A DNA stretch of 64,000 nucleotides from Rufibacter roseolus. Its GTDB lineage: Bacteria; Bacteroidota; Bacteroidia; Cytophagales; Hymenobacteraceae. Below the pieces are notes generated by a model, which searched no databases, was not told the DNA's origin, and was given only the letters and a program-made list of their open reading frames with translations. The DNA lies in the NCBI RefSeq assembly GCF_017916365.1, contig NZ_JAFMSU010000001.1, positions 1,054,001 through 1,118,000 on the forward strand, written 5' to 3'. The position numbers and the translations under genes were made by a program. Positions 1 through 64,000 of this stretch are shown here, piece by piece (position 1 is the first letter of the stretch; the number at the start of each line of letters is the position of its first letter).

Positions 1-2
1 GG

Positions 3-962
3 CGGAACAAGAACATCTCGCAGATTCCGGCCAACAGCACCGGAAACCAGTCTAACCTGGGCTGGGAAGTGGTAACCAGGCTGACTTCTTCTGAGGAGAT
101 TTCTGCGGTATCGGTGAGTAAGTCGCCGGCCAACGTGGTGTACTTCGGGACCCGGTCCGGGAAACTCTACAAGTTCAATGATGCATCTGCTACTTCCCCT
201 ACCCGTACCACCGTTACCGGAACCAGCTTCCCATCGGGGGCGAACATAGGCTGTATTGCCATTGACCCGCGCGATGCGAACAAAGCGATTGTGGTGTTCA
301 CGAACTACAAAGTGGAAAGCCTCTTCTCCACCACCAACGGTGGAACTTCCTGGACGGCTATCTCGGGGAACCTGGAGGAGAACGGAGATGAGGAAGGAAA
401 TGGTCCGTCAACCAGATGGCTCACCATCCTGCCTAACCCTGATGGCACCACCAAATACCTGGTGGGTACCAGCACCGGCTTGTATTCCACGGCTACTCTT
501 AGCGGCAGAAACACCAACTGGATAAGGGAGGGTGCCAGCTCTATTGGCCAGGTGCCGGTAGACATGGTGCTCAGCCGTACCACCGATGACCTGGTGCTGG
601 TAGGTACCCACGGAAACGGGGTGTACAGCCGCCGCTACTCAGGGCCGCTCGCCTCACCGGAAGAAATAGCCAATGCCGCGCAGTTCGGACTGAAGCAGAA
701 CTACCCTAACCCTTTCCGCTCAGGATCGGTGACTACCATTCCTTTCTCTCTGGAGAAATCAGCCAACGTGAAGCTGACGGTATATGACCTGAGCGGCAGA
801 ACGGTGGCCACCCTGGTGAACGGCAGAAAGCAGGCCGGAACGCACCAGGTTAACTGGGACGGCAGGGCTGGCAGCGGCGGAATTGTTGCCTCAGGCAATT
901 ATCTGTACCAGCTTACCATTGATGGCAAGCAGTACACCAAACGCCTGACCTTCCTCCGGTAA
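3..962 (+). CDS. Secreted beta-propeller (sortilin/VPS10-like) protein with T9SS sorting domain, 5' end outside window
   Basis: The reading frame is open from the first bases of the window, so this is the C-terminal part of a longer gene; the GTG at 69 is only the first in-frame start-type codon. The visible protein has repeated propeller-blade sequence of the sortilin/BNR glycosyl-hydrolase-like kind (for example YFGTRSGKLYKFND and GTSTGLYSTATLSG). The last ~85 residues begin at QNYPNPF and run to a basic end (YTKRLTFLR), which is a type IX secretion C-terminal sorting domain including a FlgD-like Ig fold. It is therefore probably secreted or anchored at the cell surface. Propellers of this type occur in Bacteroidota surface hydrolases and adhesins; the enzymatic domain, if any, is not visible. 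A terminator hairpin follows directly. Confidence 0.85.
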   Translation, partial: RNKNISQIPANSTGNQSNLGWEVVTRLTSSEEISAVSVSKSPANVVYFGTRSGKLYKFNDASATSPTRTTVTGTSFPSGANIGCIAIDPRDANKAIVVFTNYKVESLFSTTNGGTSWTAISGNLEENGDEEGNGPSTRWLTILPNPDGTTKYLVGTSTGLYSTATLSGRNTNWIREGASSIGQVPVDMVLSRTTDDLVLVGTHGNGVYSRRYSGPLASPEEIANAAQFGLKQNYPNPFRSGSVTTIPFSLEKSANVKLTVYDLSGRTVATLVNGRKQAGTHQVNWDGRAGSGGIVASGNYLYQLTIDGKQYTKRLTFLR

Positions 963-980
963 AACACCCACCGCTTTAAA

Positions 981-1022
981 ACAGAAGAAGCTGCCCGAGA
1001 GTACTCCGGCAGCTTCTTCTGT
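981..1022 (+). terminator. Intrinsic terminator after the propeller gene
   Basis: Perfect 15-bp inverted repeat (ACAGAAGAAGCTGCC and its complement) around a short loop, followed by TTTT. It lies 19 bases after the stop codon. Confidence 0.8.
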
Positions 1023-1051
1023 TTTAAGGGTAATTTTTAACCAAGGATTAC

Positions 1052-1091
1052 AAAATAGAAAGGGAGCCTCTCAAGGCTCCCTTTCTATTTT
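1052..1091 (-). terminator. Terminator of hemB, probably bidirectional
   Basis: Perfect inverted repeat AAAATAGAAAGGGAGCC / GGCTCCCTTTCTATTTT with a 6-base loop. A- and T-runs on both sides allow it to work in both directions between the convergent propeller gene and hemB. Confidence 0.75.
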
Positions 1092-1121
1092 AAGGCTGTT
1101 TCTGGTAAAACAGGGCATAAA
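1092..1121. repeat. P1 dispersed palindrome
   Basis: AAGGCTGTTTCTGGTAAAAC followed by AGGGCATAAA; imperfect palindrome 5 bases beyond the hemB stop codon. One of more than 20 related copies in this window. Confidence 0.6.
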
Positions 1122-1125
1122 TGAA

Positions 1126-2106
1126 TTAGCGCTTCACGTACTGGGCAAACTCCTTCGCGAAGTAAGTGAGGATGATGTCTGCGCCGGCGCGTTTCATGCT
1201 CAACAGCGTTTCCAGCATGATCTTCTCTCCGTCCAGCCAGCCGTTCTGGGCCGCGGCTTTCACCATGGCGTACTCGCCGCTCACGTTGTAGGCCGCGATG
1301 GGCAGGTTAGAGTTATCTCGGAGCGATTTGATTACGTCCAGGTAGGAGAGGGCGGGCTTCACCATGAGGTAATCGGCGCCTTCCAGGGTGTCCAGTTCGG
1401 CCTCGATGAGGGCCTCGCGGCTGTTGGCAGGGTTCATCTGGTAGGTTTTCTTGTCGCCGTGCTTGGGGGCAGATTCAAGGGCATCGCGGAACGGACCGTA
1501 GAAGCCGCTAGCGTACTTGGCAGTGTAGCTCATGATAGACACGTTATAGAAGGCGTGCTTGTCCAGGAGCTGGCGGATGTGCGCCACGCGGCCGTCCATC
1601 ATGTCTGACGGAGCCACGATATCGGCGCCGGCCTGGGCCTGCGCCAAAGCCATCTGGCCTAGAACTTCCAGAGAGGCATCGTTGATGATCTCGCCGTTGT
1701 CCACAATGCCGTCGTGGCCGTCGGTGCTGTAAGGGTCCATGGCTACATCGGTTGCCAGCACGATGCCGGGGAACTGACGCTTCAACTCAGAGATGGTCTT
1801 CAGGAAAAGACCCTCAGGGTTCTTGCTCTCCTGCGCAAAGCGGTCTTTCTTGTCCTCGGAGATGTTGGGGAACGGCGCGAAGGCTTTGAGGCCCAGTTCC
1901 ACACACTGGCCTACCTCGTCTACCAGGCGGTCCAGGCTGAAACGGGAGATGCCGGGCATGGACGGAATGGCTTGCTGCACATTCTGGCCTTCGGTGACAA
2001 ATATGGGGAAAATAAGATCGTGTAAAGTGAGGTGATTTTCCTGTACCAGATTACGGATGACATCTGATTTACGGTTCCGGCGGGGCCGGCGGGTTAAATG
2101 GTTCAT
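1126..2106 (-). CDS. hemB: Delta-aminolevulinic acid dehydratase (porphobilinogen synthase)
   Basis: This enzyme condenses two 5-aminolevulinate molecules into porphobilinogen in the cytosolic haem/tetrapyrrole pathway. The 326 residues match the usual family length. The two active-site lysines are visible: K197 in SYTAKYASGFYGP and K250 in MVKPALSYLD. The metal-site segment around residues 120-133 reads DVAMDPYSTDGHDG, without the cysteines of zinc-type enzymes, so it belongs to the magnesium-type group. The ATG start gives the normal N-terminus (RRPRRNRKSD). It is a single gene; its promoter probably lies ~130 bases upstream at a TACCTTTG box. A strong hairpin follows the stop. Confidence 0.97.
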   Translation of the reverse strand: MNHLTRRPRRNRKSDVIRNLVQENHLTLHDLIFPIFVTEGQNVQQAIPSMPGISRFSLDRLVDEVGQCVELGLKAFAPFPNISEDKKDRFAQESKNPEGLFLKTISELKRQFPGIVLATDVAMDPYSTDGHDGIVDNGEIINDASLEVLGQMALAQAQAGADIVAPSDMMDGRVAHIRQLLDKHAFYNVSIMSYTAKYASGFYGPFRDALESAPKHGDKKTYQMNPANSREALIEAELDTLEGADYLMVKPALSYLDVIKSLRDNSNLPIAAYNVSGEYAMVKAAAQNGWLDGEKIMLETLLSMKRAGADIILTYFAKEFAQYVKR

Positions 2107-2231
2107 AGCAGCGGTTAGGGTTAAGCAAGCGGGTTCTTATCCTGAACGGGCCTGCTGCTGATACAACAAAAGCGTCCGGCGAAAAGTGTAGACAGGACCA
2201 AAATTTTCTGCCCACCTTCTCCGGCGCGGCG

Positions 2232-2239
2232 CAAAGGTA
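2232..2239 (-). promoter_or_regulatory. Candidate -7 box for hemB
   Basis: On the minus strand this reads TACCTTTG, matching the Bacteroidota -7 consensus TAnnTTTG. No clear TTG -33 element is visible at the right distance. Confidence 0.4.
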
Positions 2240-2293
2240 CGGCGCATGATTGTCAGATGCTATGTTTTCCACAACCTTGCAATTGACTCATGT

Positions 2294-2326
2294 TTAAGGG
2301 TTACTTTCCTGAAAACAGACCAAAAG
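2294..2326. repeat. P1 dispersed palindrome (weak copy)
   Basis: Contains the recurring core TTTCCTGAAAACAGACC, next to the rocD terminator. Confidence 0.4.
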
Positions 2327-2327
2327 C

Positions 2328-2363
2328 AAAAGGCTGCCCAAACGCGAAGTCCAGGCAGCCTTT
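2328..2363 (-). terminator. Terminator of the ornithine aminotransferase gene
   Basis: Inverted repeat AAAGGCTGCC / GGCAGCCTTT with a 15-base loop. Read on the minus strand, the stem is followed by T-rich sequence. Confidence 0.65.
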
Positions 2364-2384
2364 CTGTGAGGGAGTGCTAGTGTT

Positions 2385-3626
2385 CTAGAACTCCGCCAGC
2401 GTTTTCTCAATGATATCGCAGCAGGCGTTCAATTGCTCCTCAGTGATCACCAGGGGTGGCGCAAAGCGGATGATGTCGCCGTGGGTGGGTTTAGCCAAAA
2501 GGCCGTTCTCCATCAGTTTCACGCAGACATCCCAGGCGGTGCGGCCATCTGGAGTGGGTTGGATGATAACGGCGTTAAGCAAACCACGGCCGCGCACCAG
2601 GCTCACCAGTTCAGGATGGCGGGCTTTGAGTTCGTTCATCCGTGCACGGAAGATCTCACCCAGGCGCATGGCGTTTTCGGTGAGGTTCTCGTCCCGGATC
2701 ACGTCCAAGGCGGCCACGGCTACGGCGCAGGCCAGCGGGTTACCTCCGAAGGTAGAGCCGTGCTCGCCGGGTTGGATGCAGAGCATGATGCGGTCATCGG
2801 CGAGCGCCACAGAAACTGGCAGCACGCCACCCGAAAGGGCTTTGCCCAGGATCAGGATATCGGCTTTGACGCCATCGTAATTAGAGGCCAGCATCTTGCC
2901 GGTACGGCCAATGCCTGTCTGGATCTCATCAATGATCAGGAGTACGTTGTATTTCTCGCATAGGGCTTTGGCGCCGCTCAGGTAACCGTCTGAAGGAACC
3001 ACTACGCCAGCCTCGCCCTGGATGGGCTCTACCATGAAAGCACAGATATGGGCGTTTTCCTGCAATGCTCTTTCCAATGCCTCCAGGTTGTCATACGGCA
3101 GCACTTTGTAACCCGGCATGTACGGTCCGAAGCCTACGGTGCTGCTGGGATCAGTGGAGAAGGAGATGATACCGGTGGTGCGCCCGTGGAAGTTGTGCTC
3201 CACTACCAGAATCTCGGCCTCGTGCGGCGGAATGCCTTTTTCTTTGTACCCCCACTTGCGGGCCAGTTTAAGGGCGGTTTCCACAGCCTCGGCGCCGGAA
3301 TTCATGAGCAAGGCTTTGTCGTAGCCAAACAGCTCGGTCAGGTATTTCTCGGCGGGGCCCAGTTTATCATTGTAGAAAGCGCGCGAGGTGAGCGTGAGTT
3401 GCTGGGCCTGCTCGGTAAGGGCGCCGATAATGCGCGGGTGGCAGTGGCCCTGGTTCACGGCGCTGTACGCCGAAAGGAAATCATAGTACCGGTTGCCTTC
3501 CACATCCCAGAGATAAACCCCCTCGCCGCGGCTAAGCACCACCGGCAGCGGATGATAGTTGTGGGCTCCGTATTTGTCTTCTAAGGCAATGGCCTCTTGG
3601 CTGGAGGTAACTGTGGAAGTATTCAT
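2385..3626 (-). CDS. rocD: Ornithine--oxo-acid aminotransferase
   Basis: A PLP-dependent class III aminotransferase that moves the delta-amino group of ornithine to 2-oxoglutarate, giving glutamate semialdehyde (arginine/ornithine to proline/glutamate interconversion). From the start chosen here the protein has 413 residues, normal for the family. The PLP-binding lysine is K262 in ILGKALSGG, and the aspartate that contacts the cofactor ring is in [13 protein letters not shown]. The frame stays open for 17 more codons upstream (to 3677), but homologues begin near [10 protein letters not shown], so the ATG at 3626 is preferred. It is monocistronic, between hemB and a divergent DUF5522 gene. Confidence 0.93.
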
Positions 3627-3784
3627 GTGTTGTAGGTTTAAGGTGATTGAAAAGAAGGCGGTGCTTCCCCGTTTCAATAAATACGCAGGAACCGCTTGCA
3701 GAGATAAATGTAAAGAAAAGTCTTGAAAGGCTAACGAACGTGCGTAGCTTCTAGAAGAACTGAGCGTATCTCAGGCTTTTTTAT

Positions 3785-3813
3785 CCCGTTTTCTTGAAAA
3801 CTGCTCCTAAACG
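3785..3813. repeat. P1 dispersed palindrome
   Basis: Core CCCGTTTTCTTGAAAACTG, then CTCCTAAACG. It lies in the divergent intergenic region between rocD and the DUF5522 gene. Confidence 0.5.
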
Positions 3814-3856
3814 ACATTTCAAATGAGGTGGGCTTTCATGCGACCCCATGGCCTTG

Positions 3857-3864
3857 TATCTTTG
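3857..3864 (+). promoter_or_regulatory. -7 promoter box of the DUF5522 gene
   Basis: TATCTTTG matches TAnnTTTG exactly and ends 4 bases before the chosen ATG, so the mRNA would be leaderless or nearly so. Confidence 0.55.
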
Positions 3865-3868
3865 CGGC

Positions 3869-4066
3869 ATGAAGCCCAAACCGCTGCCGCTGGAACCCGG
3901 CGACTTTTACTTCAACGAGCAGGGGCTCATAGTTTTCACGGAGCAGTACCACCGCCGGCGCGGCTATTGCTGCCAGAGCGGCTGCAAACATTGTCCTTAC
4001 GGATTCACCAAAAAGGGGAATTCTGGGCCGGCAGATGGAAGCAAAAAGGACGCTGAGGCTAGTTAA
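3869..4066 (+). CDS. DUF5522 small cysteine-rich protein
   Basis: A 65-residue protein with a conserved cysteine cluster, CCQSGCKHCPYGF, near residues 31-43, typical of the DUF5522 family found in many Bacteroidota. The cysteines could hold a metal; no function is established. The ATG at 3869 is preferred over one seven codons upstream, because homologues begin with a short MKP-type N-terminus and the upstream codons overlap the promoter box. The C-terminal tail is polar and probably disordered. The rpmB gene follows with its own promoter. Confidence 0.8.
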   Translation: MKPKPLPLEPGDFYFNEQGLIVFTEQYHRRRGYCCQSGCKHCPYGFTKKGNSGPADGSKKDAEAS

Positions 4067-4111
4067 AACACTTTTGAAGAACACATTAAAGAAAAAAGTT
4101 GCGCGCAAGGG

Positions 4112-4142
4112 TTGACATTGCACAACTTTTTGCGGATATTTG
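4112..4142 (+). promoter_or_regulatory. Promoter of rpmB
   Basis: TTGACATTG at 4112 and GATATTTG at 4135-4142 are separated by 20 bases after the TTG, matching the Bacteroidota -33/-7 layout. The start codon is 35 bases downstream. Confidence 0.6.
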
Positions 4143-4176
4143 CATCCCTTTTGTAATAAACGATACTAACGATACA

Positions 4177-4416
4177 ATGGCACGAGTTTGTGATTTAACC
4201 GGTAAAAGAGTGCAGGTGGGTAACCGCGTTTCGCACGCCAACAATAAAACAAAACGCAAGTTTTACCCGAACTTGCAGAAAAAGCGCTTCTACATCCCAG
4301 AAGAGGATGCTTGGGTGACTTTGAAAGTTTCTACTTCTGCGCTCCGCACTATCTCTAAGAACGGTATTTCTGCTGTTCTGAAGAAAGCCAAAGAAGACGG
4401 TTACATCGTTTACTAA
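4177..4416 (+). CDS. rpmB: 50S ribosomal protein L28
   Basis: A 79-residue protein of the large ribosomal subunit. It begins [20 protein letters not shown], the standard L28 N-terminus, and includes [14 protein letters not shown]. The open frame continues upstream to 4099, but those codons overlap the promoter, so the ATG at 4177 is the start. An exported aminopeptidase gene begins 10 bases after the stop and may be partly cotranscribed. Confidence 0.97.
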
Positions 4417-4425
4417 GCTTCTGCC

Positions 4426-6045
4426 ATGAAGGCTCTGCGACACCTTTGTTTTACATTGCTTGTGTCGCTGCCGATAGGGGTGACTGCGCAATCAACCGGC
4501 CCGGACAAACCTGCGGATTTCCTGGATAAAGAATTTCACCGGCAACGGAGAGAGGCCCTGCGGCAAAAGCTGCCGGCCCACTCCGTTGCCGTTTTGTTTT
4601 CCAACCCCTTGAGGAACCGAGCCAACGATGTGGACTTCAACTTCCACCAGGACCCTGATTTTTACTACCTCACCGGGTACCGCGAGCCTAATGCCGTTCT
4701 GCTGCTGTTCTCTGACCAGCACATGATCAATGGCGTGGCCACCCAAGAAGTGCTGTTTGCGCAGCCACGTAACCCGCAGCGGGAGTCCTGGACCGGCAAG
4801 CGCCTGGGCGAGGAGGGCGTGAAGCAGCATTTAGGCCTGACGCACGCGCTGCCTGCCACCGCCTTCGCCACCTTCAAGCTGGACACGGCGGCTTTTGACC
4901 AGATCCTGTTTCTGAGCCTACCCACGGACCTCCGGAACGAGCCCGGCGACAAAGCCGATTTGTACGATTTGGTGGCGCAGTTCCGCCAGAAGATAGGCGT
5001 CTCTCCCTCGCAGGATTTCGCCCATCAGGAACTATACCAGCTCATCAAACAATACGATGTCCAGTCTGGTGACAAAGTAAAGCAGGAGGTGCAGCGCCAA
5101 ATGGGAGCCAATCCAAGCCTGAACAACAACGCGTTCCTGAAGAGTTACCTGGCCGCCAAAGATGCACCTGCCCGGGCCGCCCTGGTTGCGAACATGCCCA
5201 AGGAGAAGTTTGATTTGTCTAGTTTGGAAACTGCTCTGGCCCAGATGCGGGAAACCAAAGCTCCCGAGGAGATGAAGCTGCTCCGGAAGGCCATTGCCAT
5301 GTCTGCCATTGGGCAGTTGGAGGTGATGAAAGCCATGCAGCCCAACATGTCAGAGACCGAGGTGCAGGGCATCCATGAGTTCGTCTATAAAAAATACGGG
5401 TCTGAATACGAGGGCTATCCGTCCATTGTAGGCGCGGGCAGCAACGGTTGCATTCTGCACTACATTGAAAACGAAAAGCCCAAACTGGGCAACGAGCTGG
5501 TCTTAATGGACCTTGGCGCGGAGTACCACGGCTACACCGCTGATGTGACCCGTACCATTCCGGCCAACGGCAAGTTCACCGCGGCGCAGAAGCAGATCTA
5601 TGAGCTGGTGTATGCTGCCCAGGAAGCTGGGTTCAAGGAATGCAAAGTAGGCAATATGTTCAGCGCACCCAACGTAGCCGCGCAGGCGGTTCTGGCCGAG
5701 GGGCTGATCAAATTGGGCATCATCCAGAAAGCCGAAGAAGCGCGCCGCTACACCATGCACGGCGTATCGCATTACCTGGGCCTGGACGTGCACGACCGCG
5801 GCACCTATGGTCCTTTTAAGCCTAACACCGTGATCACCGTGGAGCCTGGCATCTACATCCCCGAAGGCAGTCCCTGCGACAAGAAGTGGTGGGGGATAGG
5901 CGTGAGGATTGAGGACGACGTGCTTATCACGGAGAATGGCTGGGAGAACCTGTCAGTGGCCGCGCCTCGCACGGTGAAAGACATTGAGGCCACTATGGCT
6001 AAGCCTAGTCCGCTGGATAACTTCAAACTGCCTGAGTTAAAGTAA
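4426..6045 (+). CDS. pepP: Exported Xaa-Pro aminopeptidase (M24B, PepP-like)
   Basis: A 539-residue metallopeptidase that releases N-terminal residues preceding proline. Residues 1-21 form a signal peptide (LCFTLLVSLPIGVTAQ), so it acts in the periplasm or outside the cell. An N-terminal aminopeptidase-P domain (DVDFNFHQDPDFYYLTGY) is followed by the M24 pita-bread catalytic domain. The metal ligands are visible: D362 in LMDLGAEYHGY, D373 in TADVTRTIP, the histidine of MHGVSHYLGLDVHD, and the glutamates of TVEPGIY and GVRIEDDVLIT. At 10 bases from rpmB it may be read partly from that promoter. A P1 palindrome follows the stop. Confidence 0.93.
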   Translation: MKALRHLCFTLLVSLPIGVTAQSTGPDKPADFLDKEFHRQRREALRQKLPAHSVAVLFSNPLRNRANDVDFNFHQDPDFYYLTGYREPNAVLLLFSDQHMINGVATQEVLFAQPRNPQRESWTGKRLGEEGVKQHLGLTHALPATAFATFKLDTAAFDQILFLSLPTDLRNEPGDKADLYDLVAQFRQKIGVSPSQDFAHQELYQLIKQYDVQSGDKVKQEVQRQMGANPSLNNNAFLKSYLAAKDAPARAALVANMPKEKFDLSSLETALAQMRETKAPEEMKLLRKAIAMSAIGQLEVMKAMQPNMSETEVQGIHEFVYKKYGSEYEGYPSIVGAGSNGCILHYIENEKPKLGNELVLMDLGAEYHGYTADVTRTIPANGKFTAAQKQIYELVYAAQEAGFKECKVGNMFSAPNVAAQAVLAEGLIKLGIIQKAEEARRYTMHGVSHYLGLDVHDRGTYGPFKPNTVITVEPGIYIPEGSPCDKKWWGIGVRIEDDVLITENGWENLSVAAPRTVKDIEATMAKPSPLDNFKLPELK

Positions 6046-6087
6046 GGGCGTCGCCTGCTGGCGACAAGTGCCAAACCGCGAAGGGGT

Positions 6088-6120
6088 TTTGAGGCTATTT
6101 TGTGGAAAACAGGCCCAAAA
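6088..6120. repeat. P1 dispersed palindrome
   Basis: TTTGAGGCTATTTTGTGGAA then AACAGGCCCAAAA; 42 bases after the aminopeptidase stop codon. Confidence 0.65.
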
Positions 6121-6217
6121 GGAACTAAAGCGCGTCACCTGAACTTAGCAGAGTGAAAAAGAACAGGCTTTGGGGCGCAAACTGCGTGATACCCAAAGTA
6201 AAAAAGTAGAAAAGCAT

Positions 6218-6248
6218 TTGTAAATACAGGACTGGCCTCGTATATTTG
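6218..6248 (+). promoter_or_regulatory. Promoter of the rpmG-DUF4295 operon
   Basis: TTG at 6218-6220, exactly 20 bases of spacer, then TATATTTG at 6241-6248: a near-perfect Bacteroidota -33/-7 promoter. The rpmG start codon is 27 bases downstream. Confidence 0.75.
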
Positions 6249-6275
6249 CAGTCCTAAATAAAAATCAACTTCGCG

Positions 6276-6464
6276 ATGGCAAAGAAAGCTAAAGGCAATA
6301 GAGTTCAGGTGATTTTGGAGTGCACTGAGCAGAAAAACTCCGGCGTACCTGGCATGTCTCGGTATATCACTACCAAAAACAGAAAGAACACTCCTGAGCG
6401 TTTGGAGATGAAGAAGTTCAATCCGTTCATGAAGAAAGTTACCGTACATAAAGAAATTAAATAA
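6276..6464 (+). CDS. rpmG: 50S ribosomal protein L33
   Basis: A 62-residue large-subunit ribosomal protein starting [19 protein letters not shown] and containing the family signature [19 protein letters not shown]. The zinc-ribbon cysteines of C+ L33 forms are missing (one cysteine remains), so this is a C- paralogue type. It is the first gene of the rpmG-DUF4295 operon; the next ATG comes two bases after its stop. Confidence 0.97.
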
Positions 6465-6466
6465 CC

Positions 6467-6619
6467 ATGGCTAAGAAAGTAGTAGCAACCCTGAAAACTT
6501 CTACCGGTAAAGACTGGGCGAAGGTGATCAAAGCCGTTAAGTCTCCTAAGACTGGTGCTTATACCTTCAGAGAAGAAATGGTGCCTGTAGATCAAGTACA
6601 GGACGCCCTGAAAAAATAA
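6467..6619 (+). CDS. DUF4295 small basic protein
   Basis: A 50-residue lysine-rich protein (MAKKVVATLKTSTGKDWAKV to the end DALKK). The DUF4295 family is restricted to Bacteroidota and sits almost invariably between rpmG and ftsY, as here. Size, charge and position suggest a ribosome-associated protein; that role is an inference from context. The stop is followed by an intrinsic terminator before ftsY. Confidence 0.92.
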   Translation: MAKKVVATLKTSTGKDWAKVIKAVKSPKTGAYTFREEMVPVDQVQDALKK

Positions 6620-6649
6620 TTGCCGATATCGCATTGATGATATACCTGT

Positions 6650-6678
6650 AAAAGTCCCTCCATACCAGGGACTTTTTT
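6650..6678 (+). terminator. Terminator after rpmG-DUF4295
   Basis: AAAAGTCCCT / AGGGACTTTT hairpin with a 7-base loop and a T-run. It separates the small-protein operon from ftsY. Confidence 0.8.
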
Positions 6679-6727
6679 GGTATATTCTAATTTCTAATTT
6701 TCACCTCCAATAGTTCCCTAGACCGCT

Positions 6728-7687
6728 ATGGCACTTTTCGGTTTCTTCAGCAAAGACAAAAAAGAATCTCTGGACAAAGGTCTGGAGAAAACCAAAACCA
6801 GTTTCTTTGACCAGCTCAGCAAAGCCGTAGTAGGCAAGTCTAAGGTGGACGAAGAAGTATTGGATGAGCTGGAGACCGTGCTGGTACATGCTGATGTAGG
6901 GATTGGAACCACCGTCAAGATCATTGACCGTATTGAGAAACGCGTAGCGCGGGACAAATACGTGGGCACCTCAGACCTGGACCGCATCCTGCGCGAAGAG
7001 ATTGCGGACCTCATGGAAGAGAACAAAGGAGGCGTCGCCGCCGACTTCACCCTTCCAGATACTGGCGGCAATCCCTACGTGATTATGGTGGTGGGCGTGA
7101 ACGGCGTGGGCAAGACTACTACCATTGGTAAGTTGGCCTCGCAGTTCCACAAAGCCGGTAAGAAAGTAGTGCTGGGCGCTGGCGATACCTTCCGTGCCGC
7201 TGCTGTTGACCAACTCAAGATCTGGGGCGACCGCGTAGGCATACCCGTGATTGACCACGGCATGAACACCGACCCGGCCTCTGTGGCGTATGACGCCGTG
7301 AAGAAAGGTGTGGAGATGAACGCCGATGTGGTGATTATTGACACCGCCGGACGTCTGCATACCAAAGTGGGCTTGATGAACGAACTCTCCAAGATCAAGC
7401 GCGTGATGCAGAAGGTGATTGAGGATGCGCCGCAGGAGGTATTGCTGGTATTGGACGGCAGCACCGGCCAGAACGCCGTAATCCAGGCCCGCGAGTTCAC
7501 CAAAGCCACCGAAGTAACAGCCCTGGCCGTAACCAAACTGGACGGAACAGCCAAAGGCGGCGTGATCATCGGCATCTCAGACGAGTTCAAAATTCCGGTG
7601 AAATACATCGGGGTAGGCGAGCGTGTGGAAGACTTGCAGGTGTTTGACAAGCGTGAGTTCGTAGATTCGTTGTTCTCCAAGAAATAG
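6728..7687 (+). CDS. ftsY: Signal recognition particle receptor FtsY
   Basis: SRP-family GTPase that docks ribosome-SRP complexes at the inner membrane for cotranslational insertion. It has 319 residues and a very short N-terminus, lacking the long acidic A domain of E. coli FtsY, as is normal in Bacteroidota. The N domain covers ~20-100. In the G domain, the P-loop GVNGVGKTT is at 123-131, DTAGR at 205-209 and TKLD at 269-272. The C-terminal VGERVEDLQVFD motif is intact. A terminator separates it from DUF4295 upstream. Confidence 0.97.
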   Translation: MALFGFFSKDKKESLDKGLEKTKTSFFDQLSKAVVGKSKVDEEVLDELETVLVHADVGIGTTVKIIDRIEKRVARDKYVGTSDLDRILREEIADLMEENKGGVAADFTLPDTGGNPYVIMVVGVNGVGKTTTIGKLASQFHKAGKKVVLGAGDTFRAAAVDQLKIWGDRVGIPVIDHGMNTDPASVAYDAVKKGVEMNADVVIIDTAGRLHTKVGLMNELSKIKRVMQKVIEDAPQEVLLVLDGSTGQNAVIQAREFTKATEVTALAVTKLDGTAKGGVIIGISDEFKIPVKYIGVGERVEDLQVFDKREFVDSLFSKK

Positions 7688-7693
7688 TAAATC

Positions 7694-7727
7694 TGTTTTG
7701 GGCTTGTTGTGCGAAAAGCAGGCCCAG
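7694..7727. repeat. P1 dispersed palindrome
   Basis: TGTTTTGGGCTTGTTGTGCG then AAAAGCAGGCCCAG; 7 bases after the ftsY stop codon. Confidence 0.6.
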
Positions 7728-7817
7728 AATGGATGAATCTTTACTGCTTTTAAATTCTTCCTGCTTCAAGTTTTCAACTTGTGAGACATAGAAGCAGAAA
7801 AGTCTGGAATACCTACC

Positions 7818-7853
7818 TTGAGGCTGCCGCCTCACTGAAGTTTCAAACTTCAG
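7818..7853 (-). repeat. P2 palindromic repeat
   Basis: On the minus strand: CTGAAGTTTGAAACTTCAG followed by TGAGGCGGCAGCCTCAA. The same two-part structure recurs at 23587 with different but still complementary arms. The 330-base ftsY-rimO gap otherwise holds a P1 copy and a related palindrome near 7765 (CAAGTTTTCAACTTG). Confidence 0.6.
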
Positions 7854-8017
7854 ATCAAAATAGGTCAAAGTTGAAAGCTTGAACCAGAGAAAATATATCA
7901 GATAGATATTGTAGTTAGGCTATTTAGAGGCTCATTCTAATAAAATAGGCGCAAAGTAAACCAAATGACCCGTTTTGGTTGTTGCCCACCATAACAAAGA
8001 TTCCCTAAGACAGGCAC

Positions 8018-9385
8018 GTGAAAGTAAGATCGCTTAAACAAGACAAATACAACGTTATCACGCTGGGTTGCTCCAAGAACCTGGTAGACTCTGAGGTGCT
8101 CATGGGCCAGTTGCGCGCCAATGACCGCGAGGTGGTGCACGACTCAGAGAAAGATGACGCCAACATCATTATCGTGAATACCTGCGGCTTCATTGACAAT
8201 GCCAAGCAGGAATCCATAGACACCATTCTGCGCTACGCCGATGCCAAAGAAGCAGGCGCCATTGATAAACTCTACGTGACCGGTTGCCTTTCGCAGCGCT
8301 ACAAAGACTCCCTGGAGGCCGAGATTCCGCAGGTAGATGCCTATTTCGGGACGTTGGAGTTGCCGCAGCTCCTGAAAACCCTGGAAGCCGATTACAAGCA
8401 CGAACTCATCGGGGAGCGTCTGCTTACCACGCCTAAGCACTACGCTTACTTCAAGATCGCCGAGGGCTGTAACCGTCCGTGCTCGTTCTGCGCCATCCCG
8501 TTGATGCGCGGCAAGCACGTAGATCGTCCTATTGACAGCCTGGTGAAAGAAGCCACCCGTCTGGCTAACATGGGCACCAAAGAATTGATTTTGATCGCGC
8601 AGGATTTAACTTACTATGGTCTGCAGCACTACGGTGAGCGCAAACTGGCCGAGCTGTTACAACGCCTGTCAGACGTGAACGGCATTGAGTGGATCAGGAT
8701 GCAGTACGCCTATCCAAGCCAGTTCCCGATGGATGCGCTGGATGTGATGGTAGAGCGCGAGAACATCTGCAAGTACCTGGACATGCCGCTGCAGCACATC
8801 TCAGACAACATGCTCAAGACCATGCGCCGCGGTATCTCCAAGCGCCGTACCCTGGAACTGGTTGACACCATCCGCCAGCGCGTACCGGACATTGCCTTGA
8901 GAACCACGTTGATCGCCGGTCACCCCGGTGAGACGCAGCAGGACTTTGAGGAAATGTACCGTTGGGTAGAGGAAACCCGTTTTGACCGTTTGGGCATCTT
9001 TACCTACAGCCATGAAGAAAACACCCACTCGCACACCTTAGTAGACAATGTGCCCGATGAGGTGAAACAAGAGCGCGCCGATGCCATCATGGAACTGCAG
9101 CAAGGCATTTCCATGGAGATGAACGAGGAGAAAGTAGGCAACACCTATAAAGTATTGTTTGACCGTAAAGAGAGCGGTTACTTCGTGGGCCGCACCCAGT
9201 ACGATTCTCCGGAGGTAGACAATGAAGTGTTGGTACCCGCCGATAGCACCTACGTGCGCCTGGGAGACTTCGCCCAAGTAAAAATCACCGATTCTTCAGA
9301 CTTTGACCTGTACGGCGAGGTGGTTACAAATAACTACGCACCGGCAGAGAAAGAAGCTTCCGCGCATTTACCGTCTGTTTCTTAA
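8018..9385 (+). CDS. rimO: Ribosomal protein S12 methylthiotransferase RimO
   Basis: Radical-SAM enzyme that adds a methylthio group to the conserved aspartate of ribosomal protein S12. It has 455 residues. N-terminal UPF0004 cluster cysteines are C18 (LGCSKN), C56 (NTCGF) and C90 (TGCLSQ). The radical-SAM motif CNRPCSFC supplies C151, C155 and C158. A C-terminal TRAM domain runs from about residue 375. The start is GTG at 8018, giving the family N-terminus MKVRSLKQDKYNVITLGCSK. The strong hairpin at 9410 terminates it. Confidence 0.95.
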   Translation: MKVRSLKQDKYNVITLGCSKNLVDSEVLMGQLRANDREVVHDSEKDDANIIIVNTCGFIDNAKQESIDTILRYADAKEAGAIDKLYVTGCLSQRYKDSLEAEIPQVDAYFGTLELPQLLKTLEADYKHELIGERLLTTPKHYAYFKIAEGCNRPCSFCAIPLMRGKHVDRPIDSLVKEATRLANMGTKELILIAQDLTYYGLQHYGERKLAELLQRLSDVNGIEWIRMQYAYPSQFPMDALDVMVERENICKYLDMPLQHISDNMLKTMRRGISKRRTLELVDTIRQRVPDIALRTTLIAGHPGETQQDFEEMYRWVEETRFDRLGIFTYSHEENTHSHTLVDNVPDEVKQERADAIMELQQGISMEMNEEKVGNTYKVLFDRKESGYFVGRTQYDSPEVDNEVLVPADSTYVRLGDFAQVKITDSSDFDLYGEVVTNNYAPAEKEASAHLPSVS

Positions 9386-9409
9386 GAAATACCTCTAAAA
9401 GGAGGCAGC

Positions 9410-9443
9410 AGACCTCACAGGTTTTCAAAACCTGTGAGGTCTT
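9410..9443 (+). terminator. Terminator of rimO, part of composite repeat
   Basis: AGACCTCACAGGTTTT / AAAACCTGTGAGGTCT with a one-base centre, followed by TTTTTG. The same hairpin recurs near 62484, also next to an R2 block. Confidence 0.75.
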
Positions 9444-9463
9444 TTTGTTTTATAGCATTAGGC

Positions 9464-9581
9464 ACAGACGCTCGCAGGACCTCCGGACGCTGCGAGGTCT
9501 TTTGAGCAAACGATTTGGCGTTGGCAGACTAAAACTCCCCTCCTGATTTAGAAGGGGTACCCAAAGGACGGGATGGTGAAT
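9464..9581 (+). repeat. R2 dispersed repeat, copy 1
   Basis: A ~118-bp block beginning CAGACGCTCGCAGGACCTCC, with an internal CTCGCAG/CTGCGAG inverted repeat and a second segment ACTCCCCTCCTGATT. It matches 43782-43899 with scattered mismatches and, in part, the inverse of 62423-62463. It fills much of the 363-base rimO-bshC gap. Confidence 0.7.
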
Positions 9582-9704
9582 TTGTTTTTACCCTCATTCC
9601 AAAAAATCCGCCCCAAAACGCGGTTAGATCCCGCAGTTTCCTGCAAGACACCATCCCCCAGGAACTCAGGGCCGTACTACGGGTATTATTCTGAAAATAG
9701 ATTT

Positions 9705-9712
9705 TACCTTTG
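9705..9712 (+). promoter_or_regulatory. -7 promoter box of bshC
   Basis: TACCTTTG, an exact TAnnTTTG match, 37 bases before the bshC start codon. Confidence 0.5.
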
Positions 9713-9748
9713 CACGGCGTGCGCGCTTAACGCTGGCATGCCCTTACT

Positions 9749-11305
9749 ATGAAAGTTTCCTGTATTGACTATAGCGCCACCGGTGCCTTTTCCTCGCTTG
9801 TGCTGGACTATCTGCGGAAGGATGCCAAACTCCGGCCGTTTTACGCCCATTTTCCTGAAATCAGCTCGTTTCCGGCCCTTATCCAGGAGCGGGATTTCCC
9901 GGCGGAGCGGCGGCAGGTGCTGGTGGAGGAACTGAACAGGCAATACCAGGGCGTGGAAGTGACAGAGGCGGTGCAGGCCAATATTGCGGCGCTCGCCGAT
10001 GCCCGGACTTTTACCATTACCACGGGGCACCAATTGAACCTGTTCACCGGACCGCTGTATTTCATCTACAAGATTGTCACGGCCATCAACGCCGCGCGTG
10101 AACTGCAGAAAGCCTACCCAGACCAGAAGTTTGTGCCCGTGTACTGGATGGCCACCGAGGACCACGACTTCGCCGAGGTGAACCATTTCACGCTTTTCGG
10201 GAAGCAGTATGCCTGGGAGAGTGATGCCAAAGGTGCCGTGGGCCGTTTCTCCACCGATGGTCTGAATGAGCTGCTGGACGAGATGCCGGAGAGCTATCCG
10301 TTGTTTGAGCAGGCCTACACCGGCAGCGCTACCCTAGCCGAGGCCATGCGCCAGATCGTGAACGGTTTGTTTGGGGATTACGGTGTGGTGTGCGTAGACG
10401 GAGATAGCCGCACCCTGAAGCAGGCGTTCAGCCCCATCGCGCAGCGCGAACTCACCGAGCAGGTAGGATATAAAGCCGTCACCAAAACCAACGCGGCGCT
10501 GGAGCAGCACTACAAACCACAGGTGATGGTGCGCGAGATCAACCTGTTTTACCTTGACCAGAACCTGCGTGAGCGCATTGTGCAGGAAGATGGCCTCTAC
10601 AAAGTCCTGAACACCGACCTGGCTTTCACCCGCGAGCAGATTCTGGCCTTAACCCAGGAGCAGCCCGAGAAATTCAGCCCTAACGTAGTGTTGCGGCCCC
10701 TTTACCAGGAGTTGGTGCTGCCCAATCTGGCGTACATTGGGGGTGGGGCCGAGGTGGCATACTGGTTCCAGTTGAAAGGCACGTTTGAAGCCTATGGCGT
10801 GCCTTATCCGGCGGTGATGCTGCGCAACTCTGCCATGTATATCACCAAGCCCAATGCCCAGCGCATGGAGAAACTGGGTTTCACCGTGACGGAGATGTTC
10901 CGGGAGTTGCCTGAGCTAAAGAAACGCCTGGCCGAGCTGCTGAACCAGGAGGAGGTAAGTCTGCAACAACAGCGCGATGCCGTGGAAGAAGCCTTCCGGC
11001 AGATAGAGGAGCTGGCCCAATCCATTGACCCTACTTTGGTGAAGGCCGTGGGTGCCGAAACCCAGAAAGCACTGAACAGCTTCCAGATGTTGGAGAAAAA
11101 GCTGAACAAAGCCGTGGAAAATAAAAACGATACGGCCTATAACCAATTGGCCAACCTCAAGGAGAAGCTTTTCCCTACGGGTGTGCTGCAGGAGCGCGTA
11201 GACAACCTGCTCACCTACCAGACCAACAACCCCAACTTCATCCAGGAGCTGGTGGCCGCCTTTGAGCCGTTTTCCTACTGTTTTACCGTACTTCAGGAAG
11301 AATAG
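9749..11305 (+). CDS. bshC: Bacillithiol biosynthesis cysteine-adding enzyme BshC
   Basis: The putative ligase that adds cysteine to glucosaminyl-malate in the last step of bacillithiol synthesis, the low-molecular-weight thiol that replaces glutathione in many Firmicutes and Bacteroidota. The 518 residues fit the family. Core motifs are visible: TITTGHQLNLFTGPLYFIYK near residue 90, VYWMATEDHDFAEVNH near 132, and a C-terminal coiled coil around residues 390-480. The cyclo-ligase gene starts 2 bases after its stop, so the two are translated from one mRNA. No bshA or bshB is in this window. Confidence 0.93.
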   Translation: MKVSCIDYSATGAFSSLVLDYLRKDAKLRPFYAHFPEISSFPALIQERDFPAERRQVLVEELNRQYQGVEVTEAVQANIAALADARTFTITTGHQLNLFTGPLYFIYKIVTAINAARELQKAYPDQKFVPVYWMATEDHDFAEVNHFTLFGKQYAWESDAKGAVGRFSTDGLNELLDEMPESYPLFEQAYTGSATLAEAMRQIVNGLFGDYGVVCVDGDSRTLKQAFSPIAQRELTEQVGYKAVTKTNAALEQHYKPQVMVREINLFYLDQNLRERIVQEDGLYKVLNTDLAFTREQILALTQEQPEKFSPNVVLRPLYQELVLPNLAYIGGGAEVAYWFQLKGTFEAYGVPYPAVMLRNSAMYITKPNAQRMEKLGFTVTEMFRELPELKKRLAELLNQEEVSLQQQRDAVEEAFRQIEELAQSIDPTLVKAVGAETQKALNSFQMLEKKLNKAVENKNDTAYNQLANLKEKLFPTGVLQERVDNLLTYQTNNPNFIQELVAAFEPFSYCFTVLQEE

Positions 11306-11307
11306 CC

Positions 11308-11901
11308 ATGGCCCTGAAAGCTGATCTTAGAAAGGAGTATTCCCAGCGGCGCATGCAGTTCACGGCCGAAGAAGTAGAAGTCTGCAGCGCGCGCATCGCG
11401 GAGCGTTTTCTGGCCGAATTTGCGCCTAAGCCGGGGCAGACAGTGCATACTTTCCTGCCTATCAGGCATCAGCAGGAAATCAATACCTGGCACATTGTGC
11501 GGCAGCTGTGGCAACACAATGTACAGGTGGCGGTGCCCGTGGCCAACTCGAAGGACTTTTCCATGGCCCACTTCCTCATCACCCCCGATACCCAGCTGCA
11601 GGAAGGCAAGTGGGGCATTCCGGAGCCGGTAAACGCCCTGCCCATCCCCGAGTCTGAGATTGACATCGTGTTGGTTCCTTTGCTGGCGTTTGACCTTCAA
11701 GGCCACCGCGTGGGCTACGGCAAAGGTTACTATGACCGTTTTCTAGCCCTTTTGCCGCAAATGAGCCAAAAACTGGGCCTCTCCCTGGAGTCTCCCGTGG
11801 AGATTATTGATGATGTAAGTGCCACGGACCTTACCCTGGATGCCGTCATCACCCCCGGTCAGGTGTGGACCTTCAAGTCGTCAGACTCCCAGGACCAATA
11901 A
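11308..11901 (+). CDS. 5-formyltetrahydrofolate cyclo-ligase
   Basis: Converts 5-formyl-THF to 5,10-methenyl-THF with ATP, recycling a folate storage form (MTHFS/YgfA/Fau family). It has 197 residues, normal length. The N-terminal basic motif LRKEYSQRR and the C-terminal nucleotide/folate motif GYGKGYYDRFLA are intact. It directly follows bshC in an operon. The convergent sugar-dehydrogenase gene ends 13 bases further on, with no obvious terminator in the gap. Confidence 0.94.
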   Translation: MALKADLRKEYSQRRMQFTAEEVEVCSARIAERFLAEFAPKPGQTVHTFLPIRHQQEINTWHIVRQLWQHNVQVAVPVANSKDFSMAHFLITPDTQLQEGKWGIPEPVNALPIPESEIDIVLVPLLAFDLQGHRVGYGKGYYDRFLALLPQMSQKLGLSLESPVEIIDDVSATDLTLDAVITPGQVWTFKSSDSQDQ

Positions 11902-11914
11902 TCCTCCTACTACC

Positions 11915-13492
11915 TTACTCTTTCTGTACAACTACTTTCCTGGAGACCTGGAAGGCAGGCGTTACTATCTGCAATAGATACATGCCCGCAGCCAGATGAT
12001 GGGTGGCTACCCTAATTTTGGTGCTTCCGCTGCCAAGGTTCTGCGTCGTTTCCCAGAGTTTATCGCCTTGCAGGTTCACCAGGGTAACGGTGGCCCTCAT
12101 GGGCGCTGGTACCTCAATGGTAAGCAGCGTGCTTTTCTGCGCCGGCATAGGTGCCACGCTTACCTGGTGACCCTCCGGCAGGTTGTCGCCGGCGCCCAGC
12201 GGATCATGGTAAGTCATCTTGAAGATGGTGCCGCTTTGGTCATCAGAGACCAGCAGGTTGCCTTGTAAGTCAATGGCTACATCCACAGGTCGGGCCCAAG
12301 CGCTGGTGGAGTCCTCGTTCAGGATGTGGTCTATAAGGGAAACCTGCAGGCCGGGTTTCTGGGTGGCTGCGTTCCATGGGAAATAAATCACTTTGTAGCC
12401 GGTTTTCTTCGTGCGGTTCCAGGAGCCGTGCAGGGCAATGATGGCGCCGTTGTTGTACGGGGCAGCCAATCCGGTTCCCTGAGTGAAGATGAAACCCAGC
12501 GGGGCGGAGTGGGCGGCTATCCCTTTGGAGATCCGGTCCATGTTGTCGCAGTTGACGGTGCTGTTTTTGTTCAGCTCATAATCCGGAGCGAAGGGCATGT
12601 TGTCCGGGCCTTCCGCAAAGGTGGGGTTACAGAAAGGCCAGCCGTAGTTTCCGCCGTCACGCACTTTGGTGAATTCCTCCGGCGGGTTGTTGTCTACGTA
12701 GCTGGGGATGATCTTGCCATAGTTGCCGGTGGCATCATTGAAGGGGTAACGGATCTGGTCGCGGTTGTTCACGGTCACCCAGAGTTCATCAGTGCCCGGG
12801 ATAAAAGCCAGCCCCTCAGCGTTGCGGAGGCCCTGGGCGAAAAGCCGTCGGTTTTTCCCCTGGGCATCATACACGTAAATGGCTCCCCTGATGGGATCGC
12901 TCTGGGTATCTGAAAGGCAGGCGTTGCAGGTAGAGGCAATAGACACGTACAAGTTGTGGTTCCGGTCCAGGGCGATGTTCTTCAGTTCGTGGCCGTAGTT
13001 GCCGTTCAGCTCAGGAAGGCTCGCATCTGGCAGGTTGTCTACAATGACCTCGCGGTTTCGCCCCGGTAAATCCCCGTTTTGGTAAGTATAGCGGCTTACC
13101 TTGTTCTTCTCCGATACATACAGATAGGTGGTACCGTTGATCTCGTGGAAAACCAAGTCATGGGGTCGGGCGAGCCCGCTCACGAAGTCAGTTACCTGGG
13201 GATCGCCGGTGGCATTGGGTCGCACCAGCTTCACCCGACCTTGTCCCGGTACCGATACCAGCAAATCACCGTTGGGCGCAATGGCCATGAACCGGGCGCC
13301 GGAGATTCGGGTGTAGACGGCCAGAGAGAAGTTCCTGGGCAAGGAAACAAAGCGGTCTGTGTTGAAAGGCGAGCTGCGCATGCCCTGGGGCACCGTTACT
13401 TTTACCCGTTCTGTGGCACCGGGCGGATTGGTCTGGGCCCAGCCGCAAGTAGCCCATAGCAAGAGTAGCAATAGCATGTAGCAGTTTCTCAT
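11915..13492 (-). CDS. PQQ-dependent sugar dehydrogenase-like protein (sorbosone dehydrogenase family), secreted by T9SS
   Basis: A 525-residue exported protein. Residues 1-20 form a signal peptide (YMLLLLLLWATCGWAQ). Residues ~45-440 are a soluble glucose/sorbosone-dehydrogenase beta-propeller with motifs such as GLARPHDLVF, GLRNAEGLAF and DGGNYGWPFC. Family members oxidise sugars using PQQ. The last ~80 residues (VSVAPMPAQKSTLLTIEV to VSRKVVVQKE) form a T9SS sorting domain, so the enzyme is sent to the cell surface. No CxxCH haem site is present, unlike relatives fused to cytochrome c. Substrate is unknown. It is convergent with the folate gene. Confidence 0.88.
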   Translation of the reverse strand: MRNCYMLLLLLLWATCGWAQTNPPGATERVKVTVPQGMRSSPFNTDRFVSLPRNFSLAVYTRISGARFMAIAPNGDLLVSVPGQGRVKLVRPNATGDPQVTDFVSGLARPHDLVFHEINGTTYLYVSEKNKVSRYTYQNGDLPGRNREVIVDNLPDASLPELNGNYGHELKNIALDRNHNLYVSIASTCNACLSDTQSDPIRGAIYVYDAQGKNRRLFAQGLRNAEGLAFIPGTDELWVTVNNRDQIRYPFNDATGNYGKIIPSYVDNNPPEEFTKVRDGGNYGWPFCNPTFAEGPDNMPFAPDYELNKNSTVNCDNMDRISKGIAAHSAPLGFIFTQGTGLAAPYNNGAIIALHGSWNRTKKTGYKVIYFPWNAATQKPGLQVSLIDHILNEDSTSAWARPVDVAIDLQGNLLVSDDQSGTIFKMTYHDPLGAGDNLPEGHQVSVAPMPAQKSTLLTIEVPAPMRATVTLVNLQGDKLWETTQNLGSGSTKIRVATHHLAAGMYLLQIVTPAFQVSRKVVVQKE

Positions 13493-13678
13493 AACTTCCT
13501 CTTTTACTGATGCCTTATATAACGATTAACCGCAAAAAACAGCGAAAGGAAATTTGGGAATACTAAGACAAAGCAGATCACGGGGCTAAATTGTATTAGT
13601 GTTTTTCTATATATTTTCGTGTTTATGCAACGAATCTGATGATAGGTGAATCTTACTTGTGCGCCTGCTGCAAATCCT

Positions 13679-14278
13679 ATGAAAAAATCATTCTACTCCC
13701 TTGTTCTCCTTTTATTGCTCCTGCCTGGCCTCAGCCAGGGCCAGAGCCTCTCTGTGGCAACAGATTCCGGTCGGTCTATCGCTTCTGTTGATTCTGGCTC
13801 TGGGAGAACCACTACCATCCTGCGCCTCTCTCGGCCAAGTGAGTCTTTGTTGGCTTACGGCGCCGGAAAAGGCACTTTTACTCCATCTTTTGATCGGAGA
13901 ATCTCCCTCAGGCAAGAGGTGAAAGAAAAGAAGGAAAGTAAAGTGGTTATGTTCCTGGTAGGCGAGGCCGTGGTAGGTTTGGTGAGTTCCATCGGGTTTG
14001 CCAAAAACGGGGCCTATTGGTCGGCGGCAGGCTTGCACGTGATGTCACTGGCTGCCTTCAACGGGGGAAAAGCCCCGGAAAATGACGAAACGGGCTGGGC
14101 TACCTTCGGGATGATGAATGCCTTGGCAGCGCACCATTACTTTGTGAAACCAACCTCAGGGGCACCTGTTTTCTGGCGCAATTTCATAGGTGTCAATGCT
14201 GTGCTGCTAACCTCCCATTTGATGGACAAAGTCATCAGCAGAAAAAAGGCCAAAGCTCCTACGAACTTCCAGGACTGA
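13679..14278 (+). CDS. Exported protein of unknown function
   Basis: I do not recognise the family. From the ATG at 13679 it has 199 residues; 11 more upstream codons are open but would spoil the signal peptide. Residues 1-20 (KKSFYSLVLLLLLLPGLSQG) are a clear signal peptide. The middle is basic (RQEVKEKKESK), followed by two or three moderately hydrophobic stretches (VVMFLVGEAVVGLVSSIGFA; GAYWSAAGLHVMSLAAF; NFIGVNAVLLTSHLM), suggesting a membrane protein. It stands alone with a strong terminator after it. Confidence 0.7.
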   Translation: MKKSFYSLVLLLLLLPGLSQGQSLSVATDSGRSIASVDSGSGRTTTILRLSRPSESLLAYGAGKGTFTPSFDRRISLRQEVKEKKESKVVMFLVGEAVVGLVSSIGFAKNGAYWSAAGLHVMSLAAFNGGKAPENDETGWATFGMMNALAAHHYFVKPTSGAPVFWRNFIGVNAVLLTSHLMDKVISRKKAKAPTNFQD

Positions 14279-14337
14279 GTTCCTTAGACCTATATTATTG
14301 AAAGTGTAGAGAACCTTTCCTGATTCTTAAGAAAAGG

Positions 14338-14404
14338 AAAAAATAAGCCTGCCTTTTAAGCTCGATTTCTGAAAATCAGGCTTAAAAGGCAGGCTTATTT
14401 TTTG
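14338..14404 (+). terminator. Long-stem terminator containing a P1 core
   Basis: Arms AAAATAAGCCTGCCTTTTAA.. and the perfect complement (over 20 bp) enclose the P1 core TCGATTTCTGAAAATCAG, and a T-run follows. The rest of the 372-base gap to the SusC gene is AT-rich with no gene seen. Confidence 0.75.
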
Positions 14405-14650
14405 AACCATATTCATCTGGGTAAGGCTTGTTGAAATCATCCACAGCATTATGATTTTAATTTTTTTATAAAAAGAGGAGATCGTTTCCTTCTTTTATTA
14501 TAAAAGCCTCAGTGCCTTTTAAAAAAGTATAGATTTTTTGGTCATACTTTAGGAGATATTTGATTTTATATATATTATCCATTCTTAATTCCAGAGGCAC
14601 CAACAAACCTTTCATAAACTTTATTCTCACCTACTAAACCAAACTAAAAC

Positions 14651-17600
14651 ATGAAGAGAACACTACTTCTTTTACTGGCGCTACTCTCCTCGCTGGGCAT
14701 GGTCTATGCGCAGCAGCGGGAAATAAGCGGCAAAGTAACCGCCTCAGACGACGGTAGCGGCCTGCCCGGCGTCAGTGTGGTGGTCAAAGGCACCACCAAC
14801 GGAACCTCCACCGATGCCAATGGGGATTTCAGAATCAGGGTAGCGGATGACAACGCTGTACTGGTGCTTAGCTACCTGGGCTACCTCACTCGCGAAGTAC
14901 CGGTATCGGGGCAATCTTCGTTCAATATTTCTCTGTCTCCTGATGCCAAGGCCTTGGATGAAGTGGTGGTAACCGCTTTAGGCATCCAGCGCAGTGAGCG
15001 CTCCTTAGGTTATTCTACCCAGGAGGTGAAAGGAGAAAACCTGACCTATACCAAGGAGCAGAACGTGTTGGGTTCTCTGGCCGGGAAAGTGGCCGGGGTG
15101 CAGGTAGTGGGTTCCTCCGGATCAAGCATGGGTGGTACCCAGAAAATCAAAATCAGAGGTGTGAACTCTATCCAAGGCACCGGTGAGCCGTTGATTGTGG
15201 TAGACGGAACTCCTATCTCAAACGCCAACTTTGCCGGCAGTGACCGTGCAGACTACGGTAACCTGGGCCAGGACATCAATCCAGAGGATATTGAGTCTAT
15301 CAACGTGTTAAAAGGTCCGCCGGCTTCGGCATTGTACGGCATCAGAGGACAATACGGCGTGTTGATGATTACTACCAAGAAAGGTAAGAAAGGAGCTAAA
15401 AAGGTAGCGGTGCAGTTGAATTCCGCTTTCTCGGTGGAGAAGGCTGGTAATTTCATGCCATTGCAGAACCTGTACGGCGGCGGATCCAGCCAAACCTGGA
15501 GAACCCTGCCCAACGGCGATAAATACGTGGACATGAGCATTGACGAAAGCTGGGGACCCAAGATGGACGGCACCCTGGTGCGCCAGGTGTTCAGCTTTTA
15601 CCCACAGGATCCGGAGTATAGGCAACTGACCCCATTTGTAGCCCACCCAGATAATATTGAGGATTTCTATGAAACCGGGTCCAATCTTAATAACGGCGTG
15701 AGTGTTTCCGGCGGAAACGAGAATACTTCCTTCCGGTTAAGTTTCAACGATACCAGAATTCAGGGTGTGGAGCCAAACACCTGGCTTAGAAGAAACAACC
15801 TGGGTTTAAGCGCTGCTTTGGACTTAACCAAAAAAGTGACGCTCTCCACCAACATCAACTACGCCACCAACAGCGCCCAGCGTCCTTCGCAGGGGTCTGA
15901 GTGGGGAGCCCGGTACATGGTGCAGTGGTTCCAGCGCAACATTGACATGGAGCGTATGAAAAACTACCGTTATCCGGATGGATCCATTCTGCAGTGGAAC
16001 CTGAGCCGGCCTAACACTACTACCGGCGAGATCACTAACCTGCGGGGCCTGTACTGGGATAACCCGTATTTTGATGCGTATGAGAACACCAGTAATGACA
16101 GCAGAGACCGGTTCTTTGGAGACGTAGGTTTGTCCTGGCAGGTATTGCCTTCTCTGAAGCTGAGCGGTTTTGTGCGGTCAGATATGTTCACCCAGAACAT
16201 TGAGACGCGTGTCGCATTCGGAGGCAGAAGAATTCCCGGTTACTCTGTGGGCAAGTACCAGAACCGCGAGAACAACTATGAGTTCTTGGCCCAATACACC
16301 AAAGAGTGGGGTGATTTCTCGCTGAACGCAAACGTAGGTACCAACATCTTTGATCGGAAGTACACCTACGTATCACAAGCCACCGTGGGCGGACTTTCCA
16401 GCCCGAACTACTACAACATTGCGGCTTCCATTGACCGTCCGGCTGTTTCCTCTTACCTTTTGGAAAAACAGATCAGAAGCGGGTTCGGGATGCTGTCTTT
16501 GGGTTACAAAGACACCTACTTCCTGGATGCCTCTATCAGAAACGATAATTCCTCGGCCTTACCGGAGAAGAACAACTCGTACTGGTATCCTTCGGTTTCC
16601 GGATCTATGGTGTTCAGTGAGTTGATCGGCTGGAACCCGCTTTCCTTTGGTAAGGTGCGGTTGAGCTACGCCCAGGCCGGCGCTGACCTGGATGTGTTCA
16701 GAACCTCTTACAACTACGGGGTAGGCGGCATCTATGGCTCCACTAACACCTTGTTTATTCCAGACAACCTGAATAACCCAGACATTAAGCCCTCTTTCGC
16801 ACATTCTTATGAAGCTGGTATGGACCTCAAGTTCCTGCAAGGCAGATTGGGCATGGCGTTCACGTATTATGTGCAACGGAATAAAAACCAGATCCTGAAC
16901 CTGGACGTGTCTGGCACCAGCGGTTACGGTTCTACCGTGATCAACGCCGGCTTGATTGAAAACAAAGGGATTGAGCTTTCCTTAACCGCCACCCCTTTAC
17001 AGTCAGATAAATTCACCTGGGATGCTACGTTTAACCTGAACCGCAACCGGAGCATGGTGAAAGAGCTTTACCCTGGCACCAATGTCTATACCTATGACAA
17101 CACCACTTACTCTGGCGTTACCTCTTACCTGAACTCGTACGTGGGTAAGTCTTTCGGTAGCCTGATTGGCAAAGCATATCAGCGTGATGAGGCCACCGGT
17201 AAAATCTTGCTGGGCGCTAATAACCTACCCCTGTACACCGAGAGCACCCATGACTTCGGCAGTGTGCTGCCTGATTTAACGGGTGGTTTCCAAAACTCCT
17301 TCAAAATCTGGAAAGTGGAATTGGGCGCCATGATTGACTACCAGATTGGCGGACAGTTCTTCAGCCGCTCCAGAATGCTGGCCGTGAAAACAGGGATGGC
17401 CCCGGAAACCGCTGCCCTCAACGAGAACGGCAAAAACGTGCGTGACGTCGTGTCTGAAGGCGGAGGGGTGAAAGTAAACGGGATTTATGGTCCGGGTGTG
17501 AAGATCAACGGCGTAGACGTGAGCGGTCAGGAATTCAACGGCTTTGTAGACGCCCGTGCCTACTATAGAACCACCTTGGGTACCCACGTGTACGAAGAAT

Positions 17601-17860
17601 GGATTTACGATGCCTCTTACGTGAAACTGAGAGAACTGCGCCTGGGCTATACTTTTGAGAAAGCTATGCTCAGCAAACTGCCTTTTGAGAGAGTAGGCAT
17701 CGCTTTTATCTCCCGTAACGTGGCGCAGTTGTGGCAGAAAGCACCTAAAGGCTTGGATCCGTCAGAACTCTCTACCGGTGGCCAGTCTATCAGCTGGTAT
17801 GAGTCTGGTCAGTCTAACACGGTGCGTTCCTATGGAGTTAATCTCAACATCACCTTTTAA
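14651..17860 (+). CDS. SusC/RagA-family TonB-linked outer-membrane transporter
   Basis: A 1069-residue beta-barrel importer for oligosaccharides or peptides, energised by TonB. Residues 1-21 are a signal peptide (LLLLLALLSSLGMVYAQ). Residues ~22-110 form the carboxypeptidase-regulatory-like domain (REISGKVTASDDGSGLPGVS). The plug follows with the SusC signatures EVVVTALGIQRSERSLGYS and KIKIRGVNSIQGTGEPLIV, then a ~22-strand barrel ending at NLNITF with the terminal phenylalanine needed for BAM assembly. The SusD gene starts 12 bases downstream. With no glycosidase, peptidase or sigma/anti-sigma gene beside it, the substrate cannot be read from context. Confidence 0.95.
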   Translation: MKRTLLLLLALLSSLGMVYAQQREISGKVTASDDGSGLPGVSVVVKGTTNGTSTDANGDFRIRVADDNAVLVLSYLGYLTREVPVSGQSSFNISLSPDAKALDEVVVTALGIQRSERSLGYSTQEVKGENLTYTKEQNVLGSLAGKVAGVQVVGSSGSSMGGTQKIKIRGVNSIQGTGEPLIVVDGTPISNANFAGSDRADYGNLGQDINPEDIESINVLKGPPASALYGIRGQYGVLMITTKKGKKGAKKVAVQLNSAFSVEKAGNFMPLQNLYGGGSSQTWRTLPNGDKYVDMSIDESWGPKMDGTLVRQVFSFYPQDPEYRQLTPFVAHPDNIEDFYETGSNLNNGVSVSGGNENTSFRLSFNDTRIQGVEPNTWLRRNNLGLSAALDLTKKVTLSTNINYATNSAQRPSQGSEWGARYMVQWFQRNIDMERMKNYRYPDGSILQWNLSRPNTTTGEITNLRGLYWDNPYFDAYENTSNDSRDRFFGDVGLSWQVLPSLKLSGFVRSDMFTQNIETRVAFGGRRIPGYSVGKYQNRENNYEFLAQYTKEWGDFSLNANVGTNIFDRKYTYVSQATVGGLSSPNYYNIAASIDRPAVSSYLLEKQIRSGFGMLSLGYKDTYFLDASIRNDNSSALPEKNNSYWYPSVSGSMVFSELIGWNPLSFGKVRLSYAQAGADLDVFRTSYNYGVGGIYGSTNTLFIPDNLNNPDIKPSFAHSYEAGMDLKFLQGRLGMAFTYYVQRNKNQILNLDVSGTSGYGSTVINAGLIENKGIELSLTATPLQSDKFTWDATFNLNRNRSMVKELYPGTNVYTYDNTTYSGVTSYLNSYVGKSFGSLIGKAYQRDEATGKILLGANNLPLYTESTHDFGSVLPDLTGGFQNSFKIWKVELGAMIDYQIGGQFFSRSRMLAVKTGMAPETAALNENGKNVRDVVSEGGGVKVNGIYGPGVKINGVDVSGQEFNGFVDARAYYRTTLGTHVYEEWIYDASYVKLRELRLGYTFEKAMLSKLPFERVGIAFISRNVAQLWQKAPKGLDPSELSTGGQSISWYESGQSNTVRSYGVNLNITF

Positions 17861-17871
17861 GAAGAAACAGC

Positions 17872-19287
17872 ATGAAGAAGATTTATATAGTACTGCTCTC
17901 TTGTTTTCTTTTGGGGAGCTGCAATGACTTTGGAGACATGAACGTGAATCCAAACCTGCCCGTAGTGGCTTCCAATACCCAGCTGATTGCCAACGCGGCA
18001 CTTTCCCTGCCAGGACTGAGCGCGTCTCCGCAGGGAGAATACTATGCCCAGTACCTGTCAGAGACCCAGTACCCCAACCTGTCTCTCTACACCCAGGTAA
18101 GCTCCAGTTTCTATGGCCTCTACCAAGGCCCGTTGATGAACCTGGAATCTGTGCTAAAGTCCCAGAACCTGGATGTGAAAGAAGGACCTATCGTGAACCA
18201 ACTGGCGGTGGCCAAAATCCTGAAAGCCTATTTCATGTGGCACATCACAGACAGATGGGGAGACGTGCCGTACTCAGAGGCCCTGCAAGGCAAAGAAAAC
18301 CTTACGCCTAAATACGATACCCAAGAATCTATCTACAACAACCTGTTCTTGCTTTTAGATGAGGCTGACAAAAGCATAGTAGCCGGGAACATCACCAATG
18401 ACATCATTTATGGCGGTGATATGACCAAGTGGAAAAAACTGGGTAACTCCATCAGGTTACTCATGGCCTTGCGTCTATCTAAGGTGAACCCAACCAAAGG
18501 GAGCGAGGAGTTCAATAAGGCTTTGACCGCTGGCATCATGACGTCTAACAATGATAACCTGGTGTTCAAGCACCTGCCAGATGCAAACAACCAAAATTAC
18601 TGGTACGGGCAGGTCTTCACTCAGAACAGGAAATGGTGGGCTTTGAGCAATACCTTGGTAGACAAAATGAAGCCGGTAGAAGACCCAAGGCTGGCGGTTT
18701 ACGGTGATAAAAACTCGGCCGGTCAGTACGTAGGGCAGGAGTTCGGGAAAACGGAGAACCTAAGCACCACGGCGGTATCCTTGCTGGGAACTGCTATCTG
18801 GAAACAGGATGCCAGCATTCACCTGGTGACGTACGCCCAACTGTTGTTTGCCAAAGCCGAAGCCGCTAAACTAGGCTGGATTGCCGGTGGCGACACCGAA
18901 GCTAAAACCAACTATGACCTGGCCATCCGGAATTCGGTGATTCAGTGGACCGTTAGCCCAACTTTTTCCGAAGCATCTGCCATTGCCGCAGCCAATGCTT
19001 TGTTAACCAAACCAGATGTGCAGTATGACCCCGCAACGGCGTTGGAGCAGATTGCCGAGCAACGTTGGGTGCATTTGTACATGCACGGGTTTGAGGCCTG
19101 GGCCGAGTGGAGAAGGACCGGCTACCCCAATGAGCTGATCAGCCCCGGCGGAACGGCCATCCCTACAAGACAAGGCTATGCCACCACTGAGCTGTTCACG
19201 AACGAAGCTAACTACAAGGAGGCAGTACAGCGCCAATTTGGGGGCACTGATGGCCTGTACGGCAAAGTTTGGTGGGACAAAGACTAA
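17872..19287 (+). CDS. SusD/RagB-family substrate-binding lipoprotein
   Basis: The surface lipoprotein that lids the SusC barrel and binds the substrate. It has 471 residues with a lipoprotein signal peptide (IYIVLLSCFLLGSC; lipidated cysteine at 17) followed by NDFGDMN, typical of SusD export signals. The TPR-like region is visible in YFMWHITDRWGDVPYSEAL and in EQIAEQRWVHLYMHGFEAWAE, the hallmark C-terminal motif. The sequence resembles the SusD-like subgroup often paired with peptide-type SusC transporters, but I cannot assign a substrate. It is cotranscribed with the upstream SusC gene. Confidence 0.93.
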   Translation: MKKIYIVLLSCFLLGSCNDFGDMNVNPNLPVVASNTQLIANAALSLPGLSASPQGEYYAQYLSETQYPNLSLYTQVSSSFYGLYQGPLMNLESVLKSQNLDVKEGPIVNQLAVAKILKAYFMWHITDRWGDVPYSEALQGKENLTPKYDTQESIYNNLFLLLDEADKSIVAGNITNDIIYGGDMTKWKKLGNSIRLLMALRLSKVNPTKGSEEFNKALTAGIMTSNNDNLVFKHLPDANNQNYWYGQVFTQNRKWWALSNTLVDKMKPVEDPRLAVYGDKNSAGQYVGQEFGKTENLSTTAVSLLGTAIWKQDASIHLVTYAQLLFAKAEAAKLGWIAGGDTEAKTNYDLAIRNSVIQWTVSPTFSEASAIAAANALLTKPDVQYDPATALEQIAEQRWVHLYMHGFEAWAEWRRTGYPNELISPGGTAIPTRQGYATTELFTNEANYKEAVQRQFGGTDGLYGKVWWDKD

Positions 19288-19308
19288 CCCCACGTAAAAG
19301 CACAAAAG

Positions 19309-19337
19309 AAAAAGGCCGGTAGTTTACCGACCTTTTT
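19309..19337 (+). terminator. Terminator of the SusCD operon
   Basis: AAAGGCCGGTA / TACCGACCTTT (one G:T pair) followed by TTTT. The downstream arm merges into a P1-like stretch ending near 19359. Confidence 0.7.
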
Positions 19338-19380
19338 TGTGAAATCAGGTCAAAAAAAGGAAACGCTGTTAGGGAGTTAA

Positions 19381-19764
19381 TTACTGCTCCTCAAAGAAAT
19401 TGAGCAAAGCGCCAGCGTAGGCATCGTTCCAGCCTTCCACCAGTTCATCATAGGCCTCGTCTGGGATGTTGGTCTGCTTTACCTCCATGGAGCAGCCCTG
19501 CTTGTGCGGGTGCAGTTTGATGGTCACGATGGAATCCTCGGGCTCGCCTTCAAAATACCATTGCTGCACCAGTTTCTTGTTTTCCTCAAACTCCAGGTTC
19601 TTGCCCACAATGCTGCCTTCCCAGAGCGAGAACTCCGATCCGGGTTCCGTGGACATCTCGGCGGTTTCGCCGGTCCAGATCTCCAGCGTAATGGGGTTGG
19701 TGAGGGCTATATACACTTCTTCCGGCGTGGCCGGCAGCAGGTAATATTTCTTGAAGTCTTTCAT
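19381..19764 (-). CDS. START/SRPBCC-like protein (AHSA1 family)
   Basis: A 127-residue protein with the activator-of-Hsp90-ATPase-homologue fold. It starts KYYLLPATPEEVYIALTNP, has the typical EIWTGETAEMSTEPGSEFSL strand-turn region, and ends in a C-terminal helix VEGWNDAYAGALLNFFEE. Family members bind hydrophobic ligands in a helix-grip cavity; the bacterial role is not established. A TACCTTCG sequence on the minus strand at 19788-19781, close to the -7 consensus, may drive it. It forms a single unit. Confidence 0.85.
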   Translation of the reverse strand: MKDFKKYYLLPATPEEVYIALTNPITLEIWTGETAEMSTEPGSEFSLWEGSIVGKNLEFEENKKLVQQWYFEGEPEDSIVTIKLHPHKQGCSMEVKQTNIPDEAYDELVEGWNDAYAGALLNFFEEQ

Positions 19765-19821
19765 AGAATAAACAGTTGCGCGAAGGTAAAAGCTACGGCA
19801 GGTTCCTGGTGCTGCCGCCGG

Positions 19822-20409
19822 TTACTTTATTTCAGTGATATCTCCCTGCGGCGAAATCTTGAAGCGTTTGCGGGTGACGGTGAGCTTTCTGGTGTTGGGC
19901 ACCTCGTTGTACGCTGCATCAAATTGCCACCGGGTGGTGCTGTCCAGGTGCTCAATGGTGAAGTCCTTCTGGATGGTGAATTGCTCGCTGTGTTTAAAGC
20001 CGGGCTCCTCGCCGCAGGGGTTGAATTTCAAATCCTGTTCATCTAGCTGGGTTCCCTCCTGGTTATAAGTCCTGATCCTGGGCACGGTTTCATCTGACGG
20101 GAAGAGCACCAGGAGGGCAGTCACGTCTTGGTTGATTGGCAACCGGCGGTAAGGAATCTCGTGCGGTTTAAGGTAACTGCCGGCCACCGTGGTGTCTAAC
20201 CTGGCCCCGAAGGTGTATTCAAAAGAGCAGGTCGCCTTGAAAGGCAAAGTCAGCGCGGGTAGTTCCCCGGCGAAGCTGGTAAAAGAAACGCTAGGCGAAG
20301 CCGCTACCGCATCGGCAGACGGATTGGTCTCATATTGAACGGCATTTTCTCTGGAGCAGGAAGTAAACAGGCAAAGCAAAGTCAGCAAACCGAGGAGCAG
20401 TTTTTTCAT
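19822..20409 (-). CDS. Lipoprotein of unknown function
   Basis: No family recognised. From the ATG at 20409 it has 195 residues; the frame is open 17 more codons but only this start gives a clean lipoprotein signal, KKLLLGLLTLLCLFTSC, with the lipidated cysteine at 18. The mature part is polar and beta-rich, with short charged stretches (DSTTRWQFDAAYNEVPNTRK). It is probably anchored in a membrane facing the periplasm. Its neighbours give no clue. Confidence 0.75.
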   Translation of the reverse strand: MKKLLLGLLTLLCLFTSCSRENAVQYETNPSADAVAASPSVSFTSFAGELPALTLPFKATCSFEYTFGARLDTTVAGSYLKPHEIPYRRLPINQDVTALLVLFPSDETVPRIRTYNQEGTQLDEQDLKFNPCGEEPGFKHSEQFTIQKDFTIEHLDSTTRWQFDAAYNEVPNTRKLTVTRKRFKISPQGDITEIK

Positions 20410-20470
20410 AGATGCTTTATACGGAAAACAGTATATAAAAGGATTAGTGGCTAGTGGCATGTAGATATGA

Positions 20471-20834
20471 AACCCGTTTTTGCCTCCTTTTCCTGAAAAA
20501 AGCCCTGAAATATAGCGCCAGTTAAGAGTTGATTGATGGTCTTAGCCAACCATAACCAAAGATCCGATTAGGCCTATTGTCCCCTTTGAAGGCCTGGGAT
20601 GACTACTTATGCAGAGAATGGCGTTCCTAAAATGTAGGGGCAATCCCTTGTGGTTGCCCTTGCGCATGGAGGGTAAATGCTCTTGGCAGAAGTTATCGGT
20701 TCTTCAAGCGGCCTTGTCATCCCCCTACCCCCTTCAAAGGGGGACGAAGAAGTGAACCACTCGTTATAGAAGCTGGGTTGAGAACTTTCGTGGAGATGGA
20801 AGAAAGCAGCTGATTTTCCTAAAGCCAGTGAAAT
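20471..20834. other. Intergenic region with degenerate repeats
   Basis: No gene seen. It contains weak P1-like stretches near 20471-20510 (CTCCTTTTCCTGAAAAAAGC) and 20808-20834, and a CCCCCTACCCCCTTCAAAGG segment near 20720 that resembles the second half of the R2 repeat. Confidence 0.4.
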
Positions 20835-20870
20835 AAAAAAAGCCGCAGTCTAAACAGGCTGCGGCTTTTG
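20835..20870 (-). terminator. Terminator of the S9 peptidase gene
   Basis: AAAAAGCCGCAG / CTGCGGCTTTT hairpin with a 10-base loop, 20 bases beyond the peptidase stop codon. Confidence 0.75.
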
Positions 20871-20889
20871 GTGCTAAGGTAATGAAGGG

Positions 20890-23400
20890 TTATTCTTCGT
20901 CTTCAGGTTGAGCGGTTCTGTTGGCTGAAGGTCTCTTGTTGTTCTGCTCGGCCTCTCTGTTCATTTCCATGATGTCTACCGGCTGAGAGAAGTCACCAAG
21001 GAGGTATTTAGAGAAGTAATCAGCGGTCATCCAGAAGGAGTACTCCGTCATGTCGCCGTAGCCATGGCGCTGACCCGGCATGATCACAAAATCAAAGCGT
21101 TTGTTGGCTTTGATGAGGGCATCGGCCATTCTGATGCTGTTGGCAGGGTGCACGTTGTTGTCCACATCGCCGTGGGTAAGCAGCAGGTGACCTTTCAGAT
21201 TCTTGGCTAACTCCGGGTTCTTGTCGATGGTGTACTGGAAGGTGGTGTCGCCTTTGGCGGTAATCACTTCTTTCACGCCGTGGTGCTTCTCAGACCACCA
21301 GCGGTTATAGATGTTGTTCTCGTGGTTCCCGGCACCCGATACGGCCACCTTGAAGAAGTCTGGGTACACTAACATGGCGGCAGTAGACATGAACCCGCCA
21401 CCAGAGTGACCGGTGATGCCCACGCGGTTGATATCAATGAATTTGTGTCTATCTGCCAGTTGCTCAACGGCGGCTTTCTTGTCAGCGAGACCGTAGTCAC
21501 GCAGATTGCCGTAGCCGAAGGTGTGGTACCACTTGGAGCGGGCCGGGTGCCCACCACGGTTACCCACGGTAATCACAATGAAACCCATCTGCGCCAAACG
21601 GTCCATGCGGTCCATGCTGCGGCCGAAAGCTTTGTTCACGGCTTCGGTCTGCGGGCCTGGGTAGATGTACTCAATGATAGGGTACTTCTTGGTAGAGTCG
21701 AAGTCAAAAGGCTTGTACATTACTCCGTACAGATCGGTCACGCCGTCATCAGCCTTCACGATGAAAGGCTCAGGGAACTTGTAAGAGGTAGTCATGAGGC
21801 GAGACAGATCGGCTTTCTCCAGGTCCATCACTTTTTTGCCGTTGCTATCATACAGCGCAGAAACTGGTACGGTGTTCACGCGAGAGGCATTGTTCACGAA
21901 GAACTTGCGGCTGTCGTTCATGCTCACCTGGTGGTCAAAGTTGCCGCCGTTCAACAGTTTCAGGCCAGAGCCGTCAAAGTTCACGCGGTACAGGTGCAGG
22001 TAATACGGGTCTTCCTTGGCTTCGCGGCCGTTGGCGGTGAAATACAGGACGCGGGCCTTGTCATCAATACCCACGATCTCCTCGCAGTGGTAAGCGCCGG
22101 AAGTGATCTGGTTTTTCAGTTTGCCGTTGCCGTCATAAAGGTAGAAATGGCCCCAGCCATCGCGCTCAGACCAATGGATCAACTCACTTCCGCCGTTCAC
22201 CAGTCCTACGCGGCTTACCTCTACATAAGTGTTGAAACGCTCGTCAATCAAAGGCTTTACGGTGCCCGATGGAACATCTAGAGAAAGCACGTCAATCTTC
22301 TTCAGGTCGCGGCTGGTGCGGGTGAAATAGACCTTGTTGTTGGTGCCGTGCCACAGGTTGGCGCGGAACTCGTCATCACGGGAGCTTTGCTTGGCGGGCG
22401 CTGGCCACACCGAAATCTCCTGGTCTTTGAAAGCCGCGGTATTGATTTTCTTGGCGGTTTTATCTGCGAAGTTGAACAACAGTAATTCTCTGATTGGCGC
22501 CTCTTTCTCGCCGGGCATCTGGTATTTGTAGGTTTCCAGCGCAGGGCGGCCGGTGGCGGTGTTGTGCAGTACCCAGAGGTCTTTCACCTTGCGGGCATCG
22601 GTGCGTGTCATAAGGAAGTACTTAGAATCCGGCGACCACATGATGAAAGCGGGCTTGCGGTTCTTTTTGTTCTTCTCGCGCTCCACGTTGGTTTCGCCCT
22701 GAGAGTCGCCGTAAGAGTAGTTTTCCACGCCATCGGTGGTGAACTTGGTTTCTACAATGGTAGAGTCCTTCTCATTTTTGAGGGCTTTCTCGTAGTTAGC
22801 GCGGTCCATCCAGTACAGGTTGTGCTCTTTGGCGAACACCACAAACTTCTGGTCTGGGGAGATGGAGGCCCACATAGGCTTACGTTTAGGCTTGTTGTAG
22901 TCCTTCAACTCGGTGAGTTTGCGGGTGGCCAGGTTGTACTGGAAGTAGAAGGTTTTCTTCTCCAGTGAGTCAGCGGCCTTTTTATCTAGGCGGTCTTTCT
23001 TTACCTGGTCAATGGTGCTCTTCACCTCAAACTGCACGTTCTTTTCGTCCTCGGTGAACTTGAGGTTCTCAATGGGCAGGTGCTGCGCATCGAACGGGTC
23101 ACGTACGATAGTAGTGATGGCTGCAGCCAACTGGTCTGTGTTGAAGATGGCCTGCTTTGATTTGGTGGCCGGATCCACGATGTACCAGTTCTTGCCGTTG
23201 GAGGTCTCATACTGATACCAGAACCGATCGGTTTGCTTCAGCCAGTGCGGATCCAGGCTGGTGGTAAAAATAAGCTTCTCCAGCTTTTTTGGCGAGAAGC
23301 GGGAAGCCAGCTGGTAGTTGGCTTTCTGGGGTTGCCCCGTTTGGGCGAAAAGCCCCAGACTAGCCCCTAAGAAGAGGGCCAGCGTGTAAACAATTCTCAT
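20890..23400 (-). CDS. S9 family prolyl peptidase (dipeptidyl-peptidase IV type), exported
   Basis: An 836-residue serine peptidase. The signal peptide is residues 1-19 (IVYTLALFLGASLGLFAQ). An N-terminal eight-bladed DPP4 propeller spans ~70-560, and a C-terminal alpha/beta-hydrolase domain follows. The catalytic serine is in GITGHSGGGFMSTAAML, with the aspartate in LLTHGDVDNNVHP and the histidine in MPGQRHGYGDM. Family members remove dipeptides, usually with proline in position 2, and work in extracellular protein use; together with the aminopeptidase at 4.4 kb they suggest growth on peptides. The acidic C-terminal tail (NRTAQPEDEE) is probably disordered. It is monocistronic. Confidence 0.92.
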   Translation of the reverse strand: MRIVYTLALFLGASLGLFAQTGQPQKANYQLASRFSPKKLEKLIFTTSLDPHWLKQTDRFWYQYETSNGKNWYIVDPATKSKQAIFNTDQLAAAITTIVRDPFDAQHLPIENLKFTEDEKNVQFEVKSTIDQVKKDRLDKKAADSLEKKTFYFQYNLATRKLTELKDYNKPKRKPMWASISPDQKFVVFAKEHNLYWMDRANYEKALKNEKDSTIVETKFTTDGVENYSYGDSQGETNVEREKNKKNRKPAFIMWSPDSKYFLMTRTDARKVKDLWVLHNTATGRPALETYKYQMPGEKEAPIRELLLFNFADKTAKKINTAAFKDQEISVWPAPAKQSSRDDEFRANLWHGTNNKVYFTRTSRDLKKIDVLSLDVPSGTVKPLIDERFNTYVEVSRVGLVNGGSELIHWSERDGWGHFYLYDGNGKLKNQITSGAYHCEEIVGIDDKARVLYFTANGREAKEDPYYLHLYRVNFDGSGLKLLNGGNFDHQVSMNDSRKFFVNNASRVNTVPVSALYDSNGKKVMDLEKADLSRLMTTSYKFPEPFIVKADDGVTDLYGVMYKPFDFDSTKKYPIIEYIYPGPQTEAVNKAFGRSMDRMDRLAQMGFIVITVGNRGGHPARSKWYHTFGYGNLRDYGLADKKAAVEQLADRHKFIDINRVGITGHSGGGFMSTAAMLVYPDFFKVAVSGAGNHENNIYNRWWSEKHHGVKEVITAKGDTTFQYTIDKNPELAKNLKGHLLLTHGDVDNNVHPANSIRMADALIKANKRFDFVIMPGQRHGYGDMTEYSFWMTADYFSKYLLGDFSQPVDIMEMNREAEQNNKRPSANRTAQPEDEE

Positions 23401-23586
23401 GTAAAGGGTTTTGTAGGTGTTTGGAAGCTTGAAGATACGAAACGGTCTTTGAATTTTTGGGCTGCCATTAGGTGCCAGTTAGTTAAAGTCATTTTAAATG
23501 CTTTTTCTTGGAAAGGGAAGCAGGGGTGTCTATCCTTCTAACCTCTCTTTCTCTGGTTCACGTCTGAGACTTGAACCTACCATGGC

Positions 23587-23622
23587 CTGCAGTTTGCAAC
23601 TGCAGTGAGGCGTGAGCCTCAA
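23587..23622 (+). repeat. P2 palindromic repeat
   Basis: CTGCAGTTTGCAACTGCAG followed by TGAGGCGTGAGCCTCAA. The palindrome arms differ from the 7818 copy at matched positions (A to C on one arm, T to G on the other), while the second inverted repeat is retained. Confidence 0.6.
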
Positions 23623-24210
23623 AACCACTTTGGAGATATTACTTCCTACTTCCTTCCTTGCCAAGCCTCAAGGCTGCAGCCGCGGCCTGCGAGCGTTTGT
23701 CACTTTTCTCCTTGATGAGAAAAGTAACCAAAAGAATCAAGAAGCCTCAAACTCGCTGACGCTCGGACAGTGAGGCTTCAATCCAGTACCACCTTGCTAA
23801 AGCAATTTGTTGCATCGTTACCTTACGCCACTGCAATTTGAGAAGCCACTGCCTGCGCTCGTCGGAGGTTGGGTTACGCATGCGCCCAACCTCCGCCTCC
23901 CTGCATGTGCCTGCCTTGGCTCTAGAGCCGCTGCAATGCCTTTATCGTCCTCCGGACGGGAGAATAACACTAGAATTGCCTGTTATTATCTGTTTGGGAA
24001 TGTAGAGACAAGGCATGCCTTGTCTCCCACGGGGCCACCTCAATAGCCAATTGCTACCAGAAATAACTGGCAACTGCTGTCAAGGGCACCCACAAGAGGT
24101 GCCCCTAGATTCCTTACCGTTCTCCTGCCAACCCACTTGCCGTTGTTCGTGTTATCACCAACAACCATGCGGCTCAGCTACCTACTTTAGGCTGCCAAGA
24201 ATTGATGTTT
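23623..24210. other. Gene-free intergenic stretch of decayed repeats
   Basis: Part of an ~840-base gap between two minus-strand genes. Open frames here (such as 23807-24046) have no recognisable protein content. The sequence includes fragments resembling the GCGAGCG/CTCGCAG motifs of R2 and a hairpin near 23861-23897 (GGAGGTTGGG / CCCAACCTCC). I see no RNA gene; it looks like a graveyard of short repeats. Confidence 0.45.
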
Positions 24211-24243
24211 GAAGCTCGATTTCAGAAAATCAGCCCCAGAACT
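24211..24243. repeat. P1 dispersed palindrome
   Basis: GAAGCTCGATTTCAGAAAAT then CAGCCCCAGAACT; touches the stop codon of the mnmD-like gene. Its core is nearly identical to that inside the 14338 terminator. Confidence 0.65.
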
Positions 24244-24917
24244 TAGTTGGCTTTCACGCCGCGGGTCATTTCTCTTTTGCCGGGAGGGCCGGGGAGGGCT
24301 TCTACGGTGAAGCCGGCGGCTTTGAGGCTGCGTTTGAAGCTGCCTTTGGCGCAGTAGGTGACCAGGGTGCTGCCGGGCTTGAGGCAGTCGTGCATTTTCT
24401 GGAAGATGGCGTCGGTCCAGAGGTGGGGCTGCTTCTCCGGGGCGAAGGCATCGAAATAGATGAGGTCGTAGCTTTCCGGAGCGGGGGAGAAGGCTTCCAG
24501 ATCGGTTTCCAGTTTGCGGAGGGTGAACTGTGGGGTAATGGTTACCGGCTGCTCCCAGGGGGTATTGTGCAGGGGCACGAAGAAATCCAGCAGCTCGGGG
24601 TTGAGGATGAATTTATCAAACTGCAGTTGGGCCACTACCTCGGGGGTAAGCGGGTATTTCTCCAGGGTGTCATACTCCACGGTAGCCTTGGTGGCCATGG
24701 TGTGTTGCAGCGTGAGCAAGGCGTTAAGACCTGTCCCGAACCCAACTTCCAGCAGTCGCACGGTAGACTGGCGTTCCAGGGTGGCCTCTAAACCCATTTT
24801 GATGAACACGTGCAAAGACTCCTGCAGTGCCCCGTGCACCGAGTGGTAATGCTCGTTCAGTTCCGGCACAAAAAGGGTGGTAGAGCCGTCTTTGGTTTGT
24901 CTTACTTCCAGGTTCAT
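24243..24917 (-). CDS. mnmD: tRNA (5-methylaminomethyl-2-thiouridine) methyltransferase, MnmD-type
   Basis: A 224-residue SAM-dependent methyltransferase equivalent to the N-terminal half of MnmC, without the oxidase half. The SAM motif is LLEVGFGTGLNALLTL near residues 55-70, and the family signature is LIYFDAFAPEKQPHLWT near 150. It performs the last methylation of the wobble-uridine mnm5s2U in tRNA. Stand-alone MnmD enzymes are known from plants and several bacteria; assignment here is by family. A TAATTTGC promoter-like box lies just before the ATG (24929-24921), implying a very short leader. Confidence 0.85.
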   Translation of the reverse strand: MNLEVRQTKDGSTTLFVPELNEHYHSVHGALQESLHVFIKMGLEATLERQSTVRLLEVGFGTGLNALLTLQHTMATKATVEYDTLEKYPLTPEVVAQLQFDKFILNPELLDFFVPLHNTPWEQPVTITPQFTLRKLETDLEAFSPAPESYDLIYFDAFAPEKQPHLWTDAIFQKMHDCLKPGSTLVTYCAKGSFKRSLKAAGFTVEALPGPPGKREMTRGVKAN

Positions 24918-24971
24918 GAAGCAAATTACGGATTAGCAAGCAGGAATGCAGCGGAAATTAAGAATTAGAGG

Positions 24972-25007
24972 GTTTTAAGGCCGCTTTTGGTAAAACAACC
25001 TTAAAAC
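24972..25007. repeat. P1 dispersed palindrome
   Basis: GTTTTAAGGCCGCTTTTGGT then AAAACAACCTTAAAAC; one of the more complete copies, with GTTTTAAGG/CCTTAAAAC outer arms. It lies in the gene-free stretch 24918-25218. Confidence 0.65.
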
Positions 25008-25061
25008 AGAAAGACAGAAAGTGCACATAGATATCCTACGACTGCAGTTGGCCTAGACAGT

Positions 25062-25098
25062 TGTTTAACTGCTGTTTTTCAGAAAATAGGCGCAAAGC
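25062..25098. repeat. P1 dispersed palindrome
   Basis: Core GCTGTTTTTCAGAAAATAGG, then CGCAAAGC, in the same gap as the previous copy. Confidence 0.55.
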
Positions 25099-25218
25099 AA
25101 AGATTATACTCTCCTTGAAAGAAGGATGAATTAAGACTTTTGATGTTCTAAAAGGAAAACACACCAACCTGGAAATGCCCGGATCAGAAATTCCTGATTC
25201 TTAATTCCCCATTCCTAA

Positions 25219-25875
25219 TTAATCAATGTAGCCTTCGTACTGAATGCTGCTCACTTTGCCTTTGGAGAGATGGAACCTGAGCCAGGAGTTGCGTTCCCAG
25301 TCGCAGACTTCCACCACGTTCTTGGTTTCTTTGATGAAGAGTTTGTAGCCCATGAGTTTTTGTAGCAGTTCCTGGCGGGTACAGCCTACCTTGATGCCGT
25401 TCTTCAGGGGTAGGTTAGGGCTCTTGATATCGGCGTAAGAAAGCATGAAACGCTTGGTGTACATAGGGTAGTACAGTTCCACGGTACTGGAGTCAAAGTT
25501 GAGCTGGAAGAGCGTGTCTATGTAGCGGGCGTTATGCTGGTTATGAATGGTGTCTTTCAGGACCTCAAACTTGGTGCGCACCTGGGCAGCGTACTGCTGC
25601 AGCACGGGCTCCTCAACGGGCAGGAAAGGGTTGGAGATAAATGCGGTGGCCTTGATGACCTCCGGATGCTCCTGTTCCAGCAGTTCTATGCGTTGATAGA
25701 ACGCCTCCATACTGGCGGTGTTGTTGAAATTGGGGGCATAGGTGCTTTTGGGAGCTGTGGTCCTGGGCCTAGCTGCTGCCCTTGCCACCCGCGGCGTATC
25801 TGGTTCCTGGTTGCCCTGGCAGCCAGCTTGCACCCCTAGTGGGATTAAACACAAAAGCAAAATCAGCCGCCACAT
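25219..25875 (-). CDS. Lipoprotein of unknown function
   Basis: A 218-residue protein of no family known to me. Residues 1-18 (LILLLCLIPLGVQAGC) form a lipoprotein signal with the cysteine at 18, followed by a disordered Pro/Ala/Arg linker (RVARAAARPRTTAPK). The remainder is mixed alpha/beta; FMLSYADIKSPNLPLKNGIK and CTRQELLQKLMGYKLF suggest a small folded domain. A TAGCTTTG box at 25947-25940 on the minus strand could be its -7 element. Confidence 0.75.
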   Translation of the reverse strand: MWRLILLLCLIPLGVQAGCQGNQEPDTPRVARAAARPRTTAPKSTYAPNFNNTASMEAFYQRIELLEQEHPEVIKATAFISNPFLPVEEPVLQQYAAQVRTKFEVLKDTIHNQHNARYIDTLFQLNFDSSTVELYYPMYTKRFMLSYADIKSPNLPLKNGIKVGCTRQELLQKLMGYKLFIKETKNVVEVCDWERNSWLRFHLSKGKVSSIQYEGYID

Positions 25876-25939
25876 ACCCAGGTTAGAAATGATAAGAAAC
25901 TTAGTCAGAATTGTATTCTAATATACAAAAAACGATTTG

Positions 25940-25947
25940 CAAAGCTA
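25940..25947 (-). promoter_or_regulatory. Candidate -7 box of the lipoprotein gene
   Basis: Minus strand reads TAGCTTTG (TAnnTTTG), 65 bases before the start codon; no clear -33 element. Confidence 0.35.
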
Positions 25948-26146
25948 CACAGAAGCGCAAAAAAATAATCCTGCTTTCATGACCACTATACTCTTGGATA
26001 CCCCTAAGCGTTGCGGGTTTTTTGGTATTTTTTCAAAGTCGGCCCATGTCATCCCGGCCGAAGGATGACCAGCGTATTGAGGTACCCACTTTATACTGGT
26101 ATTACACCGTTTAAGAGCCGATTTTTCTTCTACAGCCCCTAAACAA

Positions 26147-27112
26147 CTAGGTTCTGAAACGCCCCTGTGAAGGTGGCCGGCCGGAGTTCTGCGCCTCGGG
26201 GGTTTCATCAAAGGGAATTTCCCGCACTTCAATCCTGACGGAGTTATGGTTGGGGGTAACAGGTTGTCCGAAGTTATCGGCGTATTCCTGAGTGATCTCG
26301 GCCCCGAAGAAGATAATGAGCGAGGAGTAGTATACCCAGGAGAGCAGTACCACCAAGGAGCCCGCCGCGCCATAAGAGCTGTTGAAGTCGCTTCGGCCCA
26401 GATACCAGCCAATGAGGTATTTGCCTACCAGGAACAGGACTGCGGTGATAATGGCACCCACCCAGACATCACGCCAGCGGATGTGGGCATCTGGCAGGTA
26501 TTTATAAATGAGGGCGAAAAGCAGCGAGATAAGCCCCAGTGACACCACCACATCCAGAATGTAGATGAAAACCACGGCTATGCCAGGTAGCAGTTTCTGC
26601 ATGTAGTCGGTGAGAATGCCAATCATGGCGCTCACCACCAAACTCACCAGCAGCAGAAAAGCAACGCTCAGGATCATGCCCAAAGACAGGATGCGGTCTA
26701 TGACCAGTTTCAGGATGCCGTTCTTGGCTTTGGTCTGCAGGTTCCACACTTGGTTCAATGACTCCTGCAGCGTCACGAAAATAGTGGTACCGGCAAAGAT
26801 CAGCGTGCCTATGCCTATCCAGGTGCCCAGCGGACTGCTGCCCTCCATGTGCAGTTTGGAGATCATGTTCTGGATCTCTGTGGCGGCCTCTGACCCTACA
26901 ATCCCTTTGATCTGGTTGTAAAGCTGACCGCTCACCGCCTCTTCCCCAAAGAAGTAGCCTGCCGACCGCACCACGATAAACAGAAGGGGCGGGAGGGAGA
27001 AGATGGTGTTGTAGGAGAGTGCCGCCGCCAGCCGCAGCGAGTTGTTCTTCATGAACTCAGAGGCGGAGTTCTTAACAAGATCAAGGATGCTTTTTGCGGT
27101 ATATTTAGCCAT
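26147..27112 (-). CDS. YihY/virulence factor BrkB family inner-membrane protein
   Basis: A 321-residue polytopic membrane protein of the YihY/BrkB family (once wrongly annotated as RNase BN). It shows about six hydrophobic segments, including LGMILSVAFLLLVSLVVSAM, IAVVFIYILDVVVSLGLISL and a C-terminal VVLLSWVYYSSLIIFFGAEI. The N-terminal LAAALSYNTIFSLPPLLFIV is the typical first segment. Function is unsettled; a transport or envelope role has been proposed. The C-terminal ~45 residues are polar and cytoplasmic. It is unrelated to the lipoprotein gene downstream. Confidence 0.88.
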   Translation of the reverse strand: MAKYTAKSILDLVKNSASEFMKNNSLRLAAALSYNTIFSLPPLLFIVVRSAGYFFGEEAVSGQLYNQIKGIVGSEAATEIQNMISKLHMEGSSPLGTWIGIGTLIFAGTTIFVTLQESLNQVWNLQTKAKNGILKLVIDRILSLGMILSVAFLLLVSLVVSAMIGILTDYMQKLLPGIAVVFIYILDVVVSLGLISLLFALIYKYLPDAHIRWRDVWVGAIITAVLFLVGKYLIGWYLGRSDFNSSYGAAGSLVVLLSWVYYSSLIIFFGAEITQEYADNFGQPVTPNHNSVRIEVREIPFDETPEAQNSGRPPSQGRFRT

Positions 27113-27182
27113 TCAGTTCAGAATCAGGGATGAAATATCTGAAACTACGGCAACAAGCGCCTAATTGTTGATTTTTTGAAGG

Positions 27183-27446
27183 AATGAGCGATTTTGGGAA
27201 TGAATGATGTATTGAATGAATGAGAGATTGAGTGATTGGAAATGGAAAGATGATTGATGGTGCTACCGGAGTAATCCAAGGTTGGCAGGTGCCACTTGTT
27301 TACTGGTAATTTGTTTTGGGCCTGTTTTTAGGAAATCATGCTCAATTCATCCTCCATTCAGACATCATTCAATCACTCATTGAAACCATCCCCCATTCAG
27401 ACATTCACTCAATCTCTCAATCTCAATCTCTCAATCACTCATTGAA
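27183..27446. repeat. Low-complexity TCATTC/CACTCA inverted repeat region
   Basis: The left side carries GAATGAATGAGAGATTGAGT; the right side carries the complement-type words AATCACTCATTGAAA and CTCAATCTCTCAATC repeated several times. It fills the gap between the YihY and DUF4403 genes and reaches the last codons of the latter. Confidence 0.6.
27312..27346. repeat. P1 dispersed palindrome
   Basis: TGTTTTGGGCCTGTTTTTAG then GAAATCATGCTCAA; embedded in the low-complexity region. Confidence 0.55.
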
Positions 27447-28872
27447 ATGAAAGCGTGAGCTGCCCCGAGGCCAGGAAGTGCGTCTGCACGCCGGTGGGGG
27501 TCACGTACAGGGTATCCGGCTCCAGGGTGAAATCGGCGCCGCGGAGCAGGAATCTTTCCTGCAGTTGATTTTCCTTCAGGCCAGCTTGGAGGGCCTGGCG
27601 CAGGTTGGCTAGTTGGGATTTGACCGGGAACTCCATCTGCTTTTCCAGTTGGGCTTTGAACTTGTTCTGCAGGAGCCATTGGGCGGTGTTCACCAGTTTG
27701 TCCCTGGTCTGCAGGGTGTATTCCAGGTTCTGTACCTTTATGCTTTGGGTGGCGGGGTCATAGAACGGCGTAGCCTGCAGCCATACCTTGCCCTGGAACT
27801 TCTTCGTGAGGAAAGATGCCTTGGTCTGGCCGCTCACGTCCAAAGCCAGCAGCAATTGGGTGCCTTTCCCGCTGATGGCCACGTCATGGATGGTGAGCTG
27901 GTGTTTGCCCTCTTCAAAGCTGAACTTCTGGTTTTTCACTTCTTTCTCCAGTATCTGGTTGAGGTAAGCAAAAGAAACATCGCTGGCTATGTTGAGTTGG
28001 GCCACCTGGGGCAGCGTGCGGGTGGGAGTATAGTTAGGCAGCGCCACTAAAGTCTGGCTTGGTTTCTGGCCCGATAAAACCTTTAGGAAAGCATCTATGC
28101 CTACCTGCAGGCTTAGTTTGTTTTGCTGAAGCTCCAGCGGGGTGAGGCGCACGGCTTTGGGTTCCACGGAGAGCCAGGTGTTGTACTGGGCGTTCAAAAG
28201 TAACGGATCCTGCAGTTGGCGCCAGGCCTGGGCCAGGTAAGTGGGCAGGGGCACGCGCTTCTGTAGTTCCTGGTCCAGCAGCTGGAGCATAGGAGCGAGC
28301 TGGGCCTTGAGCTTGGGTTCTATGAATGGAGCCAGGTTCAACCGAAGCGGTCCTAAAGAAAGCGTGGGTTTGCGGGCGCCCCAGGCGAAATCTCCGCTGG
28401 TGTAGCTTTTCAGGTTGTAGTCGGGGAGGAGCTGCAGGCGGCTGTCGGTGCGTACGGTCACCTCAAATTCGGTCTCCTCAGTTTTCTGGATGTTTTTGCA
28501 CAGCTCGCAGGCGTTCCACTGCCATCGGCCTTTGGCCCAGATCCTGAGCGGAACCTCCATAGACAGCTTGCTGAACTCAGAGCGCAGTTTCATGGGTCCG
28601 GCCTTGGTCACTTTCACCATAAGGTCATCGTCCTGCAGGTTATCGTCCTGGTAAATAACGCCGGTGAGTTCCTGGTTCAGAATACCTTCCAAGGCCGAGA
28701 CTGGGATGGTGATGGGCAAGGTGATAGTGGAGAGCCGGGGTTCTGGCAGAGGCGGGGGAGAAACCTGGGCCTCGGGGGCCGGCACGTTAAGCGACGCTGA
28801 CTTCTGGCAGGCGGGCAGTACGCAGACGCACAGCAGAACAATAAATAAAAAATGAAAAGAGCGCCCTCGCAT
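27439..28872 (-). CDS. DUF4403 family lipoprotein
   Basis: A 477-residue protein with lipoprotein signal FLFIVLLCVCVLPAC (cysteine at 22). DUF4403 proteins carry two BPI/SMP-like lipid-binding repeats and are thought to act in the periplasm or outer membrane; no defined function is known. The sequence shows paired amphipathic motifs such as ISVSALEGILNQELTGVIYQ and ASDVSFAYLNQILEKEVKNQ at the start of each half, consistent with the duplicated fold. It is first in a same-strand series with the thioredoxin and DUF3891 genes upstream, but gaps of more than 80 bases argue against a tight operon. Confidence 0.82.
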   Translation of the reverse strand: MRGRSFHFLFIVLLCVCVLPACQKSASLNVPAPEAQVSPPPLPEPRLSTITLPITIPVSALEGILNQELTGVIYQDDNLQDDDLMVKVTKAGPMKLRSEFSKLSMEVPLRIWAKGRWQWNACELCKNIQKTEETEFEVTVRTDSRLQLLPDYNLKSYTSGDFAWGARKPTLSLGPLRLNLAPFIEPKLKAQLAPMLQLLDQELQKRVPLPTYLAQAWRQLQDPLLLNAQYNTWLSVEPKAVRLTPLELQQNKLSLQVGIDAFLKVLSGQKPSQTLVALPNYTPTRTLPQVAQLNIASDVSFAYLNQILEKEVKNQKFSFEEGKHQLTIHDVAISGKGTQLLLALDVSGQTKASFLTKKFQGKVWLQATPFYDPATQSIKVQNLEYTLQTRDKLVNTAQWLLQNKFKAQLEKQMEFPVKSQLANLRQALQAGLKENQLQERFLLRGADFTLEPDTLYVTPTGVQTHFLASGQLTLSFQ

Positions 28873-28911
28873 GCCGTCTAAAATGTTGATGCCTTGGTAA
28901 TAAGCCGATGT

Positions 28912-28949
28912 TGTTTTACGGCTGTTTTGGCAAAAGTAAGCATAAACCG
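28912..28949. repeat. P1 dispersed palindrome
   Basis: TGTTTTACGGCTGTTTTGGC then AAAAGTAAGCATAAACCG; next to the thioredoxin-like stop codon. Confidence 0.6.
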
Positions 28950-28954
28950 CGTGA

Positions 28955-29284
28955 TTATTGGGCCATCAGGAGCTGGTCAAGGAACTCGCGGACGTCTTCT
29001 TTAGAGGAAAGCAGGGCGCAGTTGCGCAGGGTGCCTTTGTGGTAAATGGCAAAGAAAGGCGTGCCGGTAAGTTTCACCTCCTTGCTGGAAACCGGGTTCT
29101 CAGAGGCGTCCATCTGCAGAAAGGTGATATCGCTGTACATGGGGTTCTCTGAGAATTCCTTGAAAGAGGGAGCCAGGGCTTTGCAGATAAGACAGTCTTT
29201 GTCTATGAATTTGACAATGACCCGGTCTTTCTCAAAGATAAGGGAGCGCAGTTCGTTATCGGAAGATATATGGATGGCCATCAT
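28955..29284 (-). CDS. Thioredoxin-family protein
   Basis: A 109-residue single-domain thioredoxin fold. The active-site motif is CLIC in FIDKDCLICKALAPSFKEF near residue 32 rather than the classical CGPC. The cis-proline loop is in LTGTPFFAIYHKG. No signal peptide is seen, so it is cytosolic. Partner and function are unknown; a redox or bacillithiol-linked role is possible but unsupported. The second ATG (29281) is an equally good start. Confidence 0.85.
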   Translation of the reverse strand: MMAIHISSDNELRSLIFEKDRVIVKFIDKDCLICKALAPSFKEFSENPMYSDITFLQMDASENPVSSKEVKLTGTPFFAIYHKGTLRNCALLSSKEDVREFLDQLLMAQ

Positions 29285-29370
29285 GTAAAATGCATTCGTT
29301 AAACTATCGGTAACGTGGAAAACAGCCCTGAGTTGAGAGAAAATGCTGTTCTAGCCGCCCCAAAGGCCTG

Positions 29371-30102
29371 TTAGGGTTCTTTTTGCAGGAGCCATTCTTT
29401 TCTGGCAACAGGAGTTTGCCACAGTGCCTTGTCCAGTTCCTGGTCTGAGGAGAACTGCAGTTGGGTAAGGCAGCGGGCCTCCACGCACAGGTTCACCTGC
29501 TTCTCCCTGAAAGGCCACGGCGTTACCCGTACGGTGCCGTTCTTCAGCAGCGCCACCTCGTATTTCACCTGGTCCGGGCCGTTACTTACCTCCAGGGCGC
29601 GCTCCATTTCGGGCAGCTCATTGCGGCACAGAATAAGGGAAAGGCGGTCGCACCACTGCATGAAATCATAGGCATATTGCGCCTGGGCTTTCTTTACCTT
29701 GAGGCCCTGCCGCCATTTCTTCTGGCAGAGGAGCTGTTCATCCAGGAAAGCATCCCACTCTTTTTTCTGGCCGCGCAGTTCCTCGTATAGGAAAGACAGG
29801 TGCATGCTGGTGAGCAGGCTGCGCCACCGGCCCTGGAACCGGGCTTCTTTCATGACCTGCTGCGCCTGCTCCAGGCAAAAGGGCAGTTGCGTGAAGTTGG
29901 CGGGCGCGCCGGCCGGGGTGAGGGCGTAGCGGCCCGTGAGGTCCTGCTGACCGTCATCGTGCTGGGCGATGGCCGCCAGCGTCTGCATAAAATAAAGCGG
30001 CCGCTTCTCCGGTAGCCAGGCAAAACCTATCTCGGCGGCCAAAAGGGCGTGGGCCTGCTGGTAGATAATCTCCCAGCCTCTCTCATGGGGGTTAACAATC
30101 AT
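29371..30102 (-). CDS. DUF3891 family protein
   Basis: A 243-residue cytosolic protein of the DUF3891 family. Features seen are the N-terminal MIVNPHERGWEIIYQQAHAL, an IAQHDDGQQDL motif near residue 53 that could bind a metal, and TSMHLSFLYEELRGQKKEWD in the middle. No function is established; the HDD pattern suggests an all-alpha, HD-like metal site, which is only an inference. A P1-like half-element lies at 29309-29334, just after its stop. Confidence 0.82.
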   Translation of the reverse strand: MIVNPHERGWEIIYQQAHALLAAEIGFAWLPEKRPLYFMQTLAAIAQHDDGQQDLTGRYALTPAGAPANFTQLPFCLEQAQQVMKEARFQGRWRSLLTSMHLSFLYEELRGQKKEWDAFLDEQLLCQKKWRQGLKVKKAQAQYAYDFMQWCDRLSLILCRNELPEMERALEVSNGPDQVKYEVALLKNGTVRVTPWPFREKQVNLCVEARCLTQLQFSSDQELDKALWQTPVARKEWLLQKEP

Positions 30103-30176
30103 AGCTTTATGGGTGGCCGGTTGCTACAGCCGGAAGCCGGAAAGTTGTACGGCGCAAAAGAGAGAGAGTGGGGCCG

Positions 30177-30211
30177 TTTAGGGCCAGTTTTCTGAAAAAG
30201 AGGGCAGAAAC
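30177..30211. repeat. P1 dispersed palindrome
   Basis: TTTAGGGCCAGTTTTCTGAA then AAAGAGGGCAGAAAC; directly abuts the tdh terminator hairpin. Confidence 0.6.
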
Positions 30212-30254
30212 CAAAAATCCCTGCCAGTTTTCAGGTCGGCAGGGATTTTTGGGT
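30211..30254 (-). terminator. Terminator of the threonine dehydrogenase gene
   Basis: Perfect 15-bp stem CCAAAAATCCCTGCC / GGCAGGGATTTTTGG with a 12-base loop; the minus-strand reading ends in a T-rich arm. Confidence 0.75.
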
Positions 30255-30280
30255 AAGCTGGAGGCCAAAGCGGCTAAGGC

Positions 30281-31243
30281 TTAGTTGTTGATGCGTTTAA
30301 GGTGCAGGAGCATGTCATCGGTCATGGTGTGCAGGTCGTACTGCGGTTTCCAGCCCCAATCCTGGCGGGCGGCCAAGTCATCAATGCTCTGCGGCCAGGA
30401 ATCTGCTATCTGTTGGCGCATGTCTGGCTCGTAGGTGATGGTAAAGTCTGGGTAGTGGCGCTGGATGCTGGATGCAATCTCCTGAGGGGTGAAGCTCATG
30501 GCTGCCAGGTTGTATGAGGATCGCACTTTCACCTGCTCGGCGGGCGCGTGCATGAGGTCCAGGGTGGCCTTGAGGGCGTCTGGCATGTACATCATGGGCA
30601 GGCGGGTGTGCTCGCTCAGGAAACACTTGTAGGTGTTGGTAGCCAAAGCCTGATGGTAGATATCCACGGCGTAGTCAGTGGTGCCGCCGCCGGGCAGGGC
30701 TTTGTAGCCGATGAGGCCGGGGTAACGCAGGCTGCGCACATCCAGACCGTATTTGTTGAAGTAGTACTCGCACCAACGCTCGCCGGCCTGCTTGCTGATG
30801 CCGTACACCGTGTTGGGATCCATGATGGTGTCCTGCGGCGTGTTCTGCCGCGGCGTATTGGGCCCGAACACCGCGATGGACGAAGGCCAGTACACTTTCT
30901 CCACTTTCTGCTCCAGCGCGAAGTCCAGCACATTGAAGAGGCCGTCCATATTCAGGCGCCAGGCAAACTTGGGGTTCTTCTCGCCCGTCGCTGATAAGAT
31001 GGCCGCCAAGTGGTAAATCTGCTTGAACTTGTAGCGCGAGGCCAGCTCAGTAAGGTGCTGCGGGGTGAGCACGTCCACAATCTCAAAAGGCCCGGTCTCG
31101 CGCAGATCGGCTTGCTTGGGGTATTGGATATCGGCGGCTACTACGTTGGCATCGCCGTATAACTTTCTCAATTCAAGGGTGAGTTCAGAGCCTAGCTGGC
31201 CGCAGGCGCCTATCACTAAAATGGCATTTTTCTGTTTTGACAT
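30281..31243 (-). CDS. tdh: L-threonine 3-dehydrogenase, epimerase-type (SDR)
   Basis: A 320-residue extended short-chain dehydrogenase oxidising threonine to 2-amino-3-ketobutyrate with NAD+. The Rossmann motif GACGQLGSEL is at ~13-22, and the catalytic YGISKQAGE (YxxxK) is near residue 148, with a PSSIAVFGP serine segment before it. The form is the epimerase-like TDH of Bacteroidota and animals, not the zinc type. The partner enzyme kbl lies 1 kb away on the other strand, so together they convert threonine plus CoA to glycine and acetyl-CoA. A TACATTTG box on the minus strand (31271-31264) lies just before the start. Confidence 0.9.
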   Translation of the reverse strand: MSKQKNAILVIGACGQLGSELTLELRKLYGDANVVAADIQYPKQADLRETGPFEIVDVLTPQHLTELASRYKFKQIYHLAAILSATGEKNPKFAWRLNMDGLFNVLDFALEQKVEKVYWPSSIAVFGPNTPRQNTPQDTIMDPNTVYGISKQAGERWCEYYFNKYGLDVRSLRYPGLIGYKALPGGGTTDYAVDIYHQALATNTYKCFLSEHTRLPMMYMPDALKATLDLMHAPAEQVKVRSSYNLAAMSFTPQEIASSIQRHYPDFTITYEPDMRQQIADSWPQSIDDLAARQDWGWKPQYDLHTMTDDMLLHLKRINN

Positions 31244-31263
31244 GCAAGTGCTGAATAGGAAAA

Positions 31264-31271
31264 CAAATGTA
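31264..31271 (-). promoter_or_regulatory. -7 box of tdh
   Basis: Minus strand TACATTTG matches TAnnTTTG; 20 bases before the start codon. Confidence 0.5.
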
Positions 31272-31317
31272 CGTTATTCAAGTGGCTCCAAAAAATAGGG
31301 AGAGTGGACAGGTTTTG

Positions 31318-31325
31318 TATCTTTG
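31318..31325 (+). promoter_or_regulatory. -7 box of the alpha/beta hydrolase gene
   Basis: TATCTTTG, an exact consensus match in the divergent tdh-hydrolase spacer, 62 bases before the ATG. Confidence 0.5.
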
Positions 31326-31387
31326 GTGAGTAAACGAGAAGGGCACCTGGCAAACTCCCTTACTTTTTCTGACACAACTCTCTTTGC

Positions 31388-32179
31388 ATGCGGTTACGGC
31401 TCCTTCTTTTTTCTGTTTTAGGCTTCTGTGCAATGGGTTGCGCGCCACACAGTGCGGAAACCAAATGGAAGGAGAATCCTGGCACGGTAGAAGCCCCAGT
31501 AGCTGTCCACACCCAAACGCTGGACCTGTTGGATGCCTCCCGAAACAGAGCTGTGCCGGTGGTGCTGTATTCGGGCCGTTTTTTGCAAAAGGACGCCAAA
31601 ACAAAGCAGAAGCTGGCGGTGCTCAACCATGGGTATGGCGGTAAAAACACGGCTTATTCCTTTATCGCTAATTACCTGGTCTCCCAGGGATATCTGGTGG
31701 CCAGTATTCAGCATGAACTTCCCTCAGATGCGCCCATGCCCCTCAGCGGTCCGGTGTATGAAACCAGGCTGCCCCATTGGCAGCGCGGGGTGCAGAGCAT
31801 CAGGTTTGTGGTGCAAGAACTGGAAAGAAGAGCGCCGGACTTGAATAAAGGTGAGTTGCTGTTGGTGGGCCATTCCAACGGCGGAGACATGGCCATGCTG
31901 TTTGCGCAGGAGTATCCAGAACAGGTGCGGGAAGTCATCTCACTGGATAACCGTCGGGTGCGTTTGCCCAGAACCCGCCAACCCCGCATCCTCACGTTGC
32001 GTTCCAGTGACCAGCCCGCTGATGCCGGGGTGTTGCCCACGGCTGTTGAGCAAGAAAAGTTTGGAATCAGAGTTATACAGCTGGAAAATACGCTCCATAA
32101 TGACCTATGGGACGGAGCCACCGCCAACCAAAAGCAGCAGATAATCCAATATATTGCGCAGTTTCTGCGGACCAACTGA
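31388..32179 (+). CDS. Alpha/beta-hydrolase lipoprotein
   Basis: A 263-residue alpha/beta-hydrolase with a lipoprotein signal, LLLFSVLGFCAMGC (cysteine at 18). The nucleophile elbow is VGHSNGGDMA near residue 160 (GxSxG), the oxyanion region is VLNHGYGGKNTAYSF, and the C-terminal histidine may be that of LENTLHNDLWDG. The enzyme is anchored in a membrane outside the cytoplasm. Substrate is unknown; it resembles esterase/dienelactone-hydrolase relatives. It lies between tdh and kbl but has no evident part in threonine breakdown. Confidence 0.85.
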   Translation: MRLRLLLFSVLGFCAMGCAPHSAETKWKENPGTVEAPVAVHTQTLDLLDASRNRAVPVVLYSGRFLQKDAKTKQKLAVLNHGYGGKNTAYSFIANYLVSQGYLVASIQHELPSDAPMPLSGPVYETRLPHWQRGVQSIRFVVQELERRAPDLNKGELLLVGHSNGGDMAMLFAQEYPEQVREVISLDNRRVRLPRTRQPRILTLRSSDQPADAGVLPTAVEQEKFGIRVIQLENTLHNDLWDGATANQKQQIIQYIAQFLRTN

Positions 32180-32189
32180 ACAGAAAACC

Positions 32190-32226
32190 CATTTTGAGGC
32201 TGTTTTTCAGGAAACAGGCCAGAAAC
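32190..32226. repeat. P1 dispersed palindrome
   Basis: CATTTTGAGGCTGTTTTTCA then GGAAACAGGCCAGAAAC; 11 bases after the hydrolase stop and before kbl. One of the best copies. Confidence 0.7.
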
Positions 32227-32260
32227 AACATAAAACCAGTAGCAAGTTTATCTAACCGAT

Positions 32261-33454
32261 ATGTACGAAACCTTAAAACCAGATCTGGAGCAGCAGTTAG
32301 CCGAGATCAAAGCCAATGGCCTGTATAAAAAAGAGCGCGTGATCACCACCCCGCAGCACGCCGAGATCAAAACCCAGCAGACCGGCGAGGTGCTGAACTT
32401 CTGCGCAAACAACTACCTGGGGCTTTCCTCGCATCCGGCGGTGCTGGAGGCAGCCAAACGCACCCTGGACACCCACGGCTACGGCATGAGCTCCGTGCGT
32501 TTCATCTGCGGAACCCAGGACATCCACAAGCAGCTGGAGCAGAAACTGGCCGAGTTCCTGGGCACCGAGGACACCATCCTCTACGCGGCGGCCTTTGACG
32601 CGAACGGCGGTGTGTTTGAGCCATTGTTTGATGAGCAGTCTGCCATCATCTCCGATGCCCTGAACCACGCCTCCATCATTGACGGCATCAGGCTGTGCAA
32701 GGCGCAGCGCTACCGCTACGAGCACAACAACATGGCCGATCTGGAAGCCAAGCTGCAGGAATCCCAAGGCGCCAAGCACCGCATCATTGTCACTGACGGT
32801 TCTTTCTCCATGGACGGCACTATCGCGCAACTGGACAAAATCTGCGACCTGGCAGACCAGTACAAAGCCCTAGTGTTGGTAGATGAGTCGCACTCCAGCG
32901 GCTTCATTGGCAAGACCGGCCGCGGCACGCATGAGTACCACAACGTGATGGGCCGCGTAGACATCATCACCGGTACGCTGGGCAAAGCTCTGGGCGGCGC
33001 CATGGGCGGCTTCACCTCGGGCCGCAAAGAGATCATTGACATGCTCCGCCAGCGCTCGCGCCCGTACCTGTTCTCCAACTCGCTGGCCCCGTCCATTGTG
33101 GGTGGTTCCCTGGCCGTTCTGGAACTGCTGAGCTCTACCACTGAGCTGCGTGACCGTCTGGAGTGGAACACCAAGTACTTCCGGGAGAACATGACCGCCG
33201 CCGGATTTGATATTCGTCCGGGTGTGCATCCTATTGTGCCGGTGATGCTCTACGAAGCCACTTTGGCCCAGGAGTTTGCCGCCCGCATGCTGGAGAAAGG
33301 CATCTACGTGATTGGATTCTACTTTCCGGTGGTAGCCAAAGGAGCGGCCCGCATAAGAGTACAGTTATCCGCGGAACATACTCAGGAGCAGATAGATCGC
33401 GCCATTCAGGCCTTCACCGAGGTGGGTAGAGAACTGGGTGTCCTGAAAGGGTAA
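32261..33454 (+). CDS. kbl: Glycine C-acetyltransferase (2-amino-3-ketobutyrate CoA ligase)
   Basis: A 397-residue PLP enzyme of the alpha-oxoamine synthase family. It splits 2-amino-3-ketobutyrate with CoA into glycine and acetyl-CoA, completing threonine degradation begun by Tdh. Visible are [17 protein letters not shown], the [18 protein letters not shown] segment, [19 protein letters not shown], and the PLP lysine in [15 protein letters not shown] near residue 245. Length is normal. It could be serine palmitoyltransferase-like by family, but this N-terminus and the tdh neighbour favour Kbl. A terminator follows. Confidence 0.94.
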
Positions 33455-33482
33455 TTCTTAAGATATCAAGAGAAGACGAGAC

Positions 33483-33523
33483 AAAACCGGCTGGCCAATT
33501 TCAGATTGGTCGGCCGGTTTTGT
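33483..33523 (+). terminator. Terminator of kbl
   Basis: AAAACCGGCTGGCCAAT / ATTGGTCGGCCGGTTTT stem with two G:T pairs and a T-run. Confidence 0.8.
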
Positions 33524-33793
33524 TTTTGGCGTGACCACTTTCTGGTAGCTAAAAATGATAAGGTGAGAGGAATTTAAAATTATATAACTAAATAATTAGT
33601 TGTTAAACTAAGTTAACAGTTTTACTGGCGCTTGTACAGAAGAAAATTACCCAATCCTGGGTGATGTCAGGAAGTATATTTTTTTAAATATATTTATAAA
33701 AGCCAAGTCGGCTGGCAGAGATATGGAGGTTCTGTAAATCAAATAAACCAATAGAATTCCTGATTTATTTAATCCATAATTAAATCCCAAACT

Positions 33794-34222
33794 ATGGTGA
33801 AATCTAGAGTTCTATTAAAATCTCTCCTGCCCGTATTGCTGCTGTATTTTTATGCAAACGATTGCGTAAGCTGGCCGCAAGGAAAACCCATATGCCTGTT
33901 ATTCAGGGATGGACAATCTGTGGATCTGGTAAAAAGCTAAACGCAGAAGGAATTGAAAGCCGGGGTGATGGTCAAATCCATAGAGGGTTTGGAAATCTAG
34001 AATGTGTATTTGTTGCGGGGTATGAGACCCGTGAAGGCTCTTCCTTTCAAAGACTAGGCAAGCCTGCAAAAGGTTGAGTTATACGCCTGGGGCATGAGCC
34101 CTGCAGCCGGTAAAAACGAGGCTTCCAATCCAGCAGAACCAAACCTCAAGTCCGGCGACTGTTTTGTCTTTGATGCCATATGGAAAGGAGAGCAAATTTG
34201 CTTTGCCCTGAGGGTAAAATAG
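33794..34222 (+). pseudogene. Decayed exported-protein gene with three in-frame stop codons
   Basis: One reading frame of 143 codons starts at an ATG and runs to TAG at 34220, interrupted by TAA at 33938, TAG at 33998 and TAG at 34055, with no frameshift. The first part (VKSRVLLKSLLPVLLLYFYA) looks like a signal sequence. The parts after each stop still read like protein: TQKELKAGVMVKSIEGLE, then NVYLLRGMRPVKALPFKD, then LKSGDCFVFDAIWKGEQICF. The last part faintly resembles the C-terminal domain of gliding protein GldM, a weak guess. The simplest reading is a pseudogene that has gathered point nonsense mutations. Confidence 0.6.
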
Positions 34223-34775
34223 AGAGATTCTGTAAATAGAAATATTCTGCTGCATAACAGTAAAAGTGTCTTTTTGTTTTTAAATTATTTTATCAGAAAT
34301 ACCCCTAAAACGTCTCTGTTGGTATGTACTATGCTACCAGCGGAGGCGTTTATTATTATATGGAATTTAGGTTGTCAGCAAAGAGATCATTCCCTACTTT
34401 TGCTTTGTAATTCCTTAAAGGAGATGCTCTTTCATTTAGGAGAAAGCAATAGTGTACGGCTTCCGGACGAAGGAGCGCCAGTACCGGTAATTGGTAACTG
34501 CTGTAGAAGCAGATGATAAAATGAATCAGAAAGTGGTCCCCCAGACTAAAATTCAATGAAGGTATTTTTAAGATATAGCAGATTTTTCCCCCTCAGTTCC
34601 CAAAAAGAATCCAAAGCGAACTATTTCCTGCTCCCCCTCCCCAAAAAACACCTCTGGCTTTTGCCGCTTTCGCCCGTTTATTCCCCCAGCACCTTATAGA
34701 ATTGGCAATAGGTTGAGACAACAAACACAAAAAATTAAATAGATAAATAAAAAGACAGACAAAAACTAAAACCAC
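34223..34775. other. Intergenic stretch before the NYN gene, no gene seen
   Basis: About 550 bases of AT-rich sequence. The open frame 34274-34516 has no signal peptide, domain or sensible composition and is not accepted. The last 100 bases are very A-rich (leader of the next gene). No clean -33/-7 promoter stands out. Confidence 0.4.
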
Positions 34776-35693
34776 ATGCAGGAAAAACTAGTGAGGATTG
34801 GCGTCTTCTATGACGGCAATTACTTCTTGCAGGTCAGTAATTACTATGCCTACGGCCATCAGCGCAAACGCAGGATTAGTATTTCTGGCCTCCATGAATT
34901 TATCAGGGAACAAGTGGCCGAGGAAGAGGACGTGGACCCACGTTTCTGTAGAATCGTAGACGCCCACTATTTCCGGGGCCGGCTCAATGCCTATGAGGCC
35001 AGCCAACGCGGCGACACCCTGTACTGGGACCGTGTGTTTGATGACATCCTTATGTCTGAGGGCGTGACTACCCATTACCTGCCGGTGCGGACAACGCCGG
35101 AGGGGTACAAGCAGGAACGCGGCATAGACGTATGGCTGGCGCTGGAAGCCTTTGAACAGGCTTTCTACAAACGGTTCGATGTACTGGTGCTCATCTCCTC
35201 AGACGGGGATTACGTGCCCATGGTACGCAAGGTGAACACCCTGGGAACCCGCGTGATGGCGCTTACCTGGGAGTTTGAGTACACCACAGACAACGGCCAG
35301 CGGATGACAACCCGCCCGTCGCAGGATCTGTTGGCCGAGGTAACCTATCCCATGGCGATGCACGGCATTATTGACCAGCGCATTGCCCGCAACGATGCCA
35401 CCATCCAGCGGTTGTTCGTACAGCCAGACCAGAAGCGGAGCACCGCCTCCCATGGCCACGACGAGGACTATGGAGACTCTATCGGAAACATTAGCGGGCA
35501 CGGCGAAGGAGAGATCATGAGCCTCAAAAACGGGTACGGTTTCATCAAGTTCCCGCCCAACAACCTGTTCTTCCACTTCACCAACGTGGTGGACACAGAT
35601 TTCAATGAGCTGCACGTAGGCGACCGCGTGGAGTTCGAGATTGAGAAAGATGATGAAGGCAACGACGTGGCCAAAAGCGTCAAACTTCTCTAG
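34776..35693 (+). CDS. NYN-domain ribonuclease fused to a cold-shock RNA-binding domain
   Basis: A 305-residue cytosolic protein. Residues ~5-200 form a NYN (PIN-like, DUF88/LabA) nuclease domain. Its acidic metal-site residues are present: D13 in FYDGNYF, D118 in GIDVWLALEAF, and D143/D145 in LISSDGDYVP. Residues ~243-305 are a cold-shock OB-fold with RNP1 KNGYGFIKF (251-259) and RNP2 LFFHFT (264-269). A polar linker (~215-242) joins them. NYN domains cleave RNA and cold-shock domains bind single-stranded RNA, so an RNA-processing enzyme is expected; the target is unknown. The stop codon is the base of the first of four identical-loop hairpins, suggesting the protein may act on its own mRNA. 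Confidence 0.88.
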   Translation: MQEKLVRIGVFYDGNYFLQVSNYYAYGHQRKRRISISGLHEFIREQVAEEEDVDPRFCRIVDAHYFRGRLNAYEASQRGDTLYWDRVFDDILMSEGVTTHYLPVRTTPEGYKQERGIDVWLALEAFEQAFYKRFDVLVLISSDGDYVPMVRKVNTLGTRVMALTWEFEYTTDNGQRMTTRPSQDLLAEVTYPMAMHGIIDQRIARNDATIQRLFVQPDQKRSTASHGHDEDYGDSIGNISGHGEGEIMSLKNGYGFIKFPPNNLFFHFTNVVDTDFNELHVGDRVEFEIEKDDEGNDVAKSVKLL

Positions 35694-35868
35694 CAGCCTG
35701 ACTAACTGCCATAGAAGAACCATTCATGGGCGGCCTGACTAGCCCCCGTTGGATAAAAAAGCTCAAACGGCCTGACTAGCCTTTTTGGGTATGAGTGTTC
35801 AATACAGCCTGACTAGCTGTTTTTGAAAGATTGAAGAGAGGCGTGACAAAGTCTTTTTAAGACAAAAC
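35691..35868 (+). ncRNA. Tandem array of four CUGACUA-loop stem-loops (3' UTR RNA, new motif)
   Basis: The 7-mer CTGACTA occurs at 35698, 35735, 35772 and 35809, an exact 37-base period. Each copy is the loop of a small hairpin whose stem differs: GCAG/CTGC (unit 1, including the last base of the NYN stop codon), GGC/GCC plus GG/CC (unit 2), GGC/GCC plus AAA/TTT (unit 3), and ACAGC/GCTGT (unit 4). Fixed loop with compensating stems implies selection on RNA structure. The 24 or so bases between units are not conserved. A degenerate fifth unit (GCGTGACAAAG) follows at 35841, then GTCTTTTTAAGAC and a terminator. The likely form is the 3' UTR of the NYN-CSD mRNA or an RNA processed from it. Confidence 0.7.
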
Positions 35869-35886
35869 AACAAAGACAAAAATACT

Positions 35887-35916
35887 AAAGGGGGAGCCGG
35901 ACAGCTCCCCCTTTTT
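35887..35916. terminator. Bidirectional terminator after the hairpin array
   Basis: AAAGGGGGAGC / GCTCCCCCTTT with a 6-base loop and a T-run on the + strand. It ends the NYN-array transcript and can also serve the convergent esterase gene. Confidence 0.8.
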
Positions 35917-35950
35917 CATTGGAAACAGGTACGTTTCCTCGTCGGGTGAT

Positions 35951-35985
35951 GGTTTGGGGCTGATTTCTGAAAACGGGCCTAAAGC
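35951..35985. repeat. P1 dispersed palindrome
   Basis: GGTTTGGGGCTGATTTCTGA then AAACGGGCCTAAAGC; overlaps the stop codon of the esterase-like gene. Confidence 0.65.
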
Positions 35986-37310
35986 GGGTTAAGGGCGGTG
36001 GTCTGGTCTATGAACAGGAAAGCGTCATAGCGGCGGGGCAGGACCGTGGGCACGTAATTGCCTGCCTCCGATGCCGGGTTATACACCACGCCAATAGCCC
36101 TATGGCCGCGCCGCTGGAGCGCTTCGGGGATGTCCTGCAGCTCGCGCATGAGCAGGAGTTTGTCCTCGGCGCTATACCGGTGCAGGATATCTTCCCAGCT
36201 GTTGTTCATGGCGGCCGGCACGTTCATGACCCTGGTAGCGGCACCCCACATAGAAGACGCCACTACCTGCCCCTGGTAAGACCCGAAGCCCACCAAATAC
36301 ACTCCCTGGGCGGCGTGCTGCTCCCGTATCAATTGCCCTATGTTCACCATGCCACTGGTAGCCATGTCTGTGAAGCGTGCATCACCTACGTGCGTGTTAT
36401 GGGCCCAGATAACGATCTTAGCTCCGTTTCCCCTATGGGCTACCAGACGGTTCACGGTCTCCTGCATGTGGCGGTCGCGCACGTTCCAGGAACCTGTGCT
36501 GCTCCGGATCATCTGGGTGTAGTACCGTTCCGCGTTCACGGCTACCAGGGCGTTCTGCTCGGCGTTAAAGGCGGCCTCATGGTTGGCGGGCTGCCTGGAC
36601 CGGTAGGCCTGTACTGCCTCCAGCAGGGCCTGCATTTGCTGCGCACAGGAGGTGCCCTGCGCGGTGGCCTGGGCATACAGTTGCTCATCCCGGTTGTAAG
36701 GCTCCAGGCAGATCTGGGCATTACGGGCCAGTTGGGCAATGGCGGGGTCTGCCGTCTCCATATAAGCGCGTACCTCCTCCAGTGATTCCCACATGCTGTA
36801 GACGTCCATGCCGTAGAAACCCACCTTCTGGTTCTGGGCTAATGATTGGTTGTTTTGCCAGAGCCACTCAGAGAAGGTGGCTACCTCTTGGTTCGCCCAC
36901 ATCCAGGTAGGCCACCGCTGAAAGGCCTGCACTGCCTGCTGTGCGGTGCCGCCCGTCTGTCCCTGGATGTACTGGTTCAAAGAATAGGCGGCCGGCCAAT
37001 CACCCTCCACTGCAATGAGGTTAAATCCCTTCTCCTGAATAAGTCTTTTGGTGATGTTGGCTCGCCAGGTGTAGAATTCAGAGGTACCATGGGAGGCTTC
37101 CCCAATCAATACGTACTGGCTGTTACCTATCTCATTGATCAGGATGTCCAGGTCACCTACGTCCTCCAGCGGGTAAACCCCTTTGGTGAGGAAACCCTGT
37201 TCCTGCTCTATCTGGTCTAGTGTGTCATTGTCTGAGGAGCAGGAGTAGAGCCATCCGCTTAACAGAAAGACCCACACCAGCCGTAATTTTCCCATGTTCA
37301 ATTTCCGCAT
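35979..37310 (-). CDS. Erythromycin esterase family lipoprotein
   Basis: A 443-residue protein of the erythromycin-esterase/EreA-like superfamily. The N-terminus carries a lipoprotein signal (LVWVFLLSGWLYSC, cysteine at 24); the second ATG (37295) is an alternative start. Family motifs are VLIGEASHGTSEFYTWRANI near residue 70 with the histidine proposed as catalytic base, LIAVEGDWPAAYSLNQYI, and IVIWAHNTHVGDAR. True Ere enzymes hydrolyse macrolide lactones in the cytosol; a lipid-anchored member with this sequence more likely has another substrate, so resistance should not be assumed. It stands alone. Confidence 0.85.
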   Translation of the reverse strand: MRKLNMGKLRLVWVFLLSGWLYSCSSDNDTLDQIEQEQGFLTKGVYPLEDVGDLDILINEIGNSQYVLIGEASHGTSEFYTWRANITKRLIQEKGFNLIAVEGDWPAAYSLNQYIQGQTGGTAQQAVQAFQRWPTWMWANQEVATFSEWLWQNNQSLAQNQKVGFYGMDVYSMWESLEEVRAYMETADPAIAQLARNAQICLEPYNRDEQLYAQATAQGTSCAQQMQALLEAVQAYRSRQPANHEAAFNAEQNALVAVNAERYYTQMIRSSTGSWNVRDRHMQETVNRLVAHRGNGAKIVIWAHNTHVGDARFTDMATSGMVNIGQLIREQHAAQGVYLVGFGSYQGQVVASSMWGAATRVMNVPAAMNNSWEDILHRYSAEDKLLLMRELQDIPEALQRRGHRAIGVVYNPASEAGNYVPTVLPRRYDAFLFIDQTTALNPL

Positions 37311-37533
37311 AAGCTAATCTGAGTTTGATTTAGAGGAATGGAATAGTCATAAAAGGTGGACTTAGTGCTATTCCCAGAATATGCTAAACGGAAGGGCAGG
37401 ATCTTGGTGCGTTGAATTTGTACGGGTTTTTAGGGAGGCAAATACCAAAAATAATGAAAGCTACTAGGTGTTAGATGTATTGGTATTGTTAAATTCCTGT
37501 CGCCCGATGGTGCTGAAGGCCGCAGCCTATCCG

Positions 37534-38211
37534 TCAATCTTTGCTGTTGATAGTAGTGTCCTGTACGGATGCATTGGGAGCGGGTAAAAGTTCGGCCAGC
37601 GGCGGAAGCCAATAAGGGGTGCCGTACTTGGGGTTAAGCACCAGTTTGTTGCGCATATTGTCCAGGGGGCTTTCCTCATGCAGACGATGGAGGAGCTGCC
37701 AGGTGGCCGTGGCGTCTGGCAGGGCGCGGTGCCACCTGGTGAGCGGGATGCCATAGGCCTTGCACATATCGGGCAGGCTGCGCGGAGAGGGCTGCCGCAA
37801 ACGACACACCGACAGCGTGTCTATAAACGGATGCTGCACCGGGCCAAGTTTAAGCCGACGGTAAGTGCTGTACAGGAACCCCAAGTCAAAAGGGGCGTTG
37901 TGCGCCACCACCGTGCTGTCGCCGATGAACTCTTTGAGGATGCTGAAGGCGGTGCGCTCGTCCATGGCATTGGCCAGATCTTCCTGTGTGATGCCCGTGA
38001 GTTCCGTGATCTTCCTGAGGAGCTCGCCTTTCAGTTGCACCAGCGTATGGAACCGACCGGTGATCTTGCCGTAGGCGCTTTTCACGGCCGCTATCTCAAT
38101 CACCCGACCTTTGCTCCCGCTTACGCCGGTGGTTTCAAAATCAAGGGCGGTCACGTTGCTGAGGATGGGCGTGAGGTCCGGAAAAAGCGGCAGAAAGGGA
38201 GCGTCAGGCAT
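37534..38211 (-). CDS. DnaQ-like 3'-5' exonuclease (DEDDh)
   Basis: A 225-residue exonuclease of the DNA polymerase III epsilon superfamily. Motif Exo I is TALDFETTGV (D24/E26 region), Exo II is VVAHNAPFDLGFL, and Exo III is HRALPDATATWQLL with the histidine and aspartate of the DEDDh class. The protein is a single exonuclease domain, like proofreading subunits and RNase T-like enzymes. No polymerase gene is adjacent, so it could act in repair or RNA trimming. The C-terminal tail (LLPAPNASVQDTTINSKD) is short and disordered. Confidence 0.88.
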   Translation of the reverse strand: MPDAPFLPLFPDLTPILSNVTALDFETTGVSGSKGRVIEIAAVKSAYGKITGRFHTLVQLKGELLRKITELTGITQEDLANAMDERTAFSILKEFIGDSTVVAHNAPFDLGFLYSTYRRLKLGPVQHPFIDTLSVCRLRQPSPRSLPDMCKAYGIPLTRWHRALPDATATWQLLHRLHEESPLDNMRNKLVLNPKYGTPYWLPPLAELLPAPNASVQDTTINSKD

Positions 38212-38267
38212 GGAAAAAATGAGTAGCTTGTAGCACGTATACGCAAGAACCTTGTTCTGTTTTTATC

Positions 38268-38299
38268 CTTGTTTTCATAAATCAGGCTAAAAACAAAGC
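38268..38299. repeat. P1 dispersed palindrome
   Basis: CTTGTTTTCATAAATCAGGC then TAAAAACAAAGC; between the divergent exonuclease and oxidoreductase genes. Confidence 0.5.
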
Positions 38300-38348
38300 G
38301 CAAACCAAGTTGTTGCAGGAGATACCATAACCCTTAAAAAGAGCAAGC

Positions 38349-39794
38349 GTGAGCACTACTCAATATGACGCAGTGGTAGTTGGTTCTGGTCCTAACGGTT
38401 TGTCTGCGGCCATAGTGCTGCAGCAGGCGGGGCTGGAGGTGCTGTTGATAGAAGGCAAAGACAAGTTGGGCGGCGGTCTGCGGTCCCAGGAACTGACCCT
38501 GTCCGGTTTTGTGCACGATGTGTGCTCGGCCATCCACCCGTTGGCGGCTGGTTCCCCTTTCTTCAAGACGCTGCCGCTGCAGGAGCACGGGCTTGAGTTT
38601 GTGTACCCCGAGGTCTCGGCGGCGCACCCCTTTGACGGAGGAAGGGCCGCGGCGTTGCACCTGTCTTTAGAGGAAACCGCTCAAGCGCTGGGAACAGACC
38701 GGAAATCATATCTCAATCTGATGCAGCCGCTGGTCAAGAGCTGGCCCGCCCTGGCGAAAGATGTGTTAGGCCCGCTGCGCATTCCCAACCACCCCATCGA
38801 CATGGCCGCCTTCGGGCTGAATGCCCTGACTTCTGCCACTTTTCTGGCCAACCGCTTCAAAACCCAGGAGGCCCGAGGCCTGTGGGCGGGTATGGCCGCG
38901 CACTCTATCCAACCTTTGTCTAACCTTACTACCTCGGCCATCGGGTTAGTGCTCATGGCGGTGGGACATTTGCAGGGCTGGCCGGTGCCTAAAGGCGGCT
39001 CGCAACAGATAGCCAACGCGCTGGCTTCTTACTTTGTGAGTCTGGGCGGGAAGATTGAAACCGGAAACTACGTGACCTCTCTAAAGCAACTGCCTTTCCA
39101 TAAAGCCCTGCTGCTGGACGTAACGCCTAAACAACTCCTGGACATCGCCGGTGAGAAACTGTCACCTTTTTACCGAGGCCAACTGCAGCGCTACCGCTAC
39201 GGCATGGGCGTGTTCAAAATAGACTGGGCTTTGGACGGGCCTATCCCGTTCACCGCACCCGAGTGTCGCCAAGCCGGGACCATCCACCTGGGAAATACGC
39301 TGGAAGAGATTGCGACCTCGGAAAGGGAATCTGCGAGCGGGAAGCATCCCGAGAAACCATTTGTGCTCCTGGCCCAGCAAAGTCTCTTTGACCACACCCG
39401 GGCGCCGCAGGGCAAACACACAGCTTGGGCGTACTGCCACGTGCCCAACGGTTCTACCATTGACATGACCGATGCTATTGAACGGCAGGTGGAGCGTTTT
39501 GCGCCCGGTTTTAGAGATTTGATCCTGGCGCGGCACACCATGAACACCGCTCAGATGCAGGCGCATAATCCCAACTACATAGGTGGGGACATCAACGGTG
39601 GCATTATTGACCTGGGGCAGCTGTACACCCGGCCGGTAGTGACCTTGTCTCCGTACCAGACCTCGGCCAAAGGCATTTATATCTGTTCTTCCTCCACGCC
39701 GCCGGGCGGAGGGGTGCACGGCATGTGCGGTTTTCACGCCGCCCGCCGGGCCCTTAAGGATGTGTTCCGCTTACCGGCACCAATTTTATCTTAA
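38349..39794 (+). CDS. FAD-dependent oxidoreductase of the phytoene desaturase/PYROXD2 family
   Basis: A 481-residue flavoprotein. The dinucleotide-binding motif is VVVGSGPNGLSAAIVLQQAG at residues ~9-28, with the second flavin motif LIEGKDKLGGGLRS after it. A C-terminal FAD segment reads ICSSSTPPGGGVHGMCGFHA. Relatives include carotenoid desaturases and PYROXD2; with no carotenoid gene nearby, the substrate is open. Translation starts at GTG 38349; no better ATG lies near. It converges with the helicase gene and shares the hairpin between them. Confidence 0.87.
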   Translation: MSTTQYDAVVVGSGPNGLSAAIVLQQAGLEVLLIEGKDKLGGGLRSQELTLSGFVHDVCSAIHPLAAGSPFFKTLPLQEHGLEFVYPEVSAAHPFDGGRAAALHLSLEETAQALGTDRKSYLNLMQPLVKSWPALAKDVLGPLRIPNHPIDMAAFGLNALTSATFLANRFKTQEARGLWAGMAAHSIQPLSNLTTSAIGLVLMAVGHLQGWPVPKGGSQQIANALASYFVSLGGKIETGNYVTSLKQLPFHKALLLDVTPKQLLDIAGEKLSPFYRGQLQRYRYGMGVFKIDWALDGPIPFTAPECRQAGTIHLGNTLEEIATSERESASGKHPEKPFVLLAQQSLFDHTRAPQGKHTAWAYCHVPNGSTIDMTDAIERQVERFAPGFRDLILARHTMNTAQMQAHNPNYIGGDINGGIIDLGQLYTRPVVTLSPYQTSAKGIYICSSSTPPGGGVHGMCGFHAARRALKDVFRLPAPILS

Positions 39795-39857
39795 AAATAT
39801 TTGCCACAGGATAGGGGTAGCGCCGAATATAGCGGTCTTACTATCTCATGAAGGGAA

Positions 39858-39897
39858 AAAGCTCACCTGAAGCACTTAGTGTGGATGGTGGGCTTTG
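39858..39897. terminator. Bidirectional terminator between oxidoreductase and helicase genes
   Basis: AAAGCTCACC / GGTGGGCTTT (one T:G pair) with an ~18-base loop, an A-run before and T-rich sequence after. Confidence 0.55.
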
Positions 39898-39921
39898 TTC
39901 TTTTCAGGGCGTTATAACTGC

Positions 39922-42690
39922 TCATCGCCATTTGTTTACCTGCTCGGTTTTGTCTTCAAACTCTGAGGCAAGAGAGTGCAGGCGGGCTTTTAGCAATAGC
40001 TTGCGTCCTTCCAGATTACGGGTGAAAACCAGTTCGCAATGTCCTACCAGATTCCTCCACTGATTTTCCAGAAATTCTGCCAGTGTTTTGTTTTTCCCGA
40101 TCACCTCCGGCACGGAATGATAATCTTTCTGCAGCAGAAACTTCATAAAAGAGTTCTTCCGGATGATGACATACCGCGGATTACCCACTGGGCCAATCAT
40201 CTCCCGCAGGGCTTTGATGAAATAAGAGCGCTCAAAGGTGGTGCCGCCATTTAGGTGGCAGTAGATGTTGCCATGTGCGTCTACAGAAGAGACCACGTTG
40301 AGCTTGGCTACCTCCGTCTGTAACACTCCTGCTTTTGCCAATGATTGCAGGAGGGCTTCGCCAATTTGTCTGAAGTCTTCTGAAATATCGCGGTACTTGA
40401 CATATAGCCGAGCTGTGGTATACAGCTGCCTTCCAAAAAAGAGCATGCCAATGACACCTATGAAAGCCAGGTAAAAGAACAGGTCGGTGGTGGTGCGAAT
40501 ATGGCGGGCGGAACGACCTAAACCCTGGAGGGCACCGTTGCCAAACGCCAGGATCATGCTGATCAGCTCTGCCAAGAGATAGGCAATGGTGCGGTTGTAA
40601 AACAGGGATTTAGAAGCCTGGTAACTGCGACGGGTCTCAGGAAATGGAACCTTGATCTCTTCCACCAGGGACAAACCTTTGGCTAGGGCCTGCTGCCAGC
40701 GTTCCTGCAACTGGTGCCGTTGAGTGGCAAAGGCAAGCATCTGATCATTACTGGAATTGATCTGGTCTGCGGTAAGAGAGCCGGTCGGTAAATTAAGCCG
40801 GCCCAGCTCGTTTTCCAGCGTTATTTCCTCTTTGAGAGAGACTCCTACAAAAGACTTAAAGCGGCGGCGCAGCATCTCCATGTCATTTCCGCCTTGGGCG
40901 TCTGTGGCATCCAGACAGGCAAGATGCCAGATATTGCCCGTCTTTGCAGTGTTACCCGCCTGTACTCTAATAGCACGTCCGCGCATTTGGTTGGAAGAAA
41001 CAAAGGAGCCCACCGAGGTAGCCAATACCAACGTGTTGATGCAGGGAGCGTCCCATCCTTCGCCCAGCAAAGATTTGGTGCCAATCAATACCTCAATCTC
41101 ACCGGCCTGAAATACCTGGGTGACTAAATGTACCAGGGCGTGTTTCAGTTGTTCCGTGAATTGGATCTGCAGATAGCTGGCGTCGTAGGCGAGAGGGATG
41201 GCAGCTATGGTAAGAATACCTGCCGTCAAGGCAAACCGCTCAAGGGCAGGGAAGGCAGCCCGCGGCAGAATCACCACGGAGCCCGTCAGGACGGCCAACT
41301 TAATGGTTTTCCCCTGGCTTCTTCGTAACTGCTCAAAGATGGGCAAAGCACCCATTTTGGTCAGGGGCAGCTGGTGCCCGGCCGGATGTAGATATTCTTT
41401 CCTGATGAAGTCTGTGAGCACCACCAGCCTGAGGTTTTTGCCTAACGTCTGGTGTTCAAAAGAAACAATCTGCTCTACACTTTTGAGCTTGCTCAAGCTG
41501 GTGCCCAGGAAAGATTGTATTCTGTGGCTGTGCCTGAAGCTAATCTGCCTTTTCTCCAGCGCACTGTAGCGCTTTAGTTTGTTTTTCAGGTGCTCCTGAT
41601 GCTCCTCAAAACCAAGGAAAGTTGCAGGGGCAAGGAACAGATAAAATTGGAGCACTTCTTCCATCCACTCATAATTGAGCTCCGGAATCTTGAAATCAGG
41701 ATCACCTATGACTTCCAGATGGACCGGTGAGATTTGTCTCCCGATGCCGTTCAGAAAGATGAGCGTGGCCGAGTAACACTTGAGATTGGTGTAGATCCAC
41801 TCAAGCTGTTCTAAGGGCTGCGCGTAACTGGGGTGCTGTTCCAGCGCCTGCGCCAGCGTGGGGTCCTGCTTCAGTTCTTCAAAGAGTTGCAGGATTTTGC
41901 TTCTGAACTCTACAATTTTCTTTGACTCCTCCAGGGTGGGCGTGGAGAGATAGACATAGTCCTGGTGCGGGCACAGGTCCTGCTCCACCACCAGTTCCGG
42001 AACAAAAATCTCCGCGTCAACCGGCCCATTCAGTTCTGTGTACCGTTGCCATTCCAGAGGCGTTACATCATAGGGAGGTGTGGCGGTAAGTCCTACAACC
42101 GTGGGGCGGAGCTTCTTTTTCACCTGAATGAGCGTTTTCCACCATTCATTTTTGAGGTGATGGGCTTCGTCTGCCACAACGGTCTGCACCCCCTGTTGCC
42201 GGAGCAATTTAACGATGTCTTCCAGATTTGCGTTGGAGCGGGCAGCCGCCTTCACCTGAGTCTCTTCTGCTTCTGATGTCTCCTCTGCTTCCTCTGAGAC
42301 AGAAAGATTATTACAGGCCGCGTGCAGGGCTTGGTAGGTGATCACCGTGACAAAGGCCGGCTGCCTGATGTCGCGGGAGATCCAGTCTGGTTTATGAGTT
42401 GTTTTCAGAAAAAGGTCGCAGAAACGCTGAATCCACTGGTTCCGGATGGCCAGCGAGGGGGCCAGAATCAAAGTAGGCTTGTTGAGCCGCAGCATCACTT
42501 CCAGCCCCAGGATTGTTTTCCCTGAACCCGGTGGCGCGATCACATGCAGATGCCCGTTCTCTAGGTGGCTATCCAGTTCATTCAGCACCCGCTCCTGGTA
42601 CTTGCGCCAAGGGTATAAGAACTGAATTCCCGAAGGAAATTCTTTAAGGATGGTTTCTTCTCGCTCCGTAAAACCAAGTATTTCCTCCAT
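39922..42690 (-). CDS. Large SF2 DEAH helicase with predicted membrane segments
   Basis: A 922-residue protein. Residues ~20-600 are a superfamily-2 helicase of the type-III-restriction/ResIII kind: Walker A APPGSGKT at 52-59, DEAH at 174-177, motif III GLTATPP, and motif VI QMRGRAIRVQAG. An insertion of ~200 residues lies between the two RecA folds. After the helicase core come two hydrophobic stretches, LLAELISMILAFGNGALQG and FYLAFIGVIGMLFFGRQL (residues ~700-755), and then a ~170-residue cytosolic tail. There is no nuclease motif that I can see and no methylase or defence partner adjacent. Family members are usually labelled only DEAD/DEAH helicase; a role in defence is possible but unproven. 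Confidence 0.82.
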   Translation of the reverse strand: MEEILGFTEREETILKEFPSGIQFLYPWRKYQERVLNELDSHLENGHLHVIAPPGSGKTILGLEVMLRLNKPTLILAPSLAIRNQWIQRFCDLFLKTTHKPDWISRDIRQPAFVTVITYQALHAACNNLSVSEEAEETSEAEETQVKAAARSNANLEDIVKLLRQQGVQTVVADEAHHLKNEWWKTLIQVKKKLRPTVVGLTATPPYDVTPLEWQRYTELNGPVDAEIFVPELVVEQDLCPHQDYVYLSTPTLEESKKIVEFRSKILQLFEELKQDPTLAQALEQHPSYAQPLEQLEWIYTNLKCYSATLIFLNGIGRQISPVHLEVIGDPDFKIPELNYEWMEEVLQFYLFLAPATFLGFEEHQEHLKNKLKRYSALEKRQISFRHSHRIQSFLGTSLSKLKSVEQIVSFEHQTLGKNLRLVVLTDFIRKEYLHPAGHQLPLTKMGALPIFEQLRRSQGKTIKLAVLTGSVVILPRAAFPALERFALTAGILTIAAIPLAYDASYLQIQFTEQLKHALVHLVTQVFQAGEIEVLIGTKSLLGEGWDAPCINTLVLATSVGSFVSSNQMRGRAIRVQAGNTAKTGNIWHLACLDATDAQGGNDMEMLRRRFKSFVGVSLKEEITLENELGRLNLPTGSLTADQINSSNDQMLAFATQRHQLQERWQQALAKGLSLVEEIKVPFPETRRSYQASKSLFYNRTIAYLLAELISMILAFGNGALQGLGRSARHIRTTTDLFFYLAFIGVIGMLFFGRQLYTTARLYVKYRDISEDFRQIGEALLQSLAKAGVLQTEVAKLNVVSSVDAHGNIYCHLNGGTTFERSYFIKALREMIGPVGNPRYVIIRKNSFMKFLLQKDYHSVPEVIGKNKTLAEFLENQWRNLVGHCELVFTRNLEGRKLLLKARLHSLASEFEDKTEQVNKWR

Positions 42691-42701
42691 AGGTGCCTCT
42701 T

Positions 42702-43628
42702 TTAATATTTCTCCACGCCTTGGGCCGGGCTCCAGTCAGACTTGGGCTCGAAGTGCTGCCATAAAACCTTGGAAACAGCTCTTATCAAAGCATACCCGGC
42801 ATTGTTGTATTCCCAACTCTCGTCTTGCTGGTTTTTGGTGATGATGCAGAACACGTAGTCGCCGTGCGGGGCGTTGACCAGCACCACCTCGGAACGGGAA
42901 CGGTTCACTGCCCCGGATTTTGAGGCTGTGTGCACAAAAGGTGGTATCTGCGAAAGTGCCTCCCCGTCAAAATAAATGCGGCCCAGGTTCCGGTACATGC
43001 GCTCGCTGGCCGCGGGGCTCACGGCTTTTCCGTCTCGGATCATGGTCACTAGCGTAGCCATCTCGCGCGGCGTGGTCTGGCCCCAGCCGTACTTCTCCCA
43101 ATTAGGCCGGCGGCCCGGAGTGCGAGAGTTCATGCGGGTGTAGGTGAAGCCGTTTTTCTCCAGCCAAGCGTTAATGGCTACCCCGCCGCCCGCTAACTGC
43201 TGCAACCACAAACTGCCCGTGTTGTCTGAAGTGGTGATGCTAAGCATCTGGATTTTGCTCAGGGCCACGGTAGAACTATCCTTAAAATTACCCACAATGT
43301 CTTCGCCGGCATAATAGAGGGAGTCGCGGTAGCGGAGTGTGGCTTTAGGATCAATCTCACCGTGCTCTATCTTGTCAAACATGGCCACCATAATAGGCAC
43401 CTTAATCATGCTGGCAGTAGGGAAAAGCGTATCGGCGTTAATGGCCACGGTCTTGCCGGTCTTCAGGTGCCGCACGTAAATACCCACCTCGCCCTGGAAG
43501 TCTTGGGTAAGCGCCTGTAGTTTCTGGGTGAGCTGTTTGTCGGTTTTTTCTTTAGCTGTTTTCTGCCCGGAAACCGGAAAAGTGAAGGAAAACAGGAAAA
43601 GGAGTACGAGGAGTGAAGGGAGGCGCAT
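42702..43628 (-). CDS. Class A beta-lactamase-like serine hydrolase, exported
   Basis: From the ATG at 43628 it has 308 residues (43634 and 43736 are other in-frame starts). The signal peptide is RLPSLLVLLFLFSFTFPVSG. Penicillin-binding motifs are present: TASMIK (SxxK), TTSDNTGS (SDN) and ASKSGAV (KSG). However, the omega loop, normally ExxLN with the deacylating glutamate, reads SRTPGRRPNWEKYGWGQTTP and has no clear E166/N170 pair. It may therefore be a poor or non-lactamase serine hydrolase, for example an amidase or peptidase-type relative. It ends 12 bases from the helicase start on the same strand, so the two could share a transcript. Confidence 0.85.
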   Translation of the reverse strand: MRLPSLLVLLFLFSFTFPVSGQKTAKEKTDKQLTQKLQALTQDFQGEVGIYVRHLKTGKTVAINADTLFPTASMIKVPIMVAMFDKIEHGEIDPKATLRYRDSLYYAGEDIVGNFKDSSTVALSKIQMLSITTSDNTGSLWLQQLAGGGVAINAWLEKNGFTYTRMNSRTPGRRPNWEKYGWGQTTPREMATLVTMIRDGKAVSPAASERMYRNLGRIYFDGEALSQIPPFVHTASKSGAVNRSRSEVVLVNAPHGDYVFCIITKNQQDESWEYNNAGYALIRAVSKVLWQHFEPKSDWSPAQGVEKY

Positions 43629-43700
43629 GGTCATGTGGTTGAAGCCCAAAAGATAGGCAATTCCAGTAAGCCAACCGCTTTTCTGTTCACAGGCTGTTAA

Positions 43701-43738
43701 GCGCTTTGGGGCTATTTTCTGTAAAATGGGCCTCAAAT
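43701..43738. repeat. P1 dispersed palindrome
   Basis: GCGCTTTGGGGCTATTTTCT then GTAAAATGGGCCTCAAAT; upstream of the beta-lactamase-like gene. Confidence 0.65.
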
Positions 43739-43781
43739 GTGTTTTCTTGGTTTAAATTAGTTGAGGGAGGAGAGCTGTAGG

Positions 43782-43899
43782 TGCAGACGCTCGCAGGACC
43801 TCTGGACGCTGCGAGGTCTTTTGAGCAGACGGTATAGCGTAGGCAAACAGAAACTCCCCTCCTGATTCAGGAGGGGTGCCCACAGGGCGGGGTGGTGAA
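43782..43899 (+). repeat. R2 dispersed repeat, copy 2
   Basis: GCAGACGCTCGCAGGACCTC to GGGCGGGGTGGTGAA. Same layout as 9464-9581: a CTCGCAG/CTGCGAG hairpin, a middle spacer, then CCCCTCCTGATTCAGGAGGG, here a better palindrome than in copy 1. It occupies the gap between cdaA and the beta-lactamase-like gene. Confidence 0.7.
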
Positions 43900-44000
43900 A
43901 GGACAATTGCTGGATTACACTCGCGCCAGACGTGCCTGGGGCAGACTAGATGGATAGGGTTTTGCGGGAAAGCAATTAACAATCAACAACCAGCAATCAG

Positions 44001-44831
44001 CTAAGCGGCAGCTACTTTCTCCACCACCTTCGGTTCGATGTCAAACAGGAAGTGGTTGAGTTTGGAGCGCAGGTCGGCGGCGGAGAGGTTGCGGTAGACT
44101 TCGCCGTTGCGGACCAGGGCAATCTGGCCGGTTTCCTCCGAGACCACCAGCACCACGCTGTCGGTGACTTCTGACAGGCCGATGGCGGCGCGGTGACGGA
44201 GACCCATGGAGGCGGGTACATCGTTGCTCTCAGTAACAGGCAGAATGCAGCGGGCGGCTTTGATGCGGTTGCCTTGGATGATGACGGCTCCATCGTGCAA
44301 CGGGCTGTTTTTGTTGAAGATGGAAATGAGCAGACGCTTGCTCACGATGGCGTCAATGGCGTCACCAGACTCGGCGAAGTAACGCAACTCAGAGCTGCGG
44401 GCAAACACGATCAAGGCCCCGGTGTTCTTGCCGGCCAGGGATTTGGCTGCTTCAATAAACGGCGTGATGGAAAGTTTATCCGTGGGCTCGGTGCGGCGCC
44501 AGGGGAATCCTTTGAACAGGCGCTCATTGTTGAACGCGGTGGTCTTGCCTATCATCAAGAGAAACCGCCTGATCTCGGGCTGAAATACGATAATCGCGGC
44601 TAAAACGCCCACGCCCATGAACTGCCCCAGAATGATGGTGAGCAGCTCCATGCCGGCGGCTTTCACCACCAGGTACAGCAAGTAGATAGATAATAGGCCT
44701 AAGAAGATCTTGAGGGCCACGCTTCCGGTCAGGAGTTTGTAGAGTTGGTACAGCAATACCGTCACCAGCAGCACATCAATAATGTCCAGCCACTCTATGT
44801 CTAAAAACCCTATGGAAAACAATGAAATCAC
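44001..44831 (-). CDS. cdaA: Diadenylate cyclase CdaA
   Basis: Makes the second messenger c-di-AMP from two ATP. It has 276 residues: three N-terminal membrane helices (~10-85), then a DisA_N/DAC domain with the catalytic DGA motif at 180-182 and RHR at 212-214. The usual target processes are potassium balance and cell-wall homeostasis, per family knowledge. Translation begins with GTG at 44831, whose GTGA overlaps the folP stop codon, indicating translational coupling. This folP-cdaA pairing is common in Bacteroidota. There is no glmM or cdaR nearby, unlike in Firmicutes. Confidence 0.95.
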   Translation of the reverse strand: MISLFSIGFLDIEWLDIIDVLLVTVLLYQLYKLLTGSVALKIFLGLLSIYLLYLVVKAAGMELLTIILGQFMGVGVLAAIIVFQPEIRRFLLMIGKTTAFNNERLFKGFPWRRTEPTDKLSITPFIEAAKSLAGKNTGALIVFARSSELRYFAESGDAIDAIVSKRLLISIFNKNSPLHDGAVIIQGNRIKAARCILPVTESNDVPASMGLRHRAAIGLSEVTDSVVLVVSEETGQIALVRNGEVYRNLSAADLRSKLNHFLFDIEPKVVEKVAAA

Positions 44832-45706
44832 GCCGTCAACATCTTTTTTACAATTTCAATAGTATGTACCGCCTCCTTCACGTCATGCACCCGCAGAATG
44901 TCTGCCCCGTTCAGTAACGCCACGGTATTAGCGACAATTGTGCCTGTGAGGGCCTCCTCCGGACCCACGTGCAGCGGTTTGTAGGTCATGGACTTGCGGG
45001 AAAGCCCCACCAGCAGCGGTAACTCAAACAACTCCAGTTCTTTGAGCCGGCGCAGCAACTGGTAGTTCTGGTCCACATTTTTCGCGAAACCAAAACCGGG
45101 GTCCAGCAGAATGTCTTTCACCCCGGCGGCCCTCAACGCTGCCACCTGCTGGGCCAGGAAAGAGGTGATCTCTTCCAGCAGACCCTGTTCATAGTGGTTC
45201 TGCGAAGCCATATTCTGCGGCGTGCCGCGCATGTGCATGAGAATGTACGGAACCTGTAACCGGCCCGCTGTGGGGAACATGTCCGCGTCCAGCGTGCCCC
45301 CGGAGACATCATTGATGATGTGCGCCCCGTGCCGTACTGCCTCTTCCGCCACCCGGGCCCTGAAGGTGTCAATGGACAACAGCGCCTCAGGGAAAGCTTT
45401 GGAGAGCGCCTCTATAATGGGTACTACGCGATTTAGCTCTTCCTGTTCCGAAACCTCAGGGGCGCTGGGCCGGGTGGAGTAGCCGCCTACGTCCAGAAAG
45501 GTAGCGCCGTCCTGGAGCATCTTCTCGGCCTGGGCCAGGGCCTGCTCGGTTCCCTGCAGGCGGCTGCCGGCGTAAAAAGAATCAGGGGTGGAGTTGAGGA
45601 TGCCCATTACCGTGGGCTGCTGCAACAAGACCAATCTACCAGCGCAGTTGAGGGTGATTTTTTTGCAAAAAAGTGTATCTTTCGCGTTCAATTGGCCTAT
45701 TTCCAT
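44828..45706 (-). CDS. folP: Dihydropteroate synthase
   Basis: Condenses the pterin pyrophosphate with p-aminobenzoate in folate synthesis and is the sulfonamide target. It has 292 residues. Signatures seen are VMGILNSTPDSFYAGSRL near residue 34, FLDVGGYSTRPSAPEVSEQE, INDVSGGTLD and DPGFGFAKNVDQNYQLLRR. The N-terminal KDTLFCKKITLNCAGRLVLL fits family members from this group, supporting the ATG at 45706. That start lies only 25 bases from the divergent DUF1599 start, so the two promoters must overlap the opposite coding sequence. It is coupled to cdaA downstream. Confidence 0.95.
   Translation of the reverse strand: MEIGQLNAKDTLFCKKITLNCAGRLVLLQQPTVMGILNSTPDSFYAGSRLQGTEQALAQAEKMLQDGATFLDVGGYSTRPSAPEVSEQEELNRVVPIIEALSKAFPEALLSIDTFRARVAEEAVRHGAHIINDVSGGTLDADMFPTAGRLQVPYILMHMRGTPQNMASQNHYEQGLLEEITSFLAQQVAALRAAGVKDILLDPGFGFAKNVDQNYQLLRRLKELELFELPLLVGLSRKSMTYKPLHVGPEEALTGTIVANTVALLNGADILRVHDVKEAVHTIEIVKKMLTA
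45676..45683 (+). promoter_or_regulatory. Candidate -7 box of DUF1599-DoxX, inside folP
   Basis: TATCTTTC, one mismatch from TAnnTTTG, 49 bases before the proposed TTG start and inside the folP 5' coding region. Confidence 0.35.
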
Positions 45707-45731
45707 TTCCTATAAAAGTAAAACGAAAAAC

Positions 45732-46301
45732 TTGATTCACCAAACCGCCCAAGAGTACAACCGCGTGGTAGAAGCATGCCAGCGCCTGTTTTTACAGAAA
45801 ACCCAGGACTACGGCACCGCTTGGCGAATCCTGCGTCTGCCTTCCATCACAGACCAGATTTTCATCAAGGCGCAGCGCATCAGGTCTATCCAGGAGAAGG
45901 GCACGCAGAAGATCCAGGACGATATCGCCTCTGAGTTTGTGGCTATTGTGAACTACTGCGTCATCGCCCTTATGCAGGAGCAGCTGCTGGCGCAGGGCGA
46001 GACCGAGCAGGCCTTGCCGGTGGAGCGGGTGCGGGAGTTGTACCAGGAGGAGATCAGGAAGACGCAGGCGCTGCAGGAAGACAAGAACCATGACTACGGC
46101 GAGGCCTGGCGCAGCATGCGCGTAGAGTCTATGACCGATCTGATTCTGATGAAGATCTACCGCACCAAACAGATAGAAGACAATGCCGGCCAAACGCTGG
46201 TGTCTGAAGGGGTGGAGGCCAATTACCGTGATATGCTCAACTATGCTGTGTTTTGCCTTATCAAACTAAATTATCCTGACCATGGTACTCCGTCTGCTTA
46301 G
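45732..46301 (+). CDS. DUF1599 domain protein
   Basis: A 189-residue cytosolic protein with two copies of the DUF1599 (nucleotide-modification-associated) motif: QKTQDYGTAWRILRLPSITD near residue 20 and EDKNHDYGEAWRSMRVESMT near 120. The repeated DYGxAWR word is the hallmark. Function is unknown. The open frame extends 48 codons upstream into folP, but homologues begin near LIHQTAQEYNR, so the TTG at 45732 is taken as start; this is not certain. The DoxX gene overlaps its last 20 bases, so they form an operon. Confidence 0.85.
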   Translation: MIHQTAQEYNRVVEACQRLFLQKTQDYGTAWRILRLPSITDQIFIKAQRIRSIQEKGTQKIQDDIASEFVAIVNYCVIALMQEQLLAQGETEQALPVERVRELYQEEIRKTQALQEDKNHDYGEAWRSMRVESMTDLILMKIYRTKQIEDNAGQTLVSEGVEANYRDMLNYAVFCLIKLNYPDHGTPSA

Positions 46302-47397
46302 TAGGTTCGCTTGGATAGTGGTGGGCGGGTTGTTCATCTTCTCGGGCCTGATCAAACTGAATGATCCGGTGGGCACCGCCATCAAACTGGAGGAATATTT
46401 TGAGGTGTTCTCCACAGATTTCTCCTCGGTGTTTCTCTCGTTCAAACCGTTTGCGCTGTACTTATCCATTTTCCTGAGTACCCTGGAAGTGGTGCTGGGC
46501 GTGGCCCTGCTGGTACGCTGGCGCCTGAAGACAGTGTTGTGGCTGCTCTTCTTCCTCATTGTGTTCTTCACCTTCCTCACGTTCTACTCGGCTTACTTCA
46601 ACAAGGTGACCGATTGCGGCTGTTTCGGGGATGCCATCAAGCTCACACCGTGGCAGTCGTTCACGAAGGATATCATCTTGCTGGTGCTCATCCTAGTGCT
46701 GTTATTCACCCAACGCCATCTGCTGTCTTTAGGCCAGATGAACCGCGGCGTGACGGGTGCCATTGTGCTAGTGGCCTTGATCTTCTCGGTGACCATTAGC
46801 GTGTATGCGTACCAACACGAGCCGTTCCTGGATTTTAGGGCTTACCGAGTAGGGGCCAATATCCCCAAGCTCATGAAACCATCGGCGCCGCTGCGGTACC
46901 AGTACGTAATGGAGAAAGCCGGCGTAGAGTCCATATTCCAGAGTTACCCCACCGATACTACCTACAAATTCAAGAAGATGGTGCCCCTTAACCCTGAGGA
47001 TGGTCCCAAGATTACCGATTTCAACATCTGGAACGACCAGGGTGATTTCACGAAGGAGATGTTCCTGGGTAACCGCCTGCTTATTCTGGTGAAAGACGTG
47101 AGCAAAGCCGACCAGGAAAGTTTCAAGGAGATCAACGCCCTGCTAGCCGGCCTGGAGAAAAACCAATCGCCTAAAGTAGTGCCGGTGGTTATAACTTCCA
47201 GCAGCAGCCAGGAGTTTGACGTGTTCCGCCACGAGGTGAACCTATCTGCGCCTTACTTCTTCGCCGATGCCACCGTGCTGAAAACCATGATCCGCTCCAA
47301 CCCAGGCCTGCTGCTTTTCAAGAACGGCATTGTGGTAGGCAAGTGGCACTACAATGATATCCCAGACCTGCCGGAGGTGCAGAACCTGGTAAAATAG
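46282..47397 (+). CDS. DoxX/MauE-like membrane protein with C-terminal periplasmic domain (BT_3928 type)
   Basis: A 371-residue protein. Residues 1-170 hold four or five membrane helices of the DoxX/MauE fold, starting FAWIVVGGLFIFSGLIKLND. The redox-type motif DCGCFGDAIKLTPWQSF lies near residues 112-128. After a further helix the C-terminal ~200 residues look like a thioredoxin-like domain (NRLLILVKDVSKADQ; PGLLLFKNGIVVGKWHYND), but no CxxC is present there. MauE-like proteins pass disulfides or electrons in the envelope. The ATG overlaps the DUF1599 gene; that pair is conserved in Bacteroidota. Confidence 0.85.
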   Translation: MVLRLLSRFAWIVVGGLFIFSGLIKLNDPVGTAIKLEEYFEVFSTDFSSVFLSFKPFALYLSIFLSTLEVVLGVALLVRWRLKTVLWLLFFLIVFFTFLTFYSAYFNKVTDCGCFGDAIKLTPWQSFTKDIILLVLILVLLFTQRHLLSLGQMNRGVTGAIVLVALIFSVTISVYAYQHEPFLDFRAYRVGANIPKLMKPSAPLRYQYVMEKAGVESIFQSYPTDTTYKFKKMVPLNPEDGPKITDFNIWNDQGDFTKEMFLGNRLLILVKDVSKADQESFKEINALLAGLEKNQSPKVVPVVITSSSSQEFDVFRHEVNLSAPYFFADATVLKTMIRSNPGLLLFKNGIVVGKWHYNDIPDLPEVQNLVK

Positions 47398-47770
47398 CTG
47401 TTGTCTGCACCGATGTATTTGCCCTGTTATAGACACAGCGTTTCTGACCAGTTTTTACTTATAATGGCTCGAAAACGTAGGTTGCAATGGCGAATGGTAG
47501 TGAGCAACCCAATTGGGGAATGACGGTTTTCCCCTGATGCTTGTGCCTGTCTGGTTTAGATCGGATTGCTGCTATTTTGATTATTCAGCCTTTGTCAATC
47601 TTCGTATACATCTGAATAGGACGATGGTGCGGCATGCCTTTCCTCAATTGTTGGACCTTATCACAGGCTATTGCGTACATGCTGTTTGCAAGCTGTTTTT
47701 GAGAAAGTAGCCCCTAAACGAACCGGTATATCTCTGGTTTGATGACCCCTTGAATATTGTGCCTGATTTC
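47398..47770. other. Intergenic stretch before aroK
   Basis: No gene recognised. A P1 copy at 47690-47719 is the only structured element seen. A short frame from TTG 47750 would extend aroK by seven codons but is not needed. Confidence 0.35.
47690..47719. repeat. P1 dispersed palindrome
   Basis: AAGCTGTTTTTGAGAAAGTA then GCCCCTAAAC; ~50 bases upstream of aroK. Confidence 0.55.
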
Positions 47771-48358
47771 ATGTCTCCCACCCGAGTGCTTCCCCAACTG
47801 AACGAACTATCTTCCAAAGTCTTCCTTGTAGGTATGCCCGGCTGCGGCAAATCAACGGTAGGAAAGGAACTAGCGCAGCGGCTGCAATACACTTTTCTGG
47901 ACCTGGACACTGTGATTGAAGAGCAGGAGGGATGCACGGTGCCGCAGGTGTTTGAGCAGCGCGGGCAGGAGTACTTCCGGCAGGCCGAGGCCCGGGCCCT
48001 GCGCTTGGCTGCCGCCCGACCCGAGCACCTGGTGCTGGCTACCGGTGGCGGTGCGCCCTGTTTCTGTGAGAACATGGCTTTTATGGTTTCTCAAGGCACC
48101 ACGGTTTATTTGAAACTCACCCCCACCGAGTTAATGGACCGTTTAAGACCTTCTGACCTGCAGAGCCGGCCCTTGCTGCGGGATAAATCCCCCGATGAGC
48201 TGCTGAGGTATCTCTCTGATACACTGCATCAACGAGAACCGTTTTACCAACAGGCATTCTGCCAGGTTGCCGCCGGTGCCTCATCTGTGTCTGCTATTGC
48301 GCAGGAAATAGTACAGTGTCTTCCTGGTGCCACAGATCAGGTTAGTGGCTGTATCTAG
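47771..48358 (+). CDS. aroK: Shikimate kinase
   Basis: Phosphorylates shikimate at O3 in aromatic amino-acid synthesis. From the ATG at 47771 it has 195 residues, slightly longer than average because of a ~15-residue N-terminal extension (SPTRVLPQLNELSSK). Walker A is VGMPGCGKSTVGKEL, the shikimate-binding aspartate is in FLDLDTVIEEQEG, the glycine-rich ATGGGAP motif follows, and RPLLRDKSPDELL is the lid. It stands alone on the + strand before the hydroxylase gene. Confidence 0.94.
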   Translation: MSPTRVLPQLNELSSKVFLVGMPGCGKSTVGKELAQRLQYTFLDLDTVIEEQEGCTVPQVFEQRGQEYFRQAEARALRLAAARPEHLVLATGGGAPCFCENMAFMVSQGTTVYLKLTPTELMDRLRPSDLQSRPLLRDKSPDELLRYLSDTLHQREPFYQQAFCQVAAGASSVSAIAQEIVQCLPGATDQVSGCI

Positions 48359-48369
48359 ATAATTTTAGT

Positions 48370-48377
48370 TATTTTTG
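48370..48377 (+). promoter_or_regulatory. Candidate -7 box of the hydroxylase gene
   Basis: TATTTTTG matches TAnnTTTG, 46 bases before the ATG at 48424. Confidence 0.4.
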
Positions 48378-48423
48378 TGCGTTTCCTGGCAAGAAACGTT
48401 TCGTTTAATTTTTCCTGTTTACT

Positions 48424-49035
48424 ATGAAACCGAATCACAAAGGATCTGCAACTCTGTTCAAGAATCCAGTACTGGAGCGGCTCACCCATACGCACATTGC
48501 GCTTCCTATCTCAATTTTTTTGGTGATTGCTACTGGTCTGCTGGTGTACGGCTTTAGGTACGGCTTCCTGGATGTGCTCTCAGCGGTAGGTTTGTTTGTG
48601 GCCGGCTGGCTTATTTTCTCCTTAGTGGAGTACATGGCGCACCGCTACATTTTCCACATGGCGCCCACCAATGAGTTCAAGAAGAACATCCAGTACACGT
48701 TTCACGGAAACCACCACGACTACCCTAAAGACAAAACCAGGCTGGCCATGCCACCCATCGTGAGTCTGTTTATTGCCTCGTTTTTCTTTTTCGTGTTCAA
48801 ACTGATCTTCGGGTCGCTGGTGTTTGGCCTGGTGGCCGGGTTCCTGTTTGGGTACGCGCTTTACCTTTTCGTGCACTACGCGGTGCATGCCTACGCGCCT
48901 CCCAAGAACTTCTTGAAACAACTCTGGATTCACCACAGCATCCACCACTACAAGGATCCTGAGCGGGCTTACGGCGTGTCCTCTCCTCTCTGGGATTGGA
49001 TCATGGGCACCATGCCAGAGCAGCGTAAAAGATAA
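48424..49035 (+). CDS. Sterol desaturase/fatty-acid hydroxylase superfamily protein
   Basis: A 203-residue membrane di-iron enzyme with four hydrophobic segments. The histidine boxes are EYMAHRYIFHM, HGNHHDYPKDK, HYAVHAYAPP and HHSIHHYKDPERAYGVSSPL, in the arrangement of fatty-acid 2-hydroxylases (FA2H/Scs7-like) rather than sterol desaturases. Hydroxylation of sphingolipid or sulfonolipid acyl chains is plausible in Bacteroidota, but the substrate is inferred only from the family. It ends just before a bidirectional terminator. Confidence 0.88.
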   Translation: MKPNHKGSATLFKNPVLERLTHTHIALPISIFLVIATGLLVYGFRYGFLDVLSAVGLFVAGWLIFSLVEYMAHRYIFHMAPTNEFKKNIQYTFHGNHHDYPKDKTRLAMPPIVSLFIASFFFFVFKLIFGSLVFGLVAGFLFGYALYLFVHYAVHAYAPPKNFLKQLWIHHSIHHYKDPERAYGVSSPLWDWIMGTMPEQRKR

Positions 49036-49048
49036 TGTATATCTACAT

Positions 49049-49089
49049 AAAAAGAGAAGGCCACCTTTACAGGTGGCCTTCTCTTTTTA
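49049..49089. terminator. Bidirectional terminator with GGCCACCT core
   Basis: Perfect 18-bp stem AAAAAGAGAAGGCCACCT and its complement with a TTAC loop, between convergent genes. The GGCCACCT/AGGTGGCC core recurs in the terminators at 55535 and 58553. Confidence 0.85.
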
Positions 49090-49111
49090 GCGTTGTTGGA
49101 GCAAGTGAACA

Positions 49112-49300
49112 CTAGAGCCGGTTTCTTCCTCCGCCCCGTAATTTACGGAGTAGCCACATGATCAGAGCAATCACGATAACGATAATGATCACCGCTGTCC
49201 ACATACCGGCCTGGAAAATATCCCCGATAACATCACAGCTGGAAAGCGTCATGGACATGATCAGCATGAACGCGAAAAAGTATGCTTGTAAATTTCTCAT
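49112..49300 (-). CDS. Small lipoprotein-like single-pass membrane protein
   Basis: A 62-residue protein: a signal sequence with a possible lipobox (FMLIMSMTLSSC, cysteine at 22), a short VIGDIFQAGMWTA linker, then one strong helix VIIIVIVIALIMWLL and a basic tail (RKLRGGGRNRL). Many Bacteroidota carry a similar tiny protein that databases often mislabel phosphatidate cytidylyltransferase; it is far too short for that enzyme. Function is unknown. It is alone on the minus strand. Confidence 0.75.
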   Translation of the reverse strand: MRNLQAYFFAFMLIMSMTLSSCDVIGDIFQAGMWTAVIIIVIVIALIMWLLRKLRGGGRNRL

Positions 49301-49740
49301 ATCAGTAAGTTTAGGTCATTGATTAAAGGCTTGGTTTACACCATTGAACCATTTGTATTCTGATTACTCTGTTTTATACAAAAAGGTTAAACTCTGGTTT
49401 TCCCATTCTGCCATTTATACAGCCTTGTCGCTCTGTATTTTCCTGATATGCAAGGTTTGATGAATACTGTCCAAGTATAGATATAGATAGTCTGTTGTGA
49501 GAAGCTAGGTCTGATAAGAAGTATGTTTTTTGTTATGGGGTTAAGTGGAAACCTTTGAAGTGGAAGAGCTAGGATAGCCTTGTCAAACCTAAGTAAGACT
49601 AACCAACATGGAGCTAATTTGCTTCTTTGGTTTAGAACTGTTTTGGGTAAAACAGGCTTCAAACAGTTTTCTGACCAGAGAAGCGATGGGTGTTATACCG
49701 CTGGATCTCTGCCGGCTTGGATCATTGATGAGCCAAGTTC
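49301..49740. other. Gene-free stretch upstream of the small membrane protein
   Basis: No convincing gene; open frames here lack protein-like composition. It contains one clear P1 copy (49629-49664). Confidence 0.35.
49629..49664. repeat. P1 dispersed palindrome
   Basis: GGTTTAGAACTGTTTTGGGT then AAAACAGGCTTCAAAC; a well-formed copy. Confidence 0.65.
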
Positions 49741-49790
49741 CTCTAAACAAGAAAGGCCCGTCTTGTAGACGAGCCTTTCTTGTTTAGAGC
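49741..49790 (-). terminator. Terminator of the subtilase gene
   Basis: Perfect 17-bp stem CTCTAAACAAGAAAGGC and its complement around a 15-base loop, 14 bases past the stop codon. Confidence 0.75.
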
Positions 49791-49803
49791 ATTAGTGATG
49801 CTA

Positions 49804-50979
49804 CTATCTCAATGCAATTGGATCTGGTTTACCATCGGGGTCATTGGTCACCAAGCCTTGAGAATTAACTCTTCCGCCAGTTAAGGCCAAGATGCCGGCT
49901 ACGTGCGGAGCTGCATAAGAAGTACCGTTGCCGTTCACGTATCCGCTGCCTTTCCAGGTAGTTTTGATGTTGGTGCCCGGCGCTGCATATTTCACAGAAG
50001 CCCCGAAGTTAGAGGAAGGGTTGAACTTGCCGTAAGAGTCCATATTGGATACTACGTAGACGTTAGTTGCTACCACGCGGGCCGGAGAATCAACCTTGCA
50101 GTCAATGGAGCTGTTACCGGATGCCACTACTACAAACATACCTTTGGCAGCTACTTTCTTCACCAGGTCATCCAGCATGGTGGAAGCGGCCACGCGCAAG
50201 CTCATGTTCACTACATCGCCAGCTTTACCAAAGGTGTAGGCATGGTTCAACGCCGAGTAAATACGGGTAAGGGTCCCGTAACCGGTGTTGTCAAAAACGC
50301 GCAGCGCTACGATGGTAGCATTTGCCGCTACGCCTACCACGCCTGTTGTGTTATTTTTAGCGCCAATAATTCCCGCAACCGCTGTGCCGTGGCCGTAACC
50401 GTCTTCCCAAGAAGTAACTCCAGAGATAAAGGATTTGCTACGGGTCTTGTCTACGTTCAAATCTGGGTGAGTAGACTGTACGCCTGAGTCAATGACCCAA
50501 ACCGTTTTGCCGGTACCATCGCCGTATCCTACCCGGGCGACGCCCCAGGGAATAGATTGGGTAGTGGCGGTGGTGGAGGTAGTAGTTTCAGCAGAAAGGG
50601 TAGCTACTGCATTCTCTAACTGAACCGTCTGCTCCTGCTCTACATACGCAATGTTCTCATCTTGCCTTAACTGTTGCACCTGGTCTTTGCTGAGGTTACC
50701 GGTAAACCCATTAGATGCACCATCAAACACTTCGCCTACACGATCCTGGTTTATGCCTAATCTTGAAAATAAACGGTTTCTTAATTCTTGTTTAGAAGCG
50801 GCAGTGCCATTCTTCATTACAACAATGTATTTACCTTCTACCACTTTGGAGGCAGCGGCAGGAGGAGTTGGCACAGTGGCCGTTTCTTCTAAAAGCTCGT
50901 CTTTCTGGCAGCCCGCCATAGAGAATACAGAGGCCAACGCGAAGAAAGAGACAGCTTTTTTGAAATTAGTTGATCGCAT
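49804..50979 (-). CDS. S8 subtilisin-family peptidase, lipoprotein
   Basis: From the ATG at 50979 it has 391 residues; 14 upstream in-frame codons are ignored because this start gives the lipoprotein signal KAVSFFALASVFSMAGC (cysteine at 20). Residues ~45-120 are an I9-type inhibitor propeptide (GKYIVVMKNGTAASKQELRN). The catalytic domain shows the triad: D in VWVIDSGVQSTHPDL, H in GYGHGTAVAGIIGAK, and S in GNGTSYAAPHVAG. It closely resembles proteinase K-type subtilases. It is divergent from the MBG-repeat gene across a 1.2-kb AT-rich gap and could process surface proteins; that link is positional only. Confidence 0.92.
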   Translation of the reverse strand: MRSTNFKKAVSFFALASVFSMAGCQKDELLEETATVPTPPAAASKVVEGKYIVVMKNGTAASKQELRNRLFSRLGINQDRVGEVFDGASNGFTGNLSKDQVQQLRQDENIAYVEQEQTVQLENAVATLSAETTTSTTATTQSIPWGVARVGYGDGTGKTVWVIDSGVQSTHPDLNVDKTRSKSFISGVTSWEDGYGHGTAVAGIIGAKNNTTGVVGVAANATIVALRVFDNTGYGTLTRIYSALNHAYTFGKAGDVVNMSLRVAASTMLDDLVKKVAAKGMFVVVASGNSSIDCKVDSPARVVATNVYVVSNMDSYGKFNPSSNFGASVKYAAPGTNIKTTWKGSGYVNGNGTSYAAPHVAGILALTGGRVNSQGLVTNDPDGKPDPIALR

Positions 50980-52176
50980 AGTCAATCTTTTTGAGTTAAA
51001 GACAAAGTGCAACGTAACCAATTGTTACGCTTCTTCGTAACCGCCGACCCTTGTTTATGGTTCAAACAATTCTCAATATTTAAGATGGTAATGAAATTTT
51101 TAGTAGTTGTTAGATTGGAAATGTTATATACATTGTTTATTGTAGTCAATTAAAAAGCTTGCTGCTAGAGCTAAACTAGCTGATTTGTATATAGTTTAGT
51201 GAAAGTTATTCTTTATAGATATGCTTTAAATAATAGTTTCTAAGATGTCAAAAAGCAATAAAGCATGTCACTGAAAAACTGCATCTACAGTAGCTTTTAT
51301 ATATTAATAAAGTGTTATGCATGAGGGAACATGTGAGTGTGCTAGGATATGTGGAGAAAAAATCACTCAATAGTTTTTTATTCCTTCTATGATTTATTTC
51401 AATTGTTTGAGGAATTGCTCAGAATGGGAAAGATAATATGAATATTGTAGTATTTATATATTTTTATAATATCTGAAAGGTAACTATGTAGTTGTAGAAT
51501 CTTGCTTGTTTAGTTAGCTCATGATTACAAAATGCTTTGGTTATCCTGCTCTATCTCTCCTCTAATTACAGCAGCATTATACTAACCTCCTGTTTCTAAG
51601 TAGTATCATGGCTTATTGACCGCGTTCTTAGACGAACAGAAATATAATTTAAAACAATAGGAAAGTGTCAGTAGTATTTTGAATTATATCTTTCAATAGA
51701 CTATATGGAAGAGGAAATAATCAATAAGTTAAAGAAAAATAGCCCAATTTATTATGTATGCATAATAAATTTTATGATTAATCCTTGAAGATTATGGCTA
51801 TTATTTTATGGTTTTACTCATAATCTCTGAAAAGGTTATATAAATAATTAAATTAAAATTATAAAATATGGTAGAAAATTAGAGGTGAGTTAGGCCTTTC
51901 TGCATTATATGTACTTACATATGTTTTGGCGCTCTAAAATATGGTTATCATTCAATAAAATTAGCTTTTTTGCTTTGTTAGCTGAATAAAAATATCATTT
52001 AAAAGGAGGCAGTTGATATTAAATTTAAGCATACTCATAGTTTGTTATATAGGTTTATTGAAATTGTTATATTCATAAAAATGGTGAATTGATAGATAGT
52101 ATTGCCAAATTTGTAGCACTTGTTAAAAGAACTAACTAAGTAATACAATAATCAATCAATATCTAGTAACCCTTTT
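50980..52176. other. 1.2-kb AT-rich desert upstream of the MBG protein gene
   Basis: No gene or RNA recognised. The composition is visibly far more AT-rich than the flanking housekeeping DNA, with many runs of A/T and TTTATA-like words. It may be a regulatory leader region or the left border of a transferred segment. No clean -33/-7 pair could be fixed. Confidence 0.45.
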
Positions 52177-55100
52177 ATGAAAAAATTGTACTCGTTTGGT
52201 AAGGTTACTCTAACAAATATGCTCCAGCAGTCTTTGCATAGGAAGCAATTGGTAGGAGTGAAAACAATTGAAACGTCTGGTGAAGTTTCTCAGTCATTTC
52301 AATCCTCATTGTTGACCAAGATTTGTTTAGTGGTGATCCTAATTGCAGGGTTTTCATCTGTGAGTACCAATGAGGTGGTAGCTCAAACTTTGTCTGTTAA
52401 TGCTAGTTCTTACTGTCCAGGTAGTCAAGTTACCGTTTCAGTTAAAAGTAATAAGAATGGTAAAACAGTATTCAGAATTGGTGTTTATAATGGCAATACT
52501 TCAACAGCTACATTGTTAGAGGAGCTTGGTAGCATAACTACTAGTAATGGTACTACCCAAGTTGACAGTATCTTTAAGTTTACTGCTCTTTCTAACGGAA
52601 GCCCAAGGTATATAGGGTCGATTCCTGGCCAAGGGCAGAATATAGATTTGTTTTCAAGTAGCTTTACAGTTGGTCTTCCTGAAACTCCAGTAATCAATGT
52701 TTTAAATAATCAACCAACAACAATTGTGTACGGAGGGGCTAATCCTACTTTTTCAGTAACTCCTCCAACGGGATTGCAAGTTAGGTGGTATAGTGCTGCT
52801 ACCAACGGTACACTGCTTTCTTCCTCTACTACTTTAACACCCACTGAGAGAAATGCAGGTGTTTACACCTATTATGCAGAACTTTATAATTCAAGTGGCT
52901 GTGCAAGTGTTTCTAGAACTCCTGTAACTCTTACCATCAATAAGAAAGACCTTACTATTACAGGTGTTTCAGCAGTAAGCAGAGAATACAATGGTGCTAC
53001 TACTGCTGCTTTGACTGGGACCGCTACATTAAACGGCGTGGTGGCTGGTGAAAACTTAACTTTAAGTGCTACGGGAGTTACAGCAGCCTTTGGTTCAAAA
53101 ACTGTTGGAACTAATAAAGTAGTAACTGTAACAGGTTACACTGTTTCCGGAACAACTGCTGCAAGCTACAACCTTATTCAACCGGCAGGCTTAACTGCAA
53201 CTATCTCTGCTAAGACACTTACTATTGCTTCTCCTATTGCAAATGGAAAAGTTTATGACGGAACTAGTGCTGCCACCATTTCAGGTACGTTGACTGGCGT
53301 TATCTCACCGGATGTAGTTACTTGGAACAATGTTGGTACTTTTGCCACAGCAAATGCTGGAAATGGAATTGCGGTGACTTCTACAGGGGGCTTATCTGGT
53401 GCCGATAAGGATAACTATACATTAACGGCTCCTACCGGGTTAACTGCCAACATTACTAGAAGATCACTTGTTGTAACTGCTGTGGGCCAGAACAAAGTAT
53501 ACGATGGTACTACAAGTGCTACCGTTACCCTTTCTTCTGATAAATTAGGAGCAGATGATGTGGTGCCTGCTTATACGTCTGCAGCATTCGTGGATAAAAA
53601 TGTGGGTACCAGATCAATCAATGTGAGTGGAATCTCAATTAGCGGTACAAGTATTAACAACTACACGCTGTCTAATACTACTGCAACTACTTCAGCGAAC
53701 ATCACCCAGAAAGTGCTAGTTGTTTCAGCTACAGGGCAGAATAAAGTGTACGACGGTAATACGGCTGCAGTAGTTACTCTGGCAACAGACAAGCTTGCTG
53801 CAGATAATGTTGTGCCTGCTTATAGTTCCGCTGTTTTTGCCATGAAAAATGTAGGAACCAGATCTATTGCTGTTGGCGGAATTTCGCTCAGTGGTACTGA
53901 TGCAGGTAACTATAGCTTTAACACTACGGCAACTGCTTCAGCGAACATCACCCAAAGAGCACTTGTTATTTCTGCAACTGGTCAAAACAAAGTCTATGAT
54001 GGAACCACTGCGGCTACAGTTACTCTATCCTCTAATAAGGTGAGCGCAGATGACGTGACCCTATCTTATGCAACTGCAACATTTGTTGAGAAAAATATAG
54101 GAACTAGAGCAATCAATGTAACTGGTATCTCGATCACGGGTGCGGATATAGCGAACTATACTTTTAACACTACCGCAACTGCTTCGGCTAACATAACTCA
54201 GAAAGTGCTTGTTATTTCAGCAACTGCGCAGGAGAAGGTGTACGATGGTACAACTTCCGCCACCGTCACTCTGTCCACAAATAAATTAGCTAACGATGTG
54301 GTGACTACGGCATTTACTAGTGCCAGTTTTGCTACTAAGGTTGTTGCTGCTAATAAGACAGTAACGGTAAGTGGGATCACAATAGCCGGTGCAGATGCTC
54401 CAAATTATTCCTTCAATCCAACAGCCACCACAGTTTCTGTTATTACTCCTAGGTCTTTGAACGTTACTGCAACTAGCCAAGATAAAGTCTACGATGGAAA
54501 CAATACAGCTCCTGTTACTTTGTCAACAGACAAAATTTCTGGAGATGTTGTAACAGCTGTATATGCAACGGCTACTTTCGCTGATAAAAATGTAGGGGTA
54601 AACAAAGTTGTAAAGGTAGAAGAAGTTAGAATTGAAGGAGCAGATGCTGGAAACTATATCCTTTCAAATATTATTGCGCCTCCTTCCGCTGCTATTACAC
54701 CTAAATTAATAACTGGTACCTTTACAGCAAACGATAAAGCTTGGGATGGTACTACCAATGCAACAGTAGCATCTCGTCAATTAGTAGGTGCGGTTCCTGG
54801 AGATGTAGTTAGTCTTACAGGAGGTGTCGCAAAGTTTGAATCTTCACAAGTGGGTACTTGGCCAGTAACTTTAACCGGGTATGGCATGTCTGGTACCGAT
54901 GCAGGAAATTACAGCTTAACCTCTGTAGCGCCAACTTCGGCTAAAATAACCGAGCAAATTCTGCCAGTTTCATTGATTTCTTTTGAAGGAAAGCAAAAAG
55001 CGTCGGCAATTGATTTGTCATGGACAACTGCCGCTGAGAAAGACAATGACTATTTCCAGATTGAGCGTAGCCAAGATGGTAAAACTTTCACTAGCGTAGG

Positions 55101-55512
55101 AAAGGTGAAAGGAAACGGGAATAGCAATGTGTTGAGGAATTACAACTTCTCAGATGCTTCTGCGCAGGCCGGCGTGAACTACTACCGCTTGAAACAAGTT
55201 GACTTTGACGGTAAGTTTGAGTACTCAAAGGTGATTGCAGTGAAGGCAGAAGCTAAGGCAGGTGTTCAGGCGTCATTAGAAGTTTATCCGAACCCAACTG
55301 CAAGCAAAGTTTATGTTACCTCTTCTCAAGTAAGTGGTGCCGCAATTGTAACTGTGTTCCATGGCAACGGCAGAGTAGTGCTACAGCAAAATGTTCAAGT
55401 AGAAGTTGGGCAGCCTTTGAGCCTTGATCTCACTAACTTTGCTTCAGGTGTGTATTACCTGCAAGTGCAGACTGCTACAGGAAAAGTAACTTCTCGTGTA
55501 GTAAAGCAATAA
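52177..55512 (+). CDS. Giant MBG/YDG-repeat surface protein with T9SS sorting domain
   Basis: A 1111-residue secreted protein. The N-terminus is unusual: ~47 polar and basic residues precede the hydrophobic signal core ICLVVILIAGFSSVSTNEVV, with probable cleavage near AQTLS. A ~100-residue Ig-like domain follows. Then come eight tandem ~80-residue MBG/YDG-type modules, each marked by a YDG-like word (EYNG, six VYDG, AWDG) and a DAGNY-like end. The last ~180 residues hold a region starting LISFEGKQKASAIDLSWTTA and a T9SS sorting domain (VYPNPTASKVYV to RVVKQ). Modules of this kind occur in adhesins and filaments. The coding DNA is AT-rich up to the last part. Confidence 0.88.
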   Translation: MKKLYSFGKVTLTNMLQQSLHRKQLVGVKTIETSGEVSQSFQSSLLTKICLVVILIAGFSSVSTNEVVAQTLSVNASSYCPGSQVTVSVKSNKNGKTVFRIGVYNGNTSTATLLEELGSITTSNGTTQVDSIFKFTALSNGSPRYIGSIPGQGQNIDLFSSSFTVGLPETPVINVLNNQPTTIVYGGANPTFSVTPPTGLQVRWYSAATNGTLLSSSTTLTPTERNAGVYTYYAELYNSSGCASVSRTPVTLTINKKDLTITGVSAVSREYNGATTAALTGTATLNGVVAGENLTLSATGVTAAFGSKTVGTNKVVTVTGYTVSGTTAASYNLIQPAGLTATISAKTLTIASPIANGKVYDGTSAATISGTLTGVISPDVVTWNNVGTFATANAGNGIAVTSTGGLSGADKDNYTLTAPTGLTANITRRSLVVTAVGQNKVYDGTTSATVTLSSDKLGADDVVPAYTSAAFVDKNVGTRSINVSGISISGTSINNYTLSNTTATTSANITQKVLVVSATGQNKVYDGNTAAVVTLATDKLAADNVVPAYSSAVFAMKNVGTRSIAVGGISLSGTDAGNYSFNTTATASANITQRALVISATGQNKVYDGTTAATVTLSSNKVSADDVTLSYATATFVEKNIGTRAINVTGISITGADIANYTFNTTATASANITQKVLVISATAQEKVYDGTTSATVTLSTNKLANDVVTTAFTSASFATKVVAANKTVTVSGITIAGADAPNYSFNPTATTVSVITPRSLNVTATSQDKVYDGNNTAPVTLSTDKISGDVVTAVYATATFADKNVGVNKVVKVEEVRIEGADAGNYILSNIIAPPSAAITPKLITGTFTANDKAWDGTTNATVASRQLVGAVPGDVVSLTGGVAKFESSQVGTWPVTLTGYGMSGTDAGNYSLTSVAPTSAKITEQILPVSLISFEGKQKASAIDLSWTTAAEKDNDYFQIERSQDGKTFTSVGKVKGNGNSNVLRNYNFSDASAQAGVNYYRLKQVDFDGKFEYSKVIAVKAEAKAGVQASLEVYPNPTASKVYVTSSQVSGAAIVTVFHGNGRVVLQQNVQVEVGQPLSLDLTNFASGVYYLQVQTATGKVTSRVVKQ

Positions 55513-55534
55513 GTAACCTTTTATTTAGATAAGT

Positions 55535-55576
55535 AAGCGCAGGCCACCTCTACAGAGGTGGCCTGCGCTTTTTGCA
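55535..55576 (+). terminator. Terminator with GGCCACCT core
   Basis: AAGCGCAGGCCACCTC / GAGGTGGCCTGCGCTT with a short loop and a T-run. Confidence 0.85.
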
Positions 55577-56124
55577 GTTATGCCAGTTTAACTATTACCC
55601 TTTTTCTTAGGCCTGCATTTTACAGGTGCAGGTTTCTATAACTTGTAATACCTAGCGATACCCATAGTGGGCATAGGAAGGTTCTGTTTTTAAGTGCTCC
55701 ATTCTGTACAGCCTAAAACTTAAACATTGATTATTGCGTTAATGGTCCCTTTTTCCTTAAACAACATGCTCAAAGCCTATAAAAAAATCATATAAACTTT
55801 TAAAGAATAAATTTAATAAATGTTAAATTATTAAGTGCTGCTCCTTTCGTTTGTAGGTTGGAAAAAATCTATTGATTATAACTAAGATTGGATAAATATA
55901 GACGCTAGTCGTCTCTGGATTGGTAAAATGTCAATAATTAATTGTTAAAAATATGAAAATTTTAACAATATAAATATAAATATTCTAATGCCTTGCTGGG
56001 ACGCAAACGATCACAAGAAAAAGTGACTCTATGGGAATGCTGAATTTTTTTTGAAAGATTTATGTACTTAATTCAAGTTAATATTGGATTGGTAAAATTT
56101 TTTTAAAATAAATATGCCTTTTTT
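55577..56124. other. AT-rich leader region of the second MBG gene
   Basis: About 550 bases without a gene, strongly AT-rich in the last 300. The bases before both MBG start codons are pyrimidine-rich (CCTTTTTT and CCCTTTT). Confidence 0.35.
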
Positions 56125-58521
56125 ATGGAAAATTTGTACTCAGGTAAAAGGGATAGGCTAAGGTTAAAAAGTTGCCATAATCTAGAGGTCGCCAAATTGA
56201 TCCAAGAAACTCCAACTCCCCCTATTGCAGGGAGATTGGTCGACTTAGGACCTGGAAATGTCAAAAGGATCTATCTTATTTTTATATTTGTTACTGGGTT
56301 TTTCTTCATCTCAGTCTATGAAGCTCAAGCTGCTACTGGAATTAGGCTTATTAATCCGCCTAACCCTGCTGTTTATTGTGCCAATTCAAACATCACAGTA
56401 GGCCTGACAAGTGATAAAGGGGGTAGGACATCCTTTTATCTGTACATTGTTGATGGTCCTGGCCCCTCTGCAAAGGTATTAGAACAGCTAGGTGTTAATC
56501 AAGACCTTCGTGCCCACAATGACCCTAATGTGGAGGTTACTTTTACATTTACTGTAACAAATGCATCAACTGGTACTAATAGATACCTGCGGGCTGTCCC
56601 GCAGCAGGGTGCTGAAAAAGGGAGGTTGTTTCATTCTACATTGGCCTTTACTGTTAATGGCGCCCCAGTGAGTGGGGGCAATAAAACTGTTGTTTATGGA
56701 GAGCCAACCCCGGCTTTAACGGCAACTGTTTACCCAGGACAAACAGTTGATTGGTATGCAACCTCAAATGCTACGACTCCTATTGCTTCGGGGGTAGGAA
56801 CTTCTGGAGTAGAATCTTTTACTCCTACACAAAAAGCAGTGGGAACATATACTTACTATGCACAAGCTCGGGGAGTTACTTATACTGCTTGTCCAAATAA
56901 CGGCAGAACTCCTATAACTCTTACCATTACGCCTAAAGCGCTTACCCTTGCCGGTGCCGCTGCGCAAAACAAGGTGTATGATAAAACAAATGCGGCAGTT
57001 ATTACTGGCACCTTGACTGGTATTCTGGGTGAGGATCAGGTCTCTTTTAATGGCATTGGCACATTTTCTAGTGTAAATGTCGGGAATAATATTCCGGTCA
57101 CCTCCGTAAGTACCCTTGCAGGTACTGGGGCCAGTAACTATGTACTTGTCCAGCCTACAGGGCTTAGGGCTAATATTACACCCAGAGACCTTACGGTAAC
57201 AGCTATTGGGCATAACAAGATATATGATGGTACAACAGTTGCAACGGTAGGATTTAAAACAGATTCCATTAGTGGGGATAATATTGGGGCTACCTATGTT
57301 TCAGCAACCTTTGTAGATAAAAATGTGGGACCTCGGGAAATCAACGTAAACGGCATTTCTATAACAGGAACTGATGCAGGTAATTACAAGCTTGTTAATG
57401 CAACAGCAGTAACAGCGGCTAACATTTTACTGAGGCCGGTAGAGGTTTCAAGCGTTTCTATAGAAAGCAGGGTTTATGATGGTACTACCATTGCAAAACT
57501 ACTAGGCAAGCCTACCTTAGTTAATATTGTTTCCATCAACGGAGTGGAAGAAAAAGTTACGGTCAATAATTCTTTTGCGGATGCAACCTTTGAGGATAAA
57601 AATGTTGGCATTGATAAGTTGGTATTAGTGACCGGGTATACCATTGAGGGAGCAGATGCATCCAATTATAGAATTGTTCAGCCAATTGGGTTAAAGGCTT
57701 CTATTACTCCTAAGGAAATTACAGGTGCTTTTACGGCAGAGAATAAGAAGTTTGACGGTACTACTGATGCCATTGTCTCAGACCGTATCCTGGTTGGCCA
57801 CATTGTGGCGGATGCTGTTTCTTTGAAAGGGGGAGTGGCTACGTTTGCCAGCTCAGAGCCTGGCACTTGGACAGTAACTCTTGTTGGGGCTGCTTTGGAT
57901 GGGGTTGATAAAATAAATTATACATTAGGGGAAGTGGCAACTGCTACGGCTACCATTACCCCCGTTGATCCGCTGCCTGTCACCCTGCTATCCTTTGAAG
58001 GAAAGCAAAAAGAATCAATTGTTTATCTGTCTTGGGCAACAGCCTCTGAAAAAGACAATGACTACTTCCAGGTAGAGCGAAGCCAAGATGGAAAGACTTT
58101 CGGAACTATCGGAAAGGTGGACGGAAACGGTACAACCAACGAGAAGCAGGAATACAGTTTCACTGATGCTGCTGCGCCGGCAGGTACTGTCTACTACCGC
58201 CTGAAACAAGTTGACTTTGACGGTAAGTTTGAATACTCTAAAGTGATTGCGGTGAAAGCAGACGGAAAAGCTTCTGCCCAGGCCTCTCTACAAGCCTACC
58301 CTAACCCAACTCTGGGCAAAGTTTACGTTGCCTCTACAGAAGGAAGCGGACCGGCTACGGTGACCCTGTTCCATAGCAGCGGGCGGGCTGTTTCCCAACG
58401 GCAGGTGCAGCTAGAAACCGGTAAGCCCATTGCTGATTTAACAGGCCAAGTCCCTGGCATCTACTATCTGCAGGTGCAGACTAATACAGGTAAATCTATA
58501 ATTAGAGTAGTGAAGCAGTAG
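56125..58521 (+). CDS. Second MBG/YDG-repeat surface protein with T9SS sorting domain
   Basis: A 798-residue paralogue of the gene upstream, with four YDG-type modules (VYDKTN, IYDGTT, VYDGTT, KFDGTT) instead of eight. It again has a very long N-terminal region of ~50 residues before the hydrophobic core IYLIFIFVTGFFFISVYEAQ, then an Ig-like domain, the modules, the SFEGKQKESIVYLSWATASE region and a T9SS domain ending IIRVVKQ. The C-terminal ~180 residues are almost identical to those of the paralogue, including at the DNA level around 58199-58259. It is probably a surface adhesin or filament component; no export or processing partner other than the subtilase is near. Confidence 0.88.
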   Translation: MENLYSGKRDRLRLKSCHNLEVAKLIQETPTPPIAGRLVDLGPGNVKRIYLIFIFVTGFFFISVYEAQAATGIRLINPPNPAVYCANSNITVGLTSDKGGRTSFYLYIVDGPGPSAKVLEQLGVNQDLRAHNDPNVEVTFTFTVTNASTGTNRYLRAVPQQGAEKGRLFHSTLAFTVNGAPVSGGNKTVVYGEPTPALTATVYPGQTVDWYATSNATTPIASGVGTSGVESFTPTQKAVGTYTYYAQARGVTYTACPNNGRTPITLTITPKALTLAGAAAQNKVYDKTNAAVITGTLTGILGEDQVSFNGIGTFSSVNVGNNIPVTSVSTLAGTGASNYVLVQPTGLRANITPRDLTVTAIGHNKIYDGTTVATVGFKTDSISGDNIGATYVSATFVDKNVGPREINVNGISITGTDAGNYKLVNATAVTAANILLRPVEVSSVSIESRVYDGTTIAKLLGKPTLVNIVSINGVEEKVTVNNSFADATFEDKNVGIDKLVLVTGYTIEGADASNYRIVQPIGLKASITPKEITGAFTAENKKFDGTTDAIVSDRILVGHIVADAVSLKGGVATFASSEPGTWTVTLVGAALDGVDKINYTLGEVATATATITPVDPLPVTLLSFEGKQKESIVYLSWATASEKDNDYFQVERSQDGKTFGTIGKVDGNGTTNEKQEYSFTDAAAPAGTVYYRLKQVDFDGKFEYSKVIAVKADGKASAQASLQAYPNPTLGKVYVASTEGSGPATVTLFHSSGRAVSQRQVQLETGKPIADLTGQVPGIYYLQVQTNTGKSIIRVVKQ

Positions 58522-58552
58522 GTATTTCTTCTTAAATATAGGAAAGGCCACC

Positions 58553-58575
58553 TCTGTAGGGGTGGCCTTTTTTCT
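58553..58575 (+). terminator. Terminator with GGCCACCT core
   Basis: AAAGGCCACC / GGTGGCCTTT hairpin with a T-run, 31 bases after the stop. It is the third terminator here built on the same core. Confidence 0.8.
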
Positions 58576-58948
58576 TTATACCGGTCGGCTTAACTCACAG
58601 TTTTTATGAAATAGAGGATAAAAGATTAGGCAACTGTCAAAAAGTGTTTACCTGTTTTCGGGGCAAATTCTTAAAATTCAGCCCAAAGCGTTCTTTTTAT
58701 ATTACTTCATATGCCTGTTGTCCATGGTGACATCTACAGAGAAGGTGGGGCCCGCGAAATAGTAGTACTTTTGTGCCGTGATAGGGTAGGCCTTTATAGT
58801 GCTCCTTCCTATGTTTTTATGGAAAGAAAGCTTTTCCTATTAGTGCAGTAGATGTGGTGCTACCATTATCCTAAGCCGATCACAAAACATATTTATCTCA
58901 AGGTGCAAGCATAGTCACGCCCTAGTTTCCCCCATCCAGAGTTCCAGA
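58576..58948. other. Intergenic region before the SulP gene
   Basis: No gene seen. Contains one P1 copy (58657-58690). Confidence 0.35.
58657..58690. repeat. P1 dispersed palindrome
   Basis: TTCGGGGCAAATTCTTAAAA then TTCAGCCCAAAGCG; a diverged copy. Confidence 0.45.
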
Positions 58949-60481
58949 ATGAAGCTTTACTTACGCCTATTTGATTTCAGCCAGAAAGAAAATTACAGAA
59001 AAGAAATTTTAGCCGGGCTTACGGTGGCCATGACCATGATCCCCGAGTCGCTATCCTTTGCGATTCTGGCAGGCTTTCCGCCGTTGGTTGGTTTGTACGC
59101 GGCCTTTATCATGGGTCTGGTGACAGCGGTGTTGGGTGGCAGGCCGGGCATGATCTCAGGCGGAGCCGGGGCTACCGCGGTGGTGCTTATTGCCTTGATG
59201 CAGTCGCACGGGCTGGAGTACGTGTTCGCGGCGGTGGCCTTAGCCGGTGTTCTGCAGATCCTGGTGGGCGTGTTTAAACTGGGCAAGTTCATCCGGTTGG
59301 TGCCGCAGCCGGTGATGTACGGGTTTGTGAATGGTTTGGCGGTCATTATTTTCATGTCGCAGGTGGCGCAGTTCAAGACGGTAGTGAACGGGGAGGAGGT
59401 CTGGCTGTCAGGGAATGCCTTGTTCATCATGGCCGGATTGGTGGCTTTGACCATTGCCATTATTCTCTTGCTGCCCAGATTAACCAAAGCCGTGCCGCCG
59501 TCATTAATGGCCATTCTGGTGGTATTTGGGGTGGTCATGAGCTTGGGCATTGAGACCAGGTTGGTGAAGGATATCGCCTCGGTGAGCGGGAGTTTGCCGC
59601 CGTTCCATATTCCGCAGATTCCACTTTCCCTGGAAACCCTCCAGATTGTTTTCCCTTACGCGCTCATCATGGCGGGCGTAGGCCTTACCGAGAGCCTGCT
59701 GACCTTGAACCTGGTGGACGAGATCACCGGCACCCGCGGAAACGGCAATCGTGAGTGCGTGGCGCAAGGCAGCGCGAACCTTCTGAACGGCTTTTTTTTT
59801 GGCATGGGTGGCTGTGCCATGATCGCGCAGACGCTGGTGAACCTCTCGGCGGGAGCCAGGGCGCGGCTGGCGGGCATTGTTGCGGCGCTTACTATTCTGG
59901 TCATTATTCTGGTGGGAGCTCCGTTTATTGAGCGGGTACCCATGGCGGCGTTGGTGGGTGTGATGGTGATGGTATCCATCGGTACCTTTGAGTGGGCCAG
60001 CTTCCGGATTATTAACAAAATGCCCCGGGCTGATGTATTCGTAGGGGTCCTGGTGGCGGGTATCACCATTTGGCTACACAACCTGGCTTTGGCCGTGCTT
60101 ATTGGCGTCATCATCTCGGCGCTGGTATTTGCCTGGGAGAGCGCCAAGCGTATCAGGGCCAGAAAGTACTTGGACGAGAACGGCACGAAGTACTATGAAC
60201 TATACGGTCCGCTGTTCTTCGGATCGGTGGCGGCATTCACCGAGAAGTTTGACGTGGCCAATGACCCTCAGGAAGTAATTATTGACTTCAAGGACAGCCG
60301 GGTGGCGGATATGTCTGGCATAGAGGCCTTGAACAAACTCACCGAGCGCTACCATAAAGCCGGCAAGAAACTGCACCTGCGCCATCTCAGCCCAGATTGC
60401 CGCCAACTGCTTCAGAACGCCGGTGTCGTGATTGACGTGAATATTCTGGAAGACCCGCATTATGGCATCGTCACAGATTGA
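58949..60481 (+). CDS. SulP-family inorganic anion transporter
   Basis: A 510-residue inner-membrane transporter with about 12-14 helices and a C-terminal STAS domain (residues ~415-505; VIIDFKDSRVADMSGIEAL). The SulP signature near the N-terminus is intact: GLTVAMTMIPESLSFAILAG, and the QPVMYGFVNGLAVIIFMSQV segment follows. Members carry sulfate, bicarbonate or other anions; the sequence alone does not tell which. No sulfate-assimilation or carbonic-anhydrase gene is adjacent. It has its own transcription unit. Confidence 0.93.
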   Translation: MKLYLRLFDFSQKENYRKEILAGLTVAMTMIPESLSFAILAGFPPLVGLYAAFIMGLVTAVLGGRPGMISGGAGATAVVLIALMQSHGLEYVFAAVALAGVLQILVGVFKLGKFIRLVPQPVMYGFVNGLAVIIFMSQVAQFKTVVNGEEVWLSGNALFIMAGLVALTIAIILLLPRLTKAVPPSLMAILVVFGVVMSLGIETRLVKDIASVSGSLPPFHIPQIPLSLETLQIVFPYALIMAGVGLTESLLTLNLVDEITGTRGNGNRECVAQGSANLLNGFFFGMGGCAMIAQTLVNLSAGARARLAGIVAALTILVIILVGAPFIERVPMAALVGVMVMVSIGTFEWASFRIINKMPRADVFVGVLVAGITIWLHNLALAVLIGVIISALVFAWESAKRIRARKYLDENGTKYYELYGPLFFGSVAAFTEKFDVANDPQEVIIDFKDSRVADMSGIEALNKLTERYHKAGKKLHLRHLSPDCRQLLQNAGVVIDVNILEDPHYGIVTD

Positions 60482-60489
60482 GTACCTCC

Positions 60490-60527
60490 CGTTTTAAATC
60501 TGTTTTGAGGAAAACAAGCTAGAATCG
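60490..60527. repeat. P1 dispersed palindrome
   Basis: CGTTTTAAATCTGTTTTGAG then GAAAACAAGCTAGAATCG; 9 bases after the SulP stop codon. Confidence 0.6.
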
Positions 60528-60555
60528 CGCCTCCTTTGGTACGGAGAATTCCGCT

Positions 60556-60590
60556 GGCGCGAGTTTACAACTCGTGTCCGCAGGCGTTGC
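60556..60590 (+). repeat. P2 palindromic repeat (GAGTTT type)
   Basis: CGAGTTTACAACTCG followed by TGTCCGCAGGCGTTGC. Same centre-and-arms design as the 7818 and 23587 copies, with different arms. Confidence 0.5.
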
Positions 60591-60781
60591 AAGTATCAAG
60601 CTTCGCTCTGTTTTGTCATCCTGAAAGGATCTTGTGGACCAACTGTAGCGATGTTGCTTCAAACCCTTTCTAGTCCGCCCACAAGCTCTGTCTAGGATGA
60701 CAAGAGGGGGATTGGAAATGAACCAGATTGCCGGGACTTTGAAGTGTTGGGAACAAAAGGTTTTCTGAAATGAGTGGGGCA

Positions 60782-60806
60782 CGAGCTGCAAGCTCGCGGC
60801 AGTGGG
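60782..60806 (-). repeat. P2 palindromic repeat (GAGCTT type)
   Basis: CGAGCTGCAAGCTCG followed by CGGCAGTGGG. Reversed relative to 60556. With that copy and a P1 copy at each end, it makes up most of the SulP-nuclease gap. Confidence 0.45.
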
Positions 60807-60833
60807 TTGAAGCATAGGTGCGTACCATAGCAC

Positions 60834-60881
60834 AAAAGCGTTTCGGGGCTGTTTTAAGCAAAACAGCCCCGAAACGCTTTT
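60834..60881. repeat. Perfect 22-bp-arm palindrome, most complete P1 copy
   Basis: Arms AAAAGCGTTTCGGGGCTGTT.. and its exact complement, 22 bp each, around an AAGC loop. The inner part GGGGCTGTTTT/AAAACAGCCCC is the P1 consensus without mismatch. It lies 24 bases beyond the beta-CASP gene stop and may also terminate it. Confidence 0.8.
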
Positions 60882-60904
60882 CCACATGATAACAAGCAAA
60901 GGAA

Positions 60905-62272
60905 CTACACCACGTATGATAACCGGAACTCCGGAATCTCAATGTTCCCGTAGCCCAGCTCCGATAGATCTTCCTTTAGTTGGTTCATCACAGATTTCTC
61001 ACCGTGCACCAAAAAGATGCGCTGAATTTTCTCTTTATCCTGGCAGTGGAGGAACTTGGCGATGTCACCGTAATCGGCGTGAGCGCTGTACTCCTTCATG
61101 ATCATCATCTCAGCTTTCACTTCCACCTCATCGCCCATGATGTAGACTTTCTCGGCGCCGTTCATCAGTTTGCCGCCCAGCGTGGAAGGCTCACAGTAAC
61201 CAGTGATGAGCACGGCACTGTTGGGATCGGAGAGGTTGGTTTTGAGGTGGTGTTGAATGCGGCCGGCCTCCATCATGCCTGAGGAGGAGATGATTACGCA
61301 CGGCTCGTCAATCTTGTTCAACTCTTTGGAATCGTCTACCTCGGTGATGTAGGTAAGCTGCGGAAACCCGAACGGATCTGGGTCGTCTTTGAGGTATTCC
61401 TGCATGGTGTCGCGGAAGTACTGCGGATTGTCGCGCATGATATCGGTGGCGTACACCGAGAGCGGACTGTCTACAAACACTTTCACATCGGGTAGGCGAC
61501 CTTCTTCGGCCAGGTAGTTCAAAGAGTAAATGAGTTCCTGCGTACGCCCTATGCTGAAGGCCGGGATGAGGAGTTTGCCCTGGCGCTCCACGCAGACTTC
61601 CTGTACAATCTTCTGCAGGCGCTCCTCGGTGTTCTCCAGGCTGTCATGCACGCGGTTGCCGTAGGTAGACTCACAGATGATGATCTCAGCCTGCGGAAAC
61701 GCCTGAGGTGGGTTCAGAATCCGGTTGGCAAACCGCCCGATGTCGCCGCTGAAGCAGAGGGTGCGCTCTTTGCCATCGTCCTGCAATCTGAGGTTGATGG
61801 CGGCGCTGCCCAGCACGTGACCGGTATCAGTGAAGAGCAGCTCAATGTCCTCGTCAATCTGGTAAGGTTCGTCATAGGGCACGGTCACGAACTGCTGCAG
61901 GGCCTGCTCGGCGTCTTCCTCAGTATAGAGCGGTGTCGTGTTACCGTTTCCGTTGCTGCCCTGAATACGGGCGCTGTCCATGAGCAAAAGCTTGCAGAGT
62001 TCCAGGGTGGGCGGCGTGGCATAAATAGGACCGGTATAGCCCTCGCGCACGAGCAGCGGAATCAATCCGGAGTGGTCTATATGGGCGTGCGAGAGGATGA
62101 GGCAGGTGAGGTTCTCAGGCTCGAAGTCAAAGGAGCGGTTCCGTTCCTCGGTCTTGTCGCCCATGCCCTGGGTCAGGCCGCAATCCAGCAAAATGCGTTT
62201 GCCATTCTCTAAAGTAACCAGGTGCTTGCTGCCGGTCACGGTCTGGGCCGCCCCGTAAAAAGATATCGTCAT
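60905..62272 (-). CDS. Beta-CASP metallo-beta-lactamase-fold RNase (RNA-processing type)
   Basis: A 455-residue hydrolase of the CPSF73/Ysh1-like beta-CASP group. The metal motif is LILSHAHIDHSGLIPLL (HxHxDH) near residue 60, preceded by LLDCGLTQG; further ligands include GHVLGSAAINL and the C-terminal EYSAHADYGDI. The beta-CASP insert lies at ~200-380 (ISSSGMMEAGRIQHHLK). Such enzymes cut RNA and are often annotated only as MBL-fold metallohydrolase. It lacks the C-terminal dimerisation domain of RNase J. It stands alone; a P1 palindrome is close to each end. Confidence 0.9.
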   Translation of the reverse strand: MTISFYGAAQTVTGSKHLVTLENGKRILLDCGLTQGMGDKTEERNRSFDFEPENLTCLILSHAHIDHSGLIPLLVREGYTGPIYATPPTLELCKLLLMDSARIQGSNGNGNTTPLYTEEDAEQALQQFVTVPYDEPYQIDEDIELLFTDTGHVLGSAAINLRLQDDGKERTLCFSGDIGRFANRILNPPQAFPQAEIIICESTYGNRVHDSLENTEERLQKIVQEVCVERQGKLLIPAFSIGRTQELIYSLNYLAEEGRLPDVKVFVDSPLSVYATDIMRDNPQYFRDTMQEYLKDDPDPFGFPQLTYITEVDDSKELNKIDEPCVIISSSGMMEAGRIQHHLKTNLSDPNSAVLITGYCEPSTLGGKLMNGAEKVYIMGDEVEVKAEMMIMKEYSAHADYGDIAKFLHCQDKEKIQRIFLVHGEKSVMNQLKEDLSELGYGNIEIPEFRLSYVV

Positions 62273-62330
62273 AGGAGTAAGTCTGAATAGGTGGGGATTG
62301 TACGGGCGGTAGCCTATTCAGATGCGTGAA

Positions 62331-62372
62331 AAACCGTTTTGGGCCTGTTTTCTTTCAAATGAGCCAAAAACG
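62331..62372. repeat. P1 dispersed palindrome
   Basis: AAACCGTTTTGGGCCTGTTT then TCTTTCAAATGAGCCAAAAACG; upstream of the beta-CASP gene. Confidence 0.6.
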
Positions 62373-62422
62373 ACTTTGTGCTACCCTGCGCCAGGAAGCC
62401 ATTATGCTTATACCAAGCTAAA

Positions 62423-62463
62423 AGACCTCGTAGCGTCCGGAGGACCTGCGAGCGTCTGTGCCA
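62423..62463 (-). repeat. R2 dispersed repeat, inverted partial copy
   Basis: Minus strand begins GGCACAGACGCTCGCAGGTC. It matches the first third of the 9464 copy and is again followed by the CTCACAGG hairpin. Confidence 0.65.
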
Positions 62464-62483
62464 ACTACCTCTCTTTAAATGAA

Positions 62484-62518
62484 AAGATCTCACAGGTTTT
62501 TGAAACCTGTGAGATCTT
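62484..62518 (-). terminator. Terminator of the galK-galT operon
   Basis: AAGATCTCACAGGTTT / AAACCTGTGAGATCTT stem around a TTG loop. It is a near-copy of the rimO terminator hairpin (9410). Confidence 0.65.
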
Positions 62519-62526
62519 CGTCTTAT

Positions 62527-62562
62527 GTTTTCGGGCTGATTTCTTTTAAACAGCCTAGAAAT
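62527..62562. repeat. P1 dispersed palindrome
   Basis: GTTTTCGGGCTGATTTCTTT then TAAACAGCCTAGAAAT; 4 bases beyond the galT stop codon. Confidence 0.6.
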
Positions 62563-62565
62563 AGC

Positions 62566-63588
62566 CTACAGCAGGGTCCTGAGTCTTTCGGCGGCGCTCT
62601 CGGGGGTGATGTCGCGCTGGGGCTCGGCCATGAGCTCGTAGCCGACCATGAACTTCTTCACCGAGGCCGAGCGCAGCAGCGGCGGGTAGAAGTGCATGTG
62701 CAGGTGCCAGCCGGGGTAGTCCCTGCCGTCGGTCGGCGCCTGGTGGAGGCCGGCCGAGTACGGGAACGAGGTCTGGAACAGCCGGTCGTACACTGAGGAG
62801 AGGCGCTTCATGATGTCGGCGTAGGCGAGCTTCTCTTCCTCGGTGATCTCACCCAAGTGCCCGAAGTGCCTTCTGGGGATGACGATGGTCTCGAAGGGCC
62901 ACACCGCCCAGAAGGGCACCAGCGCCACGAAGTACCCGTTCTCCGCCACGATGCGGGTGTTCTCCTCCAGTTCCAAGGCGAGGTAGTCAGAGAGGAGGCT
63001 GCGGCCATTCTCTGAAAAGTAGCGCTCCTGCTGCACGGTCTCCTTCGCCGGGTCGCCGGGCACGGAGCTCTGCGCCCAGATCTGCCCGTGCGGGTGGGGG
63101 TTGCTGCTGCCCATCACGCTTCCCTTGTTCTCGAAGATCTGCACGTAGCTGATCTCCTCCATGGCGCCCAGCTCCAGGTACTGCGCCTGCCACAGGTCCA
63201 CGACTTTTTTGATCTCGGTCGTCTCCATGTCCGAGAGGGTCAGGTCGTGGCGGGGCGAGAAGCAGATGACCTTGCAGATGCCCCGCTCGCTCTCCGCCCG
63301 CAGCAGGCCCTTGGAAAAGGAGCCAGCGGGCGTCTCGGCCTGCAGGGCGGCGAAGTCGTTCGTGAAGACGAAGGTGGAGGGGTAGTCTGGGTTGGTCTCG
63401 CCGTTGGCGCGCACGTTGCCCGGGCACAGGTAGCAGGTGGGGTCGTAGGCGGGGCGGGTGTCCTGCTCGGTAGACTCCTGCTGGCCCTGCCAGGGGCGCT
63501 TGGAGCGGTGCGGCGAGACCAGCACCCACTCCCCCAAAAGCGGGTTGAAGCGGCGGTGCGAGTGCTCGGTGATATCAAATGAATTCAT
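62566..63588 (-). CDS. galT: Galactose-1-phosphate uridylyltransferase
   Basis: Swaps UMP between UDP-glucose and galactose-1-phosphate in the Leloir pathway. It has 340 residues. The active-site motif is [15 protein letters not shown] at 165-169 with H167 as the expected nucleophile. Zinc-type residues include C52 and C55 (TCYLCPGN), and [10 protein letters not shown] lies near the end. The gene is strikingly GC-rich (third codon positions mostly G or C) compared with galK upstream and everything downstream, which points to transfer or replacement of this one gene. galK ends 35 bases upstream, so the two form an operon. Confidence 0.95.
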
Positions 63589-63622
63589 AGTCTATTCTGT
63601 ATTGGAATGGGAAACGTAGGGC

Positions 63623-64000
63623 CTAGCGCTTGGAGAAATCAATCGGGACCAGGCTGCTGCCGTCCACAATCTCGGCCACGTAAGTCTTTAGCGTGATGTT
63701 GTACTGTTGTTGGTAAGCCTCGGTCATCTGGCGGGTGAACTCATCCAAATTATCCAGTCTCACCAGGTTGATGGTGCAGCCCCCAAAACCACCGCCCATC
63801 ATACGGGCACCCAGCACCGCGTCAGATTCCCGGGCGCGGTCGGCCAGGAAGTCCAGTTCGGGGCAGCTTACTTCATAGTCATGTTGCAGGCCCTGGTGCG
63901 AGGCGAACATTTTCTGCCCGAAAGCCACCAGGTCGCCGCGCTCCAGGTCCTCGCAGGCGTCTTCCACGCGCAGGTTTTCCTGCACCACGTACCGGCAACG
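63623..64000 (-). CDS. galK: Galactokinase, C-terminal part (5' end outside window)
   Basis: Phosphorylates galactose at C1, the step before GalT. Only the last ~125 residues are inside the window, beginning RCRYVVQENLRVEDACEDL, and the frame stays open to the window edge. The GHMP-kinase C-terminal motif is VLGARMMGGGFGGCTINLV, followed by DSSLVP-type ends (VAEIVDGSSLVPIDFSKR). Base composition is like the rest of the chromosome, in contrast to galT. It is the upstream gene of a galK-galT operon. Confidence 0.93.
   Translation of the reverse strand, partial: RCRYVVQENLRVEDACEDLERGDLVAFGQKMFASHQGLQHDYEVSCPELDFLADRARESDAVLGARMMGGGFGGCTINLVRLDNLDEFTRQMTEAYQQQYNITLKTYVAEIVDGSSLVPIDFSKR

Follow-up and report, generated by a model that had tools for sequence, protein, structure and literature searches.

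Introduction

In type III toxin-antitoxin systems, a nuclease gene is accompanied by an array of RNA repeats (about 36 nt long in ToxI), which lies upstream of the nuclease gene and is obligatory with it. The locus described here resembles these systems in that an array of RNA repeats of similar length stands beside a nuclease gene, but here the array lies downstream, its copies have diverged in sequence, and it is missing beside most relatives of the nuclease. Another parallel is offered by CsrA/RsmA and the CsrB-type RNAs, where small hairpins with a fixed loop are found in mRNA leaders and extra copies are carried by a second, potentially titrating RNA. CsrA/RsmA sites are reported to present GGA in the hairpin loop (PMC7652899), whereas the loop here is CUGACUA or one of its variants and not a GGA loop; in contrast to CsrB, the extra copies here reside in the 3′ UTR of a protein-coding mRNA. 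ANTAR antiterminator targets are also tandem small hairpins with conserved loop residues within a leader; they are reported to be hexaloops with A1 and G4, placed upstream of an intrinsic terminator (PMC3369931), whereas the loop here has seven nucleotides, with G at position 3 and A at position 4.

The stretch of 64,000 nucleotides analysed here as a whole (the window) carries a tandem array of such hairpins after a gene for a protein with an NYN nuclease domain and a cold-shock domain (NYN-CSD). Judged by protein identity, the window is part of a Rufibacter-type genome (genus g1), because the NYN-CSD protein is 86-96% identical to its named relatives, which are from Rufibacter species and from Sabulibacter ruber. 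The initial annotation knew of no described motif with this loop. At gathering score Rfam 15 gave no match in the window, where the array region had sub-threshold matches only, nor in six further loci tested, of which five include porin leaders. No publication on a CUGACUA hairpin motif was found in a literature search of open-licence papers.

The array and its host gene

The features of the locus are collected in Table 1. The NYN-CSD protein matches the Pfam families NYN (3.5e-14) and CSD (6.5e-11), and its acidic residues D13, D143 and D145 are invariant among 15 aligned homologues. The array follows directly 3′ of its open reading frame, and stem 1 starts with the G of the TAG stop codon (35691-35693). 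On the plus strand CTGACTA begins at 35698, 35735, 35772 and 35809, with an exact period of 37 bases. A scan of the window for 7-mers with four copies at a single period between 8 and 80 bases gave only three, which overlap and all belong to this array, and no set of this kind arose in 40 order-1 Markov windows; the total count of CTGACTA in the window is not unusual (7 on both strands, 5.7 expected). In its own genome, the exact 11-mer GCCTGACTAGC is confined to the array, with three matches. Folding recovers the four stems, each with a bulge or small internal loop. The initial annotation is confirmed on the four copies, their period, their stems and the use of the last stop-codon base by the first of them.

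Table 1. Features of the NYN-CSD locus (positions in the window; z, folding z-score of the single hairpin)
Feature	Position	Strand	Remarks
NYN-CSD protein gene, 305 aa	34776..35693	+	NYN nuclease domain and C-terminal cold-shock domain
Hairpin copy 1, loop C-CUGACUA-A	35689..35715	+	5′ arm overlaps stop TAG; z -0.70
Hairpin copy 2, loop CUGACUA	35726..35749	+	one unpaired C in 5′ arm; z -0.91
Hairpin copy 3, loop CUGACUA	35763..35788	+	small internal loop; z -0.13
Hairpin copy 4, loop CUGACUA	35800..35825	+	z -2.65
Fifth hairpin, loop GUGACAAA	35835..35858	+	z -2.46; in 6/16 genus genomes
Terminator-like inverted repeat	35887..35914		between NYN-CSD and convergent gene; terminator scan

The 221-nt array stretch of the window folds no better than its shuffles (z -0.11); the array of a relative, L006, folds into exactly four hairpins with z -2.05. 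All four window copies are matched by the covariance model R2 (E 2.9e-7 to 1.3e-4), in whose training set they are included. The fifth hairpin shares UGAC and is possibly a diverged member of the array. A terminator had also been placed after the array: a terminator-like stem is indeed there and by reading also finishes in T5 on the plus strand, but the scan reports it on the minus strand only. The upstream sequence of the NYN-CSD gene, as read, contains no TTAACA-type repeat. The convergent gene beyond the stem (35979-37310, minus strand) encodes a distant relative of the erythromycin-esterase family, far under the curated cut-offs. Elsewhere in the window, short imperfect tandem repeats cluster at 27170-27441.

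Among the 16 genomes of genus g1, 11 carry between one and four copies after the NYN-CSD gene (L001-L016: 4, 4, 4, 1, 2, 4, 1, 1, 2, 3, 0, 1, 0, 0, 0 and 0, counts that take in the variants CCCGACTA, TCTGACTA and CCTGACTC). In all 11 the first copy is at the stop codon, and the spacing from copy to copy is mostly 37, also 31, 35, 38 or 40. The gene stands without the array in the other 5 genomes, and the array is absent beside all 86 homologues examined outside the genus (72 of them from the best 80 of 404), two of which have one weak hairpin. The g1 protein is up to 71% identical to homologues of other Bacteroidota families and only 50-55% identical to those of g5 and g6, which belong to its own family; because identity is higher to the other families, the sequences suggest that g1 acquired the gene horizontally.

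Covariation of the stems

The 27 3′-UTR hairpins of L001-L012 (alignment A1) were gathered by the loop alone, two near-matches in L013, CCTGATTA and CTTGACTG, being left out. In A1, 87.0% of cells are paired, five of the six stem pairs have at least one double change, and double-change cells number 36, where shuffles give 11.6 and slid controls no more than 16; RNAalifold predicted the same six pairs. Nineteen leader hairpins from the second type of site described below (A2; 17 from g3, one from g4 and one from g1), for which loop and a minimal stem score were used, have 88.0% of cells paired and 32 double-change cells (9.8 shuffled). In 24 leader hairpins of g1, g2 and g4 (A4), most also gathered with a minimal stem score, the values are 73.2% and 54 (25.3 shuffled). 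Model R2 is based on 46 hairpins (A3); the porin hairpin of G011 is counted in both A2/A3 and A4. Slid controls were all lower on paired fraction, double-change cells and covariation score in A1, A2 and A4. Double changes occur at all seven pairs of A4, including the one that closes the loop (G:C 7, U:A 6, unpaired 11), and shuffles reach seven also. The number of pairs with double changes is not clearly above shuffles (as high in 312 of 500 for A1 and 475 of 500 for A4), nor is the number of pair types (162 and 38 of 500). The aligned hairpins are related to one another, and tandem copies do not count as independent.

The stems differ yet stay paired, with compensatory changes across relatives in A1 and A3. 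The hairpin has a stem of about 4-7 bp and an apical CUGACUA loop, which is closed by a covarying pair or by a C.A or C.C mismatch; over 70 rows the closing position is not a standard pair in 38. Every alignment was gathered with the loop as search key, which makes the invariance of the loop there partly a product of construction; its constancy is shown by the recurring copies rather than by the alignments. Among the leaders the variants CAGACUA, UAGACUA, UUGACUA, GUGACUA and UUAGACUA all retain GACUA. On comparative grounds, the hairpins are a real and evolutionarily maintained RNA element. Read on the sense strand, wobbles are in excess (34 G.U against 19 A.C cells in the same 70 rows, a few of them repeats), and because G.U exceeds A.C and the leader copies are oriented in sense, we favour sense RNA as the working form.

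A second site in the leaders of Porin_O_P genes

Within the genus, covariance model R1 matched the NYN-CSD 3′ UTR in 11 of the 16 genomes and one weak site in G011 (L143), which is a porin leader too. In 120 genomes of the family it also matched in genus g3 and in one g4 genome; on inspection these proved to be 5′ leader sites of genes that Pfam classes as Porin_O_P, on the same strand and 3′ of TTAACA repeats, which we take to be Pho boxes. Weaker family matches of R1 were rejected as chance-like, lying within ORFs or lacking a hairpin. The leader hairpin also follows a -10-like element resembling TTATTTTG, and most of the leaders displayed have T-rich TTTG -10-like elements.

The R2 search found leader hairpins in 24 of the 50 g3 genomes, which, being found by the model, form no unbiased sample; two CTGACTA-type copies 36-53 nt apart are present in 8 of these 24 leaders. 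In the other 26, which are the remainder of g3 and include some with weak model matches not inspected before, a porin query gave 22 close orthologues (65-87% identity), two distant ones and two genomes without a match; a hairpin with the GACTA core is found in 19 of the 22 orthologue leaders, with CTGACTA in 14. Taken over the Pho-type porin leaders of g1 to g4, the GACTA-core hairpin occurs in sense in 41 of 45 (g3 19/22, g1 15/16, g2 and g4 5/5, a second Pho-type g1 porin 2/2), a count that includes L375 and L382, in which it is far upstream and possibly a chance match, and the CTGACTA hairpin occurs in 34 of 45. In antisense it appears in one of the 45; the means for shuffled leaders add up to about 2.2 of 45. 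The g1 exception, in G006, has CCTGACTC and TAGACTG variants by eye. The hairpin is found in none of the 24 leaders of other intact Porin_O_P genes (0/7 in g3, 0/11 in g1 and 0/6 in g2, g4 and g6), there is none in leader L280, and it is likewise missing from the five leaders of the best Porin_O_P genes of g5 and g6. The gene fragment L396, which has one GGGACTA hairpin, was kept out of the 24. Of the 45 hairpin-type leaders, 42 contain TTAACA, so that Pho-box-like repeats are the usual upstream neighbour of the hairpin; because the hexamer also occurs where the hairpin is lacking (at 8 of the 24 other porins and in 3 of the 5 g5/g6 leaders), the hairpin is not merely a component of the Pho box.

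In the genome of the window, the hairpin is in the leader (L214) of the porin at G000:C1:1627112-1628137 (minus strand), 3′ of a Pho-box-like repeat (L242), and the next gene after the porin is PstS-like (PF12849). Among the 10 exact Pho boxes read in this genome, the porin's box is the sole one followed by the hairpin; there is none at the gene after box L241, by eye a PiT-type transporter. A consensus scan of this one leader found no terminator. The genome contains 165 YCYGACTA sites including the array, and among the 85 read, the porin leader is, apart from the array, the only one that is both intergenic, as judged by ORFs of at least 100 aa, and provided with a good stem.

The hairpin-bearing porin probably serves phosphate uptake. 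A PF07396 gene of Flavobacterium johnsoniae lies in the PhoBR operon, yet is described as uninduced by phosphate depletion (PMC8115612), and a phosphate response should for this reason be assumed with caution.

Two further features of the leaders were observed. In L198, L368, L381, L383 and L384 there is a strong-stem hairpin with loop UUAGACUA or GUAGACUA, in several cases alongside a CTGACTA hairpin. Many Pho-type porins of g1 and g3 (e.g., L214 and L134) have a stretch TTCTCACC at or shortly before the start codon, which also precedes the PiT-like gene (L241) of the window's own genome and is possibly a second element of translational control.

What might read the hairpin

In the initial annotation, the array was interpreted as a platform that the NYN-CSD protein itself binds or cleaves, either in autoregulation through the hairpins of its own 3′ UTR or as a processed RNA that titrates the protein. 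Several components of this proposal stand, namely the RNA array, the compensatory changes and the CsrA-like arrangement, in which several hairpins share a loop motif. The array adjoins the gene and begins at its stop codon in 11 of 16 g1 genomes, and the protein unites a nuclease with a nucleic-acid-binding domain and has conserved acidic residues. Its role as the reader, however, agrees poorly with its distribution. The NYN-CSD protein is found in 16/16 genomes of g1, 5/5 of g5 and 4/4 of g6 (one as two matched stretches), but in 0/2 of g2, 0/5 of g4 and 0/50 of g3, the same query returning family matches at 50% identity as the positive control for g3. The leader hairpin occurs in g1, in 2/2 genomes of g2, in g3 and in 3/3 g4 genomes with the porin, yet in none of the five g5/g6 leaders, even though 9/9 genomes there have the protein. 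Among the genera tested, the two co-occur in g1 alone, the one genus in which the array, too, was found, and 5 of the 16 g1 genomes have the protein without it. Because the hairpin occurs in g2-g4 without a detectable NYN-CSD protein, and g5 and g6 have the protein without the leader hairpin, the protein is, judging from these genomes, unlikely to be a general reader of the hairpin; its control of its own mRNA through the array we also regard as unlikely. Because the two coexist only in g1, it would rather be another factor that reads the hairpin, the NYN-CSD mRNA having been drawn into its range.

Improbable, too, is a loop that serves as the kissing site of a small RNA with UAGUCAG. A 7-nt loop motif on dispersed targets would suit such a partner, and small RNAs are common in regulons of the Pho type. 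However, no intergenic antiloop hairpin was seen among the 85 of 165 own-genome sites read, TAGTCAG is found neither around NYN-CSD in 16 genomes nor in 10 porin regions (shorter 6-mers of it occur at three scattered places around NYN-CSD and one in the porin regions), and the variants CAGACUA, UAGACUA and GUGACUA preserve GACUA while departing from the motif in the 5′ half of the loop.

There is also a rather small chance that the hairpins are passive elements of mRNA stability or processing, which protect the 5′ and 3′ ends or serve as an RNase site and need no dedicated regulator. Their position, close to the beginning of the one mRNA and to the end of the other, is consistent with this, as is the terminator-like stem 3′ of the array, but plain stabilising stems have no need of a shared 7-nt loop, and the other intact porins lack the hairpin in their leaders. 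A DNA-level element (recombination site, phage or mobile repeat), to which tandem repeats with a period of 37 bp, or about 3.5 helical turns, might point, is very improbable in view of the sense orientation in the leaders, the occurrence of the own-genome sites read in two genomic contexts, the compensated stems with their excess of G.U over A.C, and the lack of any tandem non-coding copy in the viral-contig matches inspected. We give scarcely any credence to a mimic of the anticodon arm, with a stem of 5 bp, a loop of 7 nt and U at 33, that a tRNA-binding protein would recognise: loop size and the C-U-G-A-C-U-A layout resemble the geometry of an anticodon loop, but there is a pyrimidine at 37, the variant CAGACUA has A at 33, and the closing position is so often not a standard pair.

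A proposed loop-specific site shared by two mRNAs

For this motif, which covaries, is oriented in sense and is associated with one type of porin and with the NYN-CSD 3′ UTR, we propose, with a probability of about 0.6, that it is a loop-specific site for a putative trans-acting factor, placed both in the porin leader and in the Rufibacter NYN-CSD 3′ UTR. The factor would most likely be an RNA-binding protein; the two sites occupy opposite ends of their mRNAs, and a single factor for both is our assumption. The wider and presumably ancestral home of the hairpin would be the Porin_O_P 5′ leader behind the Pho-box-like repeats in g1-g4, where the factor may alter the stability or translation of the porin mRNA. 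In Rufibacter (g1), the NYN-CSD 3′ UTR would have acquired such a site, which then multiplied; the first copy incorporates the stop codon. The array may make the NYN-CSD mRNA a second target, whose decay or translation the factor controls; alternatively, this 3′ UTR, with up to four sites, may act as a decoy that titrates the factor off the porin leader. As copy 1 contains the stop codon, a terminating ribosome would be expected to unfold it, copies 2-4 lying beyond. More tentatively, the two sites might belong to a new post-transcriptional regulon, in which a dedicated loop-specific regulator governs high-affinity phosphate uptake and the Rufibacter nuclease 3′ UTR is its sponge, coupled to translation by the stop-codon hairpin.

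Strongly covarying and not represented in Rfam 15, the hairpin is a structured RNA element that links two types of genes. To our knowledge, few RNA regulators are known in this phylum, and the hairpin is a ready bait for the discovery of one. If titration is true, the 3′ UTR of a messenger would be acting as the sponge of a regulator.

Matches in other genera, mobile DNA and the order

The model matches inspected in g5 and g6 were mostly within ORFs or without a hairpin and were set aside; three (L159, L201 and L202) are intergenic, with weak stems and no adjoining porin. In viral contigs, the 45 loci with exact 15-16-mers gave no cluster of CTGACTA hairpins; three single matches are outside ORFs, and the sole contig with two matches (L417) was rejected as a coding repeat. 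Plasmids gave short weak matches only. A search across 291 genomes of the order gave 25 places outside the family, 20 of which were inspected: 13 are hairpins within or antisense to ORFs, 6 are without a hairpin, and one is intergenic. At this last site (L194, position 1511, minus strand, family f2), a strong TCTGACTA hairpin precedes a lipoprotein-like ORF by 30 bases; it may be a chance match or a further leader site.
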